Program-made: the position numbers and the translations under genes
Source: a virus
Virus record (IMG/VR): IMGVR_UViG_3300023082_000023
Location: 1 to 39,099 of that record
Strand: one strand, 5' to 3'
DNA length: 39,099 bases
Part shown: positions 1 to 39,099 of the stretch, one piece after another
Position numbering within the stretch: position 1 is the first letter of the stretch
Layout: the number at the start of each line of letters is the position of its first letter
Notes under the pieces: generated by a model
What the model was told of the DNA's origin: nothing
What the model saw: only the letters and a program-made list of their open reading frames with translations
The model's database searches: none

Positions 1-722
1 CTTGCAGGCGATGGGCTGCGCAGCAGTCCTGAATGTCGATACGCGGTCTGGCTGACACACCGCATTCAACCGTTTGCTGCCGCTTCGCGGCAGATCGTCG
101 GCAAGCCGGACTCCTACGGCCTGCGGCCAGAATCAAAAGCGACATTGCGACCGCGCTTCTGCCCGGAGGGCGTAGGAGCCTTGCTTGCAGGCGATGGGCT
201 GCGCAGCAGTCCTGAATGTCGATACGCGGTCTGGCTGACACACCGCATTCAACCGTTTGCTGCCGCTTCGCGGCAGATCGTCGGCAAGCCGGACTCCTAC
301 GGCCTGCGGCCAGAATCAAAAGCGACATTGCGACCGCGCTTCTGCCCGGAGGGCGTAGGAGCCTTGCTTGCAGGCGATGGGCTGCGCAGCAGTCCTGAAT
401 GTCGATACGCGGTCTGGCTGACACACCGCATTCAACCGTTTGCTGCCGCTTCGCGGCAGATCGTCGGCAAGCCGGACTCCTACGGCCTGCGGCCAGAATC
501 AAAAGTGACATTGCGACCGCGCTTCTGCCCGGAGGGCGTAGGAGCCCTGCTTGCAGGCGATGGGCTGCGCAGCAGTCCTGAATGTCGATACGCGGTCTGG
601 CTGACACACCGCATTCAACCGTTTGCTGCCGCTTCGCGGCAGATCGTCGGCAAGCCGGACTCCTACGGCCTGCGGCCAGAATCAAAAGCGACATTGCGAC
701 CGCGCTCTGCCCGGAGGGCGTA
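1..722. repeat. 183-bp tandem repeat with REP-like elements, about four copies
   Basis: Units begin at 1, 184, 367 and 550 and are almost identical. Single-base differences include a t at about 506 and a c at about 547, and the last unit has lost one base near 707. The final unit then breaks into a partial copy of the 'gcggccagaatc' segment. Each unit carries two REP-like sequences in opposite orientation: a 'gtaggagcc..gcttgcaggcgatgggctgc' part and its inverse 'aagccggactcctacggcc'. Because 183 is divisible by 3 the array stays open in several frames, but those ORFs are repeat artefacts. The array touches the window edge, so the copy number may be larger. The element class (REP/REPIN-type) is inferred from resemblance to known Pseudomonas intergenic repeats. 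Confidence 0.9.
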
Positions 723-879
723 GGAGTGCGGCCAGAATCGAAAGCAAACGCAAAACTCTTGCGACCACCTACGGCCCTTATAACCGAACGTTCTAAAACT
801 CTCACAAATCCTGCTGGTCAGTCTTTGGGTGGCCGGACTTCCCGTCCACGTTCCCCAACGGAAAACCGGTAAGGACTTT

Positions 880-1059
880 ATGTGCGGATTAGCTGGTGTG
901 CTTAGTCCGGGGGTTTTAAAGGCTTGCAGGGGGGGATTAACCCCCCGAAATACCCCTGTAGGGCACTGGTTTGGTACAAAAAGTGGTACGAGAATCACCA
1001 CATCTTCCATCCGCAAGCGTCCATACAGACCACTCCAGCGCGACCCGTTTCGGCTGTGA
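880..1059 (+). pseudogene. Possible 5' remnant of a glutamine-hydrolysing asparagine synthetase-like gene
   Basis: An ATG at 880, with an AAGGA ribosome site five bases upstream, opens with MCGLAGVLSP. This is the typical start of class II (Ntn) glutamine amidotransferase domains such as asparagine synthetase AsnB, where Cys2 is the nucleophile. After about ten residues the resemblance ends, and the frame runs through a GC hairpin and repeats to a stop at 1057-1059 without the rest of the domain. I infer a host gene broken near a prophage junction. A chance match of ten residues is possible, so confidence is limited. Confidence 0.35.
930..990. other. Candidate attachment-site region: GC hairpin and TGGTAC direct repeats
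   Basis: A run of G's followed by ATTAA and a run of C's forms a strong inverted repeat near 928-945. It is followed by two direct TGGTAC repeats at 972-977 and 984-989 in an A-rich stretch. Similar spaced repeats are seen at integrase arm sites next to phage and P4-type island junctions. The segment separates chromosomal-type sequence (REP array, gene remnant) from the prophage cargo genes. The exact core cannot be defined without the right junction, which lies outside the window. The rest of 723-1160 shows no gene besides the remnant at 880; 1060-1160 is pyrimidine-rich and otherwise featureless. Confidence 0.25.
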
Positions 1060-1161
1060 ATTAAAGACCTCTCCCTCCAACCGGCGTCCTGCCGACTACT
1101 ACCTTCCTCCCTTTTTACGACTGCCCGTCAGATGAACTTCGTCATCCTGCCTCAACTGAAT

Positions 1162-1181
1162 TACTGTATATACAGACAGTA
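1162..1181. promoter_or_regulatory. LexA (SOS) box
   Basis: TACTGTATATACAGACAGTA fits the gamma-proteobacterial LexA consensus: CTG-N10-CAG with flanking TA on both sides and an AT-rich core. It ends 19 bases before the ATG of the first cargo gene and probably overlaps its promoter, since TATTCT at 1179-1184 could be the -10. It is expected to repress the 1201-2852 operon until DNA damage. Confidence 0.8.
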
Positions 1182-1200
1182 TTCTGATTAAGTGCGCATC

Positions 1201-1953
1201 ATGGATATCCCTCAGAAGGACGAGATTCTTGCCGACTGGCATCAACAGATCGACAACCGACGGCTGTGGCTTAACCCCCTTGCCCACTATAAATATCTGA
1301 TGCGCCTCACCGACCGGCTGTTGGACCTTGGCGCCATTGACCCGCTGGAACGCTTCGACATGGTTGAACTTGCAAACGCCGCCTTCTGCCATTTCACCGA
1401 GGAGACGTCCGCCGATTGGCGGCACCCCGCATCGGATTACGACGTTTACAACGCCGGCGGCGAACAGGTTGGGAGCATCCGTGGGAATCGATATTTCCTG
1501 AGCGCGGGTATGGCGCAGCCAGGCCCGATGGATTTCTTCGCCCAGATCCAGCGCGCCGACGGTCAATCCAAAATCGTCACGCGGTCGTACCAACCCTATG
1601 GCGAACTGATCGACCGGCACATCTTCACGGAAACCGGGCAGAAGCTGACGCTGGTCGAACGCAACCGGTTGTTTGCAGGCGTAGCTAGGACTCGCCTGGA
1701 CGATCCGGATTGCTACCGCGCGACAGTCGACGCGGCACTGATCGCCCTGGAAGAAGGCAACATGGCTCTGTACGTCGAACTGTGGGAAAAAGAAAACTTC
1801 TCGATCTTCCGTCGCTGCTCGATCTGCTGCGATCGCTTTTATCTGCGTGAGGACTGCGAAGCCTGCGATGGCCAAGGCTTTCTCGAAGATCCTGAGTGCC
1901 CGAGCAAACTTCCTCTGTCCATGCGCGGTCAACCGGTGACGAAAACGGATTGA
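1201..1953 (+). CDS. SOS-controlled hypothetical protein with C-terminal zinc knuckle
   Basis: This protein of about 250 residues is not assigned to a named family. The first 190 residues look globular and mixed alpha/beta, with a segment around YDVYNAGGEQVGSIRGNRYF. Near residues 200-225 two CxxC pairs (CSICC..., CEAC) followed by DGQGF suggest a zinc ribbon or DnaJ-type knuckle. Start choice is uncertain: ATG 1201 is used, but an in-frame GTG at 1192 is possible and neither has a strong ribosome site. The gene lies directly under a LexA box and 12 bases upstream of the SRAP gene, so the two are probably co-transcribed and DNA-damage induced. A role in DNA damage response is inference from context only. 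Confidence 0.8.
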   Translation: MDIPQKDEILADWHQQIDNRRLWLNPLAHYKYLMRLTDRLLDLGAIDPLERFDMVELANAAFCHFTEETSADWRHPASDYDVYNAGGEQVGSIRGNRYFLSAGMAQPGPMDFFAQIQRADGQSKIVTRSYQPYGELIDRHIFTETGQKLTLVERNRLFAGVARTRLDDPDCYRATVDAALIALEEGNMALYVELWEKENFSIFRRCSICCDRFYLREDCEACDGQGFLEDPECPSKLPLSMRGQPVTKTD

Positions 1954-1965
1954 TAGAGGTGCGCC

Positions 1966-2619
1966 ATGTGCAGCCATTACGAAGCCCCGTCGCACCCGCA
2001 GATCATGAAAGCGTTCGGTGTTGAGGGTCCGGAGCAAGGCAGGCTTGATTTGTGGCCGACCTACATGGGCCCATTCCTGCGGCGACCCGAGCGCGACGAA
2101 GGCCAGGACGAGCCTGGCCCCGCACTTGAAATGCTGTCTGGATCCTTCGGCCTGATCCCTGGCTGGAGCAAAGACCCGAAGATTGCCCGGCGCACGTACA
2201 ACGCCCGATCGGAAACGGCCGCGAAGAAACCATCTTTCCGCAGTGCCTGGAAGAACAGGCAGCACTGCATTATTCCCGCCGCAGCAATTTACGAACCCGA
2301 CTGGCGTTCCGGTAAGGCCATCCCGACACGGATTGCCCGGGCAGACGGTGAACTGCTGGGCATCGCGGGCCTGTGGGAGTGGTGGCGCAATCCAGAAGGC
2401 GAGATCGTGCACAGCTATTCCATGCTGACCATCAACGCCGACGACCATACTTTCATGCGGGATTATCACAAGCCGGACGACGAAAAGCGGATGGTGGTAA
2501 TTCTGCCCGCCGGGCTCTACAACGACTGGCTCGATGCGCCAGCCAACGAAAGCATGGAATTCATGCGGCAGTATCCGGCCGACCGCATGGCAGTGGTGCC
2601 AAAGGAGAAGGAATCATGA
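1966..2619 (+). CDS. SRAP/HMCES (YedK-like) abasic-site DNA-protein crosslink protein
   Basis: SRAP-domain proteins bind abasic sites in single-stranded DNA and trap them through a covalent bond to the N-terminal Cys2 left after Met removal. Here the protein (217 residues, usual length) starts MCSHYEAP, so Cys2 is present. YNARSET (substrate-contact Asn region) and CIIPAAAIYEPDW (conserved Glu) follow in order. The usual HxRMP motif is altered: around KPDDEKRMVVIL the His position reads as Glu, with a nearby His three residues earlier (YHKPDD). This may change crosslink handling. GAGG upstream supports the ATG at 1966. The gene overlaps the next one by ATGA and sits in a LexA-controlled operon, which suits a repair role during prophage induction or host SOS. 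Confidence 0.9.
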   Translation: MCSHYEAPSHPQIMKAFGVEGPEQGRLDLWPTYMGPFLRRPERDEGQDEPGPALEMLSGSFGLIPGWSKDPKIARRTYNARSETAAKKPSFRSAWKNRQHCIIPAAAIYEPDWRSGKAIPTRIARADGELLGIAGLWEWWRNPEGEIVHSYSMLTINADDHTFMRDYHKPDDEKRMVVILPAGLYNDWLDAPANESMEFMRQYPADRMAVVPKEKES

Positions 2620-2852
2620 TTTTGGATGAGGGACAGTTGCCGCCAAGGTATCGCGAGGAGATTCAACGGCTGCTGTCGATGATCAGCACGGCAGTGGATG
2701 CTGATACGACGCGAATCGTTGGCCGGTATGCGGAGGGAGTCGTGCGAGGGTTTGAGGTTGCGAAGTCGCTGAGGGATAGCGACATCGAGGAGCTATTCGT
2801 GATGATCGAAGCCGCGATACAGATGCGGCTTGAGTATCTGGCTTCTCAGTAA
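2616..2852 (+). CDS. Small helical protein, third gene of SOS operon
   Basis: A 78-residue protein. The start ATG at 2616 overlaps the SRAP stop (ATGA), indicating translational coupling, and AAGGAGAAGG lies just upstream. The sequence is predicted mainly helical and acidic, with no Cys motif, signal peptide or membrane segment. I do not recognise a family. Its tight coupling to the SRAP gene suggests a function in the same response. The 3' end overlaps the convergent 28-residue ORF on the other strand. Confidence 0.75.
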   Translation: MILDEGQLPPRYREEIQRLLSMISTAVDADTTRIVGRYAEGVVRGFEVAKSLRDSDIEELFVMIEAAIQMRLEYLASQ

Positions 2853-2932
2853 ATTTCCCACATGGTAGCCAGCGCAACCGTAACCCAGATGAGCGTCAAC
2901 AGTATTAAAACCCCAACAAAGCGCAAGTCCAT
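2846..2932 (-). CDS. 28-residue single-span membrane peptide
   Basis: Reads MDLRFVGVLILLTLIWVTVA and on to WEIY: a charged N-terminus followed by about 18 hydrophobic residues. It begins four bases after the stop of the preceding minus-strand gene, and GGGG lies about seven bases before the ATG, consistent with a coupled small gene. Its stop overlaps the end of the convergent SOS operon. Phages often encode such membrane peptides (lysis modulation, superinfection exclusion), but no function can be assigned from sequence. Confidence 0.5.
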   Translation of the reverse strand: MDLRFVGVLILLTLIWVTVALATMWEIY

Positions 2933-2936
2933 GCCA

Positions 2937-3140
2937 TTACCCCAGTGCTTCAGCCTCTATTTTGTGTAGGTCCTCCCATGGATGATCTTCATACTGGGCG
3001 TGCCCACATCCACGGGCGTGTTCGAATGCGCACGATGCTTCAACCTCGGCTTGCTCGGCCCGGCAGGTCCTGCAAAAGATGACGCCCTCTGCAATTCTCC
3101 AAAAATAACTCCATTTCACAAGCTTCTCTGAGCTGCTCAT
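2937..3140 (-). CDS. Small Cys/His-containing hypothetical protein
   Basis: A 67-residue protein starting MSSSEKLVKWSYFW, with GGAG eight bases upstream of the ATG at 3140. The frame stays open upstream to 3485, but those residues look non-coding. A CxxC (FCRTC) near residue 22 plus further Cys and His residues (EHARGCGH) hint at zinc binding. Acidic C-terminus. It lies downstream of the XRE regulator on the same strand. The 260 bases between them hold a GC-rich inverted repeat and no convincing gene. Family not recognised. Confidence 0.6.
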   Translation of the reverse strand: MSSSEKLVKWSYFWRIAEGVIFCRTCRAEQAEVEASCAFEHARGCGHAQYEDHPWEDLHKIEAEALG

Positions 3141-3362
3141 TGCATCTACTCCAGCTACAACCTCGAAGCGGGATTGATGTGTCACCATGGGCGCATCAAA
3201 CGCCAATTGATATGTAAACTGAGCAACAAGCTTGATTCGGTAACGTGCGGTTTGATTGTGCAGCGGTTGCCACAAAAAGATGGACGCAGAGCAAATCGAC
3301 GTAATGTGATAAGTCGGAAATGAGCGGCGGCGTTTTGTCTTTTTGTCCGCCCAAAACTCAGG

Positions 3363-3412
3363 CCTGGCTGTTAAGAGCTCGCAAAATCGGCGGTAAAATC
3401 CTAACAGCCAGG
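3363..3412. repeat. Perfect 11-bp inverted repeat at the end of the regulator gene
   Basis: CCTGGCTGTTA at 3363-3373 and its reverse complement at 3402-3412 are separated by 28 bases and overlap the stop codon of the regulator gene. There is no following U-tract on either strand, so this is not a classical terminator. It could protect the transcript 3' end or bind a protein. Confidence 0.7.
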
Positions 3413-3742
3413 AACAGCAACGGGCTTTCTTGTCAATGAGCCGAGCAAGTGGCGGAACACTCCCTGAGAATCTACCCTCAAGCACCGGTAGGACGTCATC
3501 ATTAGCCGCTCCTCATTTGTGAGGCCATCAGAGTCCATTGCACTACGCACGCCAATCAGAACATATAGAACGTCAGCTCCTGCACTTGCAATTGCCTCGA
3601 AATAGTTTGCTCTAGGATAACGCTCGTCCCGTTCGTACTGTCGTTGAGCATTCAGTTGCACCCCTCCTATCGCAGCGAACGACGTCATGCTCATGTCCAA
3701 CCGATTCCGCTCTTCGTTCAATCGAGCACCTACACTGGTCAT
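3401..3742 (-). CDS. Short XRE-type helix-turn-helix regulator
   Basis: A 113-residue protein. The N-terminus MTSVGARLNEERNRLDMSMT followed by SFAAIGGVQLNAQRQYERDERYPRANY matches the XRE/Cro helix-turn-helix layout seen in short Pseudomonas prophage regulators, with the conserved AGADVLYVLIG continuation. A strong GGGAGG lies upstream of the ATG at 3742, which is preferred over the in-frame codon at 3856. There is no peptidase S24 domain, so it is not a LexA-cleavable CI. It is divergent from the small gene at 3998 and sits at the tail end of the prophage rather than the expected immunity region on the right. Probably a secondary regulator of local cargo genes. Confidence 0.8.
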   Translation of the reverse strand: MTSVGARLNEERNRLDMSMTSFAAIGGVQLNAQRQYERDERYPRANYFEAIASAGADVLYVLIGVRSAMDSDGLTNEERLMMTSYRCLRVDSQGVFRHLLGSLTRKPVAVPGC

Positions 3743-3997
3743 CCTTGCACCTCCCAAACGTTTGATCTGAGTAGAAACCCTAGCCAATGTTGGGTATAAA
3801 TGCCGAAAATTATTTTCCGAGGTTAGCCGCGATGGATCCAGTCGGATGCCTCGCACAGCGTTAACGACTGAAAACCTCCCATGATTTTATATAGCTGGAT
3901 CGAATATCCGCTCTAATATGCCTGGCATCGAACCTCGCCAAAACCGCGAGTTCTCATTATCTCTTTATTGGGTTCGTGACTGTTCGGAGACAAGCGT
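3743..3997. promoter_or_regulatory. Divergent control region with operator-like palindrome
   Basis: This 255-base AT-richer gap separates the minus-strand XRE regulator from the plus-strand gene at 3998. It contains the perfect palindrome GAAAATTATTTTC (3805-3817), about 60 bases before the regulator start, plus AT-rich hexamers (TTTATA, TAATAT) that could be -10 elements in either direction. I could not fix a full promoter. Binding of the regulator to its own region is inferred. Confidence 0.4.
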
Positions 3998-4198
3998 ATG
4001 GAAGAGGATGGCGTTATCGCAATGAATCGACTTAGATCAATCGTGGACGAGATGGTCGATGCCGTTAGATCCTCCAGGTCTGAAGGACTGCATTCCCAAT
4101 TAGTGGCTTACTGTTTAAGCCTTCGCTATCAAGGGATATATAGCGCCTGTGAATGGCAACGTATGTCTGAAGTTTTGGAAAGCGTCAGGCCCGCGTAA
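3998..4198 (+). CDS. Small hypothetical protein divergent from XRE regulator
   Basis: A 66-residue, mostly helical protein, MEEDGVIAMNRLRSIVDEMV at its start, with no membrane segment or Cys motif. The ATG at 3998 has a GGAGA about nine bases upstream; a second ATG at 4022 is possible. Its orientation opposite to the XRE regulator and the shared upstream region make it a likely target. The gene ends ten bases before the convergent hydrolase stop. Family not recognised. Confidence 0.5.
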   Translation: MEEDGVIAMNRLRSIVDEMVDAVRSSRSEGLHSQLVAYCLSLRYQGIYSACEWQRMSEVLESVRPA

Positions 4199-4208
4199 CT
4201 CCCTCCGC

Positions 4209-4634
4209 TTACGGCACGTCCTTGAAGAAGATGTGATGCCCCAGCTTCAATGTCTGCTTGGCGCCCACGACCCACTTCGGCGGCTTCGGCATCGTGGTGG
4301 CGTAGTAGTGGGTAGCCGCGCCGGTCGGGTCAGGCACCTTCCCATCGACCACTTGATCAGCAGCAATACGACACTGCGCCAGCTCTCGGAAAGGGATCAT
4401 CTTCATGCCAGTGAGGAACGGATAGTTCGGGTCGTTCGCGTTCCAACAACTGAACTGCCACGGTTTCTGGCACACGCCAGCATACCCCTCGCCCCACCAC
4501 GATCGATCCTTGCCGTCATTCACCCGGTTGCGGATCGTCCAGGCCACGGCCACCATGCCCGCCAATCCTTCGCCGCGCGCTTCTGCCCACAGGGTGCGCG
4601 CCAGCACGTCGCGATCTTTGTCTGTCACGTTCAT
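4209..4634 (-). CDS. SleB/CwlJ-like cell wall hydrolase (endolysin candidate)
   Basis: A 141-residue protein with a Hydrolase_2 (SleB-like) pattern. TLWAEARGEG, with the probable catalytic Glu in the first 20 residues, is followed by VAWTIRNRVND, then WQFSCWN and a C-terminal segment rich in Tyr, His and Trp (ATHYYATTMPKPPKWV). The family cleaves peptidoglycan glycan strands. No signal peptide is visible, so release would depend on the holin at 29707-30036, far away in the late operon. The start at 4634 has GGAG upstream; the upstream in-frame extension reads across a terminator and is rejected. It follows the tail fibre gene as last gene of the late region. Confidence 0.88.
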   Translation of the reverse strand: MNVTDKDRDVLARTLWAEARGEGLAGMVAVAWTIRNRVNDGKDRSWWGEGYAGVCQKPWQFSCWNANDPNYPFLTGMKMIPFRELAQCRIAADQVVDGKVPDPTGAATHYYATTMPKPPKWVVGAKQTLKLGHHIFFKDVP

Positions 4635-4650
4635 CGGTTTCTCCAGGCAT

Positions 4651-4671
4651 AAAAAACCCGCCGAAGCGGGT
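4651..4671 (-). terminator. Intrinsic terminator upstream of the hydrolase gene
   Basis: Stem ACCCGC/GCGGGT with a tetraloop, followed on the minus strand by six U's. It lies between the tail fibre gene (ends 4690) and the hydrolase start (4634), only about 16 bases before that start codon. Confidence 0.85.
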
Positions 4672-4689
4672 CTGGTCGTTTCGTTGAGG

Positions 4690-7056
4690 TCATGCGGTAA
4701 TGGCCGCGAATCGCACCGGCCAGGATTCAGTCGCCTTGCGCACATGGCCTTCGTGCTGCAGGTGGATACCGTCGTTGGTGATCCAGTTCGCAGTACCGTT
4801 TGCCGCCCACTTGTAGCGGTCGGTTCCACGTAGGGTTTCGCTCAGCATCACGTAATCGAACGGCCCAGCTGACAGCATGGCGTTGTACTGGTCCACCACC
4901 TGTCCAGATCCCCAGCCGAAGACGACGGTCTGACCAGCTTCGGTGGAATAAGCGTTGCCAACATCGTCCGAAGGCCAGTTCGTGACACACATCAGGTGAT
5001 AGGCGCCGACGCGCGGAATGCCCTGTGCCCGGTTGTCGGACATGCGGATCAGCTGCGTGGCGTAAACCGACTGAACCGTGATGCCGTTCTCACCGCCGCG
5101 CGGCACGTCGTTGGCACCGCCTTCCAGCTCCGAGAACGTGCAATACCGCGCGAACCTTTGCATGCGGGTGTCATTGATCCCAGCCACAACCTTCGAACCC
5201 GGGATGGACCGCATAATGCCCGCCGCCTGTACAGGCATCATTTCCAGGCTGCGCTGCCAGAACCCGGTGCCCGAGGTCGTGCCCAGGCTGTCGTCGCTGT
5301 ATGACGGAATCGACGTGCCGTCGATCATCCCGACCAGCGCGCCAGGCTCTGAGAACTTCCCGAGCATGATCGGCGTGTAGCAGGCGAACGTCTCGTCCGG
5401 CGCGGCGCCGGTCCATGTGATCGGCCCAGGTGCGGCGATGCTCGACGTGGTCGTGTTGGCAGGGTTGTACGACAGCGACTGGTCACCGGCGAACTGCGCC
5501 GTGCTGCGCGCTGACACTGCCATGAGCCCGCCGTTCGGAAAGGCCAGCTTCGTCTTGATCTTGAAGGTGGCCAGGTACGGCAGTTCAGCTACATTGAATG
5601 CCGACACAGGCACTGTCGTTGCGCGCAGTTCACCTGTGCCATCCGGAATGATCACCGTCTTCGAGTTCACGTCGAACAGGAACTCGATCACCTTGCCCGT
5701 CGATTCCAACTCCATCGACAAACCGCGCACGTCGCCATCGTTGCCGATGTTCTCGCTCAGGCCGGTGCTGGCATCGCGAGTCACGAACCACGACAGGCAT
5801 GGCGTGATCTCAGTGACGCCCGGCCCGCCCGCAATTTTGTGCGTCACCCGCGACATGATCTCGCGACCTGGTGCAACCGGGACGGTCCAGTAATTGACCG
5901 CGTTGAACTGCGTGACCGCCAGCGTAGGGTTGGCCTCTCGCACGCCGGCCAGCTCATTGGCCCAGGCCACGACACCAGCGCGCTCGCTGTTCGTTAGTGC
6001 GCGGTTGATAATCAGCGCGCCCGACATATCGCCGGTGAGCGAATACGTGTCCGTGATCGCTTGGCCGGTCAGGAACTCGGCGCCGAAGCCCGGCACGACC
6101 CGTACCACTGTGCAGGCACTGCCCAGCGCCTCAAGAAAGTCGACAGTCAGCGATATGCCATCGGCCAGGTACAGGAACTGATCGCGCGCGATAGGCCGCT
6201 GACCATTGTTGCCCTGATAGGCATGGTTGCCGTAGACCGCCACGCAAGTCAGGTTCGCCCAAGAAATTCCGCCGCTGCCGTTGTTCGCACCCGCGATGTA
6301 CAGCGGAGCGATGGCCTGCACGTTGTCTGGAGCACGGAAATAGACCGGGCCTGTGAATCCCCGAGGCGGCCGAATGATCTGATCGTCACCAATTTTGATG
6401 ACCGGCTCAGTGTCGAGCGTGCCGTCATAGGTCCCTTCCATGCGATACCACTGACCAGCCACCCAGGCGGCCGCAGGATTGAGCTCGGCGCGGTCGAAGT
6501 TATTGCCTGTGCTGCCCGTGGCGTTTTTGGTCACCATGTTCTCGGAGACAGCGCCCTCCTTGGACTGATCCAGCCACAAGCCCACACCCTGGCCAAGCTC
6601 GGACACCGGTCGGGTGCCGTCGCTGTACTGGCGCTGGGTCGCGAGGTCTGATGCTTCGAAGTAAGCCCCCAGCGCGCCACGGGCGAATAAGCCCGGCATG
6701 CTGAACGGGCCCGGATCATTGGCGACTACCGTATTGGAGCCGAACAGGCGCCAGGTGCTGCCGATGGCATACGCCGGCACTGGCAGATCGCCCAGGTCGG
6801 TGATGAAAACCGTTTCGCGCGGGTGAGTAGCAGCCAGGTAGGTCGACTCAAGCTCGGCGATGGTCTTGGCTTCCGCCGCACCGCCACCAGCACCGCCGCC
6901 GAGGCTGCCCAGAAAATCCTGATAGCTGCCGGTGTAGCCTTGGGTAAGCCACTCCTGGTACGGCGACAGGCCTACGGGGCCGCGCAGCGCCGATTGGGTG
7001 TTGATAACCAGCCGTTCGGCGGTGGCCACAACGGTGATTTCTGTCGTAATGGTCAT
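4690..7056 (-). CDS. SGNH-type tail fibre/tailspike protein
   Basis: A 788-residue protein. The N-terminus carries the phage fibre motif ALRGPVGLSPYQEWL...GYTGSYQDFLGSL, followed by a Gly-rich linker (residues 50-60) and beta-rich regions resembling a concanavalin/LamG fold (about 75-420). The C-terminal 210 residues contain SGNH-like blocks: IDGTS near 578 (nucleophile-type Ser), GGAND near 646 and NDGIH near 761. SGNH tailspikes usually deacetylate surface polysaccharide. The start overlaps the stop of the upstream gene (ATGA). Large, beta-rich and near the end of the tail module, it is most likely a receptor-binding or polysaccharide-modifying fibre. Enzyme activity is inferred. Confidence 0.75.
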   Translation of the reverse strand: MTITTEITVVATAERLVINTQSALRGPVGLSPYQEWLTQGYTGSYQDFLGSLGGGAGGGAAEAKTIAELESTYLAATHPRETVFITDLGDLPVPAYAIGSTWRLFGSNTVVANDPGPFSMPGLFARGALGAYFEASDLATQRQYSDGTRPVSELGQGVGLWLDQSKEGAVSENMVTKNATGSTGNNFDRAELNPAAAWVAGQWYRMEGTYDGTLDTEPVIKIGDDQIIRPPRGFTGPVYFRAPDNVQAIAPLYIAGANNGSGGISWANLTCVAVYGNHAYQGNNGQRPIARDQFLYLADGISLTVDFLEALGSACTVVRVVPGFGAEFLTGQAITDTYSLTGDMSGALIINRALTNSERAGVVAWANELAGVREANPTLAVTQFNAVNYWTVPVAPGREIMSRVTHKIAGGPGVTEITPCLSWFVTRDASTGLSENIGNDGDVRGLSMELESTGKVIEFLFDVNSKTVIIPDGTGELRATTVPVSAFNVAELPYLATFKIKTKLAFPNGGLMAVSARSTAQFAGDQSLSYNPANTTTSSIAAPGPITWTGAAPDETFACYTPIMLGKFSEPGALVGMIDGTSIPSYSDDSLGTTSGTGFWQRSLEMMPVQAAGIMRSIPGSKVVAGINDTRMQRFARYCTFSELEGGANDVPRGGENGITVQSVYATQLIRMSDNRAQGIPRVGAYHLMCVTNWPSDDVGNAYSTEAGQTVVFGWGSGQVVDQYNAMLSAGPFDYVMLSETLRGTDRYKWAANGTANWITNDGIHLQHEGHVRKATESWPVRFAAITA

Positions 7057-7349
7057 GCCGTAACCCCTTTCCTGACCACAACCGACACCGGATCGGTCGT
7101 GGCTATCTGTCCTGTGTCGGTGACGTAGCGAATATCAAATGACGCAACGCCCACCGGCCAGTCAGCCGTATCAGCCGACAGCGTGAATTCCCCATTGGCC
7201 CGATCGGTGAAACCCACAGCGAGGTCGTCAATGACCGCACCGCCCTTTCCCAGCGAGGCTCGAACCTCCCAATCCGTCAGGTCCTGCCCTACCCCATCCA
7301 CCTTGGCGATCAGCGCCAGCAGGAATGAGTCACCGCGCGTTATCTGCAT
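7053..7349 (-). CDS. Tail fibre-associated beta-sandwich protein
   Basis: A 98-residue protein starting MQITRGDSFLLAL. The ATG at 7349 has GGAG upstream; the ORF's ten extra N-terminal residues lack support. The pattern (DLTDWEVRASLGKG..., ANGEFTLSADTADWPVG..., DIRYV) resembles the small Ig-like N-terminal modules of siphovirus baseplate/fibre proteins (BppU-type). It overlaps the fibre gene by ATGA, so it probably contributes to fibre assembly or attachment. It is preceded by an intrinsic terminator. Confidence 0.65.
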   Translation of the reverse strand: MQITRGDSFLLALIAKVDGVGQDLTDWEVRASLGKGGAVIDDLAVGFTDRANGEFTLSADTADWPVGVASFDIRYVTDTGQIATTDPVSVVVRKGVTA

Positions 7350-7389
7350 CGGCTGCTCCGTTTTGTGTGGTGCACGCAAACTGCGGGCG

Positions 7390-7411
7390 AAAAAAAACCG
7401 CTGCTAAGCGG
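7390..7411 (-). terminator. Intrinsic terminator between cargo gene and fibre genes
   Basis: CCGCT/AGCGG stem with a four-base loop and eight U's in the minus-strand transcript. It sits about 40 bases before the start at 7349. The rest of 7412-7584 shows no gene. Confidence 0.75.
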
Positions 7412-7584
7412 AAATTTATGATTTTGATATCTCAGTATCGGCGAGCTATGGCCAGGAAGTGCCATCTATATGCGCTGAACTGTGCCCCCGCTCGTGATTC
7501 AAACGTTAGCAAGAACAGCGATGAAGCACTCAAACCGAAGGTTTCGTCTATGCTGATTTCAGAGGCTAACTAGAGGAAATTCAG

Positions 7585-7818
7585 ATGTCAGACGTAAGAC
7601 TTTCACCCGACCTGAAGCCCCATCCGTCGCTCGAAGGCTGGGTCATGGGGTGGGCTGTGATTGAACAGCCAAATCCTTGGAGCTTGGTTTCTGTCTATAG
7701 CACTCAGAAAGAAGCTCTCGACGAAGCAGCTTCGCTTGGCGGTGCTTATGAAGCCTTGTACGGATCGCACCACGTCGGGACCAACGATTTTATCGCGGCA
7801 ACCCCAGAGGATTGCTGA
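7585..7818 (+). CDS. Plus-strand hypothetical cargo protein (moron) in the tail region
   Basis: A 77-residue protein, MSDVRLSPDLKPHPSLEGW..., with GAGGA seven bases before the ATG. It is on the opposite strand to the late operon and is bracketed by terminators at 7390-7411 and 7833-7866, the usual signature of an independently transcribed moron. The small globular sequence has several Trp and a segment like VYSTQKEALDEAASLG; no membrane span. A promoter could not be fixed. Possible role in the lysogen (exclusion or host fitness) is inference only. Confidence 0.7.
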   Translation: MSDVRLSPDLKPHPSLEGWVMGWAVIEQPNPWSLVSVYSTQKEALDEAASLGGAYEALYGSHHVGTNDFIAATPEDC

Positions 7819-7832
7819 CTGATAATTGCCCC

Positions 7833-7866
7833 AAAAAAAAGCCCGCACTTGGCGGGCAATCTTTTT
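7833..7866. terminator. Bidirectional intrinsic terminator
   Basis: Stem GCCCGC/GCGGGC (7841-7846 and 7852-7857) with A8 on one side and T5 on the other, so it can stop transcripts from both the plus-strand gene at 7585 and the minus-strand glycosyltransferase. Confidence 0.88.
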
Positions 7867-7903
7867 GCGTCAAACCTGACTTATCAGGTCACCGTTTACA
7901 TGA

Positions 7904-8764
7904 TTACTTTCGAGAAAAGTCAGCAAGGAACCGGCTGACAAGCTCATGTATAGCAGGCACATATTTCGCGCCGGAGATGTTCTCAACTTCATTCCTGTCG
8001 TGCCTTTCGAACAGACCCTCGTGGTAGCGAATGAACTTGTCTCGGGCGTTGATTGATCTATTCGCATTACCACGAAGCTTTTTAACAGCCCACTCTTCTT
8101 TGGTTCGGGTGAAGTAGTGGTTAATAACCGCAATCTCCAAACGAATCTCTGGTGCGATACCTTGCTCGCCCTCCTTGAATGCAAGGGGACGGCCGTCTGA
8201 GTACACCGACAGACCGCTGGTGACCGGCGCATGAATGTGCATTTCAGTGATGCTAAATGGCCGCACGAATGACTTAACGTGACGGTTCACGTCGAAATCT
8301 ATCTCTGAGCTTCTCTGGAACCGCTCTAAAACCAGTCCTTTGGTTCGGCTTTCCTGACCAGAAGATCCAAATATCCGCCAGTTAACGCAAACACTGGTTA
8401 TTTCGTCACTGAAAGGCGCCATAAATTCGTGAATATTTTCATGCTCATTGAGGATGAGAAATTCATCGGCATCACAGAACAATATCCAATCTGCATCAGT
8501 CCTTGACACAGCATCTTGATATGCGCTGATTTGCGGCGACCTTCTGTCCAGGGAAGGCCAGCTTGTGAATGTTATGAACCCTGTCTGATCGAGCGACTTC
8601 AGCAAAGCCGCCGTTCTATCAGAGCTATCATTCTCGTAAATAAATATCTGGTCAAAGCCAAGCGCAGTGTAGTGTGCAACCCACTCATGGATATACGGGG
8701 ACTCGTTTTTCATAATTGCACAACAGGCAATCTTTTGTTTTTTTCCTGCTGGCGCGTCTGTCAT
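7904..8764 (-). CDS. Glycosyltransferase, GT2-like/family 92 type
   Basis: A 286-residue protein. The pattern MKNESPYIHEWVAHYTALGF, then FIYENDSSDRT, a DADEF metal/nucleotide-sugar motif at 98-102, NWRIFGSSG, and NHYFTRTKEEW near the C-terminus match the Glyco_tranf_2_4 / GT92-like fold, which transfers sugars from nucleotide donors. No membrane segment. AGGATAGG precedes the ATG at 8764. The gene looks AT-richer than its neighbours, lies between the tail-tip and fibre genes, and is followed by a terminator, all consistent with acquired cargo. It may alter host surface polysaccharide (seroconversion, exclusion) or decorate the virion; neither can be decided here. Confidence 0.85.
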   Translation of the reverse strand: MTDAPAGKKQKIACCAIMKNESPYIHEWVAHYTALGFDQIFIYENDSSDRTAALLKSLDQTGFITFTSWPSLDRRSPQISAYQDAVSRTDADWILFCDADEFLILNEHENIHEFMAPFSDEITSVCVNWRIFGSSGQESRTKGLVLERFQRSSEIDFDVNRHVKSFVRPFSITEMHIHAPVTSGLSVYSDGRPLAFKEGEQGIAPEIRLEIAVINHYFTRTKEEWAVKKLRGNANRSINARDKFIRYHEGLFERHDRNEVENISGAKYVPAIHELVSRFLADFSRK

Positions 8765-8843
8765 TACCTATCCTGAACAATTCCATGCTGTCCAGAATAG
8801 AATACCCGGATAGCTCGTAGCTCACAAACGGTGTTGGCGATTG

Positions 8844-11570
8844 TCATGACAGGACTGGCGCCAAATTATCGTCGTCTGCATAGACCCGGACGTCATACAC
8901 GTCGGCCTCGACAGCGCAGGACTTAGTGCCGCGTGGCTTAACACTGGTGATCAGTGCGGGATGACACCATCTTGATTCGTGACCGAACTGAATGATTGGA
9001 GGCTCTTTTTCACCGCTCAAGTCCGGCACGAAGTCCAGTGCTGGAATGGTGAATTGGTAGTCACTCACGAACGTGGCGATATATGGACCGGATGCAGTTC
9101 CGTCCCTCCGACGGATCACGACCTTATAGGTTCCGGGCTGGGTCCAATCAAGCGGCTCAGTTGACCCGATCAGATGAGCTCCGTCCGGCTGAACAGCGTA
9201 GGTTTCGATTTCTGCACTTTGGCCATAACCCGGAATGCTTACACCTAGAGCAACGTAATCGCCGTACGCGCTGTTCAGTGCATCAAGCTCGGTGTCAAAG
9301 CTGAACGTGCGTTGCCGGTAGATCAACTTGCGGCGCTCGCGCATTCCCCAGCGCCAGGCTCGATCACGGTCCGTAACTCCTTCAAGCTTCATCTTCGAAA
9401 CTCTCGTTCCGGCATCAGTCGGTAGACGACACTCAACTACCTCGTTCTGCCGCGTGCCGTGATCGTAATACTCGACATCCACGCCATCGTACTGATCAGG
9501 AAGCTTAGGGCCGCTGAAATTGATCTCCAGGTCGTCCAGCATGATCTGTGGGTTGTAGACGTGATCGAACACTTCCCCGCGCGGCACATCACGAACCGGT
9601 ACCAGCACCCCCCGGTCAATGGTCAGCTCGCTTAATCCTGCATTCAGGCACTCAATCATGCAGCCCTTGACGGTATCGGCGTCGGTGATGATCTTGTCGT
9701 AGACCTCACCGCGCGGTGTCCAATAGGCGGACTCCAGGCGCTCAAGCTCAACAATATCAACATCGTTAATATCCGAATAACCAACGTCGCGGGCCATGTG
9801 TCCAATCCACGCGGAAATTTCCCGAGTTGGTTGCGCTGCCTGCCATACCCCGCCTCGCAGTACCGGCAGGATGCGGGTGCACTCCACTGAGATCTTGTTT
9901 TCCGTTTGCGAGGAAATGCGATCACCGCCACGGATGTCTGCGGTGAGCATGGTCACGCCCGCATAGCTGGTCTTCGTCGAGCTTTGCATCAGCCCTTTCA
10001 GCGTCAGCCACATGACAGTATCGAAGTACTCGGTGTCCATGTTGCCGCCCTGATTGACGATCAGTTTTTTATGGCGGCACTCGGGACGCATCGGATATGG
10101 AAGATTGATTCGGTGGGTGTAACCGACCGCATCCAGGGTAGAGGCGCTCTGCGTGAACTGCGCAGCAACCCACCCGCCACCCCCATTCATGTCGCGGTAC
10201 TCGAACTGGGTGTAACCGCTCAGAGGATTGCGCTCCCCCTTCCCTCCCAAAAAGATCAGGCCGGACGGATACAGAAGGTCAAACTCGATGGCAGTGACCA
10301 GCTCCCCTTCGGGACATGCCGGAAATGGCCCTCGATAACCGCCTTCAAGGTTTGAGCTGTCGAGCTTGATCTGGGCTTGGTTGGAGGTCATAGATGGCCA
10401 GCCCGGCCAAGTCTCGTCGGTAGATCCGGTGGACCTGATTCGTTCGACCTGAATAACTGTGGTCGAAGTTGCCAAGATGCGAAATCTGAGCCCCTGAAAG
10501 CTGATAGCCATGACCTGGTCGCCTAAAGCCAGGCCGTTCACCGCTGGGCTCCCGCTTGTGCCGTAATAGCTTAACTGCAGGCCTGCGGTGTTGTTGCAGA
10601 TGTGAACAACGTATACGCCGGCGTTCACGCCCTGGATCTCGATCAGGTCGCCACCCACAAAACCGAGAGCTTCAACGTTTCCCCGGATCACGTCACGCCC
10701 ATCTATACCGGTTCCATCCTCGATGTTGTAGGTGTATGGCGCGGCGATCTGGACCAGTAGGCCAACTGTCCAGTCGCTTGGGAACGATCCGGCACCGGCC
10801 GGCACAGATACCACGTCGCCGTTGAAAGAGAGCGCTGTAGCGGAGGCCTGATTTGTCAGCGCGCTGGATGCCGTCAGCTCAAGACCTGCGGACCCGTTCG
10901 AGCTGGCCCCCACTTCCGGAGCCGTGTACCAGTGAAGATGCGCTGGATTGCCGGACATATCGGCACCGGGCTCATAGATGCTGAAGCGTGCATCGTCTCC
11001 CAGTGAAAGCATTGGCGTAGCACCGACCTTCACACCAATCTCTGGAATCAAGTACCGACCACGGCCAACTACCAGATTCATCTCGATACGCTGCTCATAC
11101 GGGCTGGCGAAGTATCGGCGTGGTGGCGCGGCGTAGTCTGGGTATCGCGCCGGGTTGTAGCCGGCGCACTCAGGAATGATGTCGTTGAGCTTGACCGCGT
11201 TGCCTTTGGCGTTCGCCTCGTTGAGAGGATCGCCCTGGGCCTGACTGTTCGCATTGATCGATGGGATCTTTGGCGTCAAAGCCGTCAGCACTGCCTTCGC
11301 GCCAAATACGAGCGCGAAGGTGATACTAAAAGGGTCTGTGCCTTTCGGCTCCCGGTAAATCTCGATGTGATCCGTGGGGGAAAATTCTGTCTTGCACCAC
11401 TGGCCGGGCACAATCCGCGTGCCGTTCAGATACAGAGACATTGGCAGCATGTCGAGACGGGCTTCAGCGCTTATGCCATTGGCTGTAAGCCAGGACAAAA
11501 GGGTCTGCCGTTCAACCGTCTGGTACGTCTCTTTGTCCGGATGCAAACGGCTGGCATAAACTTCTATCAT
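8844..11570 (-). CDS. Tail tip protein, TipJ/lambda J-like host specificity factor
   Basis: A 908-residue protein starting MIEVYASRLHPDKETYQ. Around residues 120-190 it has a conserved PDYAAPPRRYFASPYEQRI segment typical of TipJ-family tail tip proteins, and the C-terminal half looks like baseplate hub and fibronectin-like domains. The start at 11570 overlaps the upstream stop (ATGA); the 15 residues upstream in frame are not supported. Position after the NlpC/P60 gene matches the order tip-assembly protease, then J. It forms the central tail hub and contacts the receptor. It is shorter than lambda J (1132 residues), fitting separate fibre proteins encoded nearby. Confidence 0.85.
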   Translation of the reverse strand: MIEVYASRLHPDKETYQTVERQTLLSWLTANGISAEARLDMLPMSLYLNGTRIVPGQWCKTEFSPTDHIEIYREPKGTDPFSITFALVFGAKAVLTALTPKIPSINANSQAQGDPLNEANAKGNAVKLNDIIPECAGYNPARYPDYAAPPRRYFASPYEQRIEMNLVVGRGRYLIPEIGVKVGATPMLSLGDDARFSIYEPGADMSGNPAHLHWYTAPEVGASSNGSAGLELTASSALTNQASATALSFNGDVVSVPAGAGSFPSDWTVGLLVQIAAPYTYNIEDGTGIDGRDVIRGNVEALGFVGGDLIEIQGVNAGVYVVHICNNTAGLQLSYYGTSGSPAVNGLALGDQVMAISFQGLRFRILATSTTVIQVERIRSTGSTDETWPGWPSMTSNQAQIKLDSSNLEGGYRGPFPACPEGELVTAIEFDLLYPSGLIFLGGKGERNPLSGYTQFEYRDMNGGGGWVAAQFTQSASTLDAVGYTHRINLPYPMRPECRHKKLIVNQGGNMDTEYFDTVMWLTLKGLMQSSTKTSYAGVTMLTADIRGGDRISSQTENKISVECTRILPVLRGGVWQAAQPTREISAWIGHMARDVGYSDINDVDIVELERLESAYWTPRGEVYDKIITDADTVKGCMIECLNAGLSELTIDRGVLVPVRDVPRGEVFDHVYNPQIMLDDLEINFSGPKLPDQYDGVDVEYYDHGTRQNEVVECRLPTDAGTRVSKMKLEGVTDRDRAWRWGMRERRKLIYRQRTFSFDTELDALNSAYGDYVALGVSIPGYGQSAEIETYAVQPDGAHLIGSTEPLDWTQPGTYKVVIRRRDGTASGPYIATFVSDYQFTIPALDFVPDLSGEKEPPIIQFGHESRWCHPALITSVKPRGTKSCAVEADVYDVRVYADDDNLAPVLS

Positions 11571-11965
11571 GGCGAATCTCGGTGAAAGGTGACGCGCACA
11601 TGGTCGCGCTGCCACTGACTGAGTGGCAGGAATCGAGCGCCGCGCTGGGGGTTGATTTCAAGAACTCGCAACTGATCGCCAATCTGGATGACCAGCGCTA
11701 CGTGGACACAGATCGAGCCAATCATCACGGCGGCAATCGCGCCGTGCTCGGCGGCACACTCTTCCATGAGTTTTGATTCTGCGCCGTAGGCCCGAGTGAA
11801 CTGGCGGGGCTTGGTGTTGCGTAGGTGCCCATACGATGGGAGCAAGCGTTTACCGAGATGCTCAGCCCTGACTATCCGGGTCAAACCCCAGCAATCGAAC
11901 AGAATAGGGCCTCGCCCGCCATCGACGTACACTGCGTTGTCGAGATACCAGTTAATCCACTCCAT
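11567..11965 (-). CDS. NlpC/P60-type (C40) tail tip peptidase
   Basis: A 132-residue protein. FDCWGLTRIV holds the catalytic-type Cys and HVALVIQ the His expected of NlpC/P60 (lambda K-like) proteins, which process tail tip parts or cut peptidoglycan during DNA entry. WINWYLDNAVYVDGGRGP at the start is typical of the siphovirus version. Overlaps at both ends (TGATGG with the DUF1833 gene, ATGA with TipJ) indicate coupled translation. Confidence 0.85.
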   Translation of the reverse strand: MEWINWYLDNAVYVDGGRGPILFDCWGLTRIVRAEHLGKRLLPSYGHLRNTKPRQFTRAYGAESKLMEECAAEHGAIAAVMIGSICVHVALVIQIGDQLRVLEINPQRGARFLPLSQWQRDHVRVTFHRDSP

Positions 11966-12453
11966 CAGATCATGTAACGCAAGGCAGGGAAGTCGTTAGC
12001 GGTATACAGCCGACGAGGCCAGGCCACAGAGATCATGTTGAAGTAACCACACTGCATCTGCGCCACAGCGCCTTTGATGCTTCCAGAAAGAAGTGTCATG
12101 CGGTATGGCTTCGCCGCCGGCGCCGCCTTGTTACTTTCAAGGAAGGTCCGATACACCACGTTCACCGTCTCATCCGCTTCAATCGCGTCATCCGATTTCC
12201 GCGATACCTCACCGGTGGTGTTATCCAGGGAAAACGCCAAGGACTGATTGCCCTTGTTGTTCTTGCTGGCCAACTCGATGCCTACGTTGGCCGCGATGAA
12301 GGTAAGTGTCCTGCCGTCCTCGATGATGCACATTTGATCATCGAAGCCATTACAGATGAGGACCGGATCAGCCCAAGCCGGACTTGTGATTTCCAGCGTC
12401 CGGATGATCACGTCCGACCCCGCACTGGCGTTGATTTCGGCAAGTGTCGCCAT
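11965..12453 (-). CDS. DUF1833-type tail tip protein
   Basis: A 162-residue protein starting MATLAEINASAGSDVIIRTL, with GAGG upstream of the ATG at 12453. The composition and place, just before NlpC/P60 and TipJ, match the DUF1833 family of siphovirus tail tip assembly proteins (functional counterparts of lambda L). Contains IEDGRTLTFIAANVGIEL. The start follows a terminator hairpin by about 53 bases. Confidence 0.75.
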   Translation of the reverse strand: MATLAEINASAGSDVIIRTLEITSPAWADPVLICNGFDDQMCIIEDGRTLTFIAANVGIELASKNNKGNQSLAFSLDNTTGEVSRKSDDAIEADETVNVVYRTFLESNKAAPAAKPYRMTLLSGSIKGAVAQMQCGYFNMISVAWPRRLYTANDFPALRYMI

Positions 12454-12506
12454 TCGCACACCTCACGCAAACGCCCAGACGATTAAGCCGAGGCGTTTTG
12501 CAGGCG

Positions 12507-12530
12507 AAAAAAAACCGCTCAAGGCGGGTT
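12507..12530 (-). terminator. Intrinsic terminator upstream of DUF1833 gene
   Basis: AACCGC/GCGG(G)TT stem with one bulged base, a five-base loop and eight U's on the minus strand. Confidence 0.65.
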
Positions 12531-12549
12531 GGTTATTACTGATTGAGCG

Positions 12550-13320
12550 CTATACGGCTCTGGCGCGGATAGCCAAGTAATCGGCCAAGGCGACCTGCAA
12601 TGCGGTATCCGTCGCGGTGTTGATGTCGAATAGAGCCACGAAATCCAGCATCCCCAGAAACGGATAGATGACTTGATCAGACACCTTGAAGGTCTGCGTT
12701 CCGGCCGCTGCGGTTCCGGCAGATGCGCCCGACGTAGAGCCCAAACCAATCCCAACCAGATAGTTGATTTTGGAGGTAGCGTCATGACGAGCCATCGCCG
12801 CCACAAACACGCCCTCGTTGGTGACGTTCTGGTACAGAGTGTTATTGGCCTCGAACATGGCGATGGCCGGGATGGTTCCGTTCTTCCGGCTGAAGATCGC
12901 AGCCGTCTTTGTCATATCGGCCTGGTTGATGTCGCCACACACATTGCCCAGCGCCGTATAGCTGTCGGGCTTGTAAACCGCGACCATTGTGTAGCTTTTG
13001 GCGATATCCCAGGCGTAACCGTTCAGCTGGTAAGCGCAAGCAGCGCCAAGGCGGGCAGCTTTTCCGCCGCTCAGCAAATTATCGACCAGTGTCGCCGGCT
13101 GCCCACCCGCAAGAACCAAAGGCAGCCCGCCAGTTTTCCAGTTGGCAAACGACTGAATGCCGCCATCCAAATCGAGGGTCAGTGGATCCGCGCCATCCAT
13201 GCGCCAGGCGCCGATGCAGTGTGCATGTTCAGCAATAAGCGTCTTGAAATCTCGAAGTACTGGGAGCGCAGAATTTGCAAAGCTGACGCCTTCAAGCTTG
13301 ATTGATTGGCCGTAGATCAT
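12550..13320 (-). CDS. Probable LamG-like tail fibre or receptor-binding protein
   Basis: A 256-residue protein, beta-rich, starting MIYGQSIKLEGVSFANS, with GAGG six bases before the ATG. Segments IGAWRMDG, YTMVAVYKPDSY and FVALFDINTATDTALQVALADYLA resemble concanavalin/LamG-like domains used by phages to bind surface glycans; the last is a common domain-end helix. It lies immediately downstream of the large SGNH fibre gene and is followed by a terminator. Function inferred. Confidence 0.6.
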   Translation of the reverse strand: MIYGQSIKLEGVSFANSALPVLRDFKTLIAEHAHCIGAWRMDGADPLTLDLDGGIQSFANWKTGGLPLVLAGGQPATLVDNLLSGGKAARLGAACAYQLNGYAWDIAKSYTMVAVYKPDSYTALGNVCGDINQADMTKTAAIFSRKNGTIPAIAMFEANNTLYQNVTNEGVFVAAMARHDATSKINYLVGIGLGSTSGASAGTAAAGTQTFKVSDQVIYPFLGMLDFVALFDINTATDTALQVALADYLAIRARAV

Positions 13321-13327
13321 AGAAACC

Positions 13328-15598
13328 TCAAAGGAAGGAGTTAGCCAGCGCTTCGCCGAGCATGCGGTACTCGTACGGGCCTGGGTGGTTGGCGAAGTTG
13401 GCGCGAGTCAGCGAATAGTCACTGATACCCAGGTAGCCCCGATTTTTACCGGCATAGAACAGCTCTGATGGGAGAAACGCTACGCCCAGCCGATCGGCGC
13501 ACTCCATCAGGCGGCGATGGATCAAATGCCAGGTTTCTTCGGTAAACGATGCGCTGAAGGTGTTGGTCAGGTGAGGACCCACGATAATTGCGTCAGCCCC
13601 GGCGGCGAGAACCGCGGTGGCAATCTGTTCGATGTTGCTGACGTAGTTGGTATCAGTGCGATCATTCATACCGAACGCAATGATCACCAGATCAGGCGTT
13701 CGATACCCGACTGGGTTAACCATTGCGGCCAGTCTGGCAGGGGTTGTGCCGCCTTGCGCCGTGTTGCCCGCTGTGGTGGTCGCAATGCCTTGGTTCAGAT
13801 ACACCACTTCGCGACTGACTGGCACCCGGTCCGCGACGAATGTGTAGCCGTAACCTTTGGTGATCTTGTCGATAACGCTCCAGTTGGGGGCAGTCTTGTT
13901 TCTGACCTGACCCTTTACGGTTACCTGTCCGACCGTAGCTAAGTAGGCAGTCCGGAAGTCAGCCTCGAAGGCGGACATCAGGTAGTCACCCTGGAACGAC
14001 AGTGTGTCGACGTCCGGACGGTTAGCCACATACGCTGTGTCGTCACCGCGCGCGCCACCGAGGGCCGTGTTGCTGTCGCCGTATCCGGTGACTATGACGC
14101 CATCACCACGACCGAGCTTCGTCAGGAAACGCCGCAAACGGTAGCGGTTCTGCTCAATCAGCGCCGCCTGTTCGCCGTTGCTGGAGCGGTGCCGGGTGCC
14201 GCGCCAGTCACTAACGTCGATCACGTTTTTGATAACCGATCCGACGACGTACAAGCTGTACAGAGGAATGTCACCGGCCAGCGGCTTGCCCCGGTACAAA
14301 TCTTCATGCGCGGTGATGCGGCGCTCCGTGCCTTGACGGATGACCACGCTACGGGTGTTCAGGTTGTAAACAACGAGATCGTAACGCTCCTTGTGGCCAA
14401 CGAAATTGACTGTGACGGTCAAGGCGGCGCCTGTTGCGATCTTCGCCAACTTCCCGTTCTCGGTGTAGACGTAGTCGACGCCCAGGGTGAGAGGGAGCCC
14501 GGTGGCCTGGTTGATCACGGAGACGATATCGATACTTGAGTATCCCAACCATTGAGCCGAATCAATCAGCAAGAAGTTGAGTACAGGCATCGACACTGGT
14601 GCAATGTAGGTGAGGGGATAGTCCGTTACCGACTCCGTGACATTGGTTGCCGCTGCCGCCGTTACGTTGGTTAGTGGGTTTGACTGCCCCCCATAAATCA
14701 ACGCGCTCAAAGACAAAAGAACAGTCAACCCGGAAATCAGTGGTGCGCGCGTCACGAATGTGGACACGGCGCTTACGCTTTCCGGAACTGTATTGGCAAT
14801 GACCAGACCTTCAGGAGTAACACCGAGTGCCATGCGCCCAGCCTTGTCAGATACACCCCAGACGTACTGGGTTGTATCCTCAAAAGTAGAAGCTTTGACG
14901 GTGGTGTCCTGCAGCTCTGCGACATCCTCAGAAATGCCACCAGCGTACACGGTGCCATCATCGAGTATCCCAAATGCCACCTGGCCATCTGCGTCAGCAA
15001 TGGAAAACGGGAAGTGAGCGTCATTCAATCGTTGTGCTCGCACTGCTTCGGCTTCCAGAATAGAGGTTCGAGCGCCAACTGCCGCAAGCGCCGTTCCGCT
15101 TGCCGGCTGCTCAACAAAGCGCACCCAGGCGGACGTGCCGGTATCCCACGAGTACCAGCCATCCAGGAGTTTATTTGGGTCTGCATCGACCACGCCAACC
15201 ACCGCATCGCGAGTTTGTGGGTCTGCCAGCATTTCGCCATAAGTCGCGTAGCGTTTGTTATTGAGGTCGTCGCCAAGATCAGCGGCTGTTTGAAGCATGT
15301 CTGCTTTGGCGGCGGCTTCTGCTGTGTCAACTGCCGCCACTGAAAGATTGATATCGGCGATGCCGGCATCCTTCGCACCGTTTACAGCGGCCTGAGCGCT
15401 GGTAACTGTACTGCCGATCTGTGCGAGGGCGGTGGTTGTCATCTTATCGAAGCGGGCCCAGGTGTGATGGGCAACTCCTCGACGGTCCGTGAACGAATCC
15501 AAACCACTGTTGAGGCCTTCGTCAAAGCTCTGCGCGTTGTCGTATAAATCTTTTACTGCAGCGCTTGGGACTGGGTTGCCAGTGTTGAAAGTTGTCAT
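13328..15598 (-). CDS. Large SGNH/GDSL-type tail fibre protein
   Basis: A 756-residue protein. The N-terminal 150 residues begin with TFNTGNPVPSAAVKDLYDNA, a motif that opens many Pseudomonas phage tail fibres, followed by an Ala-rich helical stretch (55-110). A GYGDSN block at 505-510 is an SGNH block I with nucleophile Ser; AFGMND at 641-646 is block III; a His-containing NHPG near the C-terminus may be block V. Such enzymes remove acyl groups from surface polysaccharide during adsorption. Start at 15598 overlaps the previous stop (ATGA). It is the second SGNH-type fibre of this phage and is not an obvious duplicate of 4690-7056. Confidence 0.8.
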   Translation of the reverse strand: MTTFNTGNPVPSAAVKDLYDNAQSFDEGLNSGLDSFTDRRGVAHHTWARFDKMTTTALAQIGSTVTSAQAAVNGAKDAGIADINLSVAAVDTAEAAAKADMLQTAADLGDDLNNKRYATYGEMLADPQTRDAVVGVVDADPNKLLDGWYSWDTGTSAWVRFVEQPASGTALAAVGARTSILEAEAVRAQRLNDAHFPFSIADADGQVAFGILDDGTVYAGGISEDVAELQDTTVKASTFEDTTQYVWGVSDKAGRMALGVTPEGLVIANTVPESVSAVSTFVTRAPLISGLTVLLSLSALIYGGQSNPLTNVTAAAATNVTESVTDYPLTYIAPVSMPVLNFLLIDSAQWLGYSSIDIVSVINQATGLPLTLGVDYVYTENGKLAKIATGAALTVTVNFVGHKERYDLVVYNLNTRSVVIRQGTERRITAHEDLYRGKPLAGDIPLYSLYVVGSVIKNVIDVSDWRGTRHRSSNGEQAALIEQNRYRLRRFLTKLGRGDGVIVTGYGDSNTALGGARGDDTAYVANRPDVDTLSFQGDYLMSAFEADFRTAYLATVGQVTVKGQVRNKTAPNWSVIDKITKGYGYTFVADRVPVSREVVYLNQGIATTTAGNTAQGGTTPARLAAMVNPVGYRTPDLVIIAFGMNDRTDTNYVSNIEQIATAVLAAGADAIIVGPHLTNTFSASFTEETWHLIHRRLMECADRLGVAFLPSELFYAGKNRGYLGISDYSLTRANFANHPGPYEYRMLGEALANSFL

Positions 15599-16044
15599 GG
15601 CGTAGGCCACTCCCGATTTATTGCTAAGTCAAATATGGCGGCGCCCGCGACGTAATCTGGCAATAGCTCGACCCATCCCGGAGCGATCAAAGGACGTTTC
15701 CGCAGTTCACATGCTGCCGTGAATTTCCAACTCGAAACTCCGACAAGTAAAGGTCCTGTTGGAGGCTCGGTTAACCGAACTTCAACAGTGTCCATCCCGC
15801 CGGGTACAAGCAATCGAATCGAGAACCATCCAGCTCCAACTACTTGTGATGACCAGTATTCAAAAAGCACAGCCTGAGCACTGGTGCACAGCCATGAAAG
15901 CTGGACCATGGTTGGTGCGTTCTTGAACTCGACTCTTTGTCGAGATCGGCCAGATGCCATCGGGGTCCTGCTGATGTTATTGGTCTGTTGAAAACCATAG
16001 TTTTCTCGGAGCGCCTCCGGTAGCTCCTTTGGGTACTCGATCAT
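15595..16044 (-). CDS. Minor tail protein
   Basis: A 149-residue protein starting MIEYPKELPEALRENYGFQQ, coupled by ATGA overlaps to the tape measure upstream and the fibre downstream. GRSRQRVEFKNAPTMVQLSW is a pattern I associate with small siphovirus distal-tail proteins, which place a disc between tube and tip. The family name is not certain. Confidence 0.7.
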   Translation of the reverse strand: MIEYPKELPEALRENYGFQQTNNISRTPMASGRSRQRVEFKNAPTMVQLSWLCTSAQAVLFEYWSSQVVGAGWFSIRLLVPGGMDTVEVRLTEPPTGPLLVGVSSWKFTAACELRKRPLIAPGWVELLPDYVAGAAIFDLAINREWPTP

Positions 16045-18521
16045 CCGCCTACCCCTTGTAATGCAAATTTCCGCGATAGTGCGTCACTAACGTCATCATC
16101 CGCGTAAAGCTTTGAAATCCAGACGTCGATGACCTGTTGAGTTTGGTCATCGCTTAAACGTGTGCGCTGCTGCCCAGCCTTAGAGGCATCTTCGATAAGA
16201 TTTATTGTTGTATTTCCAGCAGCAACGGCCTTGTTACTGCTGATACCATCGAGCGTTTTATCAAGCTTTGCGCTGGTACTTGCAGTAGTGACGCGCTCAC
16301 CTTTTTGCAGCAGCCATGTGCCTGTTTCAGGGACACTTTCAATTCCGTCATGCGCCATGCCAGCAATTTGCGAGGACAGCCCACCAGCAAATGCCAACGC
16401 CGTCGCCGCAGCAGCCGAAGCAGCAAAAGGACCTACCAAGGGGATTGCCGCTGTTGATGTAAATGCGTTGAGTCCGGCCTGAATAGCTTGCATCGCAGCA
16501 AACTTCAGTACCATCGTTAGGACTGTGTTGGCGAAAGTACTTGCGATGCTTTTTGCAGCATCACCAACTGACTGTGTTTGGAGAATTGCAGCGGAAGCGT
16601 TCGAAGCAATTGAATCCGTCGTTCCGTCCAACAACTGCTTCGTCGACTCTGCTGCTTGCTGGCTATAGTCCGTTGCAGTATCTCGGTAGTTCTCCCAAGC
16701 ACTGGAAACCCCGTCCAACCAATCACTTTGCGCCTCGTCGAGCTGATTGTAATAGTCCTGCTGTAGAATCATTCGTTCGGCCAGCGCGTCCGTTAGCAAC
16801 TGAGTTTCGGAATCGTACATTTCCTGGCTGATGTCGCCGCCGTTGTACTGCTTCTGAAGCTCAGCCTGTTGCTTGTCGAAGTCTTGGCGGATAGCCAAGT
16901 CGGCCTTCAGACGCTGCTTAAGCTCATCGCCCGAGCCGCTACCGGCCAGCTCAATCTGGAAGCCTTCCTTAACTGTCTGATTGCTATCGGTGAGCGCGGT
17001 GCCGAATGCTGTGACCTTGGCCGCGTCTTCGTTCGCTTTTTTCAGTTTCAGCTTTACGTCGAGCTCGGCCGCGAGCCCGTTGAGTCGCTCCTGCTGCGCG
17101 GTATTGATACCCACAAGCTTTCCGGACTCGATCTCGAATTGAAGTTTTGCAACCTCCGTGGCGTTTTTGCGCGCATCATTGCTGGTGTTGATTAGCTCTA
17201 TCTGACGCTGATAATCCGTTTCAGTGGTCTTGAACGTATCGTCGATCTTCTTGGCGGCGGCTGCCGCATCACTCGCCGCTTTCTTCTGCGCTGCCGCACG
17301 TGCGGCTATCGCTGCCGGATCGACTCCGCTACCGGCGCCCTTCGTAACCGCCTGGGTCGTTTCAGCAATAGCTGAAGCCGCAAGCTTGGCATTTGCGACA
17401 TATTCCTTGAAACGGTCACCAGCCAAAGGCTTTTCGAGATTCTCGGTGATTTTGGCGGCTGCCTGCGCGGCAACGCTGAATTGAATCTTGGCGTCATTTG
17501 CAAAGCTGGCCGCGTTAGCCTTGAACTCTTTCGAAGTATCGCCAAACGTCAAAGCGCCAAGGGCAGTGTTGGCCTGTGATGTTAGGTTGCTGATCCGACC
17601 CGACGCAGTAGCAAATAGTCCGACAATAACGTTCGCTACGATGTCGAAGACCCTGGCGACTCCATCGCCTGCATTGACCACGAATGCGGCAGTGCTGACC
17701 AGGTTCTCACCTAGTCCCTTCACGACCTGCGACAGGCCGCCCGAATCTTTCGCTGACTGGTTCACGTCTTTGCTGAACTGCAGCAGCACCGGAAGGAATT
17801 CGGCCGATAGCGCAACTTGCGCGGACTTCACGTACTGCCCGAGGCCCTGCAACTCCAAACCGAATTGCTTGGCGGCCGCGATCGTGCCCTCACTCATTAC
17901 CACGCCCGCCTCTTCAGCAGACTGGCCCAGATCGTCGAAACCTTTTGCGTTGTCGCGAAGCAGCGGTACCAGTGCGGTCGAGTCGTTGGCGATGGCTTCC
18001 ATGTAGAAAGTCATTTCGGCCTGGCTGACGTTGGCCTTTTCGAGGCTCGTCACATACAGAGCCAGGGCGTCTTTGCTGTTTAGCTTTTTGAACTGATCAG
18101 CCGTCACGCCTACCATGGGAGCGATGTTGGTAAAAAAGTCTTTCAGCGCACCGCCGCCGGTGTTGATGAAGTCGCCGAGTTTGTCGTTTGTGTCCTTGAA
18201 GATATCAGACAGCTTGTCCTGATCAACGCCAACGCTACGCGCGCCAGCGGCCAATTTCTGAAATTCGGTTGTGCCAAGACCCGCCAGCGCTGACAGATTG
18301 GCGATTTCCTTGGCGGTGTTCGCAGAGGAAACCACCAGCCCGGTCAAAATCGCGGGAATGCTGCCTATAGCAACGCCCGCCCCTTTCGCGAGGCTGTCGA
18401 ACGACTTCGCGATTTCAGCGTTATTCTTCTTTGCATTCTGGCTGGCCTTGTCCATTGGCCCTGTGAATCCGCCGATCTTCGCGATCAGATCAAGCGTGAG
18501 CGTGCCGAGGGATCCTGCCAT
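16041..18521 (-). CDS. Tail tape measure protein
   Basis: An 826-residue protein. The N-terminal segment LGTLTLDLIAKIGGFTGPMDKA is typical of lambda-group tape measures. It is followed by long Ala/Lys/Gln-rich coiled-coil regions (380-600) and a hydrophobic stretch near 690-750 (SIASTFANTVLTMVLKFAAM, AASAAAATALAFAGG), expected for the membrane-interacting part. It sets tail length. GGAG lies upstream of ATG 18521; the GTG at 18524 is less likely. It follows the G/GT chaperone genes as usual. Longest helical protein of the window. Confidence 0.93.
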   Translation of the reverse strand: MAGSLGTLTLDLIAKIGGFTGPMDKASQNAKKNNAEIAKSFDSLAKGAGVAIGSIPAILTGLVVSSANTAKEIANLSALAGLGTTEFQKLAAGARSVGVDQDKLSDIFKDTNDKLGDFINTGGGALKDFFTNIAPMVGVTADQFKKLNSKDALALYVTSLEKANVSQAEMTFYMEAIANDSTALVPLLRDNAKGFDDLGQSAEEAGVVMSEGTIAAAKQFGLELQGLGQYVKSAQVALSAEFLPVLLQFSKDVNQSAKDSGGLSQVVKGLGENLVSTAAFVVNAGDGVARVFDIVANVIVGLFATASGRISNLTSQANTALGALTFGDTSKEFKANAASFANDAKIQFSVAAQAAAKITENLEKPLAGDRFKEYVANAKLAASAIAETTQAVTKGAGSGVDPAAIAARAAAQKKAASDAAAAAKKIDDTFKTTETDYQRQIELINTSNDARKNATEVAKLQFEIESGKLVGINTAQQERLNGLAAELDVKLKLKKANEDAAKVTAFGTALTDSNQTVKEGFQIELAGSGSGDELKQRLKADLAIRQDFDKQQAELQKQYNGGDISQEMYDSETQLLTDALAERMILQQDYYNQLDEAQSDWLDGVSSAWENYRDTATDYSQQAAESTKQLLDGTTDSIASNASAAILQTQSVGDAAKSIASTFANTVLTMVLKFAAMQAIQAGLNAFTSTAAIPLVGPFAASAAAATALAFAGGLSSQIAGMAHDGIESVPETGTWLLQKGERVTTASTSAKLDKTLDGISSNKAVAAGNTTINLIEDASKAGQQRTRLSDDQTQQVIDVWISKLYADDDVSDALSRKFALQGVGG

Positions 18522-18524
18522 CAC

Positions 18525-18833
18525 TTAACTCCAGGTTCTCATCGCTTCAACAAGAGTGACCTCGCGAGCGTCCATGTGCGGCGCAAAGTCCTGCGTGAAC
18601 AGCTTCGCCGCGTCTTTACGGGTGTGGCAGTTGGCGTAAAACGCCTGGAACTGAGCTAAAGCCGTTTCGATGCGCATGCCCTGATTCAGCGAACCGCGCT
18701 TGTTCCGGAACTTGCACCACACGATAAATTCTGTGTGGGTCAAGTTTTCCTGCGCTTCGGCGATGGTGCGGCCGCCGATTCCGTTCATGACTAACTCGCA
18801 CCAAAGCTCGTCGAGCGGATCTAGCTCTGCGTC
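18525..18833 (-). CDS. Tail chaperone T extension, expressed by -1 frameshift (GT)
   Basis: This frame is open from the slippery site to a stop at 18525-18527 and encodes 102 residues (DAELDPLDELWCELV, then MNGIGGRTIAEAQENL). It resembles the T part of lambda-type G/GT chaperones. An ATG at 18788 exists, but no strong ribosome site supports it, and the shift gives a continuous 210-residue GT product. GT recruits tail tube protein to the tape measure during tail assembly and is absent from the virion in lambda. ORF boundaries are certain; frameshift use is inferred from the motif and gene order. Confidence 0.8.
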   Translation of the reverse strand, partial: DAELDPLDELWCELVMNGIGGRTIAEAQENLTHTEFIVWCKFRNKRGSLNQGMRIETALAQFQAFYANCHTRKDAAKLFTQDFAPHMDAREVTLVEAMRTWS

Positions 18834-19156
18834 TTTCCCAGCTGCTGAACTTCGCCAATGGCAATCAGCAGCAAGTTCGTAAGGTCAGGATCAAGGCCGC
18901 CCTTTTCGGGATCCGCCTCGCCAGTGACATCAGCCACGGTGAAAATCGCTTTCCCCTCGGCGTCGCAAATGCTGGAGGCGATACGGGATGCCAGCGGGTC
19001 AGCGCCGCGGTGAGCCGCGATGTCACCCACGGCCGTCTGGTAGGAGAGCGGGCGCACGAAGGTTGTGAAGCTGACATCGCCCCACTTGATCACCTTCTCT
19101 ACCGGGCGCGACGTAAACGCCTTCGATTTCTTCAGGTTGACAATGCTGAGTTCCAT
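18821..19156 (-). CDS. Tail assembly chaperone G
   Basis: A 111-residue protein starting [22 protein letters not shown], located between tail tube and tape measure. The sequence fits the phage TAC family: WGDVSFTTFVRPLSYQTAVGD, then ASRIASSICDAEGK and a helical end NLLLIAIGEVQQLGK. The start overlaps the tail tube stop (TAATGG). Near its end it carries the GGGAAAG heptamer in the lambda frame, giving a G product and a longer GT product. Confidence 0.85.
   Translation of the reverse strand: MELSIVNLKKSKAFTSRPVEKVIKWGDVSFTTFVRPLSYQTAVGDIAAHRGADPLASRIASSICDAEGKAIFTVADVTGEADPEKGGLDPDLTNLLLIAIGEVQQLGKTQS
18833..18839 (-). promoter_or_regulatory. Programmed -1 ribosomal frameshift site GGGAAAG
   Basis: On the minus strand the reading frame is CTG GGA AAG ACG, so the heptamer is G GGA AAG, the same sequence and phase as in lambda G/T. 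A -1 slip gives GGG AAA GAC, and the new frame is open for 102 codons. The zero frame stops four codons after the heptamer (TAG 18821-18823). Confidence 0.85.
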
Positions 19157-19887
19157 TAAGCAGTCGCCTTACGAATCCAGGCAGAACCGCCCGAGCGCTG
19201 GATGGTTGCGGCCGTGGTCACCACAGTGTTGGCTGCGAAGTCGAACGGGAAGTCCGAGACGTAGCCGTCAAAGATGAACCAGGTGCGTGTGTTTGGCAGG
19301 ACGAAGTCATCACCCACGCCGACCACTGCAGCCGCCACAGCACCTGAGCCAGCGCCACCAGTGAGCGCGACGGTTGGAGTGGAGGTGTAGCCGGTGCCAG
19401 CATTGGTGATGTTAAAGCCCACTACCTTGCCGTTTTCGATTAACGCGGTAGCAGCCGCACCGGTTCCGCCGCCACCAGTCAAGGCGACCGTAGGCGCCGA
19501 GGTGTAACCAGTGCCTCCGTTGGTGAGGCTGAGCGCGGCAATGGTGCCCGGTGTTTCGACAGTTGGATCAATGCCCTTACCGTCCGACCAGCCAACCGCC
19601 CACTTCACATTCTCGATGCTGTCATCTTCGGACAGCTGATGCAGGCGAACATGGGATGGGTTGCGAGGATCGGCGTTCAGCGTCAACGATGCCTGACCAG
19701 GTGTGCGCAGGCCACGCATGTAGCTGCGCACCGTCTCGCTCAAGCAGGTGGTTTCAATCTGGTCAGCAGGGTTACCGCCTGGGCTGAATGCAGTCGCACA
19801 TTCGATTTCGAGAATCTCGAACAGCCCCGGACTGGCGGCCGTAGGCACCAGGGCGTAAATCTGAGTTCCTTGGGACAGAATCGACAT
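19156..19887 (-). CDS. Major tail tube protein with duplicated decoration insert
   Basis: A 243-residue protein starting [15 protein letters not shown], with GGAG upstream of ATG 19887. The body (residues 1-115 and about 191-243) matches lambda V-like siphovirus tail tube proteins, with [19 protein letters not shown]. Between them, residues 117-190 hold two imperfect repeats with a 39-residue period: [20 protein letters not shown] and [20 protein letters not shown]. These are likely outward-facing beta modules on the tail surface, comparable in position to other Ig-like tube decorations. The gene is preceded by a terminator and coupled to the chaperone gene. Confidence 0.85.
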
Positions 19888-19910
19888 GGTGTTCTCCAAA
19901 TGTCGGGCAT

Positions 19911-19932
19911 AAAAAAACCCGCACATGGCGGG
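19911..19932 (-). terminator. Intrinsic terminator upstream of the tail tube gene
   Basis: CCCGC/GCGGG stem, five-base loop and seven U's on the minus strand, ending 23 bases before the tail tube ATG. Confidence 0.8.
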
Positions 19933-19950
19933 CTTGGGTTTTCGGTAGGT

Positions 19951-20319
19951 CTATCGGGGAACGAGCCAGTCGATGTCGAAGCTCGAGCGGTAAAGCTTTG
20001 TCTCGGTGTCCTTGGTCTCGCCGCCCCATCGCGTCACATATGCGGACAGCTCAATGGCGTGGCTGATGGCGGTGCTTACGGCGCGGGCGGCCGCACCGGT
20101 AGAGGCGTAAACATCGACCTGCAGCATGTAACCATCGATGTCCGGACGGCCAGCGAGGTAGTTTTCTGGAGAACCCGTCACCAGCTGCCAGACGGCGTAC
20201 GGCTTGACCACACCTTCCGGCGCATCGCCAAACGGATATAGCCGCGTTGGCCCCGTACCGAGTAACGCCGTAACCCCCGCGTCAGCAGCACAGACAGCAA
20301 AGATCGGCGCAGCAGCCAT
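19951..20319 (-). CDS. DUF3168 tail completion/terminator protein
   Basis: A 122-residue protein. LYPFGDAPEGVVKPYAVWQL, YMLQVDVYAST and a C-terminal RSSFDIDWLV match DUF3168, the lambda U-type tail completion fold that closes the tail at the head side. The gene order (HK97 gp10-like, DUF3168, tail tube) is canonical. It overlaps the upstream gene by one base. Confidence 0.88.
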   Translation of the reverse strand: MAAAPIFAVCAADAGVTALLGTGPTRLYPFGDAPEGVVKPYAVWQLVTGSPENYLAGRPDIDGYMLQVDVYASTGAAARAVSTAISHAIELSAYVTRWGGETKDTETKLYRSSFDIDWLVPR

Positions 20320-20804
20320 CAGTTACTCCCCGAGCCCTTGGCCGCACGTCTAAGCGCCCGGTCAATGGCCTTCTCGTATTCGCTTATGAAAGCGTTGGTG
20401 GCTTCGTTGATGTTGTCGGCCAGGGCCTTTCGGGCGAATGGCGTTGCGGCCATCTTCTCTGTGCCGAATTCCAGCAATCTCCAGTATGGGGTCGGGGCGT
20501 TCGCCCCGGTGTCGCCCCCATTTTTAAGGACGGCTCCATGCAATACCCCGACACGGAAACCGAGGTTTCCTGTTTGCTTGAACAGGCGTCCATTCCATCG
20601 CAACGCAACATTCTTCGCGATCGATCTTCCGGTGTCGGGATCATCCAGTCGCAAAGCGTTTTCCGTCATCTTGTTCGCGACCAGCTGGGCGGCTTTGCGC
20701 AGTGCTGACCGCCCACCCTTTCGCTTCATGTCATAGCTGACGGCTTCCAGCTTCGCGATCAGGGCATCAACCCCGCCCAAGCTGAATTCAACCGTGTCAG
20801 CCAT
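20319..20804 (-). CDS. HK97 gp10-like head-tail joining protein
   Basis: A 161-residue protein starting MADTVEFSLGGVDALIAKLE. The pattern GGRSALRKAAQLVANKM, then YWRLLEFGTEKMAATPFARKAL, is the HK97-gp10_like signature. A tandem ATG at 20807/20804 follows AAGGAG; the second gives better spacing. It overlaps the head closure gene. Acts at the head-tail junction. Confidence 0.9.
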   Translation of the reverse strand: MADTVEFSLGGVDALIAKLEAVSYDMKRKGGRSALRKAAQLVANKMTENALRLDDPDTGRSIAKNVALRWNGRLFKQTGNLGFRVGVLHGAVLKNGGDTGANAPTPYWRLLEFGTEKMAATPFARKALADNINEATNAFISEYEKAIDRALRRAAKGSGSN

Positions 20805-21129
20805 CATTGACTCCTTGGGCAACCAGTATCGTCAAATATTCAAGCCCACTAATAGTGTCGGCCAATACCCCCTCTATGCTGAAGATCTTCCCGTTATGAA
20901 GCACACGCATGGTAGGCACAATTCCGGCTCGGTATCGGATTACCAGACGCGCTGCGACTTTCGATTGCGTGGCAGAGGCGGCAATAAATTCTCGAGCAGA
21001 AAGTGGCTCGATGCTCGCCCACGTCGATGCAAATCGCACCCAGGTCCCAACCTGTTCGCCAGAATCACTATCTTGGGTTTGCTCTATCCGCTGAATTTCA
21101 ATCTGGTGCCTCAGTTTCCCTGCTTGCAT
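20797..21129 (-). CDS. Head closure protein (gp16/HK97 gp7-like)
   Basis: A 110-residue protein. MQAGKLRHQIEIQRIEQTQD, then WVRFASTWASIEPLSAREF and VLHNGKIFSIEGVLAD, fits the phage head closure family that plugs the portal vertex. The ATG at 21129 overlaps the preceding stop (TGATG) and has a G-rich ribosome site; the TTG at 21132 is an alternative. Confidence 0.9.
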   Translation of the reverse strand: MQAGKLRHQIEIQRIEQTQDSDSGEQVGTWVRFASTWASIEPLSAREFIAASATQSKVAARLVIRYRAGIVPTMRVLHNGKIFSIEGVLADTISGLEYLTILVAQGVNDG

Positions 21130-21470
21130 CAAACCCCCAGCCCGACGCGGTAAGGCGTCAGTAGCGAACGTGACCCCATAGGGAGTTCGCTGGATATGGT
21201 GCCGATGACGACGTCTTCCCGGTTACTGTAAAGGCTGCCAAGGATCAGCAAACAAGCAGCCTTGATCGAAGCGTTGGCCAAAATCGGGTTCGGGCCAGCG
21301 CTTCCATCCAGCACGGCAGCCGCCAATGCTTCTGTATCAGCGTAAAACCGACGATTAATGAACTGCTCGGCGGAGTCTTCGGCTGCCTCGAGCAGTAGTT
21401 CGACATGCGAAATGTCGCCATCTTCCGCCCGAAGATGAAGCATGGCGACATCCAAGGAGATGGCATTCAT
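21129..21470 (-). CDS. Head-tail connector protein (gp6-like)
   Basis: A 113-residue protein starting MNAISLDVAMLHLRAEDGD. HVELLLEAAEDSAEQFINRR, with a following hydrophobic helix KAACLLILGSLYSNRED, matches the HK97 gp6-like connector (phage_QLRG / gp6 type), which binds the portal as a ring. The upstream in-frame extension to 21683 overlaps the previous gene and is rejected. Confidence 0.88.
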   Translation of the reverse strand: MNAISLDVAMLHLRAEDGDISHVELLLEAAEDSAEQFINRRFYADTEALAAAVLDGSAGPNPILANASIKAACLLILGSLYSNREDVVIGTISSELPMGSRSLLTPYRVGLGV

Positions 21471-21471
21471 G

Positions 21472-21855
21472 TTAAGCCTTCGGCTGTTTGTCGGTGGCCA
21501 ACCCGGCCGCGACCAATGAAACCGCATCGTGCTTCGGCGACTTGTAGCCTTTGCCACCCGCCCGGCGCACTTCCTTGCCATCGAGGTAGCTGCGAAGGGG
21601 GTAGATGGTAACCTCACCCGTTTCTTCAGCGCCGTCGTCCAGCGCATCCGCGCGTGCGGCGACAGAGCGCGCATCGGTTTCAAGCGAGGTCGCGGTGCCT
21701 GACGCGGCGGCAGCAGTCGTCGCAGCCGTACTCACTAGCGATTGATCACCATCAATAATGCCCTGATCGGCCTTAGCGGGCGCCGGCGCCGCAGTTGGGA
21801 GCACAGCTTCTGCCACCACTGGTTTTGCCGGGTCGTTCGAATTTGTACGTGCCAT
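21472..21855 (-). CDS. Ala/Asp-rich hypothetical head-region protein
   Basis: A 127-residue protein starting MARTNSNDPAKPVVAEAVLP. The first 85 residues are low-complexity (Ala, Pro, Thr, Asp), followed by a short ordered end with VTIYPLRSYLDGKEVRR and SLVAAGLATDKQ. Small proteins of this kind, located between capsid and connector, occur in many HK97-like phages. Role unknown (possible capsid decoration or assembly). GGAG precedes ATG 21855. A strong GCCGCC/GGCGGC hairpin without U-tract (21880-21895) separates it from the capsid gene. Confidence 0.75.
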   Translation of the reverse strand: MARTNSNDPAKPVVAEAVLPTAAPAPAKADQGIIDGDQSLVSTAATTAAAASGTATSLETDARSVAARADALDDGAEETGEVTIYPLRSYLDGKEVRRAGGKGYKSPKHDAVSLVAAGLATDKQPKA

Positions 21856-21912
21856 TTTTAAATCTCCAGAATCATCGAGGCCGCCCGAAGGCGGCACTCT
21901 GTTACAAGGGGA

Positions 21913-23112
21913 TTAGGCAGCGGTAAGATCACCGGTCACGAACGCTTCCGGACGGTAAACCGCAAATGCCAGACGCTCTTCCGCGCGGATGGTGACCATG
22001 TTGTTCTCGAAGTCCTTGTCGTTCTCGGTCGAAACCAGGACTTCAATGCCCATGCGATCGTAGATCTGCGCAGCCAAGCTGAATGCGCCAACGAGGAACT
22101 GGTCCTGAACGATTGCCTGGGTTTCAACAACGGGCAGGTTCCACAGACGCGGAGCGGTGCCGTCTTGAGGCTTGCCGATGATGTAACGGCCTTCGCCATC
22201 CTTCAGCAGTTCGATGGCCGCCCAATCGATCGGATTGAGCACGATGCCGGTAGAAGGGAATTCCGCCAGCATCGCCTGCAGCAGTGCCAAGCGAATACGG
22301 TCGATTCGCTGCTCAGCCTGGACAACCACGCCCGCCGGCGGCGCATAGGCCTGAGCCTGAGGAATAATGCCCTTCAGGTTGTTCCCGGTGCCGTTCCCGT
22401 AGAGCAACTGCGCTTCTTCGGCAAGCAGCAGACCGTAGCGAGCACGCGCGTCGATGTAGCTTTGCAGCGCAGCGGCATCGTCGAGGATCTGACGGCTACC
22501 TTTGAAGAGATGCGCGATGGTGCGCACGTTCGCGTTTTCGAGCGCAAAGGTCAGTTCGCTGTAAGGCTTGGCCAGACCCTCGCCCACGATCGCGGCGTTA
22601 TTCGTGAAACCAGTTTCGCGGACGTACTCGACGGCATTGCTGTCGGTCGTACCAGGTGCGACCAGATCGCGGATGGTGAGACGACGCTGAGGCGCCAGAA
22701 TCACACCTACACGCTCCGTCTGGACCAGCGCACCTCCGGAGGTCGGCACGGACGTGATGGCGGCGCGCGGAACTTCAACACGCCGCGAGCCGCGGAAGGA
22801 GCTGGTAACACCTTCTTCGGTCATTTTCGCGGCGACGAGCTGACCGGCAGACTGCTGAACTTCCGGGTCATGACGCTTGTTGGCATTGACCAGCTTTTGC
22901 TCAGCGTCCTGCATGCGCGCCTGGAGCTCGCCCTGCTTCATCAGCAGTTCGTCGACCTTGCTGCGGGTCTCAGCCTGCATTTCACCGGAGGCTTTGATCT
23001 CCTTCTCGGTGCGCTCGGCATAGGTCTTGATCTGATCGCCGACAGCTTTAAGGTCGACTTGGGTCTGTTTCTGGGAAGCTTCGATCGCGGAAAGATCTTG
23101 AGGTTGAGGCAT
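21913..23112 (-). CDS. HK97-type major capsid protein
   Basis: A 399-residue protein. The first 115 residues are a charged coiled coil (delta/scaffold domain), then RVEVPRAAITSVPTSGGALV and a core with RLTIRDLVAPGTTDSNAVEY, as in HK97 gp5. IDARARYGLLLAEEAQLLYGNGTG and NPIDWAAIELLKD are conserved family segments. The delta domain is presumably removed by the protease encoded just upstream. Whether it crosslinks like HK97 cannot be told from sequence. The gene follows a strong intrinsic terminator. Confidence 0.96.
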   Translation of the reverse strand: MPQPQDLSAIEASQKQTQVDLKAVGDQIKTYAERTEKEIKASGEMQAETRSKVDELLMKQGELQARMQDAEQKLVNANKRHDPEVQQSAGQLVAAKMTEEGVTSSFRGSRRVEVPRAAITSVPTSGGALVQTERVGVILAPQRRLTIRDLVAPGTTDSNAVEYVRETGFTNNAAIVGEGLAKPYSELTFALENANVRTIAHLFKGSRQILDDAAALQSYIDARARYGLLLAEEAQLLYGNGTGNNLKGIIPQAQAYAPPAGVVVQAEQRIDRIRLALLQAMLAEFPSTGIVLNPIDWAAIELLKDGEGRYIIGKPQDGTAPRLWNLPVVETQAIVQDQFLVGAFSLAAQIYDRMGIEVLVSTENDKDFENNMVTIRAEERLAFAVYRPEAFVTGDLTAA

Positions 23113-23134
23113 GGTGTTGTCCTTTCAGAAATGA

Positions 23135-23155
23135 AAAAACCGCCTCAAGGGCGGT
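23135..23155 (-). terminator. Intrinsic terminator upstream of the capsid gene
   Basis: ACCGCC/GGCGGT stem, five-base loop and a run of U's on the minus strand, 22 bases before the capsid ATG. Confidence 0.8.
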
Positions 23156-23181
23156 CAATAGTCGGGTGCTGCCTCAGTCGT

Positions 23182-24045
23182 TTAGCCGGTCGGAATGAGA
23201 TTCCGAAGAGCTGACGCCTGGAGTGCGGTTTCTTCAAACGCAGATACATCAAGGGCAGCGCGAGGCATACCCGGCACGACAGCGCGAAGCGTGTCGCCGC
23301 CAGCAGCGCTAGACGTGCTGGTCTTGATTTCTGAGATGAGTTTCCGGCGCTCGCTGCGCGGCATCCCTGATTTGGCGAGCGCAGCGTCGAGCTTGCGGGC
23401 CGAGTGGGCCTGATTTGCATCTTCGCTGGGGGCTTGTTCCACTTCGGATGCAGAGATCAGGCCGGTGGCGAAACCCTTCTCAACGGCGTTCGAGCCATTC
23501 ATGTAGGTCTCCGCGTCGAGCATCTTCTCCACCGCAGACTCATCCTGGCCGCTGGTGTCTGCGTACAGGCTGATCATCGCGCGGTCGAACTCTTCCATAG
23601 TGTCCGCAAGCTCGCGGATGGCGTGGCGGTTCCCGGCGAAGTAGGTCCAGCAGTTATGAATCATGAGGAACGCCGTCTTGGCGACTTCGCGTTTGGCGCC
23701 AGCCATCGCAATCACCGACGCGGCCGAAGCGGCCAAGCCCAGGACCTTGACCGTCACCTCTTGGGAGTGCTCGATCAGACGGTTGTAAATCGCGATCCCC
23801 TCGAACATGTCACCGCCAGGCGAGTTGATATAAACGGTGACCGGTTTGTCGCCGATGGAGCGCAGTGCAGCGTCGACGCGCTTGAGCGTGACGCCATCCC
23901 CGTACCAGTCTTCGCCGATGATTCCGTACATGGTGATCGTATCGGTTCCGGCTTCCAGCGCAGCGCGCAGATCCGGATTCCACAAATCAAGCGCGCGCGG
24001 GCTCAGTTCGCAGTTAAAACTGCGAGCATTTACGTTCAATGGCAT
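23182..24045 (-). CDS. ClpP-like head maturation protease
   Basis: A 287-residue protein. GIIGEDWYGD, VTVYINSPGGDMFEGIAIYN, then GLAASAASVIAMAG (probable nucleophile Ser107) and MIHNCW (His130) give the ClpP/S14 fold used as phage prohead protease. It lies between portal and capsid as in HK97-like phages and should cut the capsid delta domain. The C-terminal 90 residues (from about 200) are charged and less conserved. Confidence 0.94.
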   Translation of the reverse strand: MPLNVNARSFNCELSPRALDLWNPDLRAALEAGTDTITMYGIIGEDWYGDGVTLKRVDAALRSIGDKPVTVYINSPGGDMFEGIAIYNRLIEHSQEVTVKVLGLAASAASVIAMAGAKREVAKTAFLMIHNCWTYFAGNRHAIRELADTMEEFDRAMISLYADTSGQDESAVEKMLDAETYMNGSNAVEKGFATGLISASEVEQAPSEDANQAHSARKLDAALAKSGMPRSERRKLISEIKTSTSSAAGGDTLRAVVPGMPRAALDVSAFEETALQASALRNLIPTG

Positions 24046-24047
24046 GG

Positions 24048-25349
24048 TTACTCCTGGGCCTGGCCGAGCCAGTTTTTCAAAGCGTTTTGAGCGGCTTGCC
24101 CGTCGGTGGACTGGCCGAGCTTGTCGATTGGCGCAAGGTTGGTCTGAACGGTGAGCACCGATGCGTTGCCGCCGTGACGTGGGAGGTTCTCCTTAACGCG
24201 GCATTCGTCACGGGTCATGATCCCGTTCTGGGTCATCTTGCTGTACCACTCCGCACGGCCCGCACTGTCGGCTTTCAAAAAGGCCTCCAGCGAAAACTCG
24301 GTGTAGTAGGTTCGCCGGTCCACCGGCGTGAGCAGGCGCTTATTGACGCACTGCTGAATCTGGCTCGTGATTGAGCTAATGCAGAAGGTCAGGAAGGCGA
24401 TCATCTGCTGCTCAAGACCAGTCCCCCAGTTGCTGCCGGCATCTGTTTTACCCACCATCCACGGCGGGACGCCGAACCAGCGGCAGATCTCCTCGATGCT
24501 GTGTCCGCGCGACTCAAGCAGCTGCGCATCCACCGGATTAATGCCGATGGTTTCAGCCTTCACGCCCTGCTCAAGTACCGGCGACTTCCCGGCGTTCATT
24601 GCGCCGGATACTGTTTTGACGTACTCCCTGAATTCCTCTCGCTGATCAGGCTTGAGGACTCGGTCAACACTGAACGCTACCGTTGGGAGCAGACCATTTT
24701 TGAACGTGCCGTTCGCGGCGTCATCGGCAGACATTGCCGCACCGAAGACCTCGGAGCCGAACCTGATCGCGGACATTCCCACCCGCCCATCGATGCTGAA
24801 AGCAGGGATATGCAGCATGTCGGCGCGTACGATCTGACGGCGAGGCCCTTTGCGAGGCCGGTACCAATACTCCAGCCGCCCGTCATCATCGACATCCAGA
24901 TCCACCCGGGATGGCAGGAGGAAGTCCAAAGCAATGACCCGCTCGCCTGATCGGTGAATCTCGCAGTACGCGTTGCCCCAGAGCAGCATCGACGACACCA
25001 CCGCCTGCCAGAACTGGAAAGCAGTCATGTCCTCGTTGGGGCTGCTGTGGATCACGTCGTACAGGGAGAAGTCGCGCGCGTCCTCGCGATCGCCATCGGC
25101 CTTTCGCCGGAATACTCCCAAGGGTAAGCCCGCGACAGATGTAGAAATGATCCGCACGCAGGCCCATACGGTAGATAGCCGCATGACGTTGTCGGCATTC
25201 ACGGACTTACCGGAGGTGGACTGGTTGCCCAGGAATGCGCCCCAGAACCCACCGTCACTCAGGCGGATGGCTCTTCCCGTCCAGTCGCCGAGCGACCTGA
25301 TCGGCTTGGCCGCAGACCTGCCGAGGACCAGCGAGAGAGATTTATTCAC
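24048..25349 (-). CDS. Portal protein, HK97 type
   Basis: A 433-residue protein starting with GTG ([10 protein letters not shown]...). MRLSTVWACVRIISTSVAGLPLGVF, then LYDVIHSSPNEDMTAFQFWQ, WGNAYCEI and RGHSIEEICRWFGVPPWMVG, is the portal signature. Forms the dodecameric DNA channel and docks terminase. The GTG start overlaps the stop of the small membrane protein gene. Confidence 0.95.
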   Translation of the reverse strand: MNKSLSLVLGRSAAKPIRSLGDWTGRAIRLSDGGFWGAFLGNQSTSGKSVNADNVMRLSTVWACVRIISTSVAGLPLGVFRRKADGDREDARDFSLYDVIHSSPNEDMTAFQFWQAVVSSMLLWGNAYCEIHRSGERVIALDFLLPSRVDLDVDDDGRLEYWYRPRKGPRRQIVRADMLHIPAFSIDGRVGMSAIRFGSEVFGAAMSADDAANGTFKNGLLPTVAFSVDRVLKPDQREEFREYVKTVSGAMNAGKSPVLEQGVKAETIGINPVDAQLLESRGHSIEEICRWFGVPPWMVGKTDAGSNWGTGLEQQMIAFLTFCISSITSQIQQCVNKRLLTPVDRRTYYTEFSLEAFLKADSAGRAEWYSKMTQNGIMTRDECRVKENLPRHGGNASVLTVQTNLAPIDKLGQSTDGQAAQNALKNWLGQAQE

Positions 25350-25506
25350 CTGCTAGACCTTTTTGAATGAAACCGGAAATCAGAAACATTGAGGCAGCGG
25401 CCGCGATAAGCGCCCATCCGATGCCGAACAGGATAAAAACCCCTCCGACGAGCAGGCCGAAACCTGCCAACGCCGTCAGGATGAAAAACATCAATGGCAG
25501 GCTCAT
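25342..25506 (-). CDS. 54-residue two-helix membrane protein between terminase and portal
   Basis: Starts [17 protein letters not shown] and contains two hydrophobic stretches (about residues 4-26 and 28-45) around a [11 protein letters not shown] centre. Its ATG overlaps the terminase stop and its end overlaps the portal start, so it is translated within the packaging operon. Small membrane proteins in this slot occur in other Pseudomonas phages; no function is known to me. Confidence 0.7.
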
Positions 25507-27230
25507 GCGATTATTGGATTCCGGATTGAGTCCATGAAAGATTCGGTTGTGTTCTGCGCCGCATCTACAAGCACGCGGCCGATCGTCATGATCAGCGCCA
25601 CCGCCCCGTCAATCTTGTTGTCGTCGCCCTGCTTGATCGGACGCACCACGTCGTCGTTACCGGGCATGTTCTTGCCAATAACGTTGGCGATACACCAGGT
25701 CATTATCGGGTTGCCGTCGTGATGGAAGCGGCCAGACTCGATCGCGGCCTCGAGCTCCTTCATCGGGTCGGACATGTTGGTGTAGTTCTGTGTGATCGTG
25801 ATGGGGTTGAACCCTTCATCGTCTAGGTCGTGGCTCAGACCGGTTGCACCGTGCGGGTCAATAGGCGATTCCCTGAGCGGCGCCTGGCGGTTGGCCTCTT
25901 TGGTGTCCTCGAGTATCTCGCGGTAATCGATCTCCGCCCCGTCGGTGACTTCCAAATGCCCCGAGTTTATCCAAGCCTGGAAGCGCTCCGACATGCGCTT
26001 ATTGTCGGTGTTGTAGGCAGTGTCGTAAGGCACCCAGAATTTCGGACCAATGCAGTAGTAGTGGGTCTTGCCGTCGATAACCCGCCAAAACAGGCGCGCC
26101 CTGGAGTTCATGTCAAGCTTGCGCGCCAAGTCGAATCCGGCTATCCACTCCTGGCCCTCGAATTGTTCGAGCGTAAGCGTCGTGTCTTCGCACGCCTTCC
26201 AGCTTTCCATGTTGAAAAAGCCGGATTTCGCACTGACCCACAGGTTGAGATGCTTGGTTTTGAAGGTGTTGGCGAAACGCGCGGACCGAATGGCCCTCGC
26301 CTGCTGGCTTTCCAAGTACTCCTGGAACACCGAGACGCCGTGATTCGGATTGGCCTTCGCCAGCATTTTCGGGTCGGTCCAGTCATCCCCCTCGTCGAGA
26401 GTCCATATCCAGCCGAACAGCTCCTCGTCGGGCACGGTGCCGGACAGCATCTCTACGACCTGGCGGCGCTTATCGTAGCAAGGCCCTTCAATATCGGCGC
26501 CAGCGGTGGTGATGATAAACATCAGCGGCTGACGCCGTGCGCCCATACCCGTCAGCATGGTGTCGTACTGGGCCGAGGTCCGGTGCTCGTGGTATTCGTC
26601 AACGATCGCGCAGCTCGGTGAAGCACCGTCACCGGGATCACCGATAAGCGGCTCGAAGCGGCTGAAGTCGGACGGAATGTTCATGTTCGAGGCATTGACC
26701 TCGATGCCAGCAGCTTGAATCAGCATGGGCGACTTGCTGACCATTAGCTTCGCGGGCCGGAAAACCTCCCACGCCTGCTTCTCGGTAGTCGCGCCGGCAT
26801 ACACCTCGGCGCCGAACTCGCCGTCGGCCACAAACATGCTGATACCAACGCCGCCGGCGACGACGGACTTCCCGTTTTTCCGGGGCACTTCCCAATAGCT
26901 TTCACGGAACCGGCGGTGGCCGCCTTTCTTCTTGACCCAGCCAAATGTGACCGCCAGGCCGAACAGCTGCCAGGGTTCCAGACTGATCAGCTGACGCTTG
27001 AATGCCCACTCGCCCTTCGTGTGCGGCAGGAGCTGCATCAGCTTCAGCTTTTTTTCAGCCTTCGCGGGATCAAACTTGAAGCGGAACCCACGCTTTCGGC
27101 TGGCAGCCACGTCGTCGAAGTGGCGCTGCACGGCTTGGTGGATGTAACGGCAGGCTGGCACCTTTCCGCGAAGCAATGACCGACCCCACGCCATCGCCTT
27201 GTCGACGTTAGGGTGGGCGGATTTGGCCAT
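25503..27230 (-). CDS. Terminase large subunit
   Basis: A 575-residue protein. ATPase domain: [10 protein letters not shown] (Walker A-like, about 115-124) and [10 protein letters not shown] (Walker B, about 207-216), followed by the motif III region [10 protein letters not shown]. Nuclease domain: GFDLAR (Asp367) and, near 465, DPHGATGL with downstream acidic residues. It is the Terminase_1 (HK97/D3-like) family that translocates and cuts DNA at the portal. It overlaps the small terminase by one base. Confidence 0.96.
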
Positions 27231-27715
27231 CAGCTACTCAGTAATTGGGCGAACTCGTTGGTTTCCTTTTCTTTATTGCCGCCGATCAAGCGTGTGCGGC
27301 TCGCCGGGTCCAGGCCAAGCATTGAGCCGAACGTCACCATCTGGCGCATCGTTTCGTTGGCCGCGGTCAGGGCTGGATTCTTCATCGGCCCGCCGGTAGC
27401 CCCTGTCACCACAATGCCGTGCGCCTTGATCGACTCCTGCGCCATGCGCCAGTTGTCATAGGCGCTGCAGAAGGCTTCGACGTTATGCAGATCGGTGATC
27501 GCTACGACGTTCTCGCGCAACAGCTCCGGAACAATCATGTTCCACATGGTGGCCGCCCTAGGGCTGAACCAGTCGGGTGGGTCGATCTGGGTGATCTTGG
27601 AAAACTGGGGCTCGGCGGTGTTCAGCGCACGCTTGCCTGGGTTTCCGGCCAGTACTTTCTTGGCCGTTGGCTTGGGTTTGCGACCACGGCCGGCGACCGT
27701 GGCGGTGCCTCCCAT
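27230..27715 (-). CDS. Terminase small subunit, P27 family
   Basis: A 161-residue protein. [20 protein letters not shown] at the N-terminus, then [19 protein letters not shown] and [19 protein letters not shown], is the P27-type small terminase signature; it selects the packaging site. Preceded by a 178-base gap with palindromes and the HNH gene, a typical arrangement of cos phages. Confidence 0.93.
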
Positions 27716-27892
27716 CGCGCAACTCCTGAATTTTTAATTTCGCGGGTGTAAAAAAACGACTGAGGGCGCGGTCTAGAAGCCAAAGGCTACGAACTTTTTA
27801 CCCACCCCCTCCCTGTCGTGCTCGATTTTTTTCGCGACTACTTTTCTGCTGGTTTTTTTAGTAGCGCTACTAAATCGCACCATGATGGTGCG
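27716..27892. promoter_or_regulatory. Palindrome-rich gap before terminase, candidate packaging (cos) region
   Basis: It contains two adjacent perfect inverted repeats: TAGTAGCGCTACTA (27859-27872) and CGCACCAT-G-ATGGTGCG (27876-27892), the latter touching the HNH stop. There are also several homopolymer A/T runs and a pyrimidine-rich stretch near 27800. No gene is visible. In phages with an HNH-TerS-TerL module, cos usually lies near here. Alternatively the second repeat may be a weak terminator of the HNH gene. Confidence 0.4.
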
Positions 27893-28276
27893 TTATCGCT
27901 TCGCGTTACCCCAACCGCCATCCTCCGCTGCCGTCTTCCGGCTGTGGCATGGGTGGCACAACCCTTGCCAGTTGGCTCTCACCCAGAACGCATCCTTGTC
28001 ACCGCCGTGTGGCACGATGTGGTCAAGGTCTGTCGCCACGACCACCAACCCTTGACGCTCACACTCAGCGCAGAGGGGATGCTTGGCAAGGTACGACTTG
28101 CGGGCCTGCTGCCACTTGTAGCTGTAGCCACGCTGACTGCTTGTCTCTCGGTGCTTCTCACGCTGCTTCACTTCGAACTGCTTACCCACGTCCTTGTGCT
28201 CATCGCAGTAGCGCGGGTTGCGGGTCAGAGTGTTACAGCCCTGAACGTTGCATGGCTTCTGCGGCCTCAGAGGCAT
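27893..28276 (-). CDS. HNH endonuclease
   Basis: A 127-residue protein. Zinc-type Cys pairs (CNVQGC, CAEC, CHPCH), ATDLDHIVPHGGD (HNH first His) and NWQGLCHPCHSRKT (Asn/His end) define the HNH fold. HNH proteins next to terminase assist cos cleavage and packaging in HK97-like phages. The start overlaps the preceding gene's end by ten bases. Confidence 0.94.
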   Translation of the reverse strand: MPLRPQKPCNVQGCNTLTRNPRYCDEHKDVGKQFEVKQREKHRETSSQRGYSYKWQQARKSYLAKHPLCAECERQGLVVVATDLDHIVPHGGDKDAFWVRANWQGLCHPCHSRKTAAEDGGWGNAKR

Positions 28277-28452
28277 GGCGAGCCATCCATGTATGTGCGT
28301 GGCTGTTCATCTGGATCTTCTGGTTCATCCTCCGCCAGAGCCTGGATCAGTAGGCCGAGACGGTCTGACATCTGCTGTGTCGCCTGCGCCTGCGCCTGCG
28401 CTTCCTGCGCTACCGCGATCCTTTCCAGCAATGAGATCAGCAGCTCGTTCAT
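28267..28452 (-). CDS. Small acidic/Gln-Ala-rich phage protein
   Basis: A 61-residue protein, MNELLISLLERIAVAQEAQA, with a coiled-coil-like Ala/Gln stretch and an acidic tail (AEDEPEDPDEQP). It is directly upstream of, and overlapping, the HNH gene. Family unrecognised; sequence style is typical of phage small genes. Confidence 0.7.
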   Translation of the reverse strand: MNELLISLLERIAVAQEAQAQAQATQQMSDRLGLLIQALAEDEPEDPDEQPRTYMDGSPCL

Positions 28453-28516
28453 ACCCTATCCTCGACCACTTCTTTATCCACTCACGACGGGCAGCACAAC
28501 CAGAGCAGGCCATCAC
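28325..28516 (-). CDS. Small CxxC protein overlapping the next gene
   Basis: A 63-residue ORF starting MMACSGCAARREWIKKWSRI. The Cys-x-x-Cys plus WIKKW pattern is like small phage proteins I have seen in lysis-packaging regions. Its ATG overlaps the upstream stop (ATGA). The last 40 residues lie in the other frame of 28267-28452 and look low-complexity, so either the two genes truly overlap or only one is expressed. Confidence 0.5.
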   Translation of the reverse strand: MMACSGCAARREWIKKWSRIGYERAADLIAGKDRGSAGSAGAGAGDTADVRPSRPTDPGSGGG

Positions 28517-28731
28517 TCACCAGCCATGCGCACGTAGTTGCCATCGCAAACGAACTCAACGACGAGGCGCGTTACCTCGCCCGCCTCCTGAATCATCTTG
28601 ACGCTCTTCTGGCCGCCAAGTACTTCACCGCTGAATGCATCATGCAGACAGACGTGCATGCCTTTGCGCTTGACGATCAGCGGTCGCGAGGACAGCAGGT
28701 ATTGCAGATTGCTCTGTTCGGCGGTCTTCAT
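28513..28731 (-). CDS. Small phage hypothetical protein
   Basis: A 72-residue protein starting MKTAEQSNLQYLLSSRPLIV, with VKRKGMHVCLHDAFSGEVLG and a beta-rich C-terminus. The ATG at 28731 follows the 43-residue gene by seven bases; upstream in-frame residues overlap that gene and are rejected. Function unknown. Confidence 0.65.
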   Translation of the reverse strand: MKTAEQSNLQYLLSSRPLIVKRKGMHVCLHDAFSGEVLGGQKSVKMIQEAGEVTRLVVEFVCDGNYVRMAGE

Positions 28732-28738
28732 GTTGACG

Positions 28739-28870
28739 TCACTCGACGGTGCATACCGGCCAGATCGAACGCGCCACCGCCAATGCACCGGAGTGGTCGT
28801 GATCTTCCTGCATGATCATGGGAAATGGTTTGTAGCCCGGCACGGTCACGTACCAGGATTTCTTGCTCAA
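28739..28870 (-). CDS. 43-residue phage protein with TTG start
   Basis: Reads (M)SKKSWYVTVPGYKPFPMIMQ and ends ARSIWPVCTVE. The TTG at 28870 overlaps the TGA of the preceding gene. The sequence pattern (SWYVTVPG...A.ARSIWP) is one I associate with short Pseudomonas phage proteins. It is conserved-looking and in operon phase, but its function is unknown. Confidence 0.65.
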   Translation of the reverse strand: MSKKSWYVTVPGYKPFPMIMQEDHDHSGALAVARSIWPVCTVE

Positions 28871-29115
28871 AGGTTTTCCATCCCTCGGAAAGCTTCTTGC
28901 ACTCGCGCAGCCCACTCAGGCTTTGGAAATGGGTATGCGTACAGGAAAGCGATCAACTCACCCGAGCCGAACCCACCACGACACCCACCAGTTACCATTG
29001 CCTCCTGCTTGCCGTACAGGTGGCAATAGACCTCATACGCGCGCATGGTCACTGTCTTCGGCACTCGGGCATTACCCTGCCGGCTTGTCTGCACCGGATG
29101 CACTTCAATAGTCAT
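28867..29115 (-). CDS. Conserved-looking small phage protein
   Basis: An 82-residue protein starting MTIEVHPVQTSRQGNARVPK. A Gly-rich centre (TGGCRGGFGSGELIAFLYAY) and a C-terminal helix PEWAARVQEAFRGM. No catalytic motif recognised. It lies between Rz1 and the 43-residue gene, all on the same strand with tight spacing. Confidence 0.75.
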   Translation of the reverse strand: MTIEVHPVQTSRQGNARVPKTVTMRAYEVYCHLYGKQEAMVTGGCRGGFGSGELIAFLYAYPFPKPEWAARVQEAFRGMENL

Positions 29116-29130
29116 GGATTTATCCAGTTG

Positions 29131-29400
29131 CTATTTCGATTGGCTGCGGACGATCTGCGCGTCTACCTGGTCAGCGCACGTGTCCAACAACTTGATGGCC
29201 TGATCCTTGAGCTCCCACACGTCGCCGTTGTCACGCAGATCGGTATCGTCCGCATTGACCCGCTCGCATGGGATCAGCTCAGGGGCTTCCAGCCTTATTG
29301 CCGTTGTCTTTGTTACCACTGACGGCTTTGCCGCGCAGGCCGTCAGGCAAAGGCTGAGCAGCCCAGTCACGAACAGGTTTGCTATTGCGCTTGAGGTCAT
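29131..29400 (-). CDS. Rz1-like spanin lipoprotein
   Basis: An 89-residue protein. The N-terminal signal ends in LSLCLTAC, a lipobox with Cys22 as the lipidated residue for the outer membrane. It starts inside the Rz gene in another frame, the classical nested Rz/Rz1 arrangement. The remainder is acidic and less Pro-rich than lambda Rz1. With Rz it fuses inner and outer membranes in the last lysis step. Confidence 0.85.
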   Translation of the reverse strand: MTSSAIANLFVTGLLSLCLTACAAKPSVVTKTTAIRLEAPELIPCERVNADDTDLRDNGDVWELKDQAIKLLDTCADQVDAQIVRSQSK

Positions 29401-29710
29401 CGAAATCCTTCTTGGCCTTTTTGGCCTTTTCTTCGCTGGCCTTGATGCGTTTGCTCAGGTCGGCGGTGTAGTCAGCGTTCCGCTTGGCCTCGGCGCGCAG
29501 CGTGGTGATCGTCGCTTGGCTTTCGTTGTTGGCATCGACGGCCACTTGCTTGGCATCACGCTCGACAGTGACCGCGCCCTGTAACGTGACAACGCGAATC
29601 TGCTGGATGGCGATCAACAGCCCCATGACGATGGCAATGACAAATGCGGCCGCGATGGCGCGCAGCGTGGAAGCGGATTTGGATACGGCGACAACGGGTT
29701 CGACGTTCAT
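29279..29710 (-). CDS. Rz-like inner membrane spanin
   Basis: A 143-residue protein starting MNVEPVVAVSKSASTLRAIA. One N-terminal membrane span (FVIAIVMGLLIAIQQI) is followed by a periplasmic coiled coil rich in Ala/Lys/Glu (about 45-115). It overlaps the holin (ATGA) and contains the start of Rz1. The start at 29710 is preferred; upstream residues belong to the holin gene. Confidence 0.88.
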   Translation of the reverse strand: MNVEPVVAVSKSASTLRAIAAAFVIAIVMGLLIAIQQIRVVTLQGAVTVERDAKQVAVDANNESQATITTLRAEAKRNADYTADLSKRIKASEEKAKKAKKDFDDLKRNSKPVRDWAAQPLPDGLRGKAVSGNKDNGNKAGSP

Positions 29711-30036
29711 GCTGAATCTGCCTTGCGACCGAGGAACCTGATGATCAGCTCGCGGATCGCGGTGACGCCGATAAAGCCGATCGCGCCGCCCGCCCCAACG
29801 GACAAACTGGAAGGCCAGGCCATCCATTCAATGACGCTGCTGGCCGACAGGCTCAGGCCACCGCACATCAGCGCTTCCAATAAGACGCGCCATTTGTTGG
29901 CTTCTTTGCCTTCATAGAGGACACGCAGCATTGAAATGGTTGCGGCCATGATCGCTCCTTGCCAGAGCGGCGTCGTGATGATCAGCCAGACGTGCGCCCA
30001 GAAGTCAGGTGTTTTTTCCGGCATCTTCGTCGACAT
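29707..30036 (-). CDS. Lambda-family phage holin
   Basis: About 109 residues. Three membrane segments: near PLWQGAIMAATISMLRVLY, EALMCGGLSLSASSVIEWM and AGGAIGFIGVTAIREL. A short charged C-terminus (RFLGRKADSA) is typical of class I holins. Starts at 30036 (MSTKMPEK) or 30024 (MPEK) are both possible, and a GTG lies at 30048. The closely spaced Met codons recall dual-start holins, but this is not proven. It controls timing of lysis with the hydrolase at 4209-4634. Confidence 0.88.
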   Translation of the reverse strand: MSTKMPEKTPDFWAHVWLIITTPLWQGAIMAATISMLRVLYEGKEANKWRVLLEALMCGGLSLSASSVIEWMAWPSSLSVGAGGAIGFIGVTAIRELIIRFLGRKADSA

Positions 30037-30068
30037 CCGACAGTCCACCCTTTCGGGATCGGCATATG

Positions 30069-30094
30069 AAAAAGCCCCGGCAAATGCCGAGGCT
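30069..30094 (-). terminator. Intrinsic terminator upstream of the holin
   Basis: A nine-pair stem with one mismatch (AGCCTCGGC...GCCGGGGCT on the minus strand), a four-base loop and a short U-run, about 32 bases before the holin start. The rest of 30095-30277 holds no supported gene. Confidence 0.75.
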
Positions 30095-30277
30095 CGAATT
30101 GGGCGATGTCTTTTCCATCAGTCCGCCAAGGCTGCCCCCGAAATGAGGATTGAGGCACCTTGGCTGCCGGTGTTGTTTCCGTCCGCCGCACTTCCTGCTA
30201 TCGGCGTCCAGGCCCTTCCCCGAAAGGACCACCCTGGCTATGGAATCACGCACCGCGATAAACCTTCAAAGATACAC

Positions 30278-30306
30278 TTGACCATTAGGCCCAATGGGCC
30301 TAGTAT
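30278..30306 (+). promoter_or_regulatory. Sigma70-type promoter with embedded operator palindrome
   Basis: TTGACC (30278-30283), a 17-base spacer and TAGTAT (30301-30306) form a near-consensus promoter for the plus-strand genes that follow. The spacer and start of the -10 form the perfect palindrome TAGGCCCA-A-TGGGCCTA (30286-30302). A protein bound there would block RNA polymerase, so this is most likely a repressor operator. Confidence 0.8.
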
Positions 30307-30361
30307 CTAACACATGGGAAGCGCATACCGCCCGGCCCGACAGCCCCAAGGGGAAGAACAA

Positions 30362-30580
30362 ATGAGCATCGAAATGACCACCGCCGAACTGGAAAAGATT
30401 CACTCAGAAATCGCGAAGCTGATGGCCGAAACCAGCAAGCTGAACGCTGAAACCATCAAGTTCCGGTCCGAGTCCCACAAGTTGAATCGCGAAGCCCTCT
30501 GGTATCCGCTGGCGATGGCATCGGGTCTGGTCGGTGCGGTAGCCGCAGCGACACTGGCGCTCAGCAAGTACCTCTCCTGA
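30362..30580 (+). CDS. Coiled-coil plus C-terminal membrane helix protein
   Basis: A 72-residue protein, MSIEMTTAELEKIHSEIAKL, with repeated AETSKLNAETIKF heptad-like units followed by one membrane span near WYPLAMASGLVGAVAAATLA. GGGGAAG lies upstream of ATG 30362. It is the first gene behind the operator promoter and is opposite to the late operon. The layout (helix then tail anchor) is seen in phage immunity and exclusion proteins, but its role is unknown. Confidence 0.75.
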   Translation: MSIEMTTAELEKIHSEIAKLMAETSKLNAETIKFRSESHKLNREALWYPLAMASGLVGAVAAATLALSKYLS

Positions 30581-30584
30581 TTCA

Positions 30585-30604
30585 AAAGCCCCGCGAAAGC
30601 GGGG
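30585..30604. terminator. GC hairpin, terminator on the minus strand
   Basis: CCCCGC-GAAA-GCGGGG: six perfect pairs. Four U's follow on the minus strand (CTTTTGAA). On the plus strand the following bases are not U-rich, so read-through to 30622 is likely. Confidence 0.65.
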
Positions 30605-30621
30605 TATCTCAAAAGGCAGCT

Positions 30622-30894
30622 ATGAAAACCATCAAGCACTATTCGCCGCCGAGTACAGTCGCTTTGGAAGCGCTGAAGACCCGCCTCGAGCTGACTGGGA
30701 ATGGCATGGCTGATTTAGCTGGGCTCTCTGACGGGCGGCAATGGCGCAAATACACAGGCGGGGCAAAACCGCGCGAGGTTAGCGCACAAATGCTCTTCTT
30801 TATTGCAGCCAGACTCACCCTTGACCCGGATCAGCTTGAGGCGATCTACGCACAAATGCGCGAGATGGGCGCCGAGCTAGATTTCGTCGAATGA
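30622..30894 (+). CDS. Small helix-turn-helix-like phage regulator
   Basis: A 90-residue protein starting MKTIKHYSPPSTVALEALKT. LELTGNGMADLAGLSDGRQWRKYTGG resembles an XRE-type DNA-binding helix pair found in small Pseudomonas phage proteins, and AQMLFFIAARLTLDPDQLE completes the helical bundle. It lies in the same plus-strand unit as 30362 and could be the protein that recognises the operator at 30286-30302, by analogy with autoregulation. AAAAGG precedes the ATG. Its end overlaps the convergent gene by 18 bases. Confidence 0.7.
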   Translation: MKTIKHYSPPSTVALEALKTRLELTGNGMADLAGLSDGRQWRKYTGGAKPREVSAQMLFFIAARLTLDPDQLEAIYAQMREMGAELDFVE

Positions 30895-31128
30895 ACCATC
30901 AGGTCGCAACTCTTCAAGCAAGTCGAGGGGCAATGTGGCACGCCTCTCTTGAAGGGTTACGAAGCCCAACTTGCGTGGGTTGCAACACATCCAGCAGGAA
31001 CAGACCTTGCCGTGATTGGCGAAAATTCCGGCGTTCCGCGGGGATGCTTCCCACTGCTTGGATTTCTGCGCCTGGTGAAACTTCGATTTAATGCGGCGTG
31101 TGTCGTGCCGTCGTTGCGCTCTTGTCAT
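30877..31128 (-). CDS. Small basic protein with C-terminal Cys cluster
   Basis: An 83-residue protein starting MTRAQRRHDTRRIKSKFHQA, with a very basic N-terminal third. CSCWMCCNPRK at about residue 45 is a distinctive motif of a small bacterial/phage family I recognise only by pattern and that has no assigned function. GGAGG is well placed before ATG 31128. It is the first gene downstream of the late promoter candidate. Confidence 0.8.
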   Translation of the reverse strand: MTRAQRRHDTRRIKSKFHQAQKSKQWEASPRNAGIFANHGKVCSCWMCCNPRKLGFVTLQERRATLPLDLLEELRPDGSFDEI

Positions 31129-31157
31129 ATCAGCCTCCAATAGCCAGATATGACGAA

Positions 31158-31183
31158 GCCCCGGCAGATTTCTCTGGCGAGGC
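31158..31183 (-). terminator. Terminator-like hairpin just after the late promoter
   Basis: GCCTCGCCAGA-GAAA-TCTGCCGGGGC on the minus strand pairs over 11 positions with one mismatch, about 37 bases downstream of the predicted start site. It lacks a clean U-tract, so its efficiency is unclear. The position corresponds to the early terminator next to a lambda-type late promoter. Confidence 0.5.
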
Positions 31184-31226
31184 TCGCGACGTAGTCCTAC
31201 ACACGCAGGAATGACAGGATGTAGCG

Positions 31227-31256
31227 ATAATGGCTCATTGGACCAACGACAGTCAA
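31227..31256 (-). promoter_or_regulatory. Candidate late promoter (pR'-like)
   Basis: On the minus strand TTGACT (31256-31251), an 18-base spacer and CATTAT (31232-31227). The -35 overlaps the stop codon of the Q-position gene, just as lambda pR' follows Q. Probable start near 31220. Confidence 0.6.
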
Positions 31257-31801
31257 GCAACCGCTGAAACTATCAGGCCTTCATCATCAAGAATGTGCTG
31301 AACCTCGGCCAGAGCCTGATTCACCATGCCCTCCAGGCTCTTGCGAATATCACGCCTCCACCGCTCCTGGGTCTTGATCGGACGAGGCTCATCACTCCAG
31401 TTGTCCATGTCGTACCAGCCAGCCGGCAGGACGCTGGTGCTGCGCTTGCCTTCCACGCCGGCAAGACGCGGCATTGCCCAGGTCACAATCGCACAGTGAC
31501 GAAATCGCTCAGGCGCAGGCGACTGGAACTGCTTTACCAGCTCACCTATTGCCGCATGCTTGCGGTCCGTATGGGTCGAGTACTTCGCTACCAAGGCGCG
31601 CCAGTGGTGAGCAGCTAGGTTTTTGTGCAGACGGCTGAATACCATACAGTCAACGAGAAAAGCTGCCTCTTTGCCAACGATCTCCCCGTTCTGTTTAGCG
31701 GCTTGAACCTTTGGCTCGAAGTCGCACCCACCCGCGCTGTTTATGGTTTCGGCGGCGAGCGCCCTTACTACTGCTGACTGAACGTCGCGATAAAAGCTCA
31801 T
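31253..31801 (-). CDS. Putative late antitermination (Q-position) protein
   Basis: A 182-residue protein starting MSFYRDVQSAVVRALAAETI, with GAGGGG upstream of ATG 31801. A conserved-looking centre (HHWRALVAKYSTHTDRKHAA, then RFRHCAIVTWAMPRLAG) and a C-terminal helix (KSLEGMVNQALAEVQHI) suggest a DNA- or polymerase-binding protein. No zinc motif. I know similar Pseudomonas prophage proteins only as hypothetical. Its place at the end of the early operon, immediately before a promoter, a terminator hairpin and the lysis genes, is that of antiterminator Q. The function is inferred from context. Confidence 0.7.
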   Translation of the reverse strand: MSFYRDVQSAVVRALAAETINSAGGCDFEPKVQAAKQNGEIVGKEAAFLVDCMVFSRLHKNLAAHHWRALVAKYSTHTDRKHAAIGELVKQFQSPAPERFRHCAIVTWAMPRLAGVEGKRSTSVLPAGWYDMDNWSDEPRPIKTQERWRRDIRKSLEGMVNQALAEVQHILDDEGLIVSAVA

Positions 31802-31811
31802 GGTATGCCCC

Positions 31812-32126
31812 TCAATCCCCGGTGTAATTCGAGCCGCCGGCACCGCGACGGTTGTTCTGTTCGTATTGTTCGTGCGCCCCGCCTTGGCTGTGCCGTGCAC
31901 GGTTCAGCTCGGCTGCCATGTGGCGCAGCTTCATGTTCAGTTGCGGCACTAGGTCTTCCAGTGGCAGCGCCTCGCCGGTTTCGCGGCACACCCAACCGGA
32001 AGCATTGCAGGTGAGGCAGTCCAGATCATGGAAAACGCCCTTGGTGCTGCCGGCGCCGCGGCAAAGGGCGCACTCCATCAACGGCTTCATCTGGCGGCGA
32101 AAGTCCGGGCCGTGGCTCTTCTTCAT
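31812..32126 (-). CDS. DnaJ-like zinc-finger phage protein
   Basis: A 104-residue protein. CALCRGAGSTKGVFHDLDC and CLTCNASG give two CxxC pairs of the DnaJ zinc-ribbon type, used by several small phage proteins. The C-terminal 50 residues are helical then Gly/Asn-rich. It lies between the recombinase block and the Q-position gene. Function unknown. Confidence 0.8.
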   Translation of the reverse strand: MKKSHGPDFRRQMKPLMECALCRGAGSTKGVFHDLDCLTCNASGWVCRETGEALPLEDLVPQLNMKLRHMAAELNRARHSQGGAHEQYEQNNRRGAGGSNYTGD

Positions 32127-32129
32127 ATG

Positions 32130-32399
32130 TCAGCCCTGCCGCAGAAGCTCGGTACCCACCGGCGGCCAGCCGAACAGCCTCCACACGAATGCCTCTTTCC
32201 AGTCGAGCCGGCGCTCGTATCCAAACAGAGTTGTCATTACGTAGCCGCCTTCGCTCTTTTTGATCTGGACTGTTCGCTGGCCCAGACGGTGGCAAAGCTC
32301 GCGAATAGTGGCCTTCGAACTGCCGCTTGGAGTGTCATCGTCGTAGGAAAGGCAAGCGCTTATTGCCTGGGCCTTGTTGATCAAATCGCTGTTATTCAT
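32130..32399 (-). CDS. Small early-operon phage protein
   Basis: An 89-residue protein, MNNSDLINKAQAISACLSYD, with TIRELCHRLGQRTVQIKKSE and a Trp-rich end (FVWRLFGWPPVG). It overlaps the recombinase stop (ATGA) and so is translated in the same unit. No family recognised. Confidence 0.75.
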   Translation of the reverse strand: MNNSDLINKAQAISACLSYDDDTPSGSSKATIRELCHRLGQRTVQIKKSEGGYVMTTLFGYERRLDWKEAFVWRLFGWPPVGTELLRQG

Positions 32400-33700
32400 G
32401 CTTTTGAAACCTCGCCTATGGTTGATTCTTGAATGGGGTCGCAGCCCTTGTGCGACGCGGCTTCCAGCCCGTTACCCGAATTTTCGTTTCCGACTCCCTC
32501 CAGACCATGAATCTGGGCGAAACCCTTCAGGTCTAAATGGGAGTGCCACAGTTCGAGGGCAGCACGCTTGCGCTCTTCAACAGTGGTGTGGATGTAGGCC
32601 TGCACGTTGTGGCCCATGGCGTGGTTGATCAGCATCTCGCCGATCATGAAGTCGATGCCAAGGTCGGCCCAGCTGGTGCGCGCCAACTTGCGCAGGTCGT
32701 GGCTGCTCCACGCACCCTTCCCCAGCCTGGTGAACACGGCGCTGGCCTGGCCTTCACTCATGCCCTTGCCACTGCGGATCTTGTGGGAGCGGAACAGGAA
32801 GTCGCCGTCGTAGCCGCTGGCCTGTTGCGCGGCACGGTGCTGAACGAGAAGCGCGCATACCTGAGCGGTCAGCGGCAGCGAATGCTCGACGCGGGTTTTG
32901 GTATTCCCTACTGGCAGATACCAGGTGCGGTCGGCGATGCTGATGTGCGACCACTGGGCCTTCCGGGTTTCCCCAATACGCGTGCCGTGACAGAGCATCA
33001 TCAGGGCGAGCATGGCCGACTGCCGATCCACCACGATCACCCGGGCCAACTGCGCCAGCAGGTTGTCGATCTGCGCGCCACGCAGGCGCCCGGGCTTCGC
33101 CTTGATCTTGGTTTTGGAGAAGTCGCTGAATTTGATGGTGGCCATCGGGTTGGTTGAAGTTAGCCCGAGCTTGTGCGCTTGGCGGCACGCAACGACTAGC
33201 AGCCCGAAGATCAGTCGCACGAACTCGAGCGAAAGCGTCTCCTGCAATGGCCACATCAGTTGCGTGTCCAGTGTGCCGTGCGTGATGTCGGTCAGCGGCA
33301 GATCACCCAGGCGCGGGATCAGGTGGCAGGCGATAGCCGACTTGCTGGTGTCCTTGCGCTTCTTCGAAAGATTGCGGTCGCGGCTCATCCGGTCGGAGTA
33401 CCAGGCCAACAACTCGCCCAGCGTCGACCAAGGCGACACAGCAGCGCCCGAGGCCGGATCAGCACCCAGGCGCATGCGCAAGTCAGGCAACGCAGCAAGA
33501 ACGGCCTTGGCAGTCAGGTCGGGATACGCGCCGATGCGTTTCCACTTCTTGCGGACCACCAACGACCAGGTGCCACGCGGGCGAGCCTCAGTGAAGCGGA
33601 AGTACAGGCCGGGATGACGTGGATCACGCATCAGAACTGCGCCCGGATCTTCGGCGCGCCGGCGCAGTTCGGCATCAGAAAATGCGATCGCAAGAGTCAT
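32396..33700 (-). CDS. Tyrosine recombinase (integrase family)
   Basis: A 434-residue protein. The catalytic residues are all present: Arg241 in CHGTRIGE, HDLRKLARTSW (His334, Arg337), INHAMG (His360) and Tyr369 in the following helix. The N-terminal 100 residues resemble the DNA-binding part of phage integrases, and a core-binding domain follows (about 92-190). It is embedded in the early operon, overlapping both neighbours by ATGA, rather than next to an attachment site. It may be the prophage integrase or a second recombinase (for example dimer resolution). The last 45 residues extend beyond the catalytic domain. Confidence 0.9.
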   Translation of the reverse strand: MTLAIAFSDAELRRRAEDPGAVLMRDPRHPGLYFRFTEARPRGTWSLVVRKKWKRIGAYPDLTAKAVLAALPDLRMRLGADPASGAAVSPWSTLGELLAWYSDRMSRDRNLSKKRKDTSKSAIACHLIPRLGDLPLTDITHGTLDTQLMWPLQETLSLEFVRLIFGLLVVACRQAHKLGLTSTNPMATIKFSDFSKTKIKAKPGRLRGAQIDNLLAQLARVIVVDRQSAMLALMMLCHGTRIGETRKAQWSHISIADRTWYLPVGNTKTRVEHSLPLTAQVCALLVQHRAAQQASGYDGDFLFRSHKIRSGKGMSEGQASAVFTRLGKGAWSSHDLRKLARTSWADLGIDFMIGEMLINHAMGHNVQAYIHTTVEERKRAALELWHSHLDLKGFAQIHGLEGVGNENSGNGLEAASHKGCDPIQESTIGEVSKA

Positions 33701-34128
33701 GCAGCCACCTGAGTGCGGGGAAGTTTGAGATATGCGGTCAGCGCTTCCATGGCATCGGCGTGACCACGGCAGACGATCGCCAAGTAGCCCTGCTCAGTCA
33801 GTGCATGCAGGCACGCGTCTTGGTTCGCGGATACAGGCGAGTCATGCGGCGGCGTGGCCTTGAACTCCAGATACAGACCGAAGAAGCCGCCGTGCGCCAT
33901 CGGCAGAATGAGGTCGGGGATTCCGGCCTTCACGCCCTGCTTCTTCAACTCGATGGCAACGAGCTTGTGCCGGTGCCCACCATTGGGGACGTGGAAGATC
34001 AGCTTGCCAGCCAGCGGATGACGCAGCGCCAGCTCCAACAGCAACGCCTTCTGTTCCATGCCTTCCCAGTCGACTGGTTTGGCTCGCGGCACCTTTGGCT
34101 TGAAGGCTTTCAGGGACAGTGGCTTCAA
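33697..34128 (-). CDS. VRR-NUC domain nuclease
   Basis: A 143-residue protein. EQKALLLELALRHPLAGKL, FHVPNGGHRH, KKQGVKAGIPDLILPMAHGG and YLEFKATPP carry the VRR-NUC (PD-(D/E)xK-like) pattern with Glu, Asp and ExK. In phages it often takes the place of Holliday-junction nucleases such as RusA. It overlaps the recombinase and the YbcO-like gene (ATGA at both ends). Confidence 0.92.
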   Translation of the reverse strand: MKPLSLKAFKPKVPRAKPVDWEGMEQKALLLELALRHPLAGKLIFHVPNGGHRHKLVAIELKKQGVKAGIPDLILPMAHGGFFGLYLEFKATPPHDSPVSANQDACLHALTEQGYLAIVCRGHADAMEALTAYLKLPRTQVAA

Positions 34129-34430
34129 GCGGCCACCTTCCCTTCCGCAACCAGAATGTCGATGGTGCGGACCACGCCTTCCAGATGCATGACACGCAAT
34201 TCAGCGTGGCTGAATTCGGTCTTCGCCCGGGCGTCGACTGCATCGTGGCAGGCGCTGCAAGACCAGGCGCCCTGCAGGTCGTTTGGCTTCAAGCCAGTGC
34301 CACAGCGGGTGCCGGCCATGCGGAAATGCGCGAGAATGGTGGTGTCCGAATCACCATTGCAGATGCCGGGGACACGAATTTGGCAGTCCCGACCGCGCGC
34401 CGCCTTTGTCAGCTTGGTCTGTTTGCTCAT
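34125..34430 (-). CDS. YbcO-like (DUF1364) nuclease
   Basis: A 101-residue protein starting MSKQTKLTKAARGRDCQIRV. CQIRVPGICNGD, then TILAHFRMAG and WSCSACHDAVD, is the DUF1364 pattern: an HNH-like zinc fold with paired Cys and a His. Members are in the lambda-like nin region. Overlaps the upstream small gene by ATGA; the long in-frame extension to 34586 runs over that gene and is rejected. Confidence 0.85.
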   Translation of the reverse strand: MSKQTKLTKAARGRDCQIRVPGICNGDSDTTILAHFRMAGTRCGTGLKPNDLQGAWSCSACHDAVDARAKTEFSHAELRVMHLEGVVRTIDILVAEGKVAA

Positions 34431-34540
34431 AGCCAGGTCCCGAACTGATACTCCACTGGCGGAACTGAAGCGTCGTACCCGGCTTCCATAAAGGTAACGA
34501 AGCAGCGGGCAACTTTTGCGAGCAGCTTTAAAGTCTTCAT
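34427..34540 (-). CDS. 37-residue early-operon protein
   Basis: Reads MKTLKLLAKVARCFVTFMEA and ends in EYQFGTWL. Its ATG overlaps the DUF3310 stop and its stop overlaps the YbcO-like start, and AAGGGG lies upstream. The perfect operon fit supports it. No function known. Confidence 0.65.
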   Translation of the reverse strand: MKTLKLLAKVARCFVTFMEAGYDASVPPVEYQFGTWL

Positions 34541-34761
34541 TCAGCGTGCCCCTTCGCTTCAGTTTCCAGCTCGATAAGCATCTCAATGAAGTGCTTGGCC
34601 TTCTCCAAATCCGCGAGACCTCCCTTCTCGCGCCAGCGCGTCACATATTTGATGACACTGCCCTCTGCGAACGGAATGCTGTTGGCGTGGATGTACTGGA
34701 TCGGCTGGATCTTCAGGCCTTTGTAATGGCCGCCAGCGACCTGCGTGTCGAGTGCGCTCAC
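34537..34761 (-). CDS. DUF3310 nucleotide kinase-like small protein
   Basis: A 74-residue protein. GGHYKGLKIQPIQYIHANSI, then VIKYVTRWREKGGLADLEKA, matches DUF3310 of phages. The molecular role is unknown; it is common in nucleotide metabolism and replication regions. Start overlaps the stop of the preceding gene. Confidence 0.88.
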   Translation of the reverse strand: MSALDTQVAGGHYKGLKIQPIQYIHANSIPFAEGSVIKYVTRWREKGGLADLEKAKHFIEMLIELETEAKGHAE

Positions 34762-35266
34762 GATGCGATCCCCTTTAATAAAGCCTGGAGCTGCTTCAGC
34801 TTGCCCAGCGCCTCCGTGTTGCTGTCGCGCTCAACCTCAACCGAGAGCGCCACTTCCTCGATCCGTCCAGCGAGCTTCTTCAAGCGCAATGCCAGTTCGT
34901 CACCCAGGGCTACCAATTCAGTGGAAAGCTGGCCCAGGGCATCAAGAGCACTGGGGCTGACCTTCTTGATCGCAATCACTGTGTTGCTGGATGGCAGCGT
35001 CATTTCTGGCTCACTTTTGGATTTGGTCGAGACTGGCGAACGCTGGAAAACGCCGCTTCGTGGCTCACGGATAAGGCCTTGGTCTTTCAACTCACCCAGG
35101 CAACGGCGGACGGTTCGGGTGTCTGCGGCAGTGCTGGTGGATCGGAGCGCGCCATAGATCGCAGAGGCTTCCAGCATTCTTGGATTGGCACCATTTCGAA
35201 CACTTTCCGGGCAATGGCGGACTGTCCGGCGAGCAGCACCTGGTGACGCGATTCGCTCATGGACAT
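34758..35266 (-). pseudogene. Winged-helix regulator gene interrupted by a frameshift
   Basis: Frame one starts at ATG 35266, overlapping the DnaB stop, with a good GGAG. It reads MSMSESRHQVLLAGQSAIAR, continues FEMVPIQECWK, and stops at 35087. Frame two (34758-35177) continues the fold: SAIYGALRSTSTAADTRTVR, then LGELKDQGLIREPRSGVFQR, a winged-helix core with a helical C-terminus. The best join is one missing base near 35166-35170. Frame two begins with an ATG (35177) that has no ribosome site. I read this as one gene with a -1 base lesion or sequencing error. A coupled or programmed shift cannot be excluded. Confidence 0.65.
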
Positions 35267-36636
35267 CAGAAACGCTCCTTGCTGGCGTAGCGATTGGCGA
35301 GGCTGGTCACCTTCTCCACCTTCGGTGGCGCGACCCAGCTACCCGAGAGCTGTTCAAAGCGGCTGTATTGCCCGAGAAAAGCGGTGCGCACGGTACCGGT
35401 CTCGATGTCGCGGCCCTTGCCGATGATGATTTCTGCGATGCCTTTGGCTTCGCTGTTCTCGTTGTAAACCTCGTCCCGGTAGACGAAGAGGATGATGTCG
35501 GCGTCCTGCTCAATCGCCCCGGACTCGCGCAAGTCGGAGTTGATGGGGCGCTTGTTGGGCCGCTCTTCACATTTACGGGATAGCTGGCTGAGCAGAACCA
35601 CAGGCACCTGAAGCTCCCGTGCCATGTTCTTCGCGCTGCGGGTCATGTAGCTGACTTCCTGCTCGCGAATAGCGCCGGTGAGGTCTGAATCGAGAAGCTG
35701 TAGATAGTCGATGGCGATCAAGTCAAGGCCATAACGGCGTTTGTGCCGGCGGGCGGCTGATCTGATGCGGTTGATGGTCATGCCCGCACGGTCAGAAATG
35801 AACAGGTTGGCATTCTTGATCTTCCCAGCCGCCGACATCAGCTCCGCGCCGAAATCGTGCGGGGCTTTCCCGTTCTTGATCAGTTGCAGCGGGACTCGAC
35901 CTTCCGACGCCATAAACCGATCCATCAACTGGGTCTGGCTCATCTCCAGGCTGAAGACCATCACGCTTTTTTTCTGCCGGATCGCTGTTTCGGAAACGAT
36001 GTTCATCGCCAGGGTGGTTTTCCCCATCGCTGGGCGGCCGGCGATAATGATCAGTTGCTCAGGCTTCAGCCCCTGGAGTTTCTCATCGAGGTCTGGGATA
36101 CCAGTCGACAAGCCATCGATCCCATCACCACGATCAGCGCGGGCTTGGAGGACTTCGATGTAATCGTCAAGAATGTCCTCGGCTTTGATCACCTCTGCAG
36201 TGGCCGACTCCCCTTCCAGCGCCAGCGCCTCGGACTGGGCATAAGCGATCTTGTCGGCGGTCGGCTGGTCGCTGAAAGCAATCTCATTGATGCGAGCGCC
36301 AAGACTGATCAGCGAACGGTCCAGGCTGCGTTCGCGAACGGTATCGGCGTAGGAACGAGCATTCGCTACGCTCGGCGTGTTCTTGACGATTTCCGCGGCA
36401 TAGGCAATTGCGCTCCCGCCTTCCATAAATTCTCCGATGCGCGAACCGACGGTGACGGCGTCGACAGGCTTGCTTTCAGAGTGCAGGGCCAAGATTGCGC
36501 GAAACATCTCCGCATGGTCAGCAAGGTAGAAATCTTCTGCGGACATATCCGCTGACAGGATGTCGATCAGTTCAGGACGGAGCATCATCGCGCCCAGAAC
36601 GCTCTGCTCGGACTCGAGACTGTAGGGATCACGCAT
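35266..36636 (-). CDS. dnaB: Replicative DNA helicase, DnaB family
   Basis: A 456-residue protein. An N-terminal DnaB domain (ESEQSVLGAMMLRPELID) precedes the RecA-type core: GRPAMGKTTLAMN (Walker A, about 200-212), VFSLEMSQTQLMDR, LIAIDYLQLL (Walker B) and a Gln/Arg-rich VVLLSQLSRKCE. It unwinds DNA at the phage fork, probably loaded by the winged-helix protein encoded just upstream. The start at 36636 overlaps that gene. The chromosomal copy is elsewhere; this is a phage homolog. Confidence 0.96.
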   Translation of the reverse strand: MRDPYSLESEQSVLGAMMLRPELIDILSADMSAEDFYLADHAEMFRAILALHSESKPVDAVTVGSRIGEFMEGGSAIAYAAEIVKNTPSVANARSYADTVRERSLDRSLISLGARINEIAFSDQPTADKIAYAQSEALALEGESATAEVIKAEDILDDYIEVLQARADRGDGIDGLSTGIPDLDEKLQGLKPEQLIIIAGRPAMGKTTLAMNIVSETAIRQKKSVMVFSLEMSQTQLMDRFMASEGRVPLQLIKNGKAPHDFGAELMSAAGKIKNANLFISDRAGMTINRIRSAARRHKRRYGLDLIAIDYLQLLDSDLTGAIREQEVSYMTRSAKNMARELQVPVVLLSQLSRKCEERPNKRPINSDLRESGAIEQDADIILFVYRDEVYNENSEAKGIAEIIIGKGRDIETGTVRTAFLGQYSRFEQLSGSWVAPPKVEKVTSLANRYASKERF

Positions 36637-37327
36637 TGTAATTTCCCTCAACGACCTTCACGAAGTTGCTCGGGGCAATCAACCAGTCGAAGCTGCATCG
36701 GAACGGGCTATCAGCGACTTTGCCCATCAGGAACTGGCTTGAGCGGACAAGGGCGAAGTACTCCGCCCAAAACTGCAGGTCCTGGTGCACAACGCTTTCA
36801 CTCCAGCGAGCGCTGATTTTCGAAACCCGATCCTTGGTCACCAGCACGACCCGAGGAAATTCCGGGATAGTCGCGTTGAACAAATCCACGATTGCCTGAA
36901 CCGGGCATTTCGCCTTCGAAAGTTTCGGTGTTTGGTCATCGCCGACAAGAGGTGATGGTTCACTTGACGGTTCTATTACGGTTCTGGGTGCGGCTGCTGC
37001 GGGGGTTTGTGTCGTCAGCTGCGGGGGTGGTGGTGCATCTGCTGCGGGGCGCATCTCCTGCGGGGGTGCATATGATGCGGGGGTAAGCGTGTAAACAGTC
37101 GACCGCCCCATCCGCTCACGGACTTCCAACAATCCGACTTGAGCCAGCCACTTGATGGCGGTCTGCACTGTCCGCTCACCAAGGCAGGTCCTCTGAGCGA
37201 TACGAGCTACGGACGGCCAGCAAAAGCCCTCGTCGTTTGCATTGTCAGCCAGAGATATCAGGACAGCCTTTTGCGGTCCGCTCATACCCTGAAGGGGCCA
37301 GCAGGCGCTCATGATGATGGTGCTCAA
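36629..37327 (-). CDS. Winged-helix replication initiator
   Basis: A 232-residue protein. ACWPLQGMSGPQKAVLISLA, then WPSVARIAQRTCLGERTVQT, is a helix-turn-helix of the phage replication-protein (lambda O-like/DnaA-N-like) type. After a Pro/Ala-rich linker (about 85-120) the C-terminal half (PEFPRVVLVTKDR...CSFDWLIAP) resembles helicase-loading regions. Start: TTG 37327 overlaps the previous stop and has GGAG at eight bases; ATG 37312 is the alternative. Works with DnaB. Confidence 0.88.
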   Translation of the reverse strand: MSTIIMSACWPLQGMSGPQKAVLISLADNANDEGFCWPSVARIAQRTCLGERTVQTAIKWLAQVGLLEVRERMGRSTVYTLTPASYAPPQEMRPAADAPPPPQLTTQTPAAAAPRTVIEPSSEPSPLVGDDQTPKLSKAKCPVQAIVDLFNATIPEFPRVVLVTKDRVSKISARWSESVVHQDLQFWAEYFALVRSSQFLMGKVADSPFRCSFDWLIAPSNFVKVVEGNYNA

Positions 37328-38061
37328 TTGCTTTGCTCCAGCATGTAGGCCGCCCACAACCCCGCGACCCACTGCACGCCTTTGGCGGTGAAGCGAGCCT
37401 GGGCAAAAGCATGTCCGTTGGCTTCGCTGGTGCCAGTCTTGAGTTCAAACCGTTTTGCAGCCTGGTGCTGGCTGGACGGGGTAAGAACACCACCGAGGTA
37501 ATACATGACGCCCTTATCCAACAGCATCTGCCGGAACTGGCGCTCTTTGGCGTTCAGCAGTTTGGCGACTTGACGAAAGCCCATTGAGCCTCCAGCGTCT
37601 ACGTACTGGTCGACGAATGCGGCCTTAGGAGCGGCAATTCGCAGCTCCTGAGCTGCAGCCTGTTGCAGTTCGAACTGTTCAGCCCAGGCCCGTGCGGCAG
37701 CTGCTGGATTGGAGAAATCAGGAAGAGATGGCATCTGCTGCGATTCAAGCTCAGCCCATCGGTCAACCAGCGCAGCCGTGAATTCGGGACTCAGTTGCGC
37801 GACGATGATGAAACTGTCGCGTTTGCATATCTGGTATTCCGTAGCTGGCCGACCCAAGCCGTCGAGGTATTCCACCGCTGGTGGAACACTGATAGTCCGG
37901 CGCTCAACGAGACGCTCAACCGTCCGCTTTACACTGTCGTGCCGGGAACCGACCAACTCTGCAATCTCGCGAGACGACATAACCTGACGCGACATATTTC
38001 GTACCCCAGCCATAACTGACGAATCAGCGGCCCTATTGCTCGGGATGGATGTTGTGTGCAT
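37324..38061 (-). CDS. Phage antirepressor with Rha-like N-terminus and KilAC domain
   Basis: About 245 residues from ATG 38061 (GAGG six bases upstream; MSRQ at 37995 is an alternative). MSSREIAELVGSRHDSVKRT and RDSFIIVAQLSPEFTAALVD are Rha/phage regulatory protein features, and the C-terminal half (AFVDQYVDAGGSMGFRQVAK, NAKERQFRQMLLDKGVMYY) is KilAC. Such proteins counteract repressors or modulate phage growth. It is the first gene of the replication block after a 38062-38473 control region. Confidence 0.9.
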   Translation of the reverse strand: MHTTSIPSNRAADSSVMAGVRNMSRQVMSSREIAELVGSRHDSVKRTVERLVERRTISVPPAVEYLDGLGRPATEYQICKRDSFIIVAQLSPEFTAALVDRWAELESQQMPSLPDFSNPAAAARAWAEQFELQQAAAQELRIAAPKAAFVDQYVDAGGSMGFRQVAKLLNAKERQFRQMLLDKGVMYYLGGVLTPSSQHQAAKRFELKTGTSEANGHAFAQARFTAKGVQWVAGLWAAYMLEQSN

Positions 38062-38064
38062 AAT
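38037..38064 (+). promoter_or_regulatory. Candidate plus-strand promoter
   Basis: TTGCTC (38037-38042), a 16-base spacer and CATAAT (38059-38064). Moderately good. A transcript from here would meet the terminator at 38089-38113 after about 20 bases, suggesting attenuation. Confidence 0.4.
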
Positions 38065-38088
38065 CGACCTCGCAAACGCTGTAGAAAG

Positions 38089-38113
38089 AGCCGACCTGAC
38101 CGTCGGCTTTTTT
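38089..38113 (+). terminator. Intrinsic terminator (plus strand)
   Basis: AGCCGAC/GTCGGCT stem followed by a run of T's. On the minus strand the same hairpin is followed only by CTTTCT. It sits in the leader of the plus-strand gene at 38198 and upstream of the antirepressor. Confidence 0.75.
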
Positions 38114-38197
38114 GTGCCTGTAATTCAGGCGATGTAGGTGTCCGGCGCATCCGTGGTAGCTTTTGGCTTCCACACGAAAAGGCCTTGGAGGCCCGAC
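38114..38197. ncRNA. Structured leader, possible C4/Ash-type antisense RNA element
   Basis: Consecutive potential stems: GCCTG/CAGGC at about 38116-38130, GATG/CATC around a CCGGCG centre, GTGG/CCAC enclosing AGC-TTTT-GGCT, and GGCCT/AGGCC at about 38181-38193, which covers the GGAGG ribosome site of the next gene. The opposite strand carries an ORF (38033-38236) with a KSYHGCAGHL stretch reminiscent of phage 'Ash' ORFs, which overlap C4-type immunity RNAs upstream of antirepressors in P1/P4. Identity and strand are not proven. Confidence 0.35.
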
Positions 38198-38449
38198 ATG
38201 AAAATTGAAGGAGTCATTTTCGGTTACCACCCTCATCTACCGCGCTACGCCGTCCGGACTGATCACGGCTATTCGGTTGTTGATGTTGAGGATGGAGAGG
38301 TGAGCATCCATGACGTGGTGTTCGGCGCACTTGAGGATCACGGTCAGGTCGTTCTGACAAACCGCACCACCGGAGAAGAAGTTGAAGTTTGTGTCGAAGC
38401 AGTTCACGCCAGCCGAGAAGCTGCCGAAGCTCTGCTTCGAAGTAGATAA
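38198..38449 (+). CDS. Plus-strand small protein behind the structured leader
   Basis: An 83-residue protein, MKIEGVIFGYHPHLPRYAVR, acidic, beta-rich with a C-terminal helix (ASREAAEALLRSR). GGAGG is seven bases before the ATG but lies inside a GGCCT/AGGCC hairpin. It points against the early operon and is convergent with the CII-like gene. Looks like cargo or an immunity gene; no family recognised. Confidence 0.7.
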   Translation: MKIEGVIFGYHPHLPRYAVRTDHGYSVVDVEDGEVSIHDVVFGALEDHGQVVLTNRTTGEEVEVCVEAVHASREAAEALLRSR

Positions 38450-38473
38450 CGCCAGGCTCGGGCTTCTTCACGA

Positions 38474-38896
38474 TCAAGCCACCTTCACGGATTGCTTGAA
38501 GACTTCAAGGCTGACGATTACCTCATCGGCCTCTTTGATCAGTTCCGACTTTTCACGCGAGCACACGTGGCCATCCGCCTGGGCGTCATGCGCTAACCGG
38601 GTCACGTCCGCCAGATCTACGTGCAGCCGCATCAGTGCCGAGTTCAAATCAGTCGGCACCGGCTTTTCACGGGCAACCAAGTCAAAACCGAACTCCGATG
38701 CCAATGCTGCCAGGGGCCGCATGTCTTTGGTGTGCAGCAGCAAGGCGTACAAGTGTTTAACGTTGAACCAGGCGCCGTCGTAATTCGCGTTGGCACGCTG
38801 AAGCAGGCTTACCGGCGGCATGTTCATGAGCGTCGCGAGGCTCTTCGTCTCAGCCTCTTCAACCACCGCGTCACAGGCCTTCAGAAAACTTTGCAT
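38474..38896 (-). CDS. CII-like phage regulatory protein
   Basis: A 140-residue protein. FLKACDAVVEEAETKSLATL, then PPVSLLQRANANYDGAWFNV and LYALLLHTKDMRPLAALASE, follows the phage regulatory CII (CP76/phi80-type) pattern, with an N-terminal helix-turn-helix-like bundle. The C-terminal 60 residues are helical (ADVTRLAHDAQADGHV, KEADEVIVSLEVFKQ). It lies between the Cro-like gene and the antirepressor, as expected of a CII. Confidence 0.8.
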   Translation of the reverse strand: MQSFLKACDAVVEEAETKSLATLMNMPPVSLLQRANANYDGAWFNVKHLYALLLHTKDMRPLAALASEFGFDLVAREKPVPTDLNSALMRLHVDLADVTRLAHDAQADGHVCSREKSELIKEADEVIVSLEVFKQSVKVA

Positions 38897-38984
38897 TCAT
38901 AAAACCCCGAGTTTGTTTATGTGGCGGCGTGCCATCACGCGTATCAAGATGTGTCCCATGGAGCGGAACTACAGGGACGCCTAC

Positions 38985-39099
38985 TCAGGCCACCATTTCG
39001 GCCCAAGGAAATGCGGGACAAAGGGACTCTTTTTTAAAAGCGCCTTCCGTTTGATCTTCAGCCCGCTTGGCAATGACAGGAGACATGCCGTGCTTGCCC
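38985..39099 (-). CDS. C-terminal end of a Cro/YdaS-like regulator (partial)
   Basis: The last 37 codons before the stop at 38985-38987 continue beyond the window edge. HGMSPVIAKRAEDQTEGAFK, then KESLCPAFPWAE, matches the end of YdaS/Cro-type helix-turn-helix proteins (SPxxAxxxE..T.G.v.r..L.P..W). It would be the first gene of the early operon, and the CI repressor and right attachment site should lie to the right. Confidence 0.65.
   Translation of the reverse strand, partial: GKHGMSPVIAKRAEDQTEGAFKKESLCPAFPWAEMVA

Follow-up and report, generated by a model that had tools for sequence, protein, structure and literature searches.

Organisation of the locus

The window under analysis, the whole 39,099-nucleotide stretch of the IMG/VR viral record IMGVR_UViG_3300023082_000023, contains a short two-gene unit on the plus strand, the features of which are collected in Table 1. 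Re-reading of the sequence confirmed the presence at 30278-30306 of the TTGACC-N17-TAGTAT promoter reported in a prior sequence-only reading, together with the perfect 17-bp palindrome located inside its spacer, the last two bases of which (30301-30302) serve also as the first two of the -10 hexamer. Positioned between the lysis genes and a phrog_3412 gene, this palindrome consists of two 8-bp half-sites flanking one central base, a layout similar to that of the 17-bp operator of KorC from the IncP plasmids, and is present as a single copy in the window when up to three mismatches are allowed. In most close relatives the -10 hexamer reads TAATAT instead of TAGTAT.

Table 1. Coordinates of the promoter, operator, leader and genes of the two-gene unit (window numbering)
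Feature	Position	Strand	Basis and remarks
-35 hexamer TTGACC	30278..30283	+	promoter match; TTGAC kept in relatives
Putative operator TAGGCCCAATGGGCCTA, 17 bp, 8+1+8	30286..30302		conserved; covaries with the HTH protein
-10 hexamer TAGTAT	30301..30306	+	promoter match
Leader hairpin 1	30316..30338	+	covariation, model R1; 5-nt loop, conserved A.G/A.A mismatches
Leader hairpin 2, at Shine-Dalgarno CCCCAAGGGG	30344..30353	+	predicted in most relatives
First cistron, 72 aa, phrog_6330	30362..30580	+	ORF; coiled-coil part, one C-terminal hydrophobic stretch
Intercistronic hairpin CCCCGC-GAAA-GCGGGG	30589..30604	+	T-run degenerate in the window
Second cistron, 90-aa HTH protein, putative repressor, phrog_20491	30622..30894	+	recognition helix GRQWRKYT

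Both of the genes previously placed behind this promoter proved to be conserved as ORFs in relatives, and the local control circuit proposed at the same time stands in the form of a putative operator lying within the promoter of a gene pair oriented against the late operon. Translation of the first gene most probably begins at 30362 and not at 30314, the frame that opens at 30314 being shifted relative to the gene in two relatives (L035 and L040). In many relatives the first gene is separated from the gene for the helix-turn-helix (HTH) protein by a full intrinsic terminator complete with T-run at the position of the intercistronic hairpin. The recognition helix of the HTH protein includes R39, Q40, R42 and K43, and convergent genes start directly 3' of its gene in the window.

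In nine loci recovered elsewhere (L078, L079, L082, L085, L106, L127, L135, L148 and L153) the membrane-protein gene is absent, and the start codon following the leader opens a frame that overlaps the HTH gene and may represent a short leader ORF. On the minus strand of the window, in the interval separating the promoter from the holin gene, positions 30162-30243 match the Proteo-phage-1 RNA (RF03044) with 76.7 bits as against a cut-off of 42.

Conservation of the site

Neither the palindrome alone nor the promoter match alone is significant. A first-order Markov model of the window predicted 1.05 perfect 8+1+8 palindromes per window by chance; perfect 8-bp inverted repeats with gaps of 0-4 numbered six as against 4.3 expected, and the promoter pattern gave 2 matches as against 1.0 expected. 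With about one such palindrome arising per window by chance, its rarity is no argument, and it is conservation that marks the site as real.

Conservation in related phages was indeed found: a search of IMG/VR in which the central base was left free recovered the exact site from 46 contigs, in most of which it lies directly 3' of TTGA or TTGC and is followed by a -10-like ATAT or TATA. Not counting the window, 16 loci have, next to this exact site, a gene for a detectable relative of the window HTH protein, and in all 17 of the relatives' records, most of them 44-98 kb in length, the exact site occurs once each, with isolated 3-mismatch matches elsewhere in four. The GTDB genomes yielded the exact palindrome in 15 contigs, several of these matches being devoid of a promoter and chance-looking. 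Overall, the exact site is spread over many different phages and hosts, and is found together with the HTH protein on plasmids with phage genes. A literature text search with the palindrome or its 15-bp core returned no occurrence in a collection of 5.39 million open-access papers. One Methylobacterium contig (L062, 1178-1226) contains the exact palindrome twice, 32 bp apart, with an opposite-strand TTGAC between the copies.

Searches conducted with the HTH protein and its alignment assembled 92 loci encoding HTH relatives; 369 sampled genomes belonging to the same class added none. An automatic filter placed a 17-bp site within a TTGAC..TAT promoter in 73 of these 92 loci, and a diverged site occupied the same place in 7 more, giving 80/92 in total; the remaining 12 had no convincing site, in part as a consequence of contig ends or site divergence.

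Covariation of operator and recognition helix

Across this family, operator base 4 is predicted by residue 39 of the HTH protein, which opens the recognition helix (xQWRKY). When both half-sites were scored, the site was found to start with TAGG for every R39 protein (27/27), and with TAGC for 44 of the 46 proteins with S, Q, N or V at that position. The association persisted among proteins less than 75% identical, for which TAGG accompanied R39 in 11/11 cases as opposed to 0/15 with other residues. On the tree, for the construction of which residue 39 had been masked, the residue and the base agreed in 77/77 proteins with approximately four joint switches; three of these fell on well-supported branches and four were counted in all (sign test p 0.25), and the independent switches are too few for the sign test alone. 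Elsewhere in the helix, the HTH family alignment has W41, R42 and Y44 invariant and Q40 and K43 at least 90% conserved, and the single protein combining R39 with H40 is accompanied by TAGGCCGA in place of TAGGCCCA.

HTH proteins of other families encoded beside an exact TAGGCCCANTGGGCCTA site carry the motif R-[TQ]-[VI]-R-K-[WY] at the same helix position. Within 2.5 kb of the site this motif was recorded at 19/39 loci as against 3/24 control blocks, at least two of the former being noise-like, which leaves about 17/39. The loci at which the exact palindrome adjoins an other-family HTH gene with this motif include L002, L005, L008, L013, L015 and L018, and likewise L023, L025, L026, L029, L034 and L044.

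Relationship to AcrIF24 and the Aca proteins

The HTH family profile, when searched against solved structures, gave weak matches, the top HTH entries being AcrIF24 (E 0.02-0.15) and Aca3 (E 0.08), and phmmer with the single HTH protein against the PDB returned chance matches only. An AlphaFold model of the 90-aa protein (mean pLDDT 94.7, five helices) submitted to Foldseek retrieved AcrIF24 first (E 0.015) and Aca10 next, the top five including Aca1 and Aca2 as well; modest E-values of this order are usual for small HTH domains.

AcrIF24 binds the operator TAGCTCGATTCGAGCTA, an 8+1+8 sequence situated between a -35 TTGCAT and a -10 TATAGT, and represses its promoter (PMC9638941), with N194, R196 and K197 required for DNA binding (PMC9001735). 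Alignment places Q40, W41, R42, K43 and Y44 of the window protein opposite N194, F195, R196, K197 and Y198 of AcrIF24, and R39 opposite T193; the recognition helix of the window protein thus shows the DNA-contact pattern N/Q-x-R-K. The combination of this non-arginine residue with a TAGC site fits the rule proposed for residue 39, in the derivation of which AcrIF24 had played no part.

The two systems have in common a 17-bp 8+1+8 operator that starts with TAG, ends with CTA and lies between the -35 and -10 hexamers, an HTH gene as the second of two genes in a unit oriented against the late genes (as in acrIF23-acrIF24), and a conserved structured leader. By way of contrast, the window protein stands alone as a 90-aa polypeptide without Cascade-binding domains, its half-site is TAGGCCCA as opposed to TAGCTCGA in AcrIF24, its leader differs in sequence from that of the AcrIF24 operons, and the first gene of its unit encodes a small membrane protein without known anti-CRISPR activity. 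Identity with AcrIF24 proper, an anti-CRISPR, was rejected, the product having the HTH domain only.

According to PMC9410906, the Aca proteins (Aca1, Aca2, Aca3 and Aca10) repress acr-aca promoters via inverted repeats. The window unit resembles these in encoding a small HTH protein downstream of a further small gene within a short phage operon and in the placement of an inverted repeat in the core promoter, as well as in structural terms; the likeness concerns layout and structure, the base-by-base comparison of operators covering AcrIF24 only. It differs in having no known acr gene, and none of the named Aca families was matched above the cut-offs in the libraries searched.

Probable identity of the operator-binding protein

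Two candidates had been advanced for the protein that binds the palindrome, namely the HTH product of the unit and the repressor encoded beyond the edge of the window. The sequence evidence favours the HTH product, both because the operators change with its recognition helix across homologs and because the operator demonstrated for AcrIF24, the nearest relative of known structure, follows a like design. Binding by the prophage immunity repressor (CI) or Cro, with consequent coupling of the unit to lysogeny, would accord with the location of the site in a prophage and of the repressor gene beyond the window edge. CI and Cro operators occur in sets near immunity genes, whereas each of the relatives' records has the one exact site, which makes an immunity-repressor regulon unlikely; a lambda-type operator set, with several sites at the immunity region, was rejected on the same count. 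Given also that the site varies with the local HTH protein and goes with it onto plasmids carrying phage genes, the involvement of CI or Cro is considered highly improbable. A host-encoded regulator would be compatible with an identical site across many phages and hosts, but the operator variants track the recognition helix of a phage-encoded protein, and the same site is also adjoined by HTH genes from other families that share the helix motif, so that very little likelihood attaches to this alternative either. The notion of a chance palindrome in a chance promoter, for which the expectation of about one 8+1+8 palindrome per window could be invoked, is refuted by conservation, and with conservation and covariation extending across 80 loci its probability is negligible.

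It is thus very probable that the product of the second gene binds the palindrome as an autorepressor. The palindrome would then be the operator of this small HTH protein, with R39, Q40, R42 and K43 of the recognition helix reading each half-site and R39 specifying the second G of TAGG; from operator covariation only, we infer self-repression of the unit's promoter. The first gene product would be abundant, and the repressor would be made by read-through of the intercistronic hairpin. A likely reader is thereby named for a widespread phage operator, and the relationship between residue 39 and base 4 offers a one-residue, one-base recognition rule that can be tested.

The predicted RNA leader

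A conserved leader hairpin, which formed no part of the starting observation, follows the promoter, from which a transcript start around 30312-30314 is predicted. Hairpin 1 is predicted in nearly all relatives in which the HTH gene is preceded by another gene or by a short ORF. Across 63 leaders the covariation score was 0.156, as compared with 0.058 +/- 0.007 for shuffled alignments and no more than 0.041 when the pairing partners were slid; with 26 less redundant rows, hairpin 1 gave p 2e-4 for pairing and likewise for double changes, by shuffles that ignore relatedness, and hairpin 2 received no covariation support. The covariance model R1 matched the window at 30303-30372 with 62.5 bits; every match fell at a locus of this HTH family, the palindrome-bearing loci unrelated to it going unmatched, and no family in Rfam matches the leader. 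In the window's own lineage the stem of hairpin 1 includes one C.C mismatch, and the fold energy of the window leader was not better than that of shuffles (z 0.23), for which reasons the evidence for the leader is comparative.

Near-identical structured leaders were also recorded among AcrIF24 relatives (L165 and L166 as compared with L164) despite an unrelated first gene, which in L165 is a candidate anti-CRISPR. The leader CCAACAGCGCGGCACAC[C/A]GCCAGCACTGA is almost unchanged from AcrIF24 to a relative of 52% identity while the first genes are unrelated, and since the leader is kept where the first gene has been exchanged, it travels with the HTH gene rather than with the first gene. The AcrIF24 leader is predicted to fold as two successive hairpins, the second at the Shine-Dalgarno (z -2.2). 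Membership of the same leader sequence family was rejected for the AcrIF24 loci, R1 having given no match there, and the likeness is in architecture only.

Birkholz et al. 2024 reportedly set out the mechanism by which Aca2 exerts control via both DNA and RNA binding. An Aca2-RNA complex is mentioned in PMC11239489, and because Aca2 is known to bind RNA, dual DNA and RNA control becomes a reasonable hypothesis, by analogy, for the present unit. In common with Aca2, there is an HTH protein, a DNA operator in the promoter and a conserved 5' leader stem-loop near the ribosome-binding site; unlike Aca2, both the protein family and the stem-loop are other ones, and RNA binding by the window HTH protein is hypothetical. 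The conserved hairpin leaders, here and in the AcrIF24 operons, suggest control at the RNA level as well as at the DNA level. The 5' mRNA hairpin would constitute a further point of control, to which the same HTH protein may bind, in which event translation of the first gene would be repressed too; this part of the mechanism is put forward tentatively.

An alternative of about even probability is that the leader hairpin stabilises the mRNA, signals pausing or functions as an element in the translation of the first gene, with the HTH protein acting at the DNA only. That hairpin 1 lies at the extreme 5' end of the predicted transcript is consistent with such a role, as is the absence of the leader where the HTH gene comes first (L087, L101, L107, L119 and L131). 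Tending in the other direction are the AGCG motif and the non-canonical A.A/A.G positions conserved within the stem, together with the near-identity of the AcrIF24 leader after exchange of the first gene. That an HTH family other than Aca2, and extending to AcrIF24, might combine a DNA operator with translational control by RNA binding at the 5' leader hairpin, with promoter, leader and repressor forming a portable chassis for exchanged cargo, is rated as a possibility of somewhat less than even likelihood. The RNA leader is the part that would go beyond the known type of regulator; with covariation support for a leader new to Rfam, RNA action by HTH repressors besides Aca2, AcrIF24 included, becomes testable.

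Cargo genes associated with the cassette

Association with surface-modification genes is the other respect in which the analysis adds to the starting observation. In many relatives the gene behind the HTH gene differs between phages, mostly starts at a distance ranging from a few bases to some tens of bases, and encodes an acyltransferase-3 protein (10/10 of those tested matched PF01757), a hexapeptide transferase or a GDSL lipase. Since such genes vary behind the HTH gene elsewhere, the promoter, leader and putative repressor together are, as judged from gene order, a reusable cassette. The arrangement resembles that of lysogenic-conversion (moron) genes, for example the phage O-acetyltransferases, in that a gene for an acyltransferase, or another gene with a likely role in surface modification, is present behind the HTH gene in many relatives; the window unit differs from moron units in having no third, surface-modifying gene. 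The literature searched contained no description of moron control by this set of operator, leader and HTH protein.

If correct, this reading implies a chassis of promoter, leader and repressor that carries exchanged cargo, whether for surface acetylation, lipases or anti-CRISPRs, and would join anti-CRISPR regulators and surface-modifying gene cassettes under one regulatory design. TAG-N11-CTA behind TTGAC, in conjunction with the leader, could be used as bait for further cargo genes.

Loci with an acyltransferase-3, hexapeptide transferase or GDSL lipase gene after the HTH gene comprise L081, L087, L094, L103, L105 and L116-L118, and also L125-L128, L133, L135, L137, L146 and L154. The downstream genes of L082, L085, L109, L147 and L150 resemble those for small secreted or outer-membrane proteins, those of L109 and L150 having no Pfam match. 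Among annotated records, O-acetylases adjoin the HTH gene in Serratia phage BZS1, an E. coli plasmid with the HTH gene encodes a DapH/DapD/GlmU-related protein and a lipopolysaccharide glycosyltransferase, and in phage IME307 an ExoZ-like gene is located behind acrIF24.
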